From Paramarasmius palmivorus (lineage: Eukaryota > Basidiomycota > Agaricomycetes > Agaricales > Marasmiaceae): DNA of 64,000 nt. Under the pieces are notes generated by a model, which was not told the DNA's origin, did no database searches, and saw only the letters and a list, made by a program, of their open reading frames with translations. Shown piece by piece: positions 1 through 64,000 of the stretch. How positions within the stretch are numbered: the first letter of the stretch is position 1; each line of letters opens with the position of its first letter. The stretch is from the NCBI GenBank assembly GCA_037176845.1, contig JAYKXP010000157.1, forward strand, positions 37,719 to 101,718, given 5' to 3'. The translations under genes were made by a program, and so were the position numbers.

Positions 1-234
1 CTGCAATGGCTCCTGTGATGGTGTCTCCTGCTCCAGCTCTTCCTGCTCCTCCTGTGGTGGTAGGTCAAGCACCTGCTCCTCCTCTGGTTCTGAACTGTCA
101 TCACCTTCACCTTCAACCCCCAGCACATCCAATAGCAACAGAGTCAGCTGAGAATTTTCTTTCTGAATCTGCTGGTATGTTGACTTTGTCACTGGTGCCA
201 TAAGCTTCTTGATGTTACCAGCCATAGGAAGCAT
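1..234 (-). CDS. Partial ORF, glutamate/glutamine-rich, open at window edge
   Basis: An open frame on the minus strand starts at an ATG at 234 (MLPMAGNIKKLMAPV) and runs off the left edge without a stop. After about 40 residues it becomes strongly acidic and Gln-rich (GEGDDSSEPEEEQ, then PPQEEQEE). No domain is recognisable. The in-frame stop just upstream of the ATG supports this start. Given the surroundings it is probably the N-terminus of a transposon ORF, but a chance frame in low-complexity DNA is also possible. Confidence 0.3.
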   Translation of the reverse strand, partial: MLPMAGNIKKLMAPVTKSTYQQIQKENSQLTLLLLDVLGVEGEGDDSSEPEEEQVLDLPPQEEQEELEQETPSQEPLQ

Positions 235-410
235 ATCTCAAACAGTCAATGGAAGAATATTGGATGTGATGGATTGGGCAATCAATTCATCTGCTGTTGC
301 CTGTGCACTGTAATACTGTTGTTTTGAAAGACACAACAGGTACAGGTTGGCCATTGGAGACAAATGCAGAAATTCAGACTGCTGCAACAAAGTAATCCCC
401 ATCTGACAAT

Positions 411-529
411 GTTAGAATCTATATCAAAGTATTAACAGTGAAACTGATCAATAACAATGGCTAGAACTCAATGGAATTGACTGTGATCACTCAAAAGTGT
501 TGATAATAGTAACTTTTGTATTGAAAATG
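411..529 (+). repeat. Left member of a ~110 bp inverted repeat pair
   Basis: Starts GTTAGAATCTATATCAAAG and is the reverse complement, with a few mismatches and a short indel, of 2713-2818. The pair bounds about 2.4 kb and looks like the terminal inverted repeats of an old DNA transposon. I found no convincing target duplication. Confidence 0.65.
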
Positions 530-1489
530 CCAAAAAAAAACTGAAGCTGTACAGGTTCAATTTTTTCTACTTGCAGCATAGAGCCTTTCTTGATGTTCTT
601 GGGAAGAGTGTCCAGAAAAAGGCAAAAAGGAGTGTACAGGTGCATTTGCAGTATACTTTGTGTAGAGCCTTTTTTTTCTAATTCCATTTGCACAACACAT
701 CAAGGAATGAGCTGCTCCTGATGAAGTTCCTGTCTCCATGCCCAGGATTGCATTCATTCCCTATGTGGGGAACAAAGGCCCAACCAAAAAGAAAGCCAAA
801 CTGATGAGTCATACATCTGTTGTGCACAAAAAAATCATCACCCTGCACCTAGCTATATATATTTCCTGTGAGGCTGGAAGATCTTAAAAAGATAAAGGAG
901 AAGAACAAAGGATAGAATCACCCATGAGCAATTGGTGCAGAAGATAGTGGATAATGAGGCAGACAAGACCATGTTCTTCATGCTAGATGAAGAGGGGCAC
1001 ACTCTTGGAAGACTGTTGGGGTGGAGAGTAGCATTATCTAACAAAGAAGAATTGCCAAAGCCAGTGCTGAGTGTGGGATATTTTTTTTCAGTTTGTTTTA
1101 TTACTAATGAGGCTCTGACAACTGTACCCAAATAATACTACTTTGTTTCAGTGAATTCACCTACTACTATGACTGTTTTCAGTGTACAAAAGCACTCTAC
1201 TGTGGCATAGTTGTGCAAGTGTGGTTTGGCATGATCAGAGTTGCTGCACTTAGAGATATCTACTCAAGTGTTGGATCAAGAGGGGTGAATTCACTTTGTA
1301 TCAGGTGAACTCACTTGAGATCAGTTTGTTGAAGTTCTAGTAATGTACATAGGTTCAGTACAGGTATGTGGGTGCTTCTATAAGCATTTTATGTGCTCCA
1401 AGGGCTATATCAAGCTGGTCTTGGGCTCAGTCTACACTGCCTTGAGTTGTATGACTCTACCAAAGTGAAACTACAGCACAACTGCTGGA
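530..1489. other. Decayed repeat interior without a supportable gene
   Basis: AT-rich sequence between the inverted repeats. It contains overlapping short ORFs of 66-92 codons on both strands (for example 932-1135 plus and 853-1131 minus) that shadow each other and show no domain. Nothing here can be called as a gene. Confidence 0.5.
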
Positions 1490-1951
1490 AGAACAGCCAC
1501 CAAAACCATCTTCTGTAAAGTATGCAGGAGAACTAAACATAGTAATTCTCAACACTATCTTTAGTTTTGAAGGTCATATCAGCTGAATGTTTCCTGATGA
1601 ATTGAATCAAAGCTTCAGTAGTAACTTGAGGAGCAACATCAGTAGAACCAAAGAGCTGTAAGAGTCAGGCCTTAGTCCAGGTCTTGTTGGTAGTATCTGG
1701 ATTGAACTTGGGCATATATAGCGGATGACTTCCTTGATGCAATCTGAGGAGTGCTGATAGATGTAGTCGACCAGATTATTATCATCTGCAATGTTAGCAG
1801 CACAGCCATGAGCTTGAATCTTGCAAAGAAAATTAGTGGGGTATTTGCCATTGAAGTGAGGAGCATTCTGAGTACCTTCAATAGGCATAGGCATAGCAAG
1901 TAAATTGATACTTGTAGTTGGAGTGAGATTAGACATCCTAGAAGAATTAAA
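1490..1951 (-). pseudogene. Gag-like retrotransposon fragment
   Basis: The minus frame reads NAPHFNGKYPTNFL, then DDNNLVDYIYQHSSDCIKE, then FNPDTTNKTWTKA, a stop, and LLQLFGSTD. This resembles the N-terminal part of Gag of fungal LTR retrotransposons, where a target-binding stretch with conserved Trp and Phe precedes the zinc knuckle. An in-frame TGA interrupts it near 1670 and another stop ends it, so it is dead. It lies inside the 411-2818 inverted repeats, so either a retroelement fragment was inserted there or the element itself carried it. No protease or RT follows. Confidence 0.4.
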
Positions 1952-2712
1952 AGCGAGTAAGTGTTCAAGAAAAGATTCAAAGAGACTTAACTGATTAATG
2001 GTACATCTTGAGATTAGTAACTAGTAGAGCTTGCAAGTAACAGATTCTGCAGTATAGAACTTGCAGAAGATGATTCTAGAGTATAGAACCTGTAGGGTCA
2101 AAAAATGATGGTGGTTGAGATGAAAAATGATGATGTGGTGTAAGTGATTGATGGACACATTGATGACAGCAGTGGGTGCTTAGCATTTAACAATGTTGAC
2201 CAAGGTTACCTGAAAAGGCAAGTTGGTTCAGTAGATTGATGAGTCCCTCAGAAAACCAGATATTCCCCATGTTGGCCACCACTAATGTAGAGGGAACTGT
2301 TGTGAAGGTCAAATAATGAGGAAGAAGGTCAGGGACAGGTGTGTGAGTAGCAGAGAAAGAGGTAAGAGGATGTTGGAGTGCTTGGAGGTGTTCACAATTG
2401 ATTGAAGTAAGAAGTTAGTGTTGAATAAAGTGATGAAGTTGATGAAACACTTCTTCAACACTAAGTCCAACAAAATATACAAAGTCTGCTTTGGCACTCG
2501 AATTATGCTTATTCTACTGCACATACACTTGCATTCATGTTTATTTATCTTTTAGTTTACTTATTGAACCTACCTATGGTGTATGGGCATGTAGGAGTAT
2601 GTAAAACACATATTTTTGCATTTGTAGACAGTACTTTAATGCCTTGAGTAATCTATGTCACAATAGATACAAACAAACAGTTACATGTCACAGAGAGTTG
2701 ACACTTGGAACA

Positions 2713-2818
2713 CATTCTCAATACAAAAGTTACTCTTATCAACACTTTTGGGTGACTGTGAGTTCTAGTCATTGTTATTGATCAGTTTTACTGGTAATAC
2801 TTTGATATAGAGTCTAAC
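2713..2818 (-). repeat. Right member of the inverted repeat pair
   Basis: Reverse complement of 411-529, ending ...GATATAGAGTCTAAC. Shared blocks include ACTGATCAATAACAATG and CAAAAGTGTTGATAA read in the left-arm orientation. Confidence 0.65.
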
Positions 2819-5681
2819 AGGGTGGCCTGAAAAATTGCTTGACTCAGGTTATGTGCCAGATTCTGAGATGCATTGAGAATGACTTGCATTAGCATCGGAC
2901 ATCTTGAAGATTAGGCTCCATATAAGTTTGCCTGGAGTTTTGTGAGCTTAACCTTGACGTGCAATTCACCTTCACAAGAGGACCTTAGCACATTTGCCCA
3001 GGATCTAGCACTTGAGATGCCGTAGGGCTCTGATTGTGTTCTGTAATGGATTGCTCAGAATGTGTCTACCAACATGATTGCCATTATATGTATCCTTTTG
3101 TATGTTGACTGGAACTACATATGTCCATTCCTCCAGTGCCCAAGAGGTGGATGACACTCACTGAGGGTGAGAATTATGAACAGACCCTACTTTGGCTCCA
3201 TTGAACACACCCTGGTTGGTCCCTAGTAGTATCTCCTGACACCCCTGACTCAGACTGTCTTTAGGGTGTCAACCCTTGGCCATGTAGCTGCACACCATCA
3301 GCTCCCCAAAAGCAGACACAGATCCTCACAGAATATTCCTTCAGAATCTGGGAAAGAAAATGCAAAGGAGCAGAACACCAGATCTGTGAATATTATAACT
3401 CAAGACTTGCCATAGCCAGGAGGAAGGAGGATTCACAGCTCATAGGAATTCTTCAAGTGCAAAAGGAAGAGGCACTAGAGAGACTAAAAGTTTCTGTGAA
3501 CAGTAAGAGAAGCCAGTCCCAGTTCCTTTAAAATATTTGTGATGATACTGCAGTTTCTACAGGAGCACATGTACTGACACGAGCTGCAGCAGCGAGAATG
3601 GTCAAGTCCCAAACAAGTGAAGTACCATGAAGTCTAGGCTTGCAATATTGTATGGTATAAATACAGAAATGCCTCTTTAGAAAGCTGGTTATAATGATTG
3701 CATACCCAATTAATCAACAGAGGATCCTGTTCTACTCTTGTACCCACAATGCATATCTACCTCTCTTCCCCACTTGGAGCAACTACAACAGACTCAGCCA
3801 GGCTGTTCAAGGCTGTTCACATGCATTCATTCCTCTCACCTTGCCCAAGGACTTTCCAGTCCAACTGGGAACATCAAACTCAGGATCTCAGCATGTGCAG
3901 TTTACAACTTCCAAGGCCCTGGAATTTAACATTCTTGAATTATTGGTCTAGTCATGAAGGTCAATGTGGTCCTCCCTTGTCACTTTTTGGAAGCTATTGT
4001 TGCATTTGTGGTTCACAACTCCCAAGGGCTACTTTCAAGTTAATTCACCCCTTCCATACACACCAGAGAGTTATACTGGCTCGGGCATCACTTGGGACTG
4101 ATGGCAAGAGAAGGCCTTAGTTTTGGTGGCATTGTACCATCAACACCACCTAGAAGGAATGCCATTTCCTGCCTTCAGAGGGGGTCTACAGGCGTGAGGC
4201 TTATTTAAGATGGTGAGTTCTTTGACTTGGAAACACTATGACCATGCTGATTAATGTTCATTTTGATAGTCATAAAGCTGAAGGTTGTACAAAGCACAAT
4301 GATACTTAACAAATGAAGTACTACCAGCTTCAATTCTGGGGGCATCCTCATTCAAATAGCTCGTTTATTGTTGGGGTTGTATGATGAGTCTGGCTGTCCA
4401 TGTCCTAGATATGCAGGTGCATCACATTTACCTGGCCAAAGAGTGAAGGAACCAAATCAAAATATTCTGTGTCTGACATACCATACTCTGGCATTCCACA
4501 AAGAGTTGTTGATAGACTGCCACTTCAGATCTGTCTGGGGTGTAGAAGCAATCTTTTCGTCAGTACTGCATCCTGTTCAAGTCTAGCTGTAGAAGAAAAC
4601 TGCTGTGGTGTTTGCTAGAAAAAAACAGGAGGAAATTGATATCAGAACCTGGTGCAAAAGATGTGGAGAATGTACCACAGACAGAGGATAATCATACAAG
4701 ACACCCAGCAAGCTGACCTCCTCTACAATCGAGATTCCAAGCCAAATGATGCGAGCATGGATTCTTTGTTGTGAATAGGTTGTGAAAGTTTCATGTACAA
4801 ACTAACCTGTGAAACGAGTCAGTGTATGAATAGAGGACTTATGATGAAACGTACCATCACTATGAGGATATGAGTAACATGGGATGTGTGTTTCCACTGT
4901 GACCGTTGGGGTAGTATAGAGATGAACATGGGCTGGGAGTTCAGGACATTTTCATAAGCTTGAATTTTGAATGGGACATTGTGAGCCAATCGGTGGGAAC
5001 ATCCAAATGTCTAGGGATGCAGAAAATCAGCCTTGGTAAGAAAAACACACAGGGGAGAGAACATACCAATACTGCTAGTAACACCTCTCCACCAAACCAA
5101 ATAATGCCTTGTAATCCCATAGCTACTTACACCTGACTAGTAGTCCATGGATTTGCAGCCCATCTGTTATTGTGTCCACATGATCCCAGTTTTGAAGATG
5201 AGATGTGTGAGATGAGTGATGTTGAGGAAGCTGTGATTTCTCTCTGATGCGCCTCTTGCTCTCAGTCCTTTTCCACCACAATCAGTTTTTCTGCTACTCA
5301 CAAAGTCGTCCAGTTCATCTCATTCATAGATATACGTGTCTCTCATGAACAGGTAGCAACTGGTGCATATTCTGTTGTCTCTATTGGCTAGTATCTATGG
5401 ATGGATGACTGATAGTCTCCCTAGTACCTTGTCCATGAAACCTTCTCCAACACTCTGACATGAGCTCTTCAGTCAACTCCAAAGATCCTCTCCCCTCCTC
5501 CATACAAAACATTCAGTAATTCTGCATTGACATTAGCTCTGACATGCTTGAATTTCCTGACACCTCAACTTTTATGCTGACTCCTGTTCATTGGTCACCA
5601 CACCTCCAAGTTAAAATTCACAATGCTCCTGTTATTGTCCACCATTTCTTGAACACCTATTGATATCCTTCCCAACTCAAC
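2819..5681. other. Repeat-derived region with no supportable gene
   Basis: About 2.9 kb of sequence with several short ORFs. The longest is 140 codons at 3698-4120 on the plus strand and has no recognisable domain. It also holds the first copy of an 83 bp direct repeat (4024-4106). I read this as decayed transposable-element sequence. Confidence 0.4.
4024..4106 (+). repeat. Direct repeat, copy 1
   Basis: About 83 bp, including CCAGAGAGTTATACTGGCTC and CATCACTTGGGACTGATGGC. It is repeated in the same orientation at 7350-7431 with a few substitutions. Both copies sit in decayed sequence and may be pieces of the same long element or LTR. Confidence 0.6.
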
Positions 5682-6164
5682 TTGACTTCTCAAGCTCACT
5701 ATCCGCAGCTTGTTCTGTTCAAAGGCACCATTGCAGATGAGAACCTTGTTATCCTTTTCCTGGTTCTCGATCTTGGGTGGTTGAGCATAGAACAGGCAGT
5801 TTCGAAGGGTTTGGTACCATTTGTTGGTTGGGTAGGCTCAACAAAGAACAAGAACAGCAGAGTCTCACCACTGAAAACTCAAACCTGCAATCCCTGTACC
5901 ACACCTGACATGGTTTTCAATAATACACCAACCTTGTCCTTACTCCTCACATCCTCCCACTCCAATGCCATCCAAATCCCTATCCAAACATACACTGTGG
6001 TAGGAATCGTTGACTCATACATGGTTTCACACTATGTTTTCTCGTTTATCATTGGACTTATTTTCGTTTACTTAATTTCCATCACATCCATAGTTATTGT
6101 TTTGTCTCATTTCACTCTCTTCTTACACTTTCACACACATCCAATCACTTTCATTGGCATGTAA
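5682..6164 (+). other. 160-codon ORF of unknown origin
   Basis: An open frame with a hydrophobic C-terminal third (around VFSFIIGLIFVYLISITSIV). I do not recognise a family. The composition is that expected of T-rich noncoding DNA translated in one frame, and there are no visible introns or promoter. It could be a broken polyprotein piece from an LTR element, given the purine tract and LTR-like end just downstream on the other strand. Confidence 0.2.
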
Positions 6165-6762
6165 CAACAAAACCAGACACCTGGTGGTGCCAGGATTGAG
6201 ACAGATGTTGCTGCTACATCTGATACCACACTCAAGCTGTCATGTCTGACATGGAGCCTGCCCACCTTCATTAGCCAAGCCAGTGGTGCTCTTTCCAGAA
6301 GCCAGGCATACTGTAAAGACCTGGACTGCAATAGATAGTATAGAATAGAAAAAGAATAGAGAATAGAAATACAAGACCAGTTACAGCCCATCTGAACTAT
6401 TGTTGGGGTCAATGACAACACAAACAAAGCCAAATTGAACACTGTGAGGCACTAGGAAGACTATATCGCTAGGTGGATTGAACAAATATAGCCAGAGGTG
6501 GTTGAAGTAAACACGGTGAGCACTGAGGATAACCATACAAATGTAGGCTGAGAGGTTTACAGTGTTAATTCCAAGACTACTGATCTAGATACAAGTACAT
6601 CATTTAAATATGAAAATAGAGTTTGTACAGAACAAATGATTGTAAATATTATATATATGGTGATGAAACTTAGGTGAAGATGTTAACATGGTATTATTAT
6701 GACAGTTTACGGCTATGAAGGCCACCTAGCTTGGTTAAAAAGGTTGGGGGTGTTCTATAGTC

Positions 6763-6790
6763 CTTACATTACCCCCTCCTCAAGACCTGA
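6763..6790 (-). other. Possible polypurine tract and LTR boundary (minus strand)
   Basis: On the minus strand TTGAGGAGGGGG is followed by a TGTAAGGACTATAG start, the arrangement of a polypurine tract directly before a 3' LTR. The other end of this LTR and a second copy were not found, so this is a suggestion only. Confidence 0.3.
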
Positions 6791-7349
6791 GCCCCTGCGA
6801 AGTAGCTGAAAGCTGTTGCTAAGCTGGTCAGCCATCACCTGAGTCTGTTACCTGATATGTGTGGGTCCCTGTTGGTTCAAATTTGCAACCACAGTTGAGT
6901 CACCAATTCCTTTCCTCAACCACCATCATGAGCCACTCCTCTATGCCTTCCTCTTCTCAAATGTCCGACACTGAGACCACTTATGTACCTAGTACACAAT
7001 CTATGACAATCAGCCTGGGATCTTGTGCAGCAGAGTGGTGCTTCTTTTCCCCTTGAACTACACTTCCAAAACTGGCTCATCTTTCTTGCCACTCTTGAAC
7101 ATGCTCATATGCCTGACTTTAATCACTTCATTTTCAAACGCAAATATGCTAGTTTTGCACTTTATTATTGTTGCATAAACCCATTATTAGTGGATATTGG
7201 TACATGGTATGCCCCACATGGGTATCTGACCACCACTAGTACTTCTACCAGTGGTTGTCTAAGTACAATCACCTCCTGAAAACTGTAGGGAGAAGGTCCC
7301 TAAGTGAAATCACTATGGACTACACCTAGATTACCTACCAGACGCACCA

Positions 7350-7431
7350 AAGGGATACTTTTAAGTTAATTTACCCCTTCATACACACCAGAGAGTTATA
7401 CTGGCTCAGGCATCACTTGGGACTGATGGCA
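7350..7431 (+). repeat. Direct repeat, copy 2
   Basis: Second copy of the 4024-4106 repeat in the same orientation, 3.3 kb downstream. The flanking sequences differ on both sides, so the repeated unit is short. Confidence 0.6.
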
Positions 7432-7833
7432 GAGGGGAAACTGATTGGAAATCACCAATGCCGGATATGGCAAGGGTTTAGAGACCTGTTGGCTGAAGTT
7501 GAACCTATTGATCGGAGTGGAGGCAAAGCTGTTCGAACTGTTGTTACAGTGGCGGAAGCAACGGGGACTGTGGAGGATTCTGCCCCCCCACTTGCATGTT
7601 ACACGTTGTATGTGGTTATCATACAAATAGATTGCTATTGTCTGATCAGAACTCTACCCAAGTCAGGCCCTAGCGCTTGTTTATGAGTGGTGGGTGCCTA
7701 TATCTAGTCAGCATCAATGCACAGTTACAAAGATAACAAGTTACTCACCAATAAGCCTAGACCGTTAACCACCCCTGTATTCAGTGTGAAGAGCTTGCCC
7801 TGTTGACTGCCCACTTGCTGTTTAGCTGTGAAA
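7432..7833 (-). pseudogene. Probable 3' remnant of the Plavaka transposase gene
   Basis: Just left of foldback A the minus strand reads AKQQVGSQQGKLFTLNTG and then a GTGAGT donor-like site. In Plavaka proteins the segment after the WHA block is a Lys/Gln-rich linker and a K-x-F-N-L-N-T motif, which this resembles. It would be the downstream half of the Plavaka gene at 9254-11345, separated from it by the foldback arm. Sequence further left (to about 7432) has no clear match. Weak evidence. Confidence 0.3.
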
Positions 7834-9253
7834 GACAAGACCTCCCGCAACTGTAGAGGAAAAGTTATCAAGGTAAATAAGAGGTACTGTCTGCTTTGGG
7901 TGCTTTCAAATTGGGAAGGATGATTCCCACACCTTCTGGAAAGGGAACAGGCCACTTTTTTCAGATCTGGAGATATTCCCACACCACTTTTGGCATCCCA
8001 AAATGGAAGGTGCTCTTTCCATGATGTAACAGTGCACTTTTTGGGCGCTTTTTTTGCGGAAAAATTATTCCCACACCTCCTGACATCATATGGGTGCCTC
8101 CCTACTCCGCTTTTGGCTTCCCAAAATGGAAGGTGGCCTTACCTCACTATTTTCCACATGGAATCAAATCATTGGGGGGCTATTGGGGCATGCTGGGGCT
8201 ATAAAAATTGCATTTTCAAGGGAATATGTTCTAATATGTTCTAAAAGCATGCCCCTGCAATTGGGGGGCAGGGGAATGCAAAAAAGTGGTCCAAATATGG
8301 TAATTCAGGAAAATGGCCTGCTGGATCTTGGGCTACAGGCCAGATATTGACATGGGGTAAGTTGGAGGACCTAGATACATTAAATACAAGCCTGGGGACA
8401 CTAAATAGTACATAGATTGGTGGGATAATGGTGCTTAAATATTATAAATACTGAAAATCTCCGAAATTAGGGGAATAAAATTACAGAATGGGATGTAGTG
8501 CAGATAGGGCTTAGATATTGTGAATCAGAGATGATATATATGTCCCCTTGATGGGTTTACAGTCCTGGGGAGCTGCCTATCTTTCCAGATTTACTACAGC
8601 TAAATTCGCTTTTCTTGGACATTAGTAATACTATACCATAGGGAATGATTGGGATGGGCTAATTCTTGTTTATAACCCACTTTTGGGTGTATAGATGATG
8701 AATATATACTTGCCCAAGCACTCCTGTATGTGCAACACCTTGTTTAATCCAATATATTGTACAGTTATGTAACACAGGCAGTAGCACATGAATAGCATCT
8801 CAGGGAAGCATCCCAGCACCAAGGAGAGTTCAGAATTGAGTTCAGGCACCCAAAATACACTTTCCTACTATGAAAGAACATTTTTTGAATACATCTGTAT
8901 GTTGCTACATAAAAAATACATAAAAAATCGCATTTTTAGGGGTTTTTTTGTACTGGAGCATGGAGATTGCTCCGAAAATCACCAAAAATGAATGATAGAC
9001 TGTTCACTATGCATAGAACAGGAATATCAACTGCCTCCATGAATTCAATCACAGAAATCCTTATGCCAGATGCATCAATTCCTGCATAATTACAGAAAAC
9101 ATGTACTATGAATGTAGTATTGCAAGGAGTGATCTGGGGGCTTGGGGAACCTCAAAATCAGATTCAGGATGAAAAATCAGTTAAGAATATATCCAGGTTT
9201 GAAAGAAATCCATCCACACTTGACTTCAATATGCATACATCAAGTTAAATGTA
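7834..9253 (+). mobile_element. Foldback repeat copy A (single arm)
   Basis: About 1.42 kb matching one arm of foldback B at 22859-24276, with more divergence than the other copies show. It lacks the outermost ~43 bp (TGACAGTTATCAG...), starting abruptly at GACAAGACCTCCCGCAAC. It ends at GTTAAATGTACAA inside what is the spacer of the palindromic copies. No inverted second arm is present. It interrupts the Plavaka transposase pseudogene, with CFEGLFPDKDFD...LLFALV on its right side. Confidence 0.85.
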
Positions 9254-11345
9254 CAATCACCAGAGCAAACAATAGCTCCTGGACAAGTCTATCAAAGTCC
9301 TTGTCTGGGAACAAGCCCTCAAAGCAGGGCAATGAACACTATAAAACAATTAGATGAGTTCATTTCAATGGGGAAGTAACATACCTAGAGAATGTCTTTG
9401 TAATCACAACCTGCAAGTTTCTTCATTTCAGAGACATTGTCATGAGTATCGTATAATTGAATGGCCAAAGGTTGGTGTGTGATGAAAGCTTCAAGAAGTT
9501 AGAAATAGTATAAGGAAATAACCTGTTGCACTCACTGATAATCAAGATTAGCTACAGCAGAGTTTCCTATGCTGTAGAGGAGATGAATGAGAAAAGCTTT
9601 CTGTACATTCAGTTCAAACTCATGAAGCAAGTCAACAATGAGTAACAAGTACACATCAAAGCCATGCTCCAAAAAACTTGTGGAAAATGTGTTCTAAAAC
9701 AATAGTTAGCAAAATGGTATGATTTGAAAATCTAACACATACTCGTGATGGTGTCATTGACTCACTGTCCAGGAGTATCTTGACCTTTGCACCCTCTGGT
9801 TTCTTGCCTTGTTCAAAGATCAACCTACAAGCTTCTTCAACCTCCTCCTGACACTCTTTGGTGTCCACTCGCTGGTGAACTATACACAGTACTTTATATC
9901 CTGTTTGGTTCCCAGTAGGCAAACGTCCCCCTTTTGAACCTTGCAATGTACATAAAGGCAGTTGCCCAAGTGTTTGATGCAGATGATGGTAACTCTAGAA
10001 GATACCTCAGTACATATCTTGACATGGAGGTAGATACTTACTTTTCAACATAGTTGGCAGAGTATGCAAAGAATTCAAACAAGAATTTGCATAGTCTGGC
10101 ATCTGCACACTTGAATACCTTACCGTCTCTGTATGCCTTGACAACCTCAGATTTGAGGATCATGGCATAGCCGGCTTGAATCACCTCTCGGTTGAGGAAC
10201 TGCATGATCTCTTCAGAGGGTATAATGCCAAACACTTCCTGGTACTTGTTCTTAACAAGATCAGGAAACTAAAATCAATCACATTAGCCACATGTCAATC
10301 AAAGTAACTGAAAACTCACTTTTGGCAGATATGCCAGGTGCAGAGCTGAGAAATTCATAGGCTGCGCTTGAGGGTACTTGGAATAGTTGGCTATCCAGAC
10401 ATATATTGGCCAGAGTTGTGCTGAACCAAAATTGGTGAGGTGTGTGGCATCTGAGAATAGAATCAACCACAATATGATGGCCTCAATTTCTTCATCATCC
10501 AACCCTTCCATCTGAGCTCATTCGATGTTGATAGCTCTATTTGAGGTATATGACTTGCCATAGACACAGGTGAATGTTTGATCCTGGTGTTCAGCAAAGA
10601 GCTTAAATGCCTTGAGATGATACTCATGAAAATTCTGGTCCTCAACTGCAGATCTGATTAAACCTAGCAAGTCTCAGTACCAAAATTCCATCTCAAACTT
10701 TGGAGCTTCCTCCTCTGATGTGGTAGTTTGATGTGGACATGGCATGGGGATAGAAATCTTTCCCTTTTGCCAGACATCACTTGCAGACCACAGTAGAGTT
10801 TTCTGGGCCACAGCTTGCTCAGCTATATGCCTATCGAGACACTTCTTCTCAGTAGCAGCATCAAATCCTGCAAGATCTTGACTGTGAAAGTCAGGGTTGG
10901 ACAAGCATTTAGCAAGGTCATTTAGAGAATCATTGGTGATGGTCTTCTTCTGAGCAGACCAGTCAATGAGTTCATATGATGCTGCAGAGCTGAATGGATG
11001 CCAATATGGCTTTACTGGCTCTTTCTTCTCCATGAGACCCATAGCAGATGCCAAGTGTTTGCTACAAGAAGGGCGCTCTTCTCCTGTATCAACCATGGGT
11101 GTATCTACAACATCAGCATCCTTGATATCAATATCAGGGCAATGTGAAGGCAGTTTTGTATCATAGATACGGAAGAGCCTATGGTTGTTAGGCTGAGTGT
11201 GGACATATGTGCATTGTATTGAAGGTGGTTGTTGGTGTTTGGGGAGCAGGTGCAGGACTAGGTGGCTGAGGTGGTGGTGGTGGTGGTGGTGGTGGTGGAG
11301 TAGGTGGAGTAGGTGGTCATGTAGTTGCACTTCTGACCGCATTCT
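9254..11345 (-). pseudogene. Plavaka-type transposase, decayed
   Basis: Reading right to left, blocks characteristic of basidiomycete Plavaka transposases appear in order: a Pro-rich linker; PYWHPFSSAASYELIDW; a DDEEIEAIILWLILFSDATHLTNFGSA region (10480-10400) followed by LWPIYVWIANYSKYPQAQP and HLAYLPK; LPDLVKNKYQEVFGIIPSEE; KCADARLCKFLFEFFAYSAN; CIKHLGNCLYVHC; GFDVYLLLIVDLLHEFEL; YDTHDNVSEMKKLAG; and CFEGLFPDKDFDRLVQELL. Several joints fall at plausible short introns, but there are also frame breaks and stops. The C-terminal part is displaced by foldback A. Plavaka elements are CACTA-related cut-and-paste transposons. I could not find the element ends. Confidence 0.8.
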
Positions 11346-11549
11346 TGAATGTGCTCAAGAGTGAGCTAATGCTATATTGCTTGAATTGTGATGGAGCCTT
11401 TCTCTTCTGCTTGCCAGAGATAAACCTCAGTGAAAACCTGCACGATTCTCACCGATTGATGTCAATTGATGTTGCAAAAATAGATATCAATAGATAAAAT
11501 GAGCATAAAGCGATACAAATCACCAAATGTTTTCTTTTATTTCTATTCA
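11346..11549. other. Short spacer between Plavaka remnant and the 6.3 kb element
   Basis: About 200 bp with no gene. It ends in TTCTATTCA (11541-11549), the left copy of the target duplication of the next element. Confidence 0.6.
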
Positions 11550-11559
11550 TAGACTCGCT

Positions 11560-11662
11560 ACCAGTCGCGTTCGCCGTGTGTTGCGGGGACAAGCGGATTT
11601 ATTTGTACTTGATGTGTTGTTGTTTGGTGGGCAAATAAGGTACACACGGCGAAGCGACTGGT
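11560..11662. repeat. Left subterminal hairpin of the 6.3 kb element
   Basis: The stem is ACCAGTCGCGTTCGCCGTGTG (11560-11580) paired with CACACGGCGAAGCGACTGGT (11643-11662). The two arms match over 20 positions with one extra base, and the loop is about 62 bp. The outer arm overlaps the terminal inverted repeat. It may be a paired transposase-binding site or a DNA structure recognised in transposition. Confidence 0.8.
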
Positions 11663-11865
11663 CCAATTCGCACGGTTTTGAGAGAGTCACCAATTGTGAC
11701 AACGGACTTAGAATTCTCGCGTGCCGTATACCCCGCTTTACACCTACGTTTCCTTTCCCCTCCGTTATTCTGTCGTCCGATTGTCATCCACTAGGAATTC
11801 AACCAAATTTCATGTACATTAATCAAGTCACAATGGAAATACACTATTCAAGACCCAAATTACGA

Positions 11866-14315
11866 CTATTGGCCTTCGGAATTCATGTTTGCGTGCTCTT
11901 CTGTTACTCCTTCACATCTCGTGCTCGGCCCCTCATTTGTGGCTGTGTTGGAGCGGAATAGGGCAGCGTAGGGATTACCTGTCAGCTGTGAGGTCGCCGG
12001 AGGTTGCTGGACAGGTGTTTGAGGTGCAACTTGCCAGTAATTTGGGCTGGACCAGTAAGTTGACCATGCAGCTTGCTGGTAAGATACTATGTGTGGATTG
12101 GTAGGCGTCTGGGGCATTTGAGAGTGATTTCTGGGCAAGGGTGAAGGATTGGAGCTATGCTGGTGGGGAGTAGAAGCTTGTGAAGATACTGGTGCAGGGG
12201 TGTTTGGTGGATTGGGTGTCGGCATCTTGGTTGGGCGGGATTTGGTTGTAGGTGGGTCTTTGGCTTGTCTTTTCTTTCCTGCTGACTTATTTGTCTTTGA
12301 TAGCAGTTCACCCATGTCAAAAGTGTCCAGATAATCCATTAACTCCGACCCATACCGCTCAATCCATCTCCACTGCCCTCCGAGCTTTTTCTTCAGCTCT
12401 TCTGGTGTGTTGATACGCCCTACTGACGACAGTAGAGTAACCAAATTGTCGCCCAGGATACCAGATGTGCCCCACAGTACATGAGGAAAGTCTCGTTGAT
12501 GTATTGTCCGACGCCATGCGATTAACTTCTGCGCGGTGTTCTGGTTTCGATCACCAGACTTTGGGCCTTGAGGTTGATGCGTTGACTTGGCGGGAGGTGC
12601 TGGCCGCACTCGATTGAATAGACCGGGATCGCAGTTATCACAACATGGAACTGTTGGGGCTTTTGTTCAGGTAAGCCACTTGGTCGTCTCATATGGAGCG
12701 AAAATCACCTACCTGATTCTGATTTGTTCCCATAGACTTGATTTAGGAAAGTACGGCGACATTTTCCAGTCTGGACAAAGGCATATAGGCCTTCGTCTGT
12801 TGCTGATGGGTCAAACCTAGGCTGGTACACGCGTACCACTGCATCGTTTGACCGATTATGTGATCCCCGTTCCACACCACGCTCTCTTGCTCGCACCTTG
12901 GCTTCTTGGTCACTCTTCTTCTCTGCCTTCCCAGGCTTCTTCTTCCGTGGCTTCCCTTTTGTCCTCTTCTGTTCTGAAGGGGCTATACTTTCCGTGTCGA
13001 CATAGTATGCGGTCTGCTCAGCAAGTAAGACTGCAAGCCCTTCGCTGATGCCCCGAGCAGCTCGACCAGCACGCTGTACAAATGATGAGATGGAACCTGG
13101 GAGCTTCCACTGGACAACGACTTCGATGTCTGGAAGATTGCAGCCCTGATCAGGATACAGACTTGTAAGCGGTATCATGATAGTATGATGCTTGAACATA
13201 GCTTACCATTCCTGCAGCATCAGTACATATTAACACGCGAACCTCCCCACGACGGAACTGATTCATCACCTCGGTTCGATATTTCTTCGAGAATGCTGCG
13301 CTATATGGTCTGATTAATCCCTGGGTGCATAGATGTTCCGGAAGGGTTTCAGTGAGATAATCTTCAATGTCGATACCCTGAAGCACGCTGTCTGCGTAAA
13401 TGAATGTTTTCGGTATGTCTTTCGCCATTGATGTTGACTCGGGAATGACAAAGCTGAGGTCCTGGTAGCTGTTTATTGGATGTTGAATGGAGCGAACAAC
13501 AAGAGAGACATTGCGGCGGTCATTGCCGACATCAAGGTACATGTAGCTGTCCTTTCGAAACTGGAGCTTCGTGATGACATCCTGACGTATTCTCGCAGCT
13601 AGTGTAGCAGACATTGCAACCACTGGTGTCCCACGGGGTAGCAATGCTCGCGCTTGGCCTAGTTCACCATACTTCTTGCGGAACTCAGAACCCCAGTGTG
13701 AGATAACGTGTGCTTCATCAATGACCATTGACATGACTCGTGAACGGAAGTCGGTGTTGCGTAGAACCCCGTTGATGAATCGCTTTGATAAAAGCATCTC
13801 TGGGGAGATGATCACAATGCGCCATCGGCCCTGTGAGATGTCCTTTGACACTGTAAGTTGCTGTGCAGAATTCGAGTCCGATTCAAGACTCACCTTCATT
13901 ATTTCCGGTGTACAGCCACCATACGCTGAATTGATAGCCACAGCATCGAGGTTGAATTCATTCTTGAAGGTGTCGACCTTTTATATGGTAAGATACTGAC
14001 TTTTTCATCAAGTTGAACTGTACTTACTTGTTCTTCCTACAGAGCAATGAGGGGCGAGATGAAAATTGATACCTTATTAGCGGCATCGGGATGTGCAAAT
14101 GGCCCTGCAACTGCTGCCGTCTTGCCCATTCCAGTTCCAGCATGTATCAAAACATCTTCGCCTACTAATTGAGCAATTGTCGCCTGGAGCTGAAACTCTC
14201 GAAAATCATATGCCAGCTTGAAATGTTCGCGAATACGCTTTGAGAAATCTTTGAGGCTTTGACGCTTAGGGCAAGCCCAAAGGGGCTTTGAGCTACTGCT
14301 CTTCTTGCGTGCAAT
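11866..14315 (-). pseudogene. RecQ-like ATP-dependent DNA helicase with C-terminal extension
   Basis: Superfamily 2 helicase motifs appear in order on the minus strand: Walker A HAGTGMGKTAAVAG near 14120; motif Ia FISPLIAL; DEAH box in MVIDEAHVISHWGSEF (13740); motif III VAMSATL; motif V region LICTDAAGMGCNLPDI across an intron; and motif VI FVQRAGRAARG. A Lys-rich linker, a PCCDNCDP cysteine pair and a Pro/Ser-rich tail follow (12087-12320). RecQ enzymes unwind DNA 3' to 5' using ATP. Short introns join the exons cleanly. Two lesions are visible. An in-frame TAG lies at 14037-14039, where QEEQ is expected (one C-to-T change). There is also no in-frame ATG before Walker A; ATT-GCA-CGC-AAG at 14315 sits where a start would be. 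A 36-base GT-AG splice could remove the stop but would delete motif Ia. Divergent from the DUF6589 gene. Confidence 0.85.
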
Positions 14316-14393
14316 GATGGTGAAGGTATAGGAGACGAAACGTCCGGGACGGTCTCATGTCACAGTGACAAAAAATTTGCTTCCGTTTGACTC
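14316..14393. promoter_or_regulatory. Shared divergent promoter region
   Basis: Only about 80 bp separate the two divergent genes of the 6.3 kb element, so they probably share one bidirectional promoter. I see no clear TATA box. Confidence 0.35.
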
Positions 14394-17300
14394 ATGTCCC
14401 TACCACCATCCAGCCCCCCGCCTCCTACCGACGTCGAGGACAATGAATTCGATGATGAAACCCTCACTATCGACTCAGACAGTGAAGATGGCATCAAGAC
14501 TCCTACAGGGAAGAAGTTGTGGACTCACGGTCAGCTCGTGTATGCAGACGGAAGTGATCCAGGGGTCATTTGGACCGATCCCATTACAGGCGACACTCCA
14601 ACACACAACCATATAATCAGGGAGAAGAGCACCAGGAAACAGCTTCAGACAATTGCTTCCAAGCATCTGCCACAACCTGTAACCAAAGCGCAACACATCA
14701 CCTTATCAATGAAGGGCCTCTCTCGGCATGGAATCAACACCTATGATGTGATGGACCATATATTCAATCCAAAAAATAAGCAAGGCTTCTTTCGCTATCA
14801 TGGTTTCTTCAACCGAGCGGGGAATCTCACCAATATTCTCAACCATTTTGCGAGCCGAAGGAACCCTGAGAGTGTTCGGGACGAGCTGGATGCTTGGGCT
14901 ATGAAGCATGTTAGGAGCATGATGAGGAAGGAAGCCCGAGACATTACTGCATCTGGGATGCTTCAGAGCATCAAACAACCTTTGAACGCAAGTACTGTGC
15001 TGGATTTTGACCTAGCACATGTGTTCCAAGTTCTCAAAGAACGGACTGCATGTGTTACCACATATATCCTGACTGGGATCACCAAATCCCGCCGGAGAGA
15101 GAATGATGAAGAGGATCGCGAGGAAGTATCTGACCGGGATCGTCGAACGCAGTTGGTATGTCTTTGACGTGATTGCTGTCCAATTAGCGTTGTTGAGATA
15201 AAGCACTAGGTCACGGCTTCTGTGATACTTTCATGTCTCGGAGAATATAGTATCAAGAACAACTTCCACAAACGCATAATGGGGCTGTACCTCTATAGCA
15301 CTGGCTCACAGCGTCAGCAAATATCAGTTTTATCTCATGTGGGGATCACTGAGAGCTACAGCAATCTTATCGCCAAAGATACACGCTCCAAATCCACACG
15401 CGAAAAGGATGCAGTCCAGGAAAGAGACTCGTCTACCGTTGCAGGGGAAAGTGCCACTCAAAATGGCGCCACAGTTACCACTTCTGCAGACCCTACTACC
15501 AAAGCTTCGCTCGCGCCTGCCAGGGTATCAGGCCCCAGACCAGGAACTCTACGCCAATTGTCTACTTCATGTCGAGGGGTTACACGATCAGTTACCTCTG
15601 TTGGCTTGTATGGGACGGTATGGGATAATATCAACATGAATTATGTGAACGCAGAGCAAATAATTGGGAGACACAGTGCGTATCCACAACTTGAATGATT
15701 GTCACTCTAGCACCATTGACCAATGGGATTAGCAACTCAGGAAAACGGGACCTGTGCAACCGTTTGGCCTCTTCATAAGGCTACTGCTCAAGACATGGAA
15801 CTGAAGTCTCTTGTCGACTCGTTTGATAAAGCTGGACCTCTCACAATTGACCACATTCTCCACACGAATCAGGAAGCAAGTTTCTTCCGCAAATGTCTCA
15901 TCTACACCATTCTCCGAATCATTCTCCAGTACGGTGGTGAAGGCTTTCACAAATTTGCAGATGACCTCGCCCAGACAGCCCCCAAATCCCCTGAGTGTAT
16001 TGACCTGCACCAGACCCCACTCTATACACTGCCTGCAATGGATATTGATGAATCGACCATTGTTGGGAATGCCGAAGTTGACGAAGCAATTGTAAAAGAA
16101 CTGGGTATCCGAGAGCATTGGTGGTTTGCAAAATGGTGGCGTCTCATATGTGGTGATCAGCTCTCAGTTGCAAGGCTTCAGTCTTTGGCAAGTCTTCGGG
16201 CAGGAAAAGAAGGTGGTTATTCAGGTTTTGGGTGGTTGGTATTGATGACAGGCCTATTTCACGTCAAAATCGCAGATATGCACGGCATGTTCACAGCTCA
16301 CTGGGGGAAGAACAACGCAGGATCTAATCCTGGTTGCCTAGCTTTTCATAACACACAGCTCCACCGTCTCCCCATCTCTCCAACATCTCTTCCAACATTC
16401 AGGACTTGTCGCGATCTGGTTTTTACCTCTCTCTATGCACGGGTTCTCCATTGTCTTCTCCTGGTCTCTGGAAAGGCTTCGCTTGAAGATTACCTGAAGG
16501 AAGACATTGACTGGACGGTTCTTCATGGACATGCATGCCAGATTTTCGACACATATGCCAATTCAAAGACAGTTGAAGATCTCCGGAACAATCGTAGTGA
16601 AGGTGTTTCGAAGGGTGATATGATTTACGAGAATGCACTTCTCTTCATGCGGGACGCCTTGATCTCCAGAGAATTCTCGGATGCGATCAAGGCTGGAGAC
16701 TCGGGAAGGGTTGTACTAGTGCTCAAGACATGGGCCCTCAGTTTTCGCGCAAACGGGCGAACCAAGTACGCACATGAGATGCTAATCCTGATACATAACT
16801 TATCAGTTGTATGGCCACCTGCCGTGAAGTGAGTCTTTGCTGGTCTCAGGAGTCGTTAAACTAATCAGTATGATTGTATAGGGCTATCGTGTTGAATAAT
16901 TGGTTACTTAACCCTACCGGGCGCCCTAATTCTTGGGTAGAGGTTGATCTCGTTCAGGAACACTTCAACTTCTGGATAAAGGTATGTAAAGAGGATATAT
17001 TTCGATTGAATATCACGGAATTGACAGTTTGTAGTCGTACTACAAGGCTCATGGAAGTAATGCGTCATGGGAGTGGCTAGGAATGATTGCGCCATGTGTA
17101 CCAGTTCTCCGACACCTTGCAAACATGATGAAGGGTGCTCTTGGGGTCGATGTTGGAACCAAGCATGCTCCGCCGAACCTGACCAATGACATTGAGGTAT
17201 TGATGAAGAGTCTAAAGGAAAATGGTGTCTATCAGTTGGATACCAACCGTAAACCATTGGAGGATGATGACGCACCTGTGGTTGACACTATAACCACTGG

Positions 17301-17709
17301 CCTTACAAGCCTCACCCAGACAACCTCAAACCCCATCGACGAATATAACCGGACCTTTGTACGCCTTCAACGACGACGACGGATGACCCCCGTAGTCGGT
17401 AACCCATCTACACAAGCCGAGTCCTCAACACAAACCACTGCGGATGAAATGATAGTGGAGACTGCAAGTTCAGAAGGTCAACAACAACCCACAACAGCAG
17501 AAGTGGACGACAACTTGCCAGAGGAGGTGCATGAAAGTGATAGTGACCCGGATGACTTGGAGGATGATGTTGATTACGGTGAGGATGATTTAGAGGAGGA
17601 AGAGGATCCAACATTGGAAAGAAATAGTGCCAAAGATGTATCAATGGACATGGACAATGATTGGGAAGGAGAGGAAGGGCTAGATATTGAGTTGTTGATG
17701 CTAGGGTAG
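14394..17709 (+). CDS. DUF6589-domain protein, candidate transposase
   Basis: Five exons (14394-15155, 15210-15675, 15733-16828, 16882-16981, 17035-17709) join in frame to 1032 codons with no stop. All introns are 53-57 bases with GT-AG ends. The N-terminus is acidic and Ser-rich. Next come NAEQIIGRHTTQENGTCATV, then EHWWFAKWWRLICGDQLSVAR and GWLVLMTGLFHVKIADMHG, the hallmark blocks of DUF6589 proteins found in many fungal and animal repeats. The C-terminus is very acidic (DDLEDDVDYGEDDLEEEED). The conserved GDQL and H residues could belong to an RNase H-like nuclease core, which would make this the transposase; that part is inference. It ends 141 bp from the element end and is the best-preserved gene in the element. 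Start choice: first ATG (MSLPPSSPPPPTD) after the short shared promoter. Confidence 0.9.
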
Positions 17710-17787
17710 ATCGCGCAGTATTCGTCGAAAGTGAGCTGTCAAAGTCCGCTGTCACAAAGCGTGACTCTCCTAAAGGCCTGCGAACTA

Positions 17788-17841
17788 GACCAGCCGCTCC
17801 GCCAAAGTGAAAAGCGAAGCCACGTGGCGGTGCGGCTGGTC
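17788..17841. repeat. Right subterminal hairpin of the 6.3 kb element
   Basis: GACCAGCCGCTCCGCC (17788-17803) pairs with GGCGGTGCGGCTGGTC (17826-17841) with one mismatch and a 22-base loop. It shares the ACCAG-Y-CGC core with the left hairpin, so each end carries two copies of the core in opposite orientation. Confidence 0.8.
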
Positions 17842-18032
17842 ACGAGCCTATTCTATTCATATTGATTTGTCTCCAAATGGTAGCTACAGCATTGTTCATG
17901 AAATGTAATAATCCTTTTGAATCACTACGAATCACCATTATACCTCCCTGTTCTGACCTTCTTGTGACTCAGACTTGGGGAAAATTGACGCTGCATAAAG
18001 CTAGCAGAGGCCACTTGCAAGCCTGAGACAGC

Positions 18033-19499
18033 CTATCTCAGGTCGCTTTTGCTTTCTTGCCATGATTCTGCATAACTGTGTGAGATAGAAGAATGAATAA
18101 TTCGGAAGACCACATACCACTGCTTTGCTCTTTGCTTGCCTTGCTGCTTCTTCCCTTTCTTTATAGTTCTGGAGTAAAATGTGTTAATGAGAAAGGATAT
18201 TTGCTGGTAAATGAGTTTTATACGTACCTGGCCCTCCGGTGTATTTCTGATCTTGTTCCAGTAAGTGTCGAAGACTCCTTGCTTTGCATCAGGATATTTA
18301 TCTTTGTACTCCTGTGCACATAGATTTCTGTTGAAGTGGTGATTAATAAGAGGTAGTAAGGCAGACACCTAATGACACACTTTGCCTGGCTACTGTTTGT
18401 GATTCGGAGTGGTTGGTTACTTTTTTCATTTATGCCATGGGCAGGAGTGACTGGCGGAACTGTGGATGGTTCTGGGACGGCACTCGATGGTGGGTTGAGG
18501 TTAACTGTAGGAGCTTCTGCCATTTCCTTGTAACCATTGTCTGTTTTGACTTTGAACAGGAACTGATTAATAAACATCAAGTATGTAGTTGATATATTGT
18601 GCACCTCCATGAGCAGCTTTGGTACTGTTTTTGGGTGCAGCAACAGCTGTGTCACCTTGTCCCAGAATAGGTGATGTTGTTCCAGTGTTCTTGCTGCTGC
18701 CAAGTCGGTCAACCTCAGTACTATCCTCAACTGGTTCTGAACGAGCTGAAGAAGCCAGCGGGTTTTTGTTCACTATCCTGTAGATGTGTTCAGCCAATAC
18801 TGAGTGGAGAACATAAGTGGATACACGTACAATGGATTGACAACCTGATCGTGATGACCGCCAGCAGAGTGAGTGAAGAACACACTAACGACCAACTCGT
18901 ACATACCTTGACTGCCACTGCCTTGCCCAGGGTACCATCTGATGAGACTCTCGCCTTCTTGTTCTGGTCGCTGTCATCATGCATGCTGTTGATCCCAGAG
19001 TCAACGTAGGAGAAGTCACATTTTGTGCATGGTGCCGGTGATGTGATGCTCGTCAATCCACTTTCTTCTGGCACTCCAAGCTCTTTGTCTATAGGCTCTT
19101 CTTTTGGCTCCTCCTTTGCAATGGTGGTTTCAGCTCCCAGCACCTCTTCATATTGTTGTACTGACTATTGGCACTTGTGATTTCCTCATCTTGCGCTCGA
19201 ATCCTTTGGTTAAAGAGGCACTGTGCACGACTGTGCATTTCCTTGTACTTCGGCTCAAGGTCCTGAAGCTGGGATTGGGCTTTCACGAGTTCGATATTGG
19301 TCAGTTGATATTCTTTCTGGGCATTACCAAGGTCGATAGTAAGCTGAATGTTCTTCGAATGTAGCTGAACGATGGTGTCCTGGAGGGAGTTGATTGACTG
19401 CTGCGACAGATCCAAGGCTTCTGTTAGCCTTTTAACTTTGTCATCTTGGTCAGCCGGAGTGTGCATTTCTATGCAGCCAGTTAGTGATGTAGAAGGCAT
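18033..19499 (-). pseudogene. Coiled-coil transposon-associated ORF, decayed
   Basis: From an ATG at 19499 the frame gives a long heptad-like stretch (VKRLTEALDLSQQSINSLQ through IRAQDEEITSANSQYNN), then shifts by one base near 19150 into an acidic segment (KEEPKEEPIDKELGVPEES). Further left are a Pro/Ser-rich linker (NLNPPSSAVPEPSTVPPV) and a C-terminal block YKDKYPDAKQGVFDTYWNKI, then EGQ and NYKEREEAARQAKSKAV across an apparent intron. I do not recognise a named family. The layout resembles accessory ORFs carried by large basidiomycete transposons. The frameshift and several breaks make it nonfunctional. Confidence 0.4.
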
Positions 19500-20640
19500 G
19501 TGCTTAGAGGCTGTGATAATGCACCAATGTCCCAGGTACCCTTCCCAGAACTGATGAAATTGGCTCTTGAATCATACTCTGCAATGTCGGTGAACACAGT
19601 GGGGTACTGGCTCCTGCACAACATGAATGATCTTATAATATATCAAGGAACATTACACACACTGTTTATTGGGATCCAGGTTGGATTCATCTATAATGTC
19701 ATCCGCTTGAGGGCCATACACCATGGAATCAGTGTTGTTGTCTCTAAAGCTTAAAAGGTACTATATAAGCTGTCGGTTATGGGGATCCTGTGGAAAATGC
19801 ACCTTGAGATAGTCTCTGCCACAGGATTTTGCACTTGTGACATTGGTGGCTCTTTTCAAATGCTTCGGAGTACAAAGAAGGTGCAACACAGAGTTGTGTG
19901 GTGACAAGTCTACCACCCGAGAGCAGAATTTCAGCATGTTTTGAGGAAAGAGGCCCACAAGATGGACAAATTAGAGAATAGACACAAATCGACAATGTAG
20001 GCCAGCTTCGGGAAATTATGTACCTGGGAAATTGAATTTGGTTCTCAATCATTTTCAATAGGATCGCACATCCAGTAGAATACATCAATCATTCCTAATC
20101 TACCTGAATAGTGCATGTTTTCACTGGGGATAAACTCTGGCTCAGGTTCTGGCTCAGGTTGCACAGCTTGCATCTCAATGTCGGGGACATCTATGGGAGG
20201 AGCAGGGGGGAGGTGTTGGTAGTCGTGGTTTGGGATTGGATACAGAAGATCAGGATGTCGATGTGGATGGGCCAGCAACAGCAACAGGTTGTGAAGTGTG
20301 TTTCTGGTATATACATCAATAAGCCAGTACACATATGAAAGTTGATTTAACACATATCAATTTGCACTTCTTTGCCATCTGGAATATTCCCTGTATAATG
20401 TTGTTGCTTGGCTTGCACCATTGTTGATGGTTTGAAAGTGCCATCTCACTGCTAAAGACCTGTGTGCATGTGTGGCATCATTCCATGATGTATTAATGAG
20501 TGTCTACAGGGGTAGATCAGTGTACCGTCAATGACGACCAAGGCCATCTCTGCTTGTCATCCCCCTTAAGGTGAGTTCATTTTTTTTTTCACTCAAGGTT
20601 CATAATACACTCCAAATATACTAAATTTTCTATTTCTAGA
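19500..20640 (-). pseudogene. Fragments of an unrecognised acidic/proline-rich protein
   Basis: Minus-strand pieces include PIPNHDYQHLPPAPPIDVP followed by EMQAVQPEPEPEPEFIP (20270-20120), LKVHFPQDPHNRQLI ending in a stop near 19760, and YLLSFRDNNTDSMVYGPQAD with an acidic continuation. They probably belong to the same minus-strand gene as 18033-19499 or its neighbour. No function can be assigned. The remaining 300 bp up to 20640 hold nothing I can support. Confidence 0.3.
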
Positions 20641-21540
20641 TGGCAGTGGCTCATCAGTTGCCCAAGGACGCATCAAACATGCCAACATCTGACCTTGCTG
20701 ACATCCTATAGAAAGCATTCACTGCCAACTCAATCGTGGAAGCCCAGCAAAACACCTCATCATCTCATTCTTTGCCACTCTTGTCTCCACTATGATCACC
20801 GCCACCTCAAATCCCAAACAATGTACCTGTAGACGACAATAACGACATGTCTGATGTCAATGATTATGACAGTGTAGCTGACGACAAAAATTGCTGGGCT
20901 AATCGCTGGACCACAGCTGTCTATGGTAAAGGTGGCCAGCACATCGGGTTTTGGGACATTCGTCAACAATGTTTCCTCCCATTGTATACTCAGCTTCTGC
21001 CTGTAATTGGATCTGAGCAGGATGATACACAGGAAAAGGGTGAAGAGGAAGGATGAGGAAGGTGTCCAGGAAGAGAAAGAGATCATGGTTATAGAGCCAG
21101 TGGTCGTGGAGAACTTGTCAAGTGGGACATTGAGCTCATGTGTTCCAACAGTGCCCATTCTTTACTCTTCACCTCAATCCCCAACATCTCTGCCACCTAC
21201 TTCCAACCATTCAGATTGGACAGGCACACACGAAGAGGTCATGCACCCCATGGCACCAGATACTACACAAAATCAGGAAGAGAATCAGATGGATGAAACT
21301 ATTTGTGACTCGGAGCCAGTCAGCGCACCTGTGGAAGTTGATGATGGGCAGAAAGAAGCTACCAGTGATACAGTTGTTGGGATATGTGGAACAGATGATG
21401 AAGTGGATCAATTAGACATGGAGTGGATCAATGAAGCATACAACAAGCTACTCCAGGAGCAGCATGAGGAGGGACAGTGTAATGAGGAGATGATAACCAA
21501 GAACAGTTGTCAGACAAGTAAAAAACACAAAGTAAGTTGA
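20641..21540 (+). pseudogene. Unrecognised acidic ORF, part of a broken plus-strand gene
   Basis: The frame starts MAVAHQLPKDASNMPTSD, meets stops, and continues in shifted frames as NDMSDVNDYDSVADDKNCW and HIGFWDIRQQCFLPLYTQLL. A long acidic Ser/Thr-rich stretch to 21537 follows (DTVVGICGTDDEVDQLDMEW, then KLLQEQHEEGQ). It ends at a Lys-rich KKHK before a GTAAGT site and an acceptor at 21583. It may be the N-terminal part of the Spt5-like gene that follows or a separate ORF. No domain recognised. Confidence 0.3.
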
Positions 21541-21558
21541 CAACCATGGTACCTCACA

Positions 21559-22835
21559 ATGTATCTTACCTTTGTCTTTCTTAGAGACAAGAAGACTGGT
21601 ATTCATCTGTTTCTTAACAATGAGGCTGCCGATACTGACAATGAAGGTGGCGCAGAAGATGATGATTCTGACCTTGAACAATTTATATCTAGAGACAGCA
21701 ACAAACAAGAGCAGGGTTTAGAGGGCGAATGGATCAACATCACCACAATCATTGATTCTAGTGGTCAGGATGAGGCTCAGCAAGCCAAGTATCTTGCTCA
21801 GAATGTTAAAAATCATTATCTTGAGAAGCAGGCTGTGGAAACTCTGAGCACAGAGGTTATAGAGGGCCATGTATCCTCATGGATCATTTATTGCAAGGTA
21901 GTGTATTCAGATATACTCCTCTTGACATATTCCTAATTGTGTCTAACAGGAAGGACAAGAAGCACATGTATGTGATTACCTCAGAGGATGCAGAATTGCC
22001 TCTCCTTGGATCATCAAGACTCTTGTTCAAAAGCATCACGATGGTTTCATTTTCCTTGATACCAATAACCCAGTGCTAGTTTCCAAGCACCTGTGTGATT
22101 GTGTAGTAGTTACAAGGATCAATAACTTGCCGTACAAATCATTGGCAAATAAGTGTACCAAACTTGTCAGTGGGATCAAGATGGTGCAGATTGATCAATA
22201 CAGGACATCTGTACCTGGAGATCATTACCCCACTGTTAACTTGCTCGAGCAGTATGAACAAGAGCGACAAGATTTACATTATGCTTCACGAGTTGGTACC
22301 TGGACCAGATTCAACACTGATCCAGATCTTACCTTACCGAAGACTCAAGTGTTGGTGTTGGCAGCCGAAGATGAGAAAAAGAGGAGGATGAAGGACAAAA
22401 AGAAGAAGGAGAAGGATAAGAAGGACATCAGACCTTTGGGTCCTGACAATCTCGATGTTTCCACTCCTGGCAATCCTAGACACTACCATGGTGATGCCAG
22501 ATACATTCTCAACATCTCTCAGGACATGCACTGTTCTGGTAGTTCCTCATATACCAACCAAGGAGATTAACGCAACAACCCTCAATGTCTTGTATCATGG
22601 CAAGAACTGCCCATCTCCCATCTCCCCCAACGCCATCACCCCCTCTTTCATTGAAAAGTGGAACTCAAGTGGCTGTGACATCATGGGGGGCTTGCTGAAA
22701 CTTCGCATGCAGTGGAGTCCACTGCACCTACTCGTTTGTCACTTGACATTTCATGAGGAGACAAATTTCTTCAATAGTTGTGTTCCTGTAATACATATGC
22801 AGTTCATACAAGTGGAGGATTGGAACTTCAGCTGA
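21559..22835 (+). pseudogene. Spt5-like (NGN-domain) protein, transposon-associated, decayed
   Basis: An acidic patch FLNNEAADTDNEGGAEDDD is followed by DLEQFISRD, then an NGN-like segment split by an intron: SSWIIYCK / EGQEAHVCDYLRGCRIASPW, with HDGFIFLDTNNPVLVSKHL and LPYKSLANK. A VGTWTRF segment and a Lys-rich KKRRMKDKKKKEKDKKD stretch follow. The order (acidic E-A-D patch, NGN fold with W-x-x-x-C-x-x-G-x-E, G-x-x-R KOW-like start) resembles the many Spt5-like genes of mushroom genomes. Spt5 itself is a transcription elongation factor; this copy lacks intact KOW repeats and has frame breaks after 22570. The family call is moderate. Confidence 0.4.
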
Positions 22836-24276
22836 TGTTGTAACTTATTTGTAAAAGTGACTGACAGTTATCAGAACGACTTTTGCAATAATCTGTGACA
22901 AGACCTCCCGCAACTGTAGAGGAAAAGTTATCAAGGTAAATAAGAGGTACTGTCTGCTTTGGGTGCTTTCAAATTGGGAAGGATGATTCCCACACCTTCT
23001 GGAAAGGGAACAGGCCACTTTTTTCAGATCTGGAGATATTCCCACACCACTTTTGGCATCCCAAAATGGAAGGTGCTCTTTCCATGATGTAACAGTGCAC
23101 TTTTTGGGCGCTTTTTTGCGGAAAAATTATTCCCACACCTCCTGACATCATCTGGGTGCCTCCCTACTCCGCTTTTGGCTTCCCAAAATGGAAGGTGACC
23201 TTACCTCATCATTTTCCACCTGGAATCAATGCACTGGGGGGCTATTGGGGCATGCAGGGGGGCTATAAAAATCGCATTTTTGAGGGAATATGTTCCAATA
23301 TGTTCAAAAAGCATGCTCCTGCAATTGGGGGGCAGGGGAATGCAAAAAAAGCGGTCCAAATATGGTAATTCAGGAAAATGGCCTGTTGGATCTTGGGCTA
23401 CAGGCCAGATATTGACATGGGGTAAGTTGGAGGACCTAGATACATCAAATACAAGCCTGGGGACACTAAATAGTACATAGATTAGTGGGATAATGGTGCT
23501 TAAATATCAAAAATACTGAAAATCTCCGAAATTGGGGGAATAAAATTACAGGATGGGATGTAGTGCAGATAGGGCTCAGATATTGTGAATCAGAGATGAT
23601 ATATATGTCCCCTTGCTTTGTTTACAATCCTGGAGAGCTGCCTATTTTTCCAGATTTATTACAGCTAAATTCGCTTTTTTTGGACATTGGTAATACTATA
23701 CCACAGGGAATGATTGGAATGGGCTAATTCTTGTTCATAACCCACTCTAGGGTGTATAGATGATGAATATATACTTGCCCAAGCACTCCTGTATGTGCAA
23801 CACCTTGTTCAATCCAATGTATTGTACAGTTATGTAACACAGGCAGTAACACATGAATAGCACCTCAGGGAAGCATCCCAGCACCAAAGGGAGTTCAGAA
23901 TCGAGTTCAGGCACCCAAAATACACTTTCCTACTTTGAAAGAACATTTTTTGAATACATCTGTATGTTGCTACATAAAAAATACATAAAAAATCGCATTT
24001 TTAGGGGTTTTTTTGTACTGGAGCATGGGGATTGCTCCTAAAATCACCAAAAATGAATGAGAGACTGTTCACTATGCATAGAACAGGAATATCAATTGCC
24101 TCCATGGATCCCATGACAGGAATCCATATACCAGACTAATCAAATCCTGCACAATTACAGAAAACATGTACTATGGATGTAGTATTGCAGGGGTTGATCT
24201 GGGGGCTTGGGGAACCTCAAAATCGAATTCAGGGTGAAAAACCAGTCAAGAATATATCCAGGTTTGAAGGAAATCC

Positions 24277-24390
24277 AATCACTGTAGGTTGAGATATGTA
24301 TCTGACAAGTTTTATGCTTAAAGTTAACATATGTTGCACATATACTTGTGCATTTAACTTGATATATGCATATTGAAGTCAGTTGTGGAT
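24277..24390. repeat. Spacer (loop) of foldback B
   Basis: 114 bp between the two palindrome arms, starting AATCACTGTAGGTTGAGATA. The same spacer occurs in copy C, and part of it occurs at the end of single-arm copy A. Confidence 0.75.
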
Positions 24391-25223
24391 GGATTTCCTT
24401 CAACCCTGGATATATTCTTGACTGGTTTTTCACCCTGAATTCGATTTTGAGGTTCCCCAAGCCCCCAGATCAACCCCTGCAATACTACATCCATAGTACA
24501 TGTTTTCTGTAATTGTGCAGGATTTGATTAGTCTGGTATATGGATTCCTGTCATGGGATCCATGGAGGCAATTGATATTCCTGTTCTATGCATAGTGAAC
24601 AGTCTCTCATTCATTTTTGGTGATTTTAGGAGCAATCCCCATGCTCCAGTACAAAAAAACCCCTAAAAATGCGATTTTTTATGTATTTTTTATGTAGCAA
24701 CATACAGATGTATTCAAAAAATGTTCTTTCAAAGTAGGAAAGTGTATTTTGGGTGCCTGAACTCGATTCTGAACTCCCTTTGGTGCTGGGATGCTTCCCT
24801 GAGGTGCTATTCATGTGTTACTGCCTGTGTTACATAACTGTACAATACATTGGATTGAACAAGGTGTTGCACATACAGGAGTGCTTGGGCAAGTATATAT
24901 TCATCATCTATACACCCTAGAGTGGGTTATGAACAAGAATTAGCCCATTCCAATCATTCCCTGTGGTATAGTATTACCAATGTCCAAAAAAAGCGAATTT
25001 AGCTGTAATAAATCTGGAAAAATAGGCAGCTCTCCAGGATTGTAAACAAAGCAAGGGGACATATATATCATCTCTGATTCACAATATCTAAGCCCTAGCT
25101 GCACTATATCCCATCCTGTAATTCTATTCCCCCAATTTCGGAGATTTTCAGTATTTTTGATATTTAAGCACCATTATCCCACTAATCTATGTACTATTTA
25201 GTGTCCCCAGGCTTGTATTTAAT

Positions 25224-25231
25224 GTATCTAG
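25224..25231 (+). repeat. Left target-site duplication GTATCTAG
   Basis: Exact 8 bp match to 38957-38964. The base before the insertion and the base after the right copy are contiguous in the intact arm sequence of the foldback family (GTATCTAGGTCC), so the pre-insertion site can be read directly. Confidence 0.92.
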
Positions 25232-25382
25232 CACCTATCATTCCCAGATTATGGCATGTACAGAGTCCGATCAAATAATATTATTTTACTCTGTACAGTG
25301 CCTGTTAATAAAAAAACGAGCAGATTGCTAAAGTGTAATATTTAGAAAATTAAGAATATCATATCCCTTCCCATTAGAGTCC
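25232..25382 (+). repeat. Left terminal inverted repeat of the KDZ transposon
   Basis: Starts CACCTATCATTCCCAGATTA and ends at CATTAGAGTCC. It matches the reverse complement of 38806-38956 at every position I compared. Confidence 0.93.
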
Positions 25383-25466
25383 TTTTCAAGTGTCCCTCAA
25401 TACCACGACTTGTACAGGTTGAAACATTGATATCAAGAGCATACTATACATCAAATACAATACAGT

Positions 25467-28400
25467 CTATGTGATAGTGTTAAGTACAGCCTCTGCACGC
25501 TCCATATCCTCAAGAGTGTCTTCCTCCGTATCGCTATCCACATCTTCAGAGCTCTCTTCGTTCATGTCATGGCCAACTGTATCAGAAGCGTCCTTCGTGT
25601 CATTCACCTGGCGCTTCATTCCCGTTCCAGGTGCGAACCAATGCTTGTTTGCCGGATTGAATCCTTCCAGCTCTGTGATGGCTCGGAGGCGTTTGATATG
25701 AAGAGCGTGAAAGCGGCCACGTTCCGCAAACTTGAGATGAATATGGTACGCAAATGCTGGGTCGGACTCCCCCACCTCATCAAGAACTTGCTGGCTATAG
25801 GTGAGCTCTTCTGTGATGTAGGTTATCAACCGTCGAATCTCAATGTGAAGACGTTCAAGTTCTTCTTCAGCACAAAGGACTTTGAAGTACGAAGTCATGA
25901 GCTCCCTATTGGCAGGAAGAGTCCATGCCTTCCGTTGAACATCGCTACCGGTCTCTCGGAGAAAGTCGAAGTCAGCCAGAAAGCTGCAGTTTACCACGTC
26001 ATTCCACTCCAATGTTGGCTGCGGAGGATCAAGTCCTTGTGCAGCTTTATTGAAGCGTTCGATAGCTGAACGAATTGCAGCAGAGCGTGTCTTCATGGCA
26101 CTGACTATTGCTTGGCGCATCTTGTAGCCTGTATACTAGGTATGAGCACAATCCAGGAGTCAAACAAAACTCGTACCTGTGCCTGCGACATTCAATCTGG
26201 CCATCTCGAAGATACACGCAACTACTAAACCTTCCAGCTGATTGAGGGCACGCTGGTAGTCATGATCCTTTGCCTTCTGTTGATATGACATCCATTCCGG
26301 CGAACCAAATACCCATCGAGTGATGTTGAGCTTCTGCTCCATGTTGTGTACGTTGCACAGCAGTTTGCCCTCCATCTCCATCTCGTGAAAGACCTTTGTT
26401 TCCATAGAACGTGTGGCATCACGGCCTTTGGGATCATAGGCCGTCCAGCTTTTGCGCGCTGTCGTCCGTTCTTAGCGAACTAATGAAGACTCCTGCAGCA
26501 CGTAACGTTAGTGGGCAGGTAACCTCCTGGTGACTGGATAATAGGATTCGAGAGTACCAAACTCGAAAACGTTGGCCGACGGTACTTTTGTAACTGAGTA
26601 AACTGATGATGAACTAAGCTTTGCTACACTAGCGTTTCACTCTGGAAACTACTAACTGATATATGCAGAACCAAGCTAAATAAACGAACAGCGGACTAGA
26701 CTTGACAGTGACTAGTCTAAAACTTGGGGTGAGGAATGATAGCTGTATGAAGCTAAAATGTATTTTTCCTTTCTTAGACTTGGCTATACCAATGTTTCAC
26801 TCTGGAAACTACTAACTGATATATGCAGAACCAAGCTAAATAAACAAACAGTGGACTAGACTTGACAGTAACTAGTCTAAAACTTGGGGTGAGGAACAAT
26901 AGCTGTATGAAGCTAAGATATATTTTCCTTTCTTAGACTTGGCTATACCAATGTTTCACTCTGGAAACTACTAACTGATATATGCAGAACCAAGCTAAAT
27001 AAACAAACAGTGGACTAGACTTGACAGTAACTAGTCTAAAACTTGGGGTGAGGAACAATAGCTGTATGAAGCTAAGATATATTTTCCTGGGGTGTACCTA
27101 CGATTACAGCTCCTTATATACTTTTTCAGTGTGCTAAAAATAGAACTATGGATCAGTCAGCGAACTATCTAACTGAGTCAGAAACTATAAATCGAGGGTG
27201 CAAACATGAGTTTTGGGGTACAAAGTGTTATAAATCAAGGGTCCATTCATGATTCTAGGGTTCTTTTGCTTATGAATCAGGTATTTCTCTGTGCGACTCA
27301 TGCACTTGAGTAATTCTGGATCAATCTGAATCAATCTGAGTCAGTTTGAGTCAATTTGAGTCATTCTGAGTCATTCAAAAGCTGTGGCAGCTATGAGGCT
27401 GTGTTGATCCCTAAAATAGAATAAGCATAGAATATCATAGAAAGGTAAGCATAGGGCATAAGGCATAGAAAATAGAAAGGTTGGGCATAGAGTACTTGTA
27501 TCATAATATCAAGAAAAAGCGCAAAACTTTGGGTCACTATGTAAATACCATTTTGTGGTATTACAGCGCATTCTCCAAGCGTTCACTATATGAACGAAAG
27601 GACATTAGCACATAGAGCCCATATTACAAGACCCGAACTTACCGGCAAGTCTGAAGCTCGACGAGCTTCTTGAAGTACTCCATCTTCAATAGCTCTACTT
27701 CCGGCTCTTTCTTCTTGGATAGAAGATGCTGGTGTTCCTCAGTCAGCCATTGATAGAATGTATCTGCGTTCGGGAGTCCAATCTGTCGTGCTCGCTCAAG
27801 GATGGCTGGTTTGGTCGCAATTGTATGGAGCACAGCCTTGTAGTTTCCGAGCAAGATCTTCGAGAGGTTGGCGTAGGTTTCGTAATTATCGTGGTGATAG
27901 ATGTATTCGACAATGGTTTGAAGGCGATGAAAAATGCTAGAATGGCGAGTAGCAACGGCCAGAGCGTTTGACTTGGAGAAGTAGCGCTCGCATTGCTCCA
28001 AGTTCTCCATGCCTACTCCTTTCAGATAGGTAAGGAGGAAGCTCAGCTGGCAAATTCGCTGATGAGCATGGCCATGGAGAATCCCAATGAGCATGATGAC
28101 CTCTTCTCTAAAAGCAGAGTCTCGGAGAGGTGATTTGAGAACCGTTTTCAGTAAGTTGCATGCGAGGTCGTAGCCACAACCCACGCCCTTTGGTAGTAGT
28201 GGAGGTAGACCAGAGGCTGCCCTTTTCTTGTTCAGCAGCTCTCGCTCTGCTCGTAGCCCGTCCAGAAGCTCGTGCAACAAGGCAAGCGGATACTTCCTCT
28301 GTTCCCCGCTATGCATCATGTCGGCAGCTTTGAGCATGAAGCTGTGACGACACAGCATGACGAACCACCCTTGAGCATCGAACACATTCCAGGCCTTTGC

Positions 28401-29741
28401 AATGTGTTGGTCGTTCATATTCTTCCACTTTCCTTCACATGGGCCTTCGCTATCTTTGATATTATCGCTATCAATGTCGGTACCCATCTCCTTTGCTGTG
28501 GCCTTCCAGTTTTCCGGCGCCCACTTCTGAACCTTTTCCCATGGTACAAAGTAGTCGCCTCCACCGCTCCTGTTGTCAGGCCGCTCGAGACTAGGTCCAG
28601 CATATGATTTTCCATTCGAATCGGGGCTGCGTCGCTGAACTCTTTTCATGGAGTCGTTCCCGTCAAAACACACGAGGGTGCCAATCTCCAACTCAGGCTC
28701 GTTCTCTACTGGATACTGGCAGCAAGGGCAGTTGTTCAGCATTTGCCAGCGCTCTGTGTCATGTTTTAAACGTTTCTGAACACGCTGATGGAGTTCGCGT
28801 TGGATAGCCAGATAGCAGTCATAGGCCCGAGAGAACTGGTCGGATAATGTGTCGCGATATGGAAAGCCTTGTAAATCGCACAGGCCGCGGACAAAAGGCT
28901 GAATAGCCAGTCGTGGACAGCGACAGCTAAGGTGATAATATAGCTCCAGTACGCTGATTGTGACGGCTCGAACATGTAGCAAAGGACTACATGGAATCAT
29001 GCCTTGGCGAACCAACGAGGTGGATTTGAGCATTCCTCTGTAGTATTTTGCTCCCATCCGAACTGCATCTGAGAGCTGATATGAGTAAACTGAAGCAATG
29101 TGACAAAGAAACTTACTGAATGTATCCATAACTTCCACCCATTCAGTTGTCTCAACCACGCCGTCATACTCGGCCTCATTCAGTTCCCATTTGCAATAGT
29201 TGTAGTCCAGAAACGCATCCGCCATCTCTGGTATTTGGGGTATCCAATGCTGCTGCTCAGTCTGAATTTGATTCCTTCGAGTTCTGGGATCTTGGTATCG
29301 ACTGTGAGGCAACCATTAGGACACTCAGGTTCACAGATATGAAACATAGCACTCACCACTCTTTCAGGCTGTCGTCAGCCATGTTCAGGATGTCAATGTC
29401 CTCCCAAACATCTGAGTCTTCTGTGTCCTGCTTCGTGCTTGCCTGAGCAGCCTTAGCTTCGGAAGTTGGCACAATAAAATCATAATCCATAGGCATAAAA
29501 GATGAGGTTGACGGCTCGGAGTCTTCGTGGAAATCTACAGGTGGCGTATGGTGTAGCTGCTCGTTTGGAACTGTGATTTTTGGCCTTCTGACCGTCTTTG
29601 TGTTTTGTTCGACTTCCAGTATCTCTGCAGCGGTGAAGGTTTTGGTGGATCAATTGAGGAGACGACCAGGGCCTGAGCTGGCATTGAGTAGGTCGGATCG
29701 GAAAGAGTGAGCAGGAGCTCGAAGCTTGCTTGACTGTCCAT
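25467..29741 (-). pseudogene. KDZ transposase (CxC1-like family), large intron
   Basis: N-terminus at 29741 (MDSQASFELLLTLSDP). An acidic segment ends NMADDSLKEW, which splices to RYQDPRTRRNQIQTEQQHW. The zinc-binding NNCPCCQYP precedes the RNase H-like core. Catalytic acidic positions are visible as LVCFDGNDSMKRV, GVGCGYDLACNLL and GMENLEQCERYFSKSN, the D-D-E triad of KDZ enzymes. The C-terminal coiled region is encoded at 25467-26120 and joins 26405 cleanly across an intron (VAGTG-YKMRQ). Problems: the first exon needs a frame change near 29600, and the join between 27639 and about 26450 requires a 1.2 kb intron filled with tandem repeats where the frame does not connect well. Probably the mobilising enzyme of this element, but this copy may be inactive. 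Confidence 0.88.
26615..27090 (+). repeat. Three tandem copies of a ~159 bp repeat
   Basis: GTTTCACTCTGG recurs at 26634, 26794 and 26953 (spacing 160 and 159), and the units are highly similar through AAACTTGGGGTGAGGAA. The array lies between two exons of the KDZ transposase. The sequence to about 27600 is also low-complexity, with GAGTCA-containing decamers at 27300-27375. It looks like an inserted minisatellite rather than a normal intron. Confidence 0.85.
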
Positions 29742-29774
29742 TCTTTATTGCAGTCCTATGTCTGCCGCTCATGG
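29742..29774. promoter_or_regulatory. Very short divergent gap between KDZ transposase and dioxygenase genes
   Basis: The first plausible ATGs of the two divergent genes are only 33 bp apart. If both starts are right, the 5' leaders must overlap the neighbouring gene or a shared compact promoter is used. Confidence 0.3.
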
Positions 29775-31742
29775 ATGGCAGTGGTGGATGGAGACCACGA
29801 TCAACAAAGTCATGTGATCCGTGTCAGTCATCAGGCCTCAGGTGAGGAACTGCGCGTCACTAACTTCTTCGACTGTTACTACATCCTCGATTGCATATGT
29901 ACGGTACGTGTATTCTTTCCAGTTTCTGGGGGCTCTATTCTACGGCAAGATCAGTACCTTAGCTACCCCGACTTTGGGGAGGCCTCAGGACTGAGCCACT
30001 CTCTTAGCTACTCCGACCTTGGAGAGGCTTCGAGATACTTACCTTTCACTGTTCTTGGTTTTATTTTCTGGGATACTCACATACCTACTCAGAATTGCGA
30101 CAAACAAGAAGCAATCGGGTCTTCAGTCCCTACTCTCTTGATCTAGGTCCAGCCCATGAAGTTCAGGTCATCTCCACTTTGGACACGCGCAAAATCTTAG
30201 AGGATGCTGCAGATAGAGGTGAAGAAGATGGGGATTTGGTTAGCAGGGATGCCATCGACATTTTGGGGGGCGCAGGGCTGCAACGGTCACAGTCTACACC
30301 GCATCAATCTAAACGACTCTGTCTTGACTCAGACCACCCAAGCCACGATGAAGCACACACGGTAATACCGGGAGTTATGCCTATATCGAAGCTTGCCTCT
30401 CTGTTGGATGCCACTACACTGGCGAAGAACCCCGAGCAGTTTAGGAAGGAACATACCTTCATTCTGCAGAATGTGTCGCACTCTCATTCCAATCCGACAG
30501 CTGAGTCTAACACGTCGGCTTTGATCACGAAGGCAAAACGGACGCCAGCTCAGCAGCGGCGCCAGGACAAGAAACACTTGAACTATCGCGAGAAACGAAA
30601 AGGGAAACGAGAAGCTGATCAGGAAGAGGGCGCAACCATAAAGGCCTGTGCTGCCAAGCACGTTGCTGCACTACAATCTTCCGGACTCAATATCAAGGTC
30701 CCCTTCCAGATGGATGCTAGGGAGTGGGTTGGACCCAGTGTAGCTACCCCTCAAAGAAAGCACATTGGGCTTGGGCGATATCTTGGAATTCCTGGTATGC
30801 AGAAAATTGCATGGCCTAACGTTCGGTGAGCCTGGCGATTCAAGGGTTCAAGTGCAATGAGACTCAAACCGGTTTTAGGCAGAGTCGCGTCATCCGAGGC
30901 GTAGATGGCATGCCGTATGCTTTGCTTGCAGGATGGCCTTCTGACGAGTGGCCTGTTGTCATGAAGGAAGTTCAAAGGGTGCTTCAGTGGGCACATGAGC
31001 GACTGAAGTTTGACCTAGACAATCGACGGGGAGATTATGATACCATTGGCATGGGTCTGAGCATGGGTGGAGGACAGGACAGGCCACAACGTCTGAGGAG
31101 CGGCGACGAGGGTCAGAATGGAGAGATTTTAGATGAAGTTCGGGGAAACTGGGCCGTGAAACGAGTCGCTCGTTATCATGACTGTGAGTTTCAAGCTGTA
31201 AGGCCCCGCTATGCGTCAAAACTGGTAACTGTTTTCTTAGATTGCCTCCATTGTGTCTGGAGCAAGATCCATGCGCTTTACACCCGAGTTCTACAGGCGA
31301 TATTCGAGAAAACTGGGGAGCAGCCCAACTTCAAGGATTGCTGCTTCGCTGCAGCTTACTTTAACTTTCGGAAAGCATGCTCGTTAGAGCATTATGATCA
31401 CCTTAATTTCTACTGTGGCCTCTGCGCCGTTTTCAATACAGGCGACTTTCAAAGAGCGGTCACATTGTTTTGTGGGAGTTAGGGCTTGTCATTGAGTTTC
31501 CTCCAGGATGCAGCTGCTTGTTTCCATCTGCTGCATTCAAACATTCTAATGTAGCTATTTGTGATGACGAGACCAGGTGGGCGTTTGTACAGTTTACTGC
31601 AGCTGCCCTGGTTCGTTGGGTTCATAATGGATGTCTCACTGACCTTGAGTTCATGGAGAAGGCAACTTTATTGCAGAAGAAGGAATGGCAGGCTCACCAT
31701 GATCAATTGGGCGAAGTAGGTCTCAGTTTGCTTAGGTTGTAA
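29775..31742 (+). pseudogene. TET/JBP-type 2OG-Fe(II) dioxygenase
   Basis: TET/JBP enzymes oxidise 5-methylcytosine (or thymine) in DNA using Fe(II), oxygen and 2-oxoglutarate. The N-terminus is variable, with a basic KAKRTPAQQRRQDKKHLN region at 30550. An intron with a GTGAGC donor joins NVR to QSRVIRGVDGMPYALLAGWP. Then come the fungal TET signatures: NRRGDYDTIGMGLSMGGGQ; the iron-binding H-x-D in EHYDHLNFYCGLCAVF; GHIVLWELGLVIEFPPG; distal histidine in FKHSNVAI; and the 2-oxoglutarate-binding arginine in ETRWAFVQF. A one-base frame change near 31454, between NTGDFQ and SGHIVLW, separates H-x-D from the distal His, so the copy is broken unless this is a sequencing error. The first intron joints are uncertain. 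Confidence 0.85.
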
Positions 31743-32214
31743 TCTTTGTATGTTATGTACTTGCGATTCCAATGCACTTGTGTCTTGTGTCCATTCAATG
31801 ATCATGCAATGCTCTATGAGTCTGATTTGAGTGGAATGCATAGCTTGTCTAACAATGATGATGCGTTAATTGACAATCATTGACTGAGTCTGTTATCGTG
31901 ACATTTGCTGCAAGCAACAGTGTATTCTCTGACCAATTTCTAGCTGATCTTTCAAATCACTCTCATCTTGTCGCTCTCTGTAGTCGTGATCTCAAAATCT
32001 ATCGATCCTAACAGATTGTCATGAAACGGCTATTCATCTTCCATTGATTTTAGCTACTGATCACGTAGTAATTACAAGTCCAAGAAAGCTGACATGCACT
32101 ACAGTAGCATAAGGACACATGAGGTATCGAAAGGGTACATGCATAGATTTGCAACATTGGGAAGACAAAAAAGGCGACAATCCACGAAAACACAGGTCAT
32201 CACAAAGAAGGTTT
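31743..32214. other. Intergenic region between convergent genes
   Basis: About 470 bp separating the 3' ends of the dioxygenase gene and the minus-strand gene. No ORF or repeat that I can support; presumably 3' untranslated and terminator sequence. Confidence 0.6.
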
Positions 32215-33899
32215 CTAAGCGTCTTCTTCTTCAGCCAATGTACTGACCTCTCCATTCTGCTTGAATTGACGCCACAGAGCCCAGGCTGCGGCCATGGTCC
32301 CGTTGAAGGTCCTCACTTCACTGCTACGGTAAGAGAGACCCTTAATGACAAGATTTTTCCTACTGAAGCATCAGTAAACTTGCTTGTCGAAATGAACCAA
32401 CGAAACATACTTGGAATCATAAACGCCAGGTTTGGTGCCTCTGAGAACAAGGTAGCGACAGTCCCTGGGATACTCATGTTTGAGAAGGTCAAAAATCCCG
32501 CTGTCAAGGCATTCTTGGTAGTACTTGTTGGCAAGATCGACGTCCATGAACCCTCGGCAGATACGCTGAGACTTGAAGGACTCTGGTACAACATTTGTCG
32601 CACCCTTCAAGCCTTTATGATTCACCCTAGATCGTGGTGAAGTTAGCAAGTGAAGTAAGATTGATAAATTGGAAAACGTACCAGGTTCTGAACATACCAT
32701 ACATACCGCCAATGCCACGATACACGATGTATCACCTGTGCTTAGAATGCGGGCAGAATTCCGGGAGCTCGCTAGGGTCAACATGAAGGCCACCTGGGAG
32801 AAGATGTTGAAGCGACCAATCAATTGCTTGAGTATATGGTGGAGGTAACTCCGCTGTTGCAGCTGAAGAGGTGGCTACAGCAGATGAGGTTGATGCAGCT
32901 GCATTGGAGGAAGCTCCAGATGCAGCAACAGGGGGTGCATCCTGAGCAGCTGCTGTAGAGGAACCTGATGCGGAAATGTCACTGGGCACATCTAAAACCA
33001 GCTTGCTGATATTTGCGACATTATGAGGGGCCTCTTCCAATGCAGAGCTGTTGCCGGACGAAGGTGCAAATTCCATACGGACATCGGGATCAGAGTCATG
33101 GATGGTTCGGATCAGATGTGACATATGTAGAGGTACCATGATAACGGGCTGGGTGCTATGATGCTGAGTACGCGAAGAATGGGCTGGTTCTGCAACCTCG
33201 TTCTCAGAGTCCGATGGAATTTGGAACACACCCATCGATCTGGGTACAGTGCTTCGATTTGGAGGTGACCTCAAAGGCGATACTCGAATGCTAGCGGAAG
33301 TTTGGTCTTCATCCGGCGACTTGAAAGCATCGCTTGGATATCCGTTTGGTGAATTGGGGCGAGGCTCCTCAACAATAGCACGTCGACGAACTGGCCTTGT
33401 TGACATTTCGCCATGCTCAGCCACAGGAGTGGCGCCAGGGTTTTTAACAGCAGAGTTGTTATTCCCTGCTCGAAATCTGCTAGGTGTAGATGGTACACCT
33501 TGTGTGGGAGTGACCGGTGGGTTCTGACGTACTGCGCCTTGTGTTTGTGATGTCGCTGGCGTCGCTGGTCTGAGGATGACCCTATGTTCAGCGTTTTGTT
33601 GGCTCCGGGTGGGTGAAGTCGCAGGAGACACCGTGAGTTCAAGTTGCTCTGAAATTGTGAATCGTCAGTTCGTTATCATACAAAGTTTTTTGGCTTACCC
33701 AAGAGCTGGCCGCAATTCTGATGAACCTCTCTCAGGCGTTGAATTTGCTCGCCAACTTGGACCCTGCTATCTTCGAGAGCTTCGCTCAGCTCGTTTTGCC
33801 TCGTAACGGATTGTAAAAGCTCTAGAAAAAAAAGTCGTGATAGTTATTGTCAGTCGTGACGTGGCTACTACAATCAGTGAAAGACTGACCTCGAGACAT
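32215..33899 (-). CDS. Intact five-exon gene with RNase H1 N-terminal-like C-terminus
   Basis: Exons 33899-33890, 33821-33699, 33648-32736, 32626-32411 and 32362-32215 join to 470 codons in frame (469 residues). Introns are 48-109 bases with GT-AG ends; one has CTGAT-type branch sequence. The protein begins MSRELLQSVTRQNELSEALE, a short coiled coil. A long Ser/Pro/Thr-rich, probably disordered middle follows. The folded C-terminus includes FMDVDLANKYYQECLDSGIF, YLVLRGTKPGVYDSN and GLSYRSSEVRTFNG with WALWRQF. The last part follows the Y-x-V-x-x-G-x-x-P-G-[IV]-Y...F-x-G pattern of the RNase H1 N-terminal (viroplasmin-like) nucleic-acid-binding fold; this call is tentative. Being intact while neighbours are broken suggests recent activity or selection. 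Confidence 0.75.
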
Positions 33900-34141
33900 G
33901 TTGACCACCTCCTCTTGCTCACCAAAGGCTTGTCACAGAAGATGTAGAGAGTCATGGTCCAGTCGAATAGGGCTGTTGAGTGTGTTGTTGTGGGTAGTGC
34001 TTGGTTGCATGGTGACGGTTTGGAATCAAGAAATTTGCGTGTGACTTTGGTGTGACCATTTCGCGTAGGTACACAGACACGTGCCAGCGAAAGGTCACCT
34101 TCCAGCGAGACCAGGTCTTTCTCTATAGCACCGTACTCATT

Positions 34142-37100
34142 ATGGCTGCTAATGACCATCCTCCCATCACCGGAAACGGTAACATTCAGCTTGCTGGCGG
34201 ATTTCTCCAGCCATCCCGAAGGCAACAGTATTATGCTGCCCTTTCCGACCTTTCTTCCAGACAGCAAAACCTCAATCAACAAATCCAATATGTACAGCAG
34301 CAGCAGAGTTTCAGCTCTCAGTCTGCCAATCAGGTCTCACATTCCATTTCGCCACCCTTCACTGAGGTAACTCTCAGTCAAACAAATACTCAGGAGACCG
34401 GCAGCACAAAGCTGCCTGCTGCTCTCCCTTACTTGGAGAATACAAGCCACGTCGCGTCGCCAGCGAACGCGCTCTCTACGAACTCGTTAGAGTCGGCACC
34501 ATTGGAAAGGCCCAGTATCTCCGACCAGAACCGAGCTCCTTGTCCTCAGAGCGAGCTCCCGAGTACGAGTCCAGCACAATTAGCTGCTGCCAGTCACCTG
34601 TTGCCTTCAACTCCAGTTGTGGTAGTTGCAACAGCCAAACAAAAGCATGGTCGACCAAAGGGTCACCAGATGTAGCCATACTTCAACAATAGTGCTTGAC
34701 AGTTATCAGAACGACTTTTGCAAATGTAGCGGACAACTACTTTAACAAAAGTAGAGGACAAGTAATCAAGGCAGATAAGAGGTACTGTCCGCTTTGGGTG
34801 CTTCTAAATTGGGAAGGATCATTCCCACACCTTCTGGAAAGGAAACAGGCCGCTTTTTTGAGATCTAGAGATGTTCCCACACCGCTTTTGGCATCCCAAA
34901 ATGGAAGGTGCTCTTTCCATGATGTAACAGTGCACTTTTTGGGCGCTTTTTTGCGGAAAAATTATTCCCACACCTCCTGACATCATCTGGGTGCCTCCCT
35001 ACTCCGCTTTTGGCTTCCCAAAATGGAAGGTGACCTTACCTCATCATTTTCCACCTGGAATCAATGCACTGGGGGGCTATTGGGGCATGCAGGGGGGCTA
35101 TAAAAATCGCATTTTTGAGGGAATATGTTCCAATATGTTCTAAAAGCATGCCCCTGCAATTGGGGGGCAGGGGAATGCAAAAAAAGCGGTCCAAATATGG
35201 TAATTCAGGAAAATGGCCTGTTGGATCTTGGGCTACAGGCCAGATATTGACATGGGGTAAGTTGGAGGACCTAGATACATCAAATACAAGCCTGGGGACA
35301 CTAAATAGTACATAGATTAGTGGGATAATGGTGCTTAAATATCAAAAATACTGAAAATCTCCGAAATTGGGGGAATAAAATTACAGGATGGGATGTAGTG
35401 CAGATAGGGCTCAGATATTGTGAATCAGAGATGATATATATGTCCCCTTGCTTTGTTTACAATCCTGGAGAGCTGCCTATTTTTCCAGATTTATTACAGC
35501 TAAATTCGCTTTTTTTGGACAGTGGTAATACTATACCACAGGGAATGATTGGGATGGGCTAATTCTTGTTCATAACCCACTCTAGGGTGTATAGATGATG
35601 AATATATACTTGCCCAAGCACTCCTGTATGTGCAACACCTTGTTCAATCCAATGTATTGTACAGTTATGTAACACAGGCAGTAACACATGAATAGCACCT
35701 CAGGGAAGCATCCCAGCACCAAAGGGAGTTCAGAATCGAGTTCAGGCACCCAAAATACACTTTCCTACTTTGAAAGAACATTTTTTGAATACATCTGTAT
35801 GTTGCTACATAAAAAATACATAAAAAATCGCATTTTTAGGGGTTTTTTTGTACTGGAGCATGGGGATTGCTCCTAAAATCACCAAAAATGAATGAGAGAC
35901 CGTTCACTATGCATGGAACAGGAATATCAATTGCGTCCATGAATCCCATGACAGGAATCCATATGCCAGATGCATCAATTCTTGCACAATTACAGAAAAC
36001 CTGTAATATGAATGTAGTATTGCAGGGATTGATCTGGGGACTTGGGGAACCTCAAAATCGAATTCAGGATGGAAAATCAGTCAAGAATATGTCCAGGGTT
36101 GAAAGGAATCCAATCACTGTAGGTTGAGATATGTATCTGACAAGTTTTATGCTTATAGTTAACATATATTGCACATATACTTGTGCATTTAACTTGATCT
36201 ATGCATATTGAAGTCAATTCTGGATGGATTTCCTTCAACCCTGGACATATTCTTGACTGATTTTCCATCCTGAATTCGATTTTGAGGTTCCCCAAGTCCC
36301 CAGATCAATCCCTGCAATACTACATTCATATTACAGGTTTTCTGTAATTGTGCAAGAATTGATGCATCTGGCATATGGATTCCTGTCATGGGATTCATGG
36401 ACGCAATTGATATTCCTGTTCCATGCATAGTGAACGGTCTCTCATTCATTTTTGGTGATTTTAGGAGCAATCCCCATGCTCCAGTACAGAAAAACCCCTA
36501 AAAATGCGATTTTTTATGTATTTTTCATGTAGCAACATACAGATGTGTTCAAAAAATGTCCTTTCATAGTAGGAAAGAGTCACATGAAGCTGTCCCCGGC
36601 GAGATTCGTTGGGAGGAACCAGTGGTCAACCATGTCGAACTACCACCCAATCCTAGCCAATATCTTCCTGCAAACGATGCCTCCAATTTGCTGTCCGTCA
36701 CGGTGGATGATCCCCTGGAGTACCTGTTCGACGAATCGTGTTTCGATGACCGTGCTGGAGATTTTGCAGCTATGACTGCTTGTAAAGCTGCTGGAAACAA
36801 CAGTGCTATGGTCGAGGAGATGAACACCGCATTAGAAGCTTCAGAGAGTAACGTGTCACAGTCACCATTGGTGACTGATGACATTGACACCGGTGGGAAT
36901 CCTCCAGACTTCCTTCTCTCATCGACCTTTCCTCCATCCACTACTCCGTTCAACAATCGTTCCGCCTCCAATGACAACATAGATATCGGGAATCCGACTA
37001 TTGGCGAGGCAGAAAAGAAGCTCCGAGGAAAATCCAACCAGGAGAAGCTCAATGAGATGATCCTCGCGCTTCTTCAACATGAAATTGAACAGGTCATGTT

Positions 37101-38685
37101 GATTGCAAAAGACACGGGCTATTCTATCCAACACGTCAAGAAAACGCTAGGCACTCTTCGTCCAAGAACTGAAGCAAAGAGGCCCAGTGCCTACAATGCA
37201 GCATTCGCAATCAAGGCCCAAGAAGTCAACCAAGGTTCGTGTCATTTCTGTCTCTATACTATATCTATAGGTCAAGCTGACGATTATGAATAGGCCGGTC
37301 ACCAGGTCAAAAATTGACCGCCAGTGAAATCCATGCCCTGGTTAAGGAAGATAGCGAGTTGATGAAGATGATTGAGGACCCAGTAGCTGCTCAGGACATG
37401 ATTGACGAAGCCATGGAGATCCGACACGAGAGGCTAACGCATGTGCATTCATCGTCCCAGGCAGCCTCTACCGACTGTACTCGACATGTTAACAGGTGGC
37501 AACTAGAGGTACGTGGTCGGAGATATGTTGTCTGAACGTCATAACTGACAACCGCACCAGAGCAAGAACCTGCACCATCGAACTGGTGCTTCCGTCCTTT
37601 GCGTTGTAACTAAAGGGCAGTATGGCACTACAATTCAAGGCAGTTACTCTGGCCAGGGTCCAATCGACGATTTCTTGCAGGACGTTTTTGGAGTCTCAAT
37701 CGCTTACTTCTCGTGGATGTTAGAAGGGTACTCCTGTCTGTGGAGTAAAAGTATGCTTTTGATAGGCTCTCGACAAATCTCTGCTGAATTCTTCATCATA
37801 GAGAGGGGCCACGCACTCATGACTGCCGAAATGCGCACATCTTTGGGAACGATGATCAACAAGGGCGCTAGTAAGTGAACTCTTCCATTAAAAATGAGTG
37901 TACTATCTGATGTGCTTCCCACAGGACATATCACCGGGTATAACGTTCGACGCATCCTGTTTCCCTATTATGAATCGGAGTGTGAACGGCAAAGAGTCCA
38001 CATCGCACACTGGCCCGCAGACATTCCTTTGGTCGCCCCCTCGAATCTCGATACCAAACAAGTTCAAAAACTCTATGCTTCCTGGAAGTCTGGTTGCACA
38101 CGCTGGGAGCGCATGTCATTGAGTGACTATAAGTCCCTTAAATCAAAGCTCCAGGCTCGTCGCAATGCAGGGGAAGTGGTTGATCCACCAAAACGTGCGC
38201 AGCGGAGCGATAAAGGCTCTATCCACAAGAAACGTAAACGAAATGACTCTGACACCTTCGAATACATGCAAGCAAAGAGGCAGAAACCTGCCGTTGTGGG
38301 TATGCCATCCATGGCTGTCAATCCCAAGAAGCAGGCAAAGCTTATCCAGGCTTCCTCGAACTCGAATATTGGGCGGAAGTCTGCTACCAAGCCTGGTACA
38401 AGGAAAGGAAAGCATGGGCGGCCTGCTGGGACAAACAAGGCATCAGGGAAACAGGCCAAAAAGCAGAAGGAAGCTGACAATATGGAGGACTCTGGTGATT
38501 CTGACAAAGAGATTGACCTCAATGACAGGTCCAGTTTTGATGACGACGACATGAGTGTCGATGATGATGATGACAACAACAGTGTCGATGTTGACGACGA
38601 CATGAGCGTTGACGATGATGACAACGTTGGCGAGGACTTCAGCGACGGCGACGGCGAGGAAGAAATTGATGAGCTGGAGGAGTAG
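34142..38685 (+). pseudogene. AT-hook, acidic-tail accessory gene split by foldback C
   Basis: The 5' part (34142-34676) starts MAANDHPPITGNGN, is Gln/Ser-rich and ends in an AT-hook-like KHGRPKGHQM. After foldback C the gene resumes with EAVPGEIRWEEPVVNHVE, a helical segment KKLRGKSNQEKLNEMIL, then exons joined at about 37234/37293, 37508/37560, 37744/37800 and 37870/37925. Conserved-looking blocks are CVVTKGQYGTTIQGSYSGQG, RGHALMTAEMRTSLGTMI and GHITGYNVRRILFPYYESEC. The C-terminus has a second AT-hook-like KHGRPAGTNK and a long Asp/Glu/Ser tail. I do not know its function. AT-hooks suggest DNA binding, perhaps to the element's AT-rich ends. The downstream four-fifths is open apart from introns; the insertion is the main lesion. 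Confidence 0.7.
34697..36576. mobile_element. Foldback repeat copy C
   Basis: Complete left arm starting TGACAGTTATCAGAACGAC, the ~115 bp spacer, then only the first ~350 bp of the right arm, which stops at AGTAGGAAAG (36576). About 1.07 kb of right arm is missing, so no second terminus or target duplication can be read. It is closely similar to foldback B and lies inside the AT-hook gene of the KDZ transposon. Confidence 0.85.
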
Positions 38686-38805
38686 TTATCTTGAACGGTG
38701 TCTTTCTTGGTACTACCTCTAGTCATTTGCATTATTTAGCTCTAGAATCAACAAAAACCTTTATAATTATGGTGCTAAATTGATACTGCATGAGATAGCT
38801 TGGTG

Positions 38806-38956
38806 GGACTCTAATGGGAAGGGATATGATATTCTTAATTTTCTAAATATTACACTTTAGCAATCTGCTCGTTTTTTTATTAACAGGCACTGTACAGAGT
38901 AAAATAATATTATTTGATCGGACTCTGTACATGCCATAATCTGGGAATGATAGGTG
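38806..38956 (-). repeat. Right terminal inverted repeat of the KDZ transposon
   Basis: Reverse complement of 25232-25382, ending ...TGGGAATGATAGGTG directly before the target duplication. Confidence 0.93.
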
Positions 38957-38964
38957 GTATCTAG
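38957..38964 (+). repeat. Right target-site duplication GTATCTAG
   Basis: Exact copy of 25224-25231. It is followed by GTCC, which continues the interrupted foldback arm. Confidence 0.92.
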
Positions 38965-39545
38965 GTCCTACAACTTACCCCATGTCAATATCTGGCCTGT
39001 AGCCCAAGATCCAACAGGCCATTTTCCTGAATTACCATATTTGGACCGCTTTTTTTGCATTCCCCTGCCCCCCAATTGCAGGAGCATGCTTTTTGAACAT
39101 ATTGGAACATATTCCCTCAAAAATGCGATTTTTATAGCCCCCCAGCATGCCCCAATAGCCCCCCAATCCATTGATTCCAGGTGGAAAATAATGAGGTAAG
39201 GCCACCTTCCATTTTGGGAAGCCAAAAGCGGAGTAGGGAGGCACCCAGATGATGTCAGGAGGTGTGGGAATAATTTTTCCGCAAAAAAGCGCCCAAAAAG
39301 CGCACTGTTACATCATGGAAAGAGCACCTTCCATTTTGGGATGCCAAAAGCGGTGTGGGAACATCTCTAGATCTCAAAAAAGCGGCCTGTTCCCTTTCCA
39401 GAAGGTGTGGGAATGATCCTTCCCTATTTGGAAGCACCCAAAGCGGACAGTACCTCTTATCTGTCTTGATTACTTGTCTCCGACTTTTGCAAAAGCCCTT
39501 GTCACAGATTATTGCAAAAGTCATTCTGATAACTATCGCATGTTT
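38965..39545. mobile_element. Foldback element B, right end
   Basis: The remaining outer 581 bp of the right arm of foldback B, in reverse complement to 22859-23440. Added to the inner part before the KDZ insertion, the right arm is about 1.42 kb, equal to the left arm. It ends ...CTGATAACTATCGCATG. Confidence 0.85.
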
Positions 39546-39571
39546 TTGTAAAAGTATCGGTACATCTGGTG

Positions 39572-39790
39572 CAATTGAAGAGGGAAGTCTCAACCAAGGA
39601 AGGCCAAAACCTTGCACGTCGCTACGATTGTGGGTTTCTCGAAACCTCCGCCAAGACTGCGGAAGATACGGACCTTATTTTTACGCAGTTGGTTTATGTC
39701 CTGAGGCAGAGATGAAGCGAAAATGTTGGCGGTTCTGGTATGAAAGAGAGCGGTACCAAGGACAAAAACAGAAAGTGCATTATCATGTAG
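39572..39790 (+). pseudogene. 3' end of a Ras-family small GTPase gene
   Basis: The frame reads QLKREVSTKEGQNLARRYDC, then GFLETSAKTAEDTDLIF and TQLVYVLRQR. ETSAK is the G5 guanine-binding box of Ras proteins and the preceding pattern matches the loop and helix before it. After a TGA at 39713-39715 (CGA to TGA) the same frame continues through a basic hypervariable tail to KNRKCIIM and a stop, a perfect C-a-a-X prenylation signal. G1 to G4 are missing: the fragment begins right beside the end of foldback B. It is the only host-type protein sequence recognised here and is either a truncated host gene or a captured piece. Confidence 0.8.
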
Positions 39791-40024
39791 GTTTGCTGGA
39801 TGCTTGGCAATGCTTTGATTCGACTTCTTGACGACCTTACCATTGTATCATATGTTTGAATGGCACACTGTGACAGCATTGGCGATATGGCGGGGTGACT
39901 ATGATAACACTGCAGACATCGTGAGAAGAGATAGCTGCCTTCCTTTGTTCCTTTCGCTCATCTTCCTTTGTTCCCCTTCTCCGTCACTTCCTTGTACCAA
40001 CACACTCCAGCTCAACCACTCGCC

Positions 40025-40644
40025 ATGTCCAGGGCCCTCAAGTCTCTCGTTATGACTCCAACAGAGCCAAGCTCATCGAATATCACTTCTCAGGCTGAAA
40101 AGCCAGACCTTCTATGAATCCCTGATGATGTTCCTTCTTTCTATATTAAATGCAATATCTCCGTTCCAGCTCCTCAACTTGGTATAGGCGCAGTGGTCAG
40201 ACAATACATTACACTCAGAATTCTGCATCTTATAGTCTCTACCATTACAGATCACACCCTTTGATGGGTATTCTTCATGCTATGGTGCATAGTGCCTGAA
40301 GCAGGCAAGCTCAGTACGGGAACCAGGAAGCTCACACTTTCGAGTACATATCATCCAGCGGATGGCGAAGTTCTTTATTACAAAGTTGGTGAGTTTTAGA
40401 GCTTAACTGTAGCCTCCTTTTACCAACCAATGAACAGATTACAAAAAAGGTTTTATTGCGGATCCCGCAGCTATGATCGAGCGTACCAGCACAAGTGAAG
40501 CAAAGCAGACACGGGATTCCAGGTATCACTCTAATATCATGAAACGCAACGAAGTAGAGGTCTATCATGAAGGCAAGCGGTACAAATATCCCTACTGCGT
40601 TCTCTCTCAGAGCGTACGGCCAAATATAGTCCCTACGTTGTCGT
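40025..40644 (+). pseudogene. Unrecognised ORF with stops
   Basis: Starts MSRALKSLVMTPTEPSSSN, has an in-frame TGA after KPDLL, then IPDDVPSFYIKCNISVPAPQ and QYITLRILHLIVSTITDHTL before a stop. Further segments in shifted frames are TYHPADGEVLYYKV, DYKKGFIADPAAMIERTS and RNEVEVYHEGKRYKYPYC. The pieces look like successive exons of one decayed gene. I do not recognise the family. Confidence 0.35.
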
Positions 40645-40991
40645 AGTTACAGTTTAGTGCGAGTGCAAGGTGAAAGTAGTAGAATATTCTCATGCTTTCT
40701 ATTCTCTTCTCCTCGTCGTTCTGCCTCCACTTCTTACTCATTTCTTACTAAGACTCTCCACTAGCTTACTGATACATGGAACATTCTAGATACTTACTTG
40801 TACATATAAAAGCCAGTAGATACTTGTAGGTATTAATGAATATACTCAGTACTTAATCCACAACATACATTGCCTACAAATCCTACACCTCTGGGTGCCA
40901 TGCTGCGCACCTCATACCCCATGCAAAGCATGACCATGTAAGCTCGCAAACAAAGGGTCCAGGCAAACGACGCTAACATCTTTAATAGTAC

Positions 40992-41799
40992 ATAGCATTT
41001 ATGACTGGCGGGGAGATTGAGAAGATTGACAACATTTGTAATGGCCTTCTCGTGTTGAAACAGCTTCACACCTGTTTGGGAGCGAGCAGTGAAGGCAAGA
41101 ACAAGACACCTCCAGTTTGCTCTTTTCTAAAGGTAGGTGTTATTTTTGATGCAGCTATACCTCAAACTAAGCCCTTTTCAGGTTCCCAACAGGTTTTTGA
41201 AGAGGTCCCATATCAAAATATCCAAAAAGCAGCCTGACCTTGACAAGATCCCGCCTGCGAAATCATCACCCACTGTTCATTTCCACGTGTTGTCTGTCAT
41301 GGCCAAGCTCTACGCCCCTCCTTTATGCGACATGTTGATAAACAAGGGCCAAATATGGGACAGAAAGCTTGTCAGGCAGCCTCTCCCCGAGAACCACGAA
41401 GAAAAGATACTGGGCTCTTTACTGAATTACCATTACGGATGCGTGGCGCTCACAGTATTTGCTCAGAGGGATGTTGGCAATTTCCAAAAGTTCAGCAAAA
41501 CGGTGCAGGAGATATATGACCTAGGGGGCGGTCCATATATGGATAAAAAGTCAGGCAAAGATTGGAAGAGAGGTGGTGGTGGAGGAGGAGAAGGGGAACA
41601 GGGCGAAGAAGGCGCAGGAGATAAAGGAAAGGGAAAAGCAGCCCAAAACCAGGAGGAGGATGTGGAGCAGTCGGAGATAGGATTTGTTGATACGCTGTGG
41701 GCTTTGTCTGCACTGGTGAGGCAGTCTAAAAAGATCAAACGTTCAAACGACGCTATAAAGGGGTGGAGGGATGGCATCCCTTCCTCCGCTCTCTCCTAG
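40992..41799 (+). CDS. Hypothetical two-exon protein, Gly/Glu-rich segment
   Basis: Exon 1 (from MTGGEIEKIDNICNGLLVLK at 41001) joins at a GTAGGT donor (41132) to an acceptor at about 41181, giving CSFLK-VPNRFLKRSHIKI. The frame then stays open to the stop at 41799, including HFHVLSVMAKLYAPPLCDML, LNYHYGCVALTVFAQRD, a GGGGGGEGEQGEEGAGDKG linker and FVDTLWALSALVRQSKK. Upstream sequence may hold another exon. Function unknown. It lies just before the CxC2 KDZ gene in the same orientation and may be a transposon accessory ORF. Confidence 0.45.
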
Positions 41800-42202
41800 G
41801 TTCTTTTGCTGTTTTCTTTAGCTCGCTATACCGTTTTGATCATATCATGTATGTACTTGCTATGTCTTCATTTGAAATACAGTACCGAAGGAATTAGCGG
41901 ACAGCTGACCCAGGTGCTGTGTGTGACACCTGCTGTGACACATTCCGATTTGCTCCTTCCACTTCACCTGCACCTATGCTCCCATATCTTGTGGTCAAGT
42001 AAATGGAACGAAACAATGGTACGTGTAACTTTCACTGGGTGTACATGTGGCTTATTCTACTTCTGCCTTCAGTCTCTCACTGCTACATTTTACACGCCTT
42101 GATATTTTCTTCCCGACAATTCCCCAGCCGGTTCTCTAGGACTTCTGTTTGTTTACCCTTAATTAGAAGGTCTTACTTCCCCAACAACATTTTTCATCCA
42201 TC
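41800..42202. other. Intergenic region before the first CxC2 KDZ gene
   Basis: 400 bp of pyrimidine-rich sequence with no coding signal. It should contain the promoter and 5' leader of the gene at 42203. Confidence 0.4.
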
Positions 42203-45200
42203 ATGTCAAAACGTGGTCACAATCATTTGTCTGAATACACAAGCAACGACTTTTCCTCTGACTCGGACGCTGATGATGAGCAACCACCGACAGCCAAACG
42301 CAGCAAGGGCAGCAGCTCATTCTCCTTGTCCCTATCTGCCGACAAGCGTCGTATCATTACCAAACCTCTCTCTCTGTAACACATTCATGCCGTGAGTCTC
42401 AGGCAATTACCGAAGGTGTGGCTACCTTGATGGTCCACGACGAAGACGGTGCAATCACGAGCGCAGAGTCTGCAGATAGTAGCAAGCATAGTTGTCAAGG
42501 AGATGGCTCTGACCGTGAGGGGGTTGGTGGTAGCGCAGAGGATTGGGTTGGTGGTAACAGAGAGGATTGGGTTGGTCTTGCCGCTCCTATGGGCCCAACA
42601 ATGCTTTCAGATGCTGCACGTAAGGTATGTTGTTGCTTCTACTGACCAGAGCTTATGACTGATATCATACCAAAGGAGCAATATCTGAAAGAGTGGCTGG
42701 GCCTCAGAGATGACTATCTGAAGGTTTTATTAATTGGGGAAGGAAGGGGTGAGAGCCCCCCCAATATTTGCGGTTCCTGCAATAAAAAAGGCAGCGATCC
42801 CAAATTTCGGTGCCGGGATTGCTTCTCTGTCAAGCTCTTTTGCAAAGAATGCATCTTGGAGTGCCATCGAGACAGCCCATTAGACATCATTGAGGTAAGA
42901 AGGTTGACTTTCCTTTACACCATCTAATTCCTGCTTTCAGATGTGGAACGGCCAGTTCTTTGAGCGGATTATGCTCGCTGATTTAGGCTTAGTGATACAG
43001 CTAGGACACCTCTCCAATGTCCCTTGTCCAGCACCAAACACATCTACCCCCAAGAACTTCACTGTCATTCACACGAACGGCTTTCATCGTGTGCACATCC
43101 ATTACTGCCAGTGCCCAAAGGGCGGGAGAATGCCACATATGCGTGAGCAGTTACTGGCTCACTGGTGGTATCCAGCAACAACGAAAGTTCCTTAAACATG
43201 CTTTACCTTTCGCCTTCTGGAGCATTTTCACATCATGACCCTTGTTGGGAAAATCAGTACCTACGACTATTATCGGGGTCTAGAAAAGCTGACAAACAAC
43301 GCTGGGAACCTCGCATTCAAGGTATATCTCGATGTTCTTTTTGCAACCTTATGTTCTAATTGATTCCTTAGAAACAGTATGATTCCTTTTGTCGTGCAGT
43401 AAGGGAATGGCAACATCTCAAATCCCTGAAGAGAGGAGGCCGAGGCAACGATGCCTCTAGACCAGTTGATCAAACCACAGACGGAGAGCTTGCTGTGCTA
43501 TGTCCTGCATGTCCTCATCCTGGAGTTAACCTCCCTTCTAATTGGCAGTCTGTAAATCTGAAGAAGAGGTACGATTTCTATACTTCATATTGATGAAATG
43601 GCTGATGAAAGCGACAGGTTCATATATAATCTCTTCCTTGCTGTAGATGCCTGTTTTCGTCTCAAACAGAAGCTGGTGTCAAGCAAAGCTACAGACCCAG
43701 GCCTGGGGACAGGGTGGTCATACATGGTTCCTGACGAGCCGTATTGACAGTATCTTCTTGCAACAACCAATGAGTCTGAGGTGTGGAAATTACTGTTCAA
43801 TATTTATTTCTTACTTACCGAGAACTAGATGTCTACTTGTTCTGGATTGGCAGTGCTGGATCATGCCAACTCAAGGAACTCTCGAGGTCATTACGCAACA
43901 TCTGGCGTGGCGTTGGGTTGTTGTGCTCGACATGGATTCATCCAACCCAACAGTGTAGGCGACCTTCAGAAATGCGAGCGGTGAGTTGAGCCATTCGAAT
44001 AATCTATCGATGCTGATTGATGACAGCTACTGCAATGTTGACTGGGTCATTGCATGTGTTTTAGGCCACCATGATCACGGCTTACAGATGTGCTTGTCAT
44101 ACAACATCTGTTGTCAGTATTGTAAGCCGTTTATTGAACGACTTCTCGCATTGCCACCGGAAAAGCAACCAAGGATAATTCCCGAGTTCATGTTCGTTAT
44201 CCCAAAGCTACACCTCTATGGTCACACCCCTCATTGTCAAGTGAATTTTTCCTTGAATTACTGCCCGGGTGTTGGACAGACAGATGGTGAAGGGGTTGAA
44301 AGAAACTGGTCTGGTCAAGGCCCAATCGCAACCAGCACAACTGAGATGGGTCCTGGTGCTAGGCATGATATGTTGGATGATCACTGGGGGTTTTGGAACT
44401 GGCAAAAGCTAGTAGGCCTAGGTACGTTCTATTTCCCCACTAATACATGCATTGCTAACAGGCCAACCAGGTGTTTTATTATTCAATCGCCTCCAACTTG
44501 CCATTGAATGGCGAGATAAGAACGAGGAATTGCACCAAGCATACTCGCTCAACCAAACTTCTCATATTGATGAGTGGAAGAAGATGGTGGAAGAGTTTGA
44601 CAAGGATCGTATGAAGCCAAATCCCTATGAGCTTCCAGAATCAGGTTTGTCTCTCCACCACAAGTAATTGGCAAGTATCACTTACATGTTTGTCAGATAT
44701 TACGCTACAGCAGGTTAGACGTGAGCTAGCTGAAGAGGAACTCCAAGCTTTCCCGAGTACTCTGGCTCCTAAAAAGGCTGCAGAATTACTCTCCAAAGGC
44801 CCATCATCCTTCATCATTCTCGCTCTTGAGGTTGAGGAACAACAGTAAGTGTTCAAGTTCTCAAGATATTCCATTGAATATTGACGTGTGTAGACGTCAG
44901 CTCCAACAAGATGTTGCCTTGAAAAGCAAAGGGTCGCGGATGAAGCAGACTAGCGAGATTGTCGACAAATGTTTGCGTCTTCACAAGTTGTTGGCGCGTT
45001 TCAAACTTCAACAATCGCACTTCATGCCTATCATGGTACTACAGTCAACAAACATGCTGGTCCAGTTGAAGTTGAAGACCTTCCACTCTACCTTCCCTCA
45101 TCCCTAACACAGCAACAACTCTTGGCCTGTTCTTCATCCAATTTAGCTGACATCGAGCTTTGTCTTAGGAATGCTCAATGCTCTGAGAGTCTGGACAACA

Positions 45201-46092
45201 TTCGAAACCTTCTTCTAATCAAGTCTAGGCTCTTGACCTATAAGGAGGGCCAGGTACGACACCAAGAGCAGCTTCAGCAAATGTCACAGTTGCTTGGGCA
45301 GAACGAATACAAGATTTGCCTGCATGTAGCCAGGTACCAGACTGCTTGGGCTGCCTATGAGAGGCTTCAGAATGGTATCGTACCTTGGCGGAAGCTTAAC
45401 GAATCGGACATTAGATGTATGGGGGATCCTGAGGACCGGGCCGTGAAAAATCCGAGGAAGAAGTTGGGCAAGAAGTCTCATGCAACAGGAAAGGTTCAGG
45501 CTCAGCAGGAAGTTGCTCAATCAAGTGATGATGAAGGCAACATGGGTGACAACAGTCACCGTGATCTGAGTAAGAAGCAGTGGGATCAGAAGCGAGATAG
45601 AATGGTGAAGAAGACTGGAGAGGGGTTTCAGGAGATATCGTGGATATGGCAGGCTGCAGACCAAAAAGGGTATGCTTCAGACGAAGCCTTATATAATGGT
45701 GAGTTTTTGGAACCATCTACATTAGTAAAAGCTCATTTTCTGGAGGTTTGCGTGTAGAGTGGGCAAAATCTTATGCCAGACTTCGCTGCTGGCAAGAGGA
45801 GGTCATGCTTGTTGAAGAAGAAATGCGATGAGTTTTGGTAACCCTTTCATGGACGGCTTCTATTTGGGACAAGCGTGCAGCTGAGACAACCTTTACTGGC
45901 GCTCAGGCTAAGGGAGCTGCAGCCTATGCATGTTGCCAAGCTGACCTGCTACAACAGCTGGGAAGAAACTTCAAAAAGCTTTGGGTCAAACGCAGGGAAG
46001 AGCAAGAGGAGGAAGAGGGCGACAGGGAGCTAACCAGTGATGAATCACATGATGATGGGCATGATAGTGAGTACGTTGCTATCGACGATTGA
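42203..46092 (+). pseudogene. KDZ transposase with CxC2 zinc domain, copy 1
   Basis: The N-terminus starts MSKRGHNHLSEYTSNDFSSD. The CxC2-type cysteine cluster follows (NICGSCNKKGSD, FRCRDCFSVKLFCKECILEC, H-x-D-x-P). After it come LGLVIQLGHLSNVPCPAP and VIHTNGFHRVHIHYCQCP. The RNase H-like core gives AVDACFRLKQKLVSSK (first Asp), STCSGLAVLDHANSRN, LGCCARHGFIQPNSVGDLQ, LSYNICCQYCKPF and DGEGVERNWS (the Glu). The second catalytic Asp, expected in S-Y-D-x-x-C-Q, is Asn here. There is a TGA at 43745-43747 and frame breaks near 42360. The acidic C-terminus ends at 46092. Dead copy of a large DNA transposon; its left end was not found. Confidence 0.88.
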
Positions 46093-46104
46093 CTCAAAGG
46101 AGAT

Positions 46105-46410
46105 GGACTTTTACAAATAGTCACCGTTTGCCACTTGTCCTTTTTACAAATCACCATTCACATTGGCCCTTTGTACAAATCCAGTTCATCTCACTTCGCT
46201 CTTTGTACAAATTGTCCTGGCTTTCTTGTCCATTTGTACATATTGTTCTTGCCTGCACTTTGTGCAAATTGCTTCTGCTCTCTGTTCTTCATAGAAGCCA
46301 ATGCTCCTTGCCCTTGATAGTGAAATTCTACAATTAGCCTCTTAATATCCTCTATTTTGTACAATATGCTGTAAATAAATGAATCTGTGTACATTTTTAC
46401 AAATTTTTTC
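46105..46410 (+). repeat. Array of TTTGTACAAAT-like repeats at the 3' end of the KDZ element
   Basis: After the stop codon, short palindromic units recur every 25-40 bp: TTTTACAAATAG, TTTTTACAAATC, CTTTGTACAAATCC, CTTTGTACAAATTG, CATTTGTACATATTG, CTTTGTGCAAATTG, then TTTTGTACAATATG and TTTTTACAAATTT. Regular spacing next to the transposase gene is what subterminal transposase-binding arrays look like. The terminus lies before about 46490, where gypsy coding sequence starts. Confidence 0.7.
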
Positions 46411-46489
46411 CTGGACAATATGTTGAGGATTAATGTAAAAAATTGACTTTTGAGTTGTCAGAGTTTAATTGAAAAAGGGCAGAGGTACA

Positions 46490-47944
46490 GGTGTGTGTGG
46501 TTGTTGATCGCATATCCAAACAAGCTATCTTTATTCCTCTCCCTAAGAAAATCAACTCCGAAACTCTCGCACGACTCTTCATTATCCACGTCTTCGCCAA
46601 GCATGGCGTTCCCAATCATGTCACATCCGACCGCAGATCCGAATTTGTATCCTCTTTCAGCTGAAGTCTCGGCGAAGCCTTGAACATGAAGCTTCACTTC
46701 ACCTCTGGGTACCACCCCGAAGCCAATGGTCAAACCGAACGTACAAACCAAACCCTGGAACAGTACTTGCGTATGTATTGCACTTACCAACAAGACAACT
46801 GGGATTTACTCCTCCCTCTGGCTGAGTTCGCATATAACAACACACCCAGCGCTTCGACCAGCATATCTCCTTTCTTTGCCAACAAGGGATATCACCCGGA
46901 CATCACTGTGCACCCTGAAGTCGACCTCGCATCCGAGAAAGCCAGGAACTATGTCACCAACCTTGATGAGGTTCATCAGTTCTTGCGCGAAGAGATCAAG
47001 GCTGCACAAGAAGCTTATAAGGCTACGGCTGTTGGAATTCTAAATATAGATGTCACTTGACAAGTCATTTTCACTTTATTCCACCTATGCCACAATTACT
47101 AAGAAAGCAGATATACGTAGAACAGTTACTTTGACCCGCTTGTACCACCATTTACTGACAGTTACTGACATTGACTGTGCAGTTATTTCTAGTTCACTTA
47201 GTATCTATTATCGTACCTTTAGCATTATCTTTTATCCCTCACTCATGTATAAAAGCTAGACAGAAAACCTACATACTGAATTGAATCAGTTCATTAGTTG
47301 GTTCTATCTCAACCCCTCTGGTCATCTGCTATCGTTTATTCGCGCTTACCTGCGCTATTGCTGCTAACAGAGTTCAATCTAAAACTCTGACAACGGCCGA
47401 CACCAAACACAATCCAGCTCTGGACTTCAAAGTTGGACAAGAAGTCTACGTACTCGCTAAACATATTAAGACTACTCGTCTGACTAAGAAGCTCGCAGAA
47501 CGATACCTCAGACCCTTCACTATTCTTGCTCAACCCAGTTCTAACGCATTCACTATCAAACTTCCCGACTACATGTTCACCATATACCCCGTATTCCACA
47601 TTTCCCAACTTGAACCCTTTGTCCCATCTGAAATACCCAATCACACTCTACCTCCTCCACCTCCAGTCGAGATCGACGATGACAGTGAACCGCACTACGA
47701 GGTTGCTGAGATTCTAGACTCAAAGTTGGATAGAAGGTATAAGTGTCGCCTCTGGTATCTTGTATGATGGGCCGGCTACGAAGGTACTGACAAAGAATTC
47801 GAATGGATCTCTGCTGAAGACCTTGACCTGGGCAAAGCTATCAACGACTTCCATTCCAAGCCCAGCAATTGTATGAAGCTGGGTCTGCTCGAACAACACG
47901 TCGCTACCCTTCAAGCCCTGTTCAGCTACGTAATGGCTGAATGA
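46490..47944 (+). pseudogene. Ty3/gypsy chromovirus Pol: integrase core and chromodomain
   Basis: VVDRISKQAIFIPL, then VPNHVTSDRRSEFVSSF, GYHPEANGQTERTNQTLEQY and LAEFAYNNTPSASTSISPFF are the integrase catalytic core with D and E visible. A solo LTR (47030-47369) splits the GPY/F region; it resumes FKVGQEVYVLAKHIKTTRL and YPVFHISQLEPFVPSE. The chromodomain reads EVAEILDSKLDRRYKCRLW, YLV, stop, WAGYEGTDKEFEWI. Nonsense codons: TGA 46662-46664 and TGA 47765-47767, each where Arg is expected (CGA). The Gag, protease, RT and RNase H portions and the 5' LTR are missing; the 3' LTR is at 49049. The left boundary abuts the KDZ terminal repeat array. Confidence 0.9.
47030..47369. mobile_element. Solo LTR inserted in the gypsy integrase gene
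   Basis: 340 bp starting TGTTGGAATTCTAAATATAG and ending GCTGCTAACA, with a TATAAAAG box at about 47250. The termini TGTTGG and CTAACA form a short imperfect inverted repeat, as LTRs do. It interrupts the open frame between KAT-A and N-R-V-Q-S. I found no clean 5 bp target duplication. Confidence 0.7.
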
Positions 47945-48189
47945 TCTTCTTGTTTTTCTTGTTTTCCTTTATACCCTCACATAGTTATTTATCACTAATT
48001 TTATTGCTTTACAGTTCCTCTTCTTACACCTATGATGAATGGCTGTAGGACGAAGGAACACTCAGCCAATTCTCGTACAAGTTTTCGTGCTAACACTCTT
48101 TCATCCCAGCTCCAAGTTCTACTTGGCTGAGGCACTTATTTCTTGCTCATTCTTATTTTCTCTCATACTGTTTTGCACGATACAACTTC

Positions 48190-48853
48190 ATTTCTATATC
48201 CACCATGACATCTGTGAAATAATGTACAATGGGGCCGCCAAAGGCACCTCCACCTCGACCATATCCGCATCCTCATCCTCTTCCACTTCCTTCTCCTTTT
48301 CCTTCCCTTTCCCTTCAGCCACTTCTTTCTCCTTCTCCTCCGCCTCGCGCTTCGCTTTCTCTTCCTCATCCTATAACACCTGAGCAATCAACTTGTCGGT
48401 TTCTTGTTTGGCGATCCATTGCCGGACTTGGAGGTCCTCCTCCTGTTCATACGCAACTCGAAAGGCTTTCCACGTATCCAAGTCCTCCGCATGCTGAGCG
48501 CTCGCGGTTTCGTACGAGGCAGCATCAGTGTCGAACTTGTTGTTGGCCTCATCTCTATGGGCCTTGAATGCAGCGAATGTTTCCCCCGGATTCTTAACCA
48601 CCGAGACCAAAACTGGCTCCAGAACCGGATCCGGAAAGGGGTACAGCTCTGCAGGATCACAGAGGGCAGATAGAATGTGTTTCTCCTCAAATGTATGGAG
48701 AGTCCAAGGAATGTCGCGCCCTTCTAAGTCAGGTGGGGGAGCAGTATGCAGAGCGTAGTCCTTGGCCAAGGTGTACTGAGAATCGTCAATCATGAGGAGG
48801 GGGTGCTGTGGGTTGTTGTGTTGAAATTTGGAGGATGAGCCTTCGGCTGACAT
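48190..48853 (-). pseudogene. Antisense ORF between gypsy pol and 3' LTR
   Basis: From ATG 48853 the minus frame gives 160 codons (MSAEGSSSKFQHNNPQHPL, ILSALCDPAELYPFPDPV, VKNPGETFAAFKAHRDEANN) to a TAG at 48371-48373. The same frame continues past that stop as DEEEKAKREAEEKEKEVAEG and an acidic tail ending PLAAPLY. One C-to-T change explains the stop. It lies opposite to the retrotransposon, between the chromodomain and the polypurine tract. I do not recognise the family. Confidence 0.5.
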
Positions 48854-49030
48854 TACTTGAGGGTTTTCGTGGGGGGTTCAGAAGACTTTGGCTGGAAAAT
48901 GTTGCCTTACTTATACCCCTGGCATTTGGCCTGTCACGTGACTTTTCGCTTATCGTTTCTTCCGATCTGACTTCATTGTTCTTTCTGTTTCTATTTCCTT
49001 TTTTGGTTCTAGCGTTTCTCCAGGGGTCGA

Positions 49031-49048
49031 AACCCAAGAGGGGGATAC
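49031..49048 (+). other. Polypurine tract of the gypsy element
   Basis: AAGAGGGGGATAC directly precedes the TGTTAC start of the LTR, as needed for plus-strand priming. Confidence 0.7.
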
Positions 49049-49568
49049 TGTTACATCCATATGACTTTGGATGAGATCTCATCTGATGGAGCACCTATTC
49101 CATCCTCTCATCTGACCTCATGCGCTTTGTACATCGTACTCGGCTCAACATCTTCATCTCTGTTTCATCTCGCTATCATATTCCACATTACTATTAATTT
49201 CTTGCTTGCGCCTTCTTGACACATATACCTCATGGACTACACATGATACCCACGCGCCCACGTATATCTATAGTATATAATCTAGATGTATTATACCGAG
49301 TAACTCAGGTAGAAAATTAATGTTGTTCTCTGCTACTCTCATCTCTATCATCCTCTTACTCTACGGCCAAGACACTTGGTCTCTGCCGTCTCTATATCTC
49401 TCTCTCCCTGTATGAGGCATCTTCCTCGTGTGCTCTCATCCTGCATAGTGCATCAGTGCTGTTGCCGATAGCTTCAGCGATAAATCTTCTCGCACGGTCT
49501 TCTCCTCGTACGACGTTCCGTCCGTCGTCGGCCGTGCTCTCTTGTTCTCCTCCTGCATAGTCCTAACA
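49049..49568 (+). mobile_element. 3' LTR of the Ty3/gypsy element
   Basis: 520 bp from TGTTACATCCATATGACTTT to GCATAGTCCTAACA; the ends TGTTA and TAACA are inverted repeats. TATA-like sequence (AGTATATAATC) lies near 49273. It ends at a junction with unrelated sequence beginning CAACC. The matching 5' LTR is not in the window. Confidence 0.8.
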
Positions 49569-50949
49569 CAACCAGGCCACCTATAAGCTAGTGGAGCTCC
49601 ACACTAAGCTTTAACAACACTGGTGGGGCTCCACACCAAGTGAAAAGGGATCTAGTGGGGCTCCACACTAGTCCTGAAACAATCAATCCTATCCAAAGAG
49701 TCTAGATGAACTAGCTCTGTCCTATAGGTATCTTAAAGTTCTAATTTCACGACTCTAGTTCAATATAGAGAAGGGCTTTTCAAAGGTTTATTTTCTAAGT
49801 TAATTTTCTAAGCACACGTTGCGTCTATGGTCAATGATAGAAGACAAGAACTCTGCTATTGGTGCACTAGTGCTACGTATATAGCAGGGTAATTGCTTGA
49901 GAGCTTCCTAGGGGAAACCCTGCTGCTTATATACCCACAAGCATACATATTTTACATATAAGTGAAAGTGGACACGATAAAGTAATAGTAACTATGCAAG
50001 AAATGAGAACAAGGAGAGGATTCTGTCCATATAAAGTAAGTATCTACCAGAAAAGGAAGGTTTGGGTATATATTGGTCGGAATTCGACATTATTTTGCAG
50101 GACTGCTAGTCATATTACTTTTTGGTTGCTAGGAAGTGGTGCGCGGAGGCGCTGTTCCGCATGGTACGTTTTGGATATCGGTGCTAGGACATAGTTATTC
50201 CACTCGGAACTTGCTAGGAGTCCGATCTCGACTGAAACACTTCAGATTTGTATCCGAGGAAGGTAGGCTCTGTGAACTTGTAGTTCTATATTATATTTTC
50301 TATGTCCTAGGACAATCCTGAAACAGAATCCTATCTGTTTCCTTGTTATAGGACTATATGTCCCTCGCTAGTGTCTGTACTAGCAGTAGGAATCCCAACT
50401 CGAAGCTCGAGGGATATTCCGATCTATATGGGAAAGCTGTTAAGCCCCCATATGGTCCTCATATTGATGACCCAGTCACTCGGACATTTCTAATCCAGGT
50501 AACTCTGCTCTCGAAGGTGACTTGCACCTCCAGCTTCTACTGTATTTGGTATATAGCTCTGATTCGTCCCCTAGGGTCCTTCTACGCTGTGGTAGTTGGT
50601 CCTCGTTCACTATCCCATCTCATATGTCCCATAGCGCAAGTATAGTGTAGCCATATGACCTACTAGGAAGTCTACCATGTACAGTAGCATGTCCTCATAA
50701 GGTCCCAGCCTGATAATAGAGTATAGATACGGTCTACAGGTTTTGACGCGTATCCTAGCGCAATCATATAGGGCTAACAACGACATCAACGTTTATGCAC
50801 GCACAGCTAGTATTCACTACGCAGTGCATGCCTATCTTATTCTTCGTTATATGCGCACTACTAGGTTCCTAGCAGTGATACCAAGTTCATATAGTACTTA
50901 GTATGATGTACTAGTGCAATTCTGAACACAACAATTAGTGTCAAAATGA
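49569..50949. other. 1.4 kb orphan region with no supportable gene
   Basis: Sequence of distinct character, rich in CTAG and TAGG words, without ORFs that carry a domain. It begins with three imperfect copies of a GTGGRGCTCCACAC unit (49588-49675). Likely a noncoding part of an LTR element such as an LTR or leader, but neither boundary is clear. Confidence 0.4.
49588..49675 (+). repeat. Three copies of a GTGGRGCTCCACAC palindromic unit
   Basis: AGTGGAGCTCCACACTAAG, GGTGGGGCTCCACACCAAG and AGTGGGGCTCCACACTAG are spaced about 35 bp apart. Each can form a small hairpin. Confidence 0.75.
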
Positions 50950-50959
50950 CTGTTTTTCA

Positions 50960-52632
50960 GCGATTTCGTTCTGGTACCCTCACATTGGTCTGCACTTTTA
51001 CTCCGTATACCCAAAGTGTCACTGGAATTCTAAATGAAAATTTCTTGTTGCGAGCTACATTACTAGTACAAGATTCCAATGCTACTTTAACTGAATCATG
51101 CTCAGTTCTGACAGTAAGTATACACTTTCCAGACTATAGATCACAGACAATCTCCTCTACAGTCCCTTTAGAAAATCCACGTTGAAGTGCCGATTTGCCT
51201 TTTTCTGACCCATCGGTTTACTAGGCCCTGCCTGTGGTTCATCGAATTCCACAGTTACCCCCATTTTGGAAGGTCCAGGTTCAGCAATCTCCTCAATACT
51301 CGCAGAGTTGACATTGACAGTTCCAGCTGGGGACGCTGGGCCATCATCATCAAATTGCTGGAGTAACTCCAGCATCTGAGCCTTGAATGTGTTCTTGGCT
51401 GGTTGGTTTGATTGTTTATCCTTATTCCCTTGTCCAAAGGAAGTCGACATAGAGCTCTTTGGGGCAAGTTTCTTGCCTTCATTTCCAGGTTTATCCCAAC
51501 AGTCAACTGTGTTATGAGAAGTTGACTTTGCCTTAAAGCCCTTTCTGGCACATATTTGGCAGAATTTCTTCTTTGCTTCCTGAGAGTTAGCCTGGGTTGA
51601 TTTGCCTTTGCTCTTTTTTGCCGCGTCGATCTCCATTGCATTTGGATCTGAATTCTTGTTGTTATTCCCACCGCCGTTGCTGTTGCCAAATATAGTACCC
51701 TTTGCCTTTTCTGGATGCAAGGTCCTGTATGCTCAAAGCAGTAATTCCAAGTATGCATCCCAGTCCTTGGGAGCAGTGTCAGACAATTTGTACATGAGGA
51801 GTGAATTTCTCAGCTCTGAAGGAATAACTTCGTGTAGTTTGTCAATATGGATTTTGTCTTCATAATCGACAAGTCGTGCCAAAGTATGATATTGTTCTGA
51901 GAACTTGATGAAGTCCTTGCTTGCCAGAGTTTTATTAGACCATAGTTGGGTGATCTCAGCTTTAGCACCTTCTTTATCATCATGCTTGCCATAGATCTTG
52001 TTGAGTTCATTAACAAACTCTTTCCAATGTCCTAAGTCCTTTTTCTGAGCATTGAGAAGGTAGTATTTTCTCATATACTTGATAGCAGGATGTTTGAGCC
52101 GGGTAAGGGCAACAATGATCATCTGCTTGTCGGTAATTGTTCCTGTAGCTGAACAGTAAAGGGCAATTTGGTTCAGCCAGTCCTCTAAGGCTGTCTTATC
52201 GTCAGACCCTGAGAAGAATGGTGGGTCAGGCACTTTGGAGGCTTTATATCCTGATCCCGCTTCTGCCGGGAGCTGGTCGAGTTGGGTTTTATAATTTCTA
52301 AGAAGCTCACTCTGCATGCCAACCAGGTCAGATAATGTCTTGACCTGGACCCTTAGTGCATTGACCTCATCATATACTGTGCTGAAGCTTCCATCAAGAA
52401 ACTGAGAGAGTCGTTGAATTTGTCCATCTATATAGTTTTTGGATGTTGCTAGAGTAGTGGTATGTGCATTTCTAAATACACGACCCAGTTGATTGCAACT
52501 TTCTACAGGAAATTGGGTGGCATTCCAGTCTACTCGAGTGTTAATTATTTCCTTCCAGTTCTGAATATTGGCCAATATAGTGTCAGCTTCAAATGGTTCA
52601 TAGACAATGTTTGCCATTTCTAGTTGAAACAT
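50960..52632 (-). pseudogene. Ty3/gypsy Gag and start of protease, truncated
   Basis: From ATG in MFQLEMANIVYEPFEADTIL (52632) the Gag domain is open for about 300 codons, including VPDPPFFSGSDDKTALEDW, ALTRLKHPAIKYMRKYY and FIKFSEQYHTLARLVDYEDK. A frame change near 51740 leads to the nucleocapsid part with a zinc knuckle (CQICARKGF...HNTVDC) and ends FNVDFLKGL (51157). Downstream SVKVALESCTSNVARNKKFS and RIPVTLWVYGVKVQTNV match the stretch just before the aspartic protease active site, but the sequence leaves the frame at about 50968 before D-S/T-G. The rest of pol is absent. Oriented opposite to the gypsy element on its left. Confidence 0.82.
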
Positions 52633-52754
52633 ATTAGCTAGGTTGAACAGCAGTCTTGATCCATGAGGTGAATTAAATCACTCTGCCAGTATTAAGTCCA
52701 AGATAGAATTGTATTTAGACTTTGGGGAATGTAATGTTCAAACCCACAAGTTCT

Positions 52755-53441
52755 TTACAAATGTCTTCTATGGCTAAGTCCTTCTAAAGATACTCCTCCA
52801 ATCTTCTTTAGTGCTCCTTTAAGGTTCCTCCACTGTTTGTTAGTGAGTTTGTGACCTTTATCTTCCAATGCCTCATACAAATCTTCAAAATCATTCCACC
52901 AACTCCAAAGAACATCCCGAACCTCTCTGGGCACCCTGACAGCATGTCCCAGATGTTCCTCTTCCTCCACTTGGTTGAGCTTTGTGAAGAGCAGGTCAAG
53001 CTGTACCTTTACCAGCTGGAGCATATGACAATACTCCTTGATGCGGTTGAGGATCTTGGTTTTCCGAAAGTGAAGAGAAGGTGGTGGTGGTGGTCCAGGG
53101 GTATATGGATGGTAGGAGGACTCTGTTTCGACGTCCTCTTCAGTGGTAGAAGGAGGTGAGATGCATTCAGCAAGGGAGAGCTCTTTGGTGAGTCAAGCAA
53201 GAAGAGCGAGTTCATCAATATGCTCTAGGGCTTGGAGTTCCAATCCCATACATTCAATGAGGTGTCAACGGTTGACAGGAGGGTCAATAGGAGGTGGTAT
53301 GATAGTCTTCCAAGGTTTTCCAACATTGGCAAAATGCTTCTGAATCTCTAGATCACAGTAAATCTGTTCCTAGTGACCAGTAGGTTCATAAGTGGCAATG
53401 ATATAGTGTTTGCTGGACTTGGACTTGGTGACTTTTGGCAT
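52755..53441 (-). pseudogene. ORF upstream of gag with three nonsense codons
   Basis: From ATG 53441 one frame runs MPKVTKSKSSKHYIIATYEP to 52755 with three stops: TAG at 53370-53372, TGA at 53265-53267 and TGA at 53193-53195, all reachable by C-to-T changes from CAG or CGA. The rest includes HFANVGKPWKTIIPPPIDPP, a Pro-rich stretch, and a helical C-terminus (LDLLFTKLNQVEEEEHLGHA, WSWWNDFEDLYEALEDKGHK). It sits just 5' of gag in the same orientation and may be a leader ORF of the retroelement or an unrelated accessory ORF. Family not recognised. Confidence 0.45.
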
Positions 53442-54349
53442 ACTAGGCAGGTGGCATAAGTACAATGTCTCTATTCCAGCAGACAAGGTACAAGAATGGG
53501 AAAAGGGGAAAAGCGACCAGTTGCATCGCAAAGTCTTGATCTTGAAGTCAAAGGATGGGGGGAATTCTCAATGTGGTCCCTTCCATGCAGCAAATGGTTT
53601 TTGGATGTGTATTACACACCATCCTCCTCACCCCATTGCTGGCCATTGTCATTGTTAAAAACAAATACATGATGGACACAGCTCTGGTTGCATAAAGCAG
53701 TGAGCACTCCTTACGCCTAGGGTCCAGCAACAAGGTTAGCATGTGGCCACTCAATGAGCCACCCTCTCAACAGAATAAATCCATTGAGTCAGTCAAGTGT
53801 TGCAGCCAAAATGTTTTATTGCGGTAGATAGTGAGGACAATAAACTACATGACGTCGTTGTCTACAGATGGGCCATGAAGAGGCCACAGAGAGGTCACGG
53901 CCACATGTTGCCAACTTTGGCAACGGTAATATGAAACAGGACCTGTGTTGCTTACTTGGCGACAACTTGGAGGTGTAACGCTCGAGGCCGTGTTGCCTCC
54001 CTACATCTACCTACAGTATATATCAAATACAGACCATAGGTTTTTTTTTTGGGTACCAGTTTGAGGAGGAGTGTCAGAGCAATGAAAATTAATGGACTGT
54101 GAAAATTGTCAGACTAGAAATGAGTGATATGAAGTGAAAAATACCTCTGTGGGAGATGCATCAGGGGTGTGGGCCTCAGTAGATGGTGGCTGCATCAATG
54201 GACTGCTGGCATTGGCCGATAGTCCACGTTGGTTGGGTGAACCCCTTATCAATAATTCTTGATGGAGAACCATCATGCAACCTCTCTGAGTGTCATCACC
54301 AGCAGCAATGTCTATCTGGAAGCAATAGTTCCAGACTGACGGCACACTC
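53442..54349. other. Noncoding or decayed region
   Basis: About 900 bp. A plus-strand frame at 53410-53658 (GILGRWHKYNVSIPADKVQE) has no recognisable domain. The remainder shows no supportable gene or clear repeat. Confidence 0.35.
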
Positions 54350-55911
54350 AACATATTCGAACAGATAAACCCAGCAAGAGAATGCAAGAGGGACAACAGA
54401 GGAAAGAGCAGTTGGTAGAGACAAGGTATGAGTATGTTACTGTCTCGGACCATGACACTGATACTATGAATAGGCTGGAGCATTGACAGAAGGAGCTGGA
54501 TAATGCACAGTCCCTTGGAAGACGTCAAAGAGAAAAAAGCCCTTCAGCACCAGAAGATACCAGTCAGACTATCAACCTAGTTTCCCCAACTCAGCCAGTC
54601 CATGCACCCATAGGCATCCTTTCTGAGGGTTGTGGAGAAGGTGCGCATATGGGATGTGGTAGCTGACAACAACCGACAACACAATTTACAGGATGTGGAA
54701 ATGGCGCTGGGACGCTCGATACTGGTGAATCATGAAGTACTGGAAGATTGGGAATGGATATGGAAGCCAGGATACCATTACGCTTTCAATGAGAAAAAGC
54801 AGTGTATACTTGGTGTATAAATAACGTGAGTGCATAACCGATAGCCTTGACCAACTTTTTTGACTTACATGTTGACAGACCTTAGGCTTTTATTAGTGAG
54901 CAGAAGCAGGAAGCCATGAAGACAGTGATGGAATGGTCAACATGTGTAAACCCAATCAACATTAATGCGGTGAGCCCTTTCCAATGTCAAGTTCTTGGAT
55001 GTTGCATTAATATAGTCATTCTTCTAGCACGAAGCATGCTGCTGATGATGATAATGTCTCACCAGGGGCAAAGTCTGGCAAGATGTTTGGCATGGGCTGG
55101 CATGCTTCTATGCAGAGGAATACATCTGTAGTGACATATGCCTCAAGACGTGGCTGGGAAATTCGGTAGGCCCATTGTTATCAACAGAATAGATCTCCAA
55201 ACAAATGACCTTCAGACAGAGAAACCTTCTTGAGAGTCCCCGAATTCCTCAAGTGTACACGGAGTACATGATGTCGATGGCCAGTCTTGTCCCTGGATAT
55301 TTTGAACACCAGGTTCTCATCTCGAATAAGTAAGTACTGTGAATGCTTAATGAGAATTCATACTGATACCTCTAAAAGTTATCAAGTCCGATCGTTTCAA
55401 AATAAGACCTGGGATGGTTAGCTGAACTACGACTACAGGCCAAATGTCCTCAATATCACTCGAGACGGGTTTTCCAACTTTACTCATTGAGATCATGACT
55501 TCTGTGAGATAGCATTCAGGTGGTGGTGGACATCAACTAAGCATGACCGGAATCATACCTATGAGGTCAACACCGATGGTATTGATCATGCTAATGTTCA
55601 GGATGGACAGTTTATCTGGGCTGAGTATGGTATCAGTGTTGATTTTCAATGGTAAGTCTCTGTCTATCTTGTTAATGAGGCTCATAAGAAACATCTTCAG
55701 GGCATCTGGCATGGTAGAGGTTTTCTGGAGGGGACAGCTTGATTATCATGCGACCATTGCCAGTGTTGAACCATCAAACACAACACGATGGGATACTTCA
55801 ATCCAGCTTACACATGCTTTTGTGAACTGGGTAGAGTTGGTTTCTGAGACCAGCAACCCTGAATCACGTATCCAGGGACCTTCTCATTACTTTGCTCAGC
55901 GTAATTTTTAA
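54350..55911 (+). pseudogene. Tet-like 2OG-Fe(II) oxygenase, decayed
   Basis: The first part is coiled-coil-like (RKEQLVETRYEYVTVSDHD). The conserved region follows: VRIWDVVADNNRQHNLQDV, WKPGYHYAFNEKKQCILGV, a KSGKMFGMGWHASMQRNTS block, then NITRDGFSNFTH, stop, DHDFCEIAF. In Tet-like oxygenases of this fungal type the iron ligands form H-x-D; here the x codon is TGA (55488-55490), one C-to-T change from CGA. Next come YGISVDFQWASGMVEVFWRG, YHATIAS (likely distal His) and TTRWDTSIQLTHAFVNWVEL, the position of the 2-oxoglutarate-binding residue. Several other stops and frame changes. It lies 1 kb upstream of a CxC2 KDZ gene in the same orientation, again pairing a KDZ transposase with a Tet-like enzyme. 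Confidence 0.6.
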
Positions 55912-55940
55912 TTGTAATGTAGAGATGCAAATAGATTGAG

Positions 55941-56720
55941 TTAATGTACTATACATGCATCAATGATGGTGATGGCAATGGTGTTGGTGAGTAGCAGAAA
56001 AATGGTTCTCGAGCATGTTAAGTATCTCACCCTCAACAGCATCATGATAGATATGATATGGGTGTGCATCCAGTGGCTCTTCAGGATGAGCTTCTTGCCA
56101 ACGTTCGATGATCGCCATAACCACTTCCGGTCATGAGACAGAATAGCTACACTCGCATACTGAGCATAGAAACTTGTTAATGATGAATATGACATTATAG
56201 TCTGCATTGGGTGGTGGAGGATTTTCAAGCTAAATGAAAATGAAACAAGTGAGTGGAGGAGTCAAGTATAGGGACAGATATTGATGATGCACCAGATACT
56301 GATAGGTCACTGTAGGAACACCATCTTCGATAGGGTATGGAATGGGATAGTCAACTTCAGCTGACTCAAGCACCCAATCAATTTCCACTTGCTCTGCATA
56401 GGTGTACTGTTGATGATAGGTCCCACATGCACAAAGCACCTGATAGACGAATTGAATAGGATTAACATGGTGGGAAGATCATCTTGTATGTACCTGTTTG
56501 GGATGTGAACTCTATCAAAACGTAGATCAGTTTGGTAGACAAAGATTGACAATAAAGAACACACATCAGATTCATTTTCGCTGTCATCTCCACTACCACT
56601 GTCATCCTCAGAATCACTGGGCCTGATGGTTTCCTCATCAGTCAAAGGTCCTATGATGGTCTCACTGTTGGTCTCTACATCGCTTGCACTGGGTGAATGT
56701 TCAGAAGGTTCAGCAGTAGG
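55941..56720 (-). pseudogene. Unrecognised minus-strand gene between oxygenase and KDZ
   Basis: Fragments in order: an acidic Ser-rich N-terminal stretch (TIRPSDSEDDSGSGDDSENE), VLCACGTYHQQYTYAEQVEI, WVLESAEVDYPIPYPIEDGV and TVTYQYL. Then, in another frame, come ADYNVIFIINKFLCSVCECS, a stop, PEVVMAIIERWQEAHPEEPL and HDAVEGEILNMLENHF. Two Cys pairs (CAC, CxCEC) may bind metal. No family assigned. Confidence 0.35.
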
Positions 56721-59700
56721 TGAGGAAGGCAGGGAAGGTCTTCACTAATTGTCTATCTGGAAAATATCAGTACACATTGTGTGGGGCATTTGTGATCACA
56801 TACCGGTGGGTTGTGGCAGGTGGAAAAAAGTCTGTGTCACAAATTGTGACAACCGTGACATGTGAGTCCTTGCTCACCATTCTCCTGCAACCATCAAATG
56901 AAACAAAGTGCATCCAGCAAACAAAGCAACCGGGATTTCCAGCAAAGACGCGTTGATGACAATGACTATGAAGTGTATCATGCAGGTGAAGCCCAGTTCT
57001 CATCTTCTGGGCGACTCTTGGACAAGAAATGATCTCCAATGAAGGGAAGGACAACATGGACAGTTGGGAGTACTTGGAAGCCTGAAGATGATAAAGAGTT
57101 TGGGTTGAATATAGATAGGTCTTACTATGATCAGGAGCTGCTGTGAGAACCATGTGATCCTCCAGTGATTATTGATCAGCTAGTTGAGGAGAGCACCCAG
57201 CTGAAGAAACGGAGTTGTCAGTTGGTGAGTCATATAAGATGTTCAAGTTCAAGTAGACAATTGACTGATGTCTTCTGTAGAGAAGACCTCACATTGTTTG
57301 GCTTGAACAATATCGGCAACCCTTTCTCGATGAGCTGCTTTGCTGGGATGGCCATACAGATTTCATTACCCAGAAGCACTGCTTGGATTGTGTTGCATAA
57401 CATGGACAAAATACGTCAACATGTGCGATCAATGAGGGTTGATATCAGTGTAAGGATTGCTTTGTGGGGGATCTGGTGTGTGCAGAATGCTGCCAGAAAC
57501 GTCATCATCAGCATCTGTTTCATTGCTTGGAGGTGTGTGTTAATGCTTTTCTCTGGTGACAAGGGATATTGATCATATGTCTCAGGAATGGAAGAATGGT
57601 CACTTTACTGATAGCTGCCTCAAGGATGTTGGTATGGTGATTCAGTTGAATCATTGTAGTGGTCAATGTCCAGCCCCACAACTCACTCATCGCCAGTTAT
57701 GCATTCTGCATACAAATGGTATCCATGATGTCAACCTGCAGTATTGTGACTGTGAAGCCAAAGTCCCACAATACCTCCAACTATATCCGGCAACACAGGA
57801 TGATATCTGAACATGTGCTACATTCACTCTCCTGGAGCAGCTACATTCACTATCACTCATCAGAAAAGGGGGAACATATGACTACTATCAAACACTGGAG
57901 AAGTTGACAAATAACACGGGAGTGGAGGTGCCAACTTTGAGATATCGTCAGCTCCAGCGTATGCTGTTACAATGGCGTCACTTGAAGATGTTGAAGCAAG
58001 GTAGAAGGGGGCAGCTGGATGATGGAGTACAGCAAACAAAGGAGGGTGAACTGGCAGTACTCTGCCCAATGTGCCCATGGCCAGGTATCAACCTCGATGA
58101 TGGCTGGCAGCTGGACAAGAACAAAAGGTAGGTTATACATTCTTGACCAGTTGCAATGGCTGAATGACCTTGTCAGCTATCTCTATGCTCCAATTGTCTG
58201 CCTTCAACTTCTGGCTTAAAGCACAGCTGGTGTCGTCCTGATCCATGTGCCGACGATGGGTGGTCTTTGTACCCCGAGCACCATACAAAGACTATATAAA
58301 GCAGCATATGTCAGCAGCAGATGTAGGTGCCATCATAACTTCCCTTTTGATGATCACTAATGAATGTTTCAGGTGAGTACATGTGTAGGCTTCTAAGCTC
58401 TTGCCCAACAGAATATGTGTGCATCACAAGGGCTCAGGTATACTGGACTGGATGCAGTGGTTTGTGGCAGAAGTGAGATGGTGCTACCAAATGGAGTTGG
58501 AAATCTAGAGAAGGGGGAACGGTATGTGGAGATCAATCATTCAATAGGAAGCGTAAACTAATATCATCTCAGGTATGCAAATTCCAGGTTCATATTTGGA
58601 TGTGCTATCAAAGCCATGATAGTACTCAGTATCAGGAAGATCTATGTTGCATATGATGTGGTATGCCAGTGGTTCATCAATCTCATGACATGCATGAAGG
58701 ATGACTGGCCCCACAATCTATGAGCATCTCACCTAAAGATCACACCCCTCATTCCCAAATTCCACTTTCCAGCTCACTGTGAAGCTGACCATGACCAGTT
58801 CAATTGCAACCTAGCCAAGGGATGTGGGAGAGCCGACTGTGAATGCTGTGAGTGTCTCTGGGCTGTAATGAATGCAGCAGCACCTTCAACAAAGACGATG
58901 GGGCCAGGATCTCACCAGGTGGTACTGAATGATCATTTTGGATTTCACAACTATGTACTTTCATTGTATTCAGAGCTGTGGCACTGACATCCATGTAGGT
59001 GTCTACCTGATGAAGAAGTATCGTGAAGCTATTGAGGACTGTAACAGGCAAGTGGAAGGACATCGAGGGCTTACACGCTTCCTACCACCTGGTCTCGAAC
59101 AGAAATGGGCAAAGATGTGTGAGATATGGAAGGAAGGTGAGTTCTGTAAGAAGGGTCCAAATCCATTTGAACAAAAGGATACAGGTATGGTATACATATG
59201 TCATACTATATTATGGGACTAACCCCTATTTAGACCTATCACGTGCGGAAGTTGAGAAAGAGCTGGCAGAGTATGAGGCTGATCAGCAAAAGAAAGGTGC
59301 CAAGGTCTACCATACAACAACTGCCTCCATTTTTATCTCCCTTGGTATTGACCTCGAGGAAGCACAGTACAAGATCAAGGCATTGTCCAAGCATGAAGAG
59401 GACAAAGAACATCTCACTCTCACACAGTTGAAGACACTTGCAGAGCAGTGTAATATCCTGCGATCAAAGCTGGTTGGTTGGGCAAAGTTACATGCAATTT
59501 ACATGCCAGGATTACTACAGTGGCTGACCCAGATGAACGAAGATGATTCACTGGTTGACATAGAGCCAGAGGACTTTTGACTCTGGCTTCCATCATCATT
59601 ACCGGTGGCACGTCGGCATGACATTTGCGTGGATGGCCTAGTCAATATCGAGGACAAGCTTCACACTGCACAGTGTAAGGATGCACTAGATGGGATTTGG

Positions 59701-60344
59701 CACACACTTCGCCTGAAGTCATGAATGCTTATATTCAAGGATCAGAACATGGTGGGCCAGAGGGATGGAGTCAAGTCTCAGACTATCGTAGATGGAATTC
59801 AGGATCATGCTAGAATGTTTGCACAGACATACCAGGTGTCACGAGAGGCAAAGCTCACACTCGTAGGCCCAGGTGAATGGGAGAATAAGCTATAGGTGCT
59901 TAAGGACTCAGACGTATGTTCATATACAGATCCAGAACATCTCAAGCCAGGGAGAGGTCGAATGGGTACCAGAGAGGATGAGGTAGATGAAGAAGGACAT
60001 GAAGATACATCAACAAGTAATGGGTCACAAATCGACCTATTTGCCACTCAAAGGATGGACAAGGAACGACTGCAGCATGGAACAGGTGAAACCTACCATA
60101 TGGTATCCTGAATCTGGCTAAATCAGAGGATTAATACAGCAGATGGAACGGATGATGATAACAAACTCCTTCAAGAGGTGTGGGCTAGAAGCTGGGCAAG
60201 AGCAGAGAGGGCAAAGAAGAAGGTGGCATTGATTCATGAGGAGATGAAGCAGGCACTAAGGTTTCTGGAGTGGAAGTCACTACAGTGGAAACAGCAGGCA
60301 TCATTACATGGTAATGATAACAAGCCATTGGTGGAGGGGGTAAA

Positions 60345-60354
60345 GGCATATGCC
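60345..60354 (+). repeat. Left target-site duplication of the MULE
   Basis: GGCATATGCC, repeated at 63087-63096. The site is palindromic, so 9 or 10 bp cannot be decided. Confidence 0.85.
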
Positions 60355-60411
60355 GGCAACATTAATCGTGCAAGCCATTTGGCTTTGTTTGGCATCACCT
60401 TGCTCACGTGA
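60355..60411 (+). repeat. Left terminal inverted repeat of the MULE
   Basis: Contains GTGCAAGCCATTTGGCTTTG and ends in CTCACGTGA. It pairs with 63030-63086. Confidence 0.88.
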
Positions 60412-60516
60412 CACGTGATTTCCATGGCCTTTCCATGGCCCATCTGTTGTTAGATTAGATTGTTCCATTGTCCCAAGAAATATACATGTTTTTCCTCTTC
60501 TACGACGTCCTAAGAA

Positions 60517-62975
60517 ATGTCCAAACCTACACGGAAGCTTCAGGCAGTTAACGAAGCCCAAATTCGCCAGTTTCTCAATGAAATTACTTCTTCAGGCGCG
60601 CTATCATCACCATCAACAGATGTTTACGAGACTCCGGTAGCTCAATTCAAACTTTCCGAAGCCGAAGCCGAACAGTTTCTTCAAGAACGCCAGATTATCT
60701 CGAAATGGATTTGCCGGAAGCCATGGGATCGGGAGGAGCACAAGACGCGTAAGAAAGGTGCGTGAAAAGTTCATTCCAAACTATTCTTCATCTCAATTGA
60801 ATACAGCATCACCCTATCCGGATGCTATGGCAACGAAGCGGGGAAGAAAGCGAGAATTCGAATGGACGGAGCGCTGGGTCTGCGGACATGCCGGAAAATA
60901 CAAGGACGAGCGAAATCCGGACCTTTCCCCCAGCAAGCGGCGACCAAACCGCCATCACAGCAGTGTCAAAGTTGAATGCAGGGCACAAATATATTTCCGA
61001 AAGTGGCTTGACACAGACGTAGTGGAAATAGAATATCACCATGAGCACCAAAATCACGAGGTCTCTGTGTCAAAAGACTCTATGCTCACTCTGCGAGTGA
61101 AGCACTGGATTCAGGAGAAGGTTGATGAAGGATTGACCTGGGCTGCAATTAAGCCGCTTTTAAGCCTTGATGAACAGATTATGCAGCGGGTACGTGCCCT
61201 CATTTCCCAGTACTATAAGTGCTAATTTCCATACAGATTGAACGTGGGGATGCTGATATGATACCTGATGTATTACGCGTAACTTATATGGACGTGTACA
61301 ATGCATTATGGCGTCGATTGCAAAAGATTGCACACTTGGATTCAGATGGCCACAAGAGCCTCGAAATGTGGAAGGTCAAACTCAAAGAAAAGGGATATCA
61401 AGTGCTCTATGAGCAAGTACGAGGCACGCTCCCTACAGATACAACATACCTATTTGCTTTAGTCTCTCCATGGCAACAGACAGTACGTCGGAATTGATCA
61501 ACTGATAGTATATGTGCTTATTGTGTAAATGTAGCTGTTACAGCGATTCAGCATGATTGCGTGCCTGGATTCTACACATAATACATGCTTCTCCGCCTCC
61601 GGAAAAGAGGAGAAGGCATTCCTGTACACCATTCTACTCAAGAATGTGACTACAGGAAAAGGCTCTCCTGGTGCCTTCATGTTTACTCCCAGTGAGGCAC
61701 AGTATGCAGTCTCTAGATTCATCTCTTGGCTCCGGACATCCCTCTCCTTCCTGTGTAACACATGGATGATTGACTGTTCAGATGCTGAAGCTGCCGGAAT
61801 TTGAAGTGCCTGTGGAGAAAATGTCAAAATCTTTCTCTGTTTATGGCACGTCATGAAAGCTGTGACAGAACAAGCTAAACGAAAGCTTATTGCACAGACT
61901 GACGGTGATCGCAAGTCCAAGATTTCGGAAAATCAGACCCTCCGGTCTGAGGCTATCAAAGACTTCAAGCGTCTTGTCTATTCAGTGACAGCCGATGACT
62001 TTGATAGTGAGTGGGAGGACATTCTGGAGAAGTATACTGAGTTTCCGGAATGGATTAAATATTTGGAGACTGAGTGGTACGCAAAGCGAGAGGGATGGTG
62101 TATGGCATGGAGAAAAGTGAGTTTTCCTCATTGACATCTTTCAATTGACCAATCCTGACACCATACATAGGATACACCTCATTATAAGATTGAAACCAAC
62201 AACTACGTTGAGTCCTGGCATTGTCAGCTCAAAACCCACTATCTAGGACTTATGCGGAGGCAACGTGTCGATGTTCTACTTCACATACTGACGGAAAAGG
62301 TGGAACCTGACTTTCGACGAGCAGATTTAATGGTCAGGTTGGACTACGAATGCCCACGGTTATCAAAGGAGGAGCGGGAAAGCCAAAGGAAGGCCCAAGC
62401 AGTTCCCGCAACTGAGCTCGAGGACAGGATAGATGTACCTATTGAACTTTCTGATAAGGTATGCAGAGTCATTCACATCAGCTGCATTTCTGATTGCGTT
62501 ACAGACACCTGATCTCTATGTCCAATCATTTACCGACCCGGATCTTTGGTACCGTGTTGGTGTATCTGACTTCAAGGATCCCTCGGGAGCACGCCGTGCA
62601 GCTGTGATTTCATGCGAGTGCCCCGGATTTGAGGGAAATCAGTTGAAGTGCAAGCATATGTTTCTTGCTTCACGTTTCAATGGGCTTCCAGTCCATCATT
62701 TTGGTGGATTGCCTCAAGATTTTCCTTCATCTCATCCTTTGCCACCTACTCAGAATGAAGCTACGCCAACAGATGTGGATAATCAGAAGATAGCGCAGAT
62801 AGCTCGCATCAAATCAGCTGTGTCTACACTTCAAAACCTTACTGAGAAGCTTGGAAAGATGGCACTGGCTGATGTCTCACGTGTACAGCTCAACAATGTT
62901 GAGACTCAGGTAGTATCAGCACACCGGGGACTCTCTGAAGTAGTTTATTCACGCGAATTGTATGCTACACAATAA
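60517..62975 (+). pseudogene. MULE transposase with SWIM zinc finger
   Basis: Start MSKPTRKLQAVNEAQIRQF at 60517. Short introns follow, for example GTGCGT...CAG near 60758-60785 and GTACGT...CAG near 61189-61237. The N-terminal FAR1/WRKY-GCM1-like zinc domain reads WVCGHAGKYKDERN, VECRAQIYF and HEHQNHE. The DDE core gives MIACLDSTHNTCF (first Asp), WMIDCSDAEAAGI (second Asp) and NNYVESWHCQLKTHYLGL (Glu). The C-terminal SWIM finger is ISCECPGFEGNQLKCKHMFL, of the C-x-C...C-x-H type. The only lesion I see is TGA at 61802-61804 right after the second Asp block (CGA to TGA); all else joins in frame to the stop at 62975. About one change from an intact reading frame, so recently active. Confidence 0.92.
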
Positions 62976-63029
62976 TTTAACCACGTATTTCTACGAGATT
63001 TGATCCAGACGCATGTGCCCGCGGCCCAT

Positions 63030-63086
63030 CACGTGACCAAGGTGTTGCCAAACAAAGCCAATTGGCTTGCACGATTATGGTCGCCC
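63030..63086 (-). repeat. Right terminal inverted repeat of the MULE
   Basis: Reverse complement of the left repeat with six mismatches, ending GATTATGGTCGCC before the target duplication. Confidence 0.88.
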
Positions 63087-63192
63087 GGCATATGCCTTGA
63101 AGCAGGCAGCATTTCAGAGAGAGCTGGGAAAAGCATTTCAGGCAGAGTGGTCTAAACCTGTGGATGTAACTGACATTGAACTTGAGTACTGA

Positions 63193-63581
63193 CGATTCTG
63201 ATGACAAGGATTGAGCAATCTGTATTCGGTAACATAATCGATCTATCTCTCAATTGGTCCAAAGTAATCCATCCTGAGTAAGAGAAATGGTTATATGGGC
63301 ACAGTGAAATGGTATAGTGGTTCTGTGAGCTGCTCGTCATAACTAATAGGTGCTTTGGCAGTGGTTTGTGGTTCAATCCACCATTATGGCCAAAATTTTA
63401 CCTCTGTATAATGTCGAGCTTAGCAAATTCAGATATAATTAATCATTTCTAAATTCCCCTTCCAAATTGGGACTTATCCACCTTGAATGTTCAGACTGTA
63501 TACCATATCAGGACTTTGCATATGGCTGAGACTTGAATGTTCATGTGGATATCCCCCAGTATGCCCAGGTCTATAACTGCT
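63193..63581. other. Spacer with a tRNA-like motif pair, no gene
   Basis: About 390 bp. It contains TGGTATAGTGG (63310-63320) and GGTTCAATCC (63370-63379), which look like RNA polymerase III A and B boxes, but the sequence does not fold as a canonical tRNA. Otherwise nothing I can support. Confidence 0.35.
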
Positions 63582-64000
63582 CTTCTGGAAGATTCAAGTG
63601 CTAAGGGGTTCTGCTCATTCAAACCTTCATTCCAGCAGCATGAGCTCCAAAATCCAGGTTACCCAACTTTACATGCAATGTCTGATTCAGATTGGGGAAT
63701 GGGAGACACAAGGAAATTGGTGTCGGGGTTCCTGATACTTTTAGGTGACTCTCCTGTGTCCTGGAGCTCTAAACAGCAAACGGTAGTCGCGTTATCATCA
63801 TGTGAAGCTGAATACTTAGCATTGACTCATTGTGCCAGAGACATACTCTGGTTCAGGAACCTTCTTGCAGAACTGCACTTTCCACAAGATCTACCAACAA
63901 CAATATTTTGTGACAACCAAGGGACAGTAGCTTGTGCACATGATCCACATGGGCATAGCAAGATGAAGCATATCTCGTTACACAAACACTTCATTCAGGA
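63582..64000 (+). pseudogene. Ty1/copia RNase H region, leaves the window
   Basis: The open frame LEDSSAKGFCSF... reaches PGYPTLHAMSDSDWGMGDTR, then KLVSGFLILLGDSPVSWSSK and QQTVVALSSCEAEYLALTHC. WFRNLLAELHFPQD, TTIFCDNQGTVACAHDPHGH and HISLHKHFIQ follow at the edge. These are the RNase H motifs that follow reverse transcriptase in copia Pol, with the catalytic Asp in SDSDW, Glu in SCEAEY and Asp in FCDNQG. It is open to the right edge. Upstream of 63582 the frame is not copia-like, so the 5' part is missing or frameshifted. No intact element can be claimed. Confidence 0.85.

Follow-up and report, generated by a model that had tools for sequence, protein, structure and literature searches.

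The element at positions 25232-38956 of the window (the whole 64,000-nucleotide stretch of Paramarasmius palmivorus DNA analysed here) is on balance best read as a cut-and-paste KDZ transposon with an older three-gene core, to which a TET/JBP-like dioxygenase was added from another KDZ clade. The core lineage, reconstructed from two elements (the window element and its sister, C32), would consist of a transposase, an RNase H1-N-like protein and an HMG/AT-hook-like protein between long terminal inverted repeats (TIRs) with the end motif CACCT...TGTACA. Genes of the dioxygenase's kind also occur next to another KDZ clade of this genome; the dioxygenase would have been inserted between the transposase and gene 3. 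A KDZ element with a TET-like gene is a known kind; what is new is that the dioxygenase seems to have been acquired from a different KDZ lineage, that the nearest relative in the same genome (C32) lacks it, and that the window copy looks damaged.

Both ends of this 13,725-bp element are exact to the base. The left TIR (25232-25382, forward strand; 151 bp, starting CACCTATCATTCCCAG, with an end motif common to C32 and the elements C21 and C84) and the right TIR (38806-38956, reverse strand) agree at 151/151 positions, and a palindrome-like stretch with TGTACA on both sides lies inside the left one (25257-25297). The 8-bp target site duplication (TSD) GTATCTAG abuts the element on the left (25224-25231, forward strand) and on the right (38957-38964, forward strand). 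The target repeat has a further copy within the element (35035-35502), 97% identical to both flanks, which reads through with one GTATCTAG (35271-35278, reverse strand), a paralogous empty site in a nested repeat copy. The window element shows the TIRs, 8-bp TSD and empty site by which a KDZ transposon is recognised, and the 151/151 identity and the empty site with its single GTATCTAG bear out the exact ends, 151-bp inverted repeats and 8-bp duplication of the original prediction. Perfect 8-bp TSDs were found in all four elements with both ends located (window, C32, C21 and C84). A search for other copies with the repeat had also been proposed; it was carried out in the 68.3-Mb genome itself, where the 151-bp query matched the window element's two ends only, in a search that skips very common words.

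The supported part of the KDZ transposase lies at 25467-29315 on the reverse strand (27642-29315, with PF18758; 26163-26471; 25470-26135), its N-terminus upstream of 29315 being uncertain. PF18758 matched with E = 2.2e-60 (204.5 bits against a cut-off of 26.6) over profile positions 3-217 of 217 and without stops, confirming the transposase as predicted. Homology to the C32 transposase comes in blocks of 41-55% identity, separated by a 1.17-kb gap (26472-27641) that contains three 159-bp tandem repeats (26604-27081) and may represent either intron expansion or an insertion. The dN/dS of the transposase is 0.03-0.09.

The 2OG-Fe(II) dioxygenase gene follows at 30008-31742 on the forward strand, with introns at about 30826-30878 and 31184-31240. 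A frame slip near 31450 falls inside the catalytic fold, where the window gene is 7 nt shorter than three of its kin. The Fe(II)/2OG residues HxD...H...R are invariant in all 26 aligned members, counting the window gene with an X at the frame slip. The predicted TET/JBP gene is thus present with its motifs, and it is on these motifs that the label rests, without a Pfam match above cut-off: none of the 97 dioxygenase places in the genome (101 rows before 4 from the window and 2 from C186 were merged) reached the Tet_JBP (PF12851) cut-off of 34.9, and genome-wide the profile gave two matches (C207, 23.9 bits). At E values up to 0.1, Tet_JBP was matched by 9/26 members (best 9e-5), and the general 2OG-FeII_Oxy_3 family was matched by 10/26. 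No relative was found in the PDB by sequence or by profile, NCBIfam gave no match for three kin, and the alignment searched against viral and prokaryote contigs returned 9 and 23 pattern matches, respectively, with no relatives among them. PF20515 was considered as the family and rejected; it has four places in the genome, none of them the window gene. Asn at H+5 and Cys at H+11 occur in 26/26 members, positions that are assigned by distance from sequence alone; by the same reckoning, the Asn falls at the position of TET2 Asn1387. These residues stand, by distance, at the CcTet 331 and 337 positions in place of the Gly or Ser and Asp of the AG-type defined by Kojima, a combination seen in 0/26. 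Equally, the PE-type HxE was seen in none of the 26, all of which have HxD. The dioxygenase looks conserved in the kin, with a core dN/dS of 0.02-0.04 (dS mostly saturated).

Gene 3 (32215-33899, reverse strand) gives a 469-aa open model in five exons with a putative C-terminal RNase H1-N-like domain carrying the motif YLVLRGTKPGVY. The predicted gene is present as this open model; the Pfam domain (PF01693, RNase H1 N-terminal/viroplasmin) was detected below cut-off and in relatives only (2/3, E 0.14-0.2 in one scan and 0.036-0.086 in another), the window protein giving no match. No relevant relative was found in the PDB by sequence or profile. There were 13 matches to gene 3 elsewhere in the genome, of which 12 were aligned and L086 was left out (no match on re-search). 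Gene 4 is in two parts on the forward strand. Near the end of the 5' part (34142-34675) is KHGRPKG, which we take to be AT-hook-like; the 3' part (36578-38685) keeps an open frame with three GT-AG introns and has a presumably HMG-like segment, an acidic tail and a second AT-hook-like motif. The GRP motifs were read in translation, and Pfam matched no HMG family in gene 4. The gene may be the counterpart of the divergent HMG protein of KDZ elements, a label from Iyer 2014, the abstract of which reportedly describes TET-bearing KDZ transposons of fungi with further proteins including this one. Its two parts are separated by about 1.9 kb of nested repeats (34664-36580, bounds approximate), in which a long palindrome (35757-36580) follows the flanking-repeat copy (34664-35502). 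The window copy looks damaged: the dioxygenase has its frame slip in the catalytic fold and gene 4 is split by these repeats. All four predicted genes were detected, but the copy is whole in its ends and not in its genes, the 1.17-kb gap in the transposase homology included.

The sister element C32 (9,722 bp; TIRs of about 405 bp at 98%; perfect 8-bp TSD GCTAAAGA) matches the window element in gene order for the transposase and the two accessory genes, and is the only other place in the genome where gene 4 was found. No dioxygenase was detectable in C32 with 26 dioxygenase queries. The best of their matches there (E = 0.006, one query) lies upstream of gene 3 and does not involve the catalytic core; this and the weaker ones (E 0.03 to 1) are read as chance. 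The idea that a basic ORF (C32:87144-87485) might be a relic of the dioxygenase was abandoned. In this genome the three-gene lineage occurs both with the dioxygenase (window element) and without it (C32). The short elements C21 and C84 share the end motif and have the perfect 8-bp TSDs CCATATGA and TGTGGACT. Across the genome, 65 of the 97 dioxygenase places have a KDZ match no more than 10 kb away, as counted with 150 of the 178 matches reported, and the genes adjoin KDZ transposases in several arrangements. Together with the three genes of C32, this speaks against the 'fixed four-gene layout' that had been proposed. At C9, C63 and C186 the element ends and TSD were not found, nor was a TIR in the C9 stretch examined. 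The CpG observed/expected ratio is 0.68 in the window element (0.73 without nested repeats) and 0.36 and 0.50 in its flanks, 0.89 in C32 and 0.79-1.06 in six other KDZ stretches; as a trace of methylation it was dropped, as it fails to separate dioxygenase-bearing from dioxygenase-free elements.

The two genes of the window element have different relatives. In trees from this one genome (26 of the 97 dioxygenase places; 32 KDZ domains; L058 omitted as a near copy of L057), the window dioxygenase groups with those of C9, C63 and C186, which sit beside another KDZ clade (support 98/95), but the transposase groups with C32 (support 100/100). The gene was therefore probably exchanged between KDZ lineages. 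For groups chosen after the trees were seen, the AU test rejects a union of the transposases of these four loci (P = 1e-27), also when C32 joins them (P = 9.6e-5), and rejects placing the window dioxygenase with L051, L052, L063 and L065 (P = 5.9e-5). Similarly, the N-terminal part of the dioxygenase, which lies outside the tree data, has its only matches at C9, C63 and C186 when compared with the other dioxygenase loci. The branch of the window dioxygenase is long (0.86), and the KDZ tree carries a warning that long branches come together, those of C186 and four others with L015.

That C32 lacks a TET gene could reflect loss. If the dioxygenase were ancestral to the three-gene elements, its grouping with C9, C63 and C186 would be due to old duplicates or long-branch effects; that only two such elements are known here, that the window gene sits on a long branch and that a multicopy family may hide duplicates all favour this account, which we nevertheless consider rather unlikely in view of the AU rejections and of the same kinship in the N-terminal part. 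It is also unlikely, to a somewhat greater degree, that the enzyme is a 2OG oxygenase with RNA or protein as its substrate, kept by KDZ elements for another reason. The sub-threshold Tet_JBP matches, alongside those to 2OG-FeII_Oxy_3, and the empty PDB searches would fit such an enzyme, but the HxD, distal His and Arg at CcTet-like spacing, the Asn that falls, by distance, at TET2 Asn1387 and the KDZ association published for TET genes argue against it.

That the element is intact, with four genes, and alters its own methylation seems very improbable: the frame slip, the insertion in gene 4 and the TET-less sister all speak against it, even though the identical TIRs suggest recent movement and the frames of gene 3 and of the transposase domain are open. 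The 'self-protecting' role originally suggested is accordingly weakened for the window copy by its two lesions and remains plausible for the kin, given their low dN/dS. A chance neighbourhood of unrelated genes and repeats, for which the repeat-rich surroundings might speak, is excluded on present data by the identical TIRs, the exact TSD with its empty site, and C32, which has three of the genes in matching order and a TSD of its own.

That TET genes occur in fungal KDZ elements, as the original prediction stated, is borne out by PMC12730594; long TIRs and 8-bp TSDs are likewise published for KDZ elements (PMC12730594, PMC12810828). Like the window element, the TET-bearing Kyakuja, Zisupton and Dileera elements of fungi join transposase and dioxygenase in one unit with CA..TG termini, and the 8-bp TSD is that given for Zisupton, whereas Laccaria Kyakuja families have 7-bp TSDs and no TIRs, and the AG-type TET encoded by Kyakuja has Gly or Ser and Asp in the pocket where the window enzyme has, by distance, Asn and Cys (Kojima 2025, PMC12730594, in the parts available). 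An RNase H1-N-like partner sets the window element apart, the term being absent from that paper. The KDZ1, KDZ2 and KDZ3 elements of Cryptococcus neoformans resemble the window element in size (about 9-11 kb), TIRs (139-241 bp) and KDZ transposase, with TSDs of 8 bp (KDZ1) or 4-8 bp (KDZ2 and KDZ3); their domains are named as KDZ and CxC1, a dioxygenase not being among those described in the text available (PMC12810828), whereas a CxC3-like cluster was found just below cut-off in the C32 transposase and none in that of the window. CcTet of Coprinopsis cinerea shares with the window enzyme the HxD, a similar distance from first His to Arg (59 against 62 residues) and an aromatic residue six after the Arg, and differs, by distance, in Gly331 and Asp337 (Asn and Cys here) and Arg393 (Ala in the window), according to the part of PMC11040006 at hand. 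TET genes are described as having passed between superfamilies in rusts, and PE-type genes as having done so in Agaricus bisporus too; no such exchange was seen for AG-type genes, and TET-aided escape from silencing is stated not to have been experimentally validated (PMC12730594, accessible parts).

Under the favoured reading, of a three-gene transposon with an added dioxygenase, the TIR, together with the TGTACA palindrome near its end, would be recognised by the transposase and cut there, both accessory proteins would bind DNA or nucleic-acid hybrids, and an intact dioxygenase would oxidise 5-methylcytosine in methylated element DNA and so counter silencing. The window copy itself is probably a defective passenger; to move, it would need its own transposase, or one supplied in trans, to act on the intact ends. 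Tentatively, the dioxygenase may be a further transposon TET type (with the TET2-like Asn, outside AG and PE as described) and a detachable anti-silencing cassette passed between KDZ lineages, with gene 3 as a nucleic-acid-hybrid-binding partner in the three-gene lineage. If the favoured reading is right, KDZ elements that differ in having or lacking a dioxygenase but agree in end motif and partner genes coexist in one genome. Comparing these matched elements would be a natural way to ask whether a TET carried by a transposon aids escape from silencing, and the dioxygenase gene would be a module exchanged between lineages within KDZ.

The window KDZ element (25232-38956; 13,725 bp) is bounded by terminal inverted repeats (TIRs) of 151 bp that match at 151/151 positions and by an 8-bp target site duplication (TSD), GTATCTAG, at both flanks, which bears out the exact ends of the original prediction. 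Long TIRs and 8-bp TSDs are likewise reported for Cryptococcus KDZ1 (PMC12810828). The insertion site is a many-copy repeat; its right-flank portion has at least 41 matches in the genome (40 of 263 candidates scored), two of them within the window, and many form inverted pairs of ~3 kb end to end. The flanking repeat (window 38965-39571 and 34664-35270) is itself a many-copy element with inverted ends of ~600 bp. Across the window the octamer GTATCTAG is present seven times, where 1.5 occurrences would be expected. Coincidence, which empty sites were expected to expose, is countered by a further copy of the flanking repeat inside the element, where the target is uninterrupted and GTATCTAG is present once (35271-35278). 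This copy is a paralogous empty site, and the duplication is therefore a true TSD. Outside the element, the window is strongly CpG-poor (observed/expected 0.36 at 1-25223 and 0.50 at 38965-64000, against 0.68 in the element). Two more KDZ matches lie at 44022-44399 and 58367-58951, the second containing stops, and PF20515, a different dioxygenase family with four places in the genome, has a match with three internal stops at 55323-55661.

Four genes follow one another on alternating strands: a KDZ transposase (minus; PF18758, 204.5 bits), a 2OG-Fe(II) dioxygenase (plus; 30008-31742), gene 3 (minus; 32215-33899), an open 469-aa model of five exons whose RNase H1-N-like label is sub-threshold in Pfam, and gene 4 (plus; 34142-38685), coding for a putative AT-hook/HMG-like protein. 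Transposase homology is interrupted by a 1.17-kb gap holding three 159-bp tandem repeats, and nested repeats of ~1.9 kb split gene 4 directly after its first AT-hook-like motif. The 3' side of this insertion is formed by a long palindrome (35757-36580) with 396-nt arms, 93% complementary, and a 32-nt spacer.

Searching the 68.3-Mb genome with the TIR, proposed as a route to other copies, recovered only the two ends of the window element; more distant relatives came through the transposase and the end motif. By far the closest transposase is on contig C32 (51-55% identity in the main part, 41% in a C-terminal block; next relatives 30-42%), in a complete element of 9,722 bp (C32:82107-91828) with GCTAAAGA duplicated on both sides and TIRs of ~405 bp (98%). 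Its transposase, gene 3 (35%) and gene 4 (28-31%) keep the order and mutual orientation seen in the window element; a dioxygenase was not detected there. C32 is the only other place in the genome where gene 4 was found. Gene 3 has 13 other matches and is thus not a marker for this lineage alone; two of these matches, on C177 and C32, are ~3 kb away from a listed KDZ match, and for the remaining 11 no KDZ match among those listed is nearer than 10 kb. Both elements start with CACCT, 11 bases and ATWATGGCWTGTACA, after which comes a palindrome-like, TGTACA-containing stretch. With one mismatch, this motif also occurs in two short elements, C21:539276-540210 (935 bp, 131-bp TIRs, perfect 8-bp TSD CCATATGA) and C84:77667-79148 (1,482 bp, TIRs of at least 200 bp, perfect 8-bp TSD TGTGGACT), which are likely non-autonomous relatives. 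An 8-bp TSD flanks every one of the four elements recovered with both ends; one more motif place, on C33, showed a single end. Allowing three mismatches gave 15 additional places, which were left out of the count because a backward control gave 14 in all.

The dioxygenase and transposase trees conflict. Nearest to the window dioxygenase are the genes on C9, C63 and C186 (98/95), the only loci among the other dioxygenases compared that match its N-terminal part; their transposases lie in a clade separate from that of the window transposase (97/97). With groups picked after viewing the trees, in one genome and with long branches in both trees, AU tests rejected joining the transposases of these four loci (p 1e-27), joining them together with that of C32 (p 9.6e-5), and placing the window dioxygenase with the group of L051, a dioxygenase locus on C3 that adjoins a nearer transposase relative (p 5.9e-5). 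The simplest reading of these sequences is that the dioxygenase gene moved between KDZ lineages; such a transfer would not be recent, because the best identity of the window dioxygenase to its relatives is 54%.

Members of the dioxygenase family occur at 97 places genome-wide. Of these, 65 (counting that of the window) are no more than 10 kb from a KDZ match in a list of 150; uniform density predicts ~4%, a figure that is too low because repeats cluster. The other 32 have no KDZ match within 10 kb among those listed. Several arrangements recur: relative to the transposase, 36 of the 65 dioxygenases lie 5' on the opposite strand, 18 5' on the same strand, six 3' on the opposite strand and five 3' on the same strand. 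All 26 aligned members from this genome, the window gene among them, share HxDxxN, GH, PxG, HSN and a later R without variation. Pfam support is weak: nine of the 26 match Tet_JBP with E no higher than 0.1 (best 9e-5), and ten match 2OG-FeII_Oxy_3 at that threshold; a genome-wide Tet_JBP search gave two matches, both below cut-off and outside the family's places. The family is termed TET/JBP-like here, a putative membership. Asn and Cys occupy positions H+5 and H+11 from the first iron-binding His, whereas CcTet has Gly331 and Asp337 and human TET2 shares the Asn (Asn1387) at the first position (PMC11040006), with positions equated by distance only.

Among C9, C63 and C186, the dioxygenase core retains 91-96% protein identity with dN/dS of 0.02-0.04, against 0.03-0.09 for their transposases; only the direction of these values counts, because dS is saturated in most pairs, and it suggests similarly strict conservation of the two genes. 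The window copy looks damaged: near 31450 its dioxygenase frame slips, with 7 nt fewer between matching codons than in each of three kin. The slip may be an assembly error. Intact dioxygenases would oxidise 5mC on methylated copies, as PMC12730594 argues for fungal TET+ elements; the window copy most likely lacks this ability. The transposase would cut at the TIR ends, and the gene 3 and gene 4 proteins may bind DNA or hybrids. An element modifying its own methylation, as originally proposed, stays plausible for the kin, whose dioxygenase is conserved, and fits the window copy less well.

TET genes in KDZ elements were reportedly described by Iyer in 2014. They are also described by Kojima 2025 (PMC12730594). 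The literature searched makes no mention of gene 3's protein type with KDZ, nor does the term occur in the searched text of PMC12730594. New here are a matched TET-less sister within one genome, the tree conflict between dioxygenase and transposase, the Asn/Cys pocket of the dioxygenase, with positions assigned by distance, and the recurrence of gene 3 as a partner of transposase and gene 4, in the window element and in that of C32.
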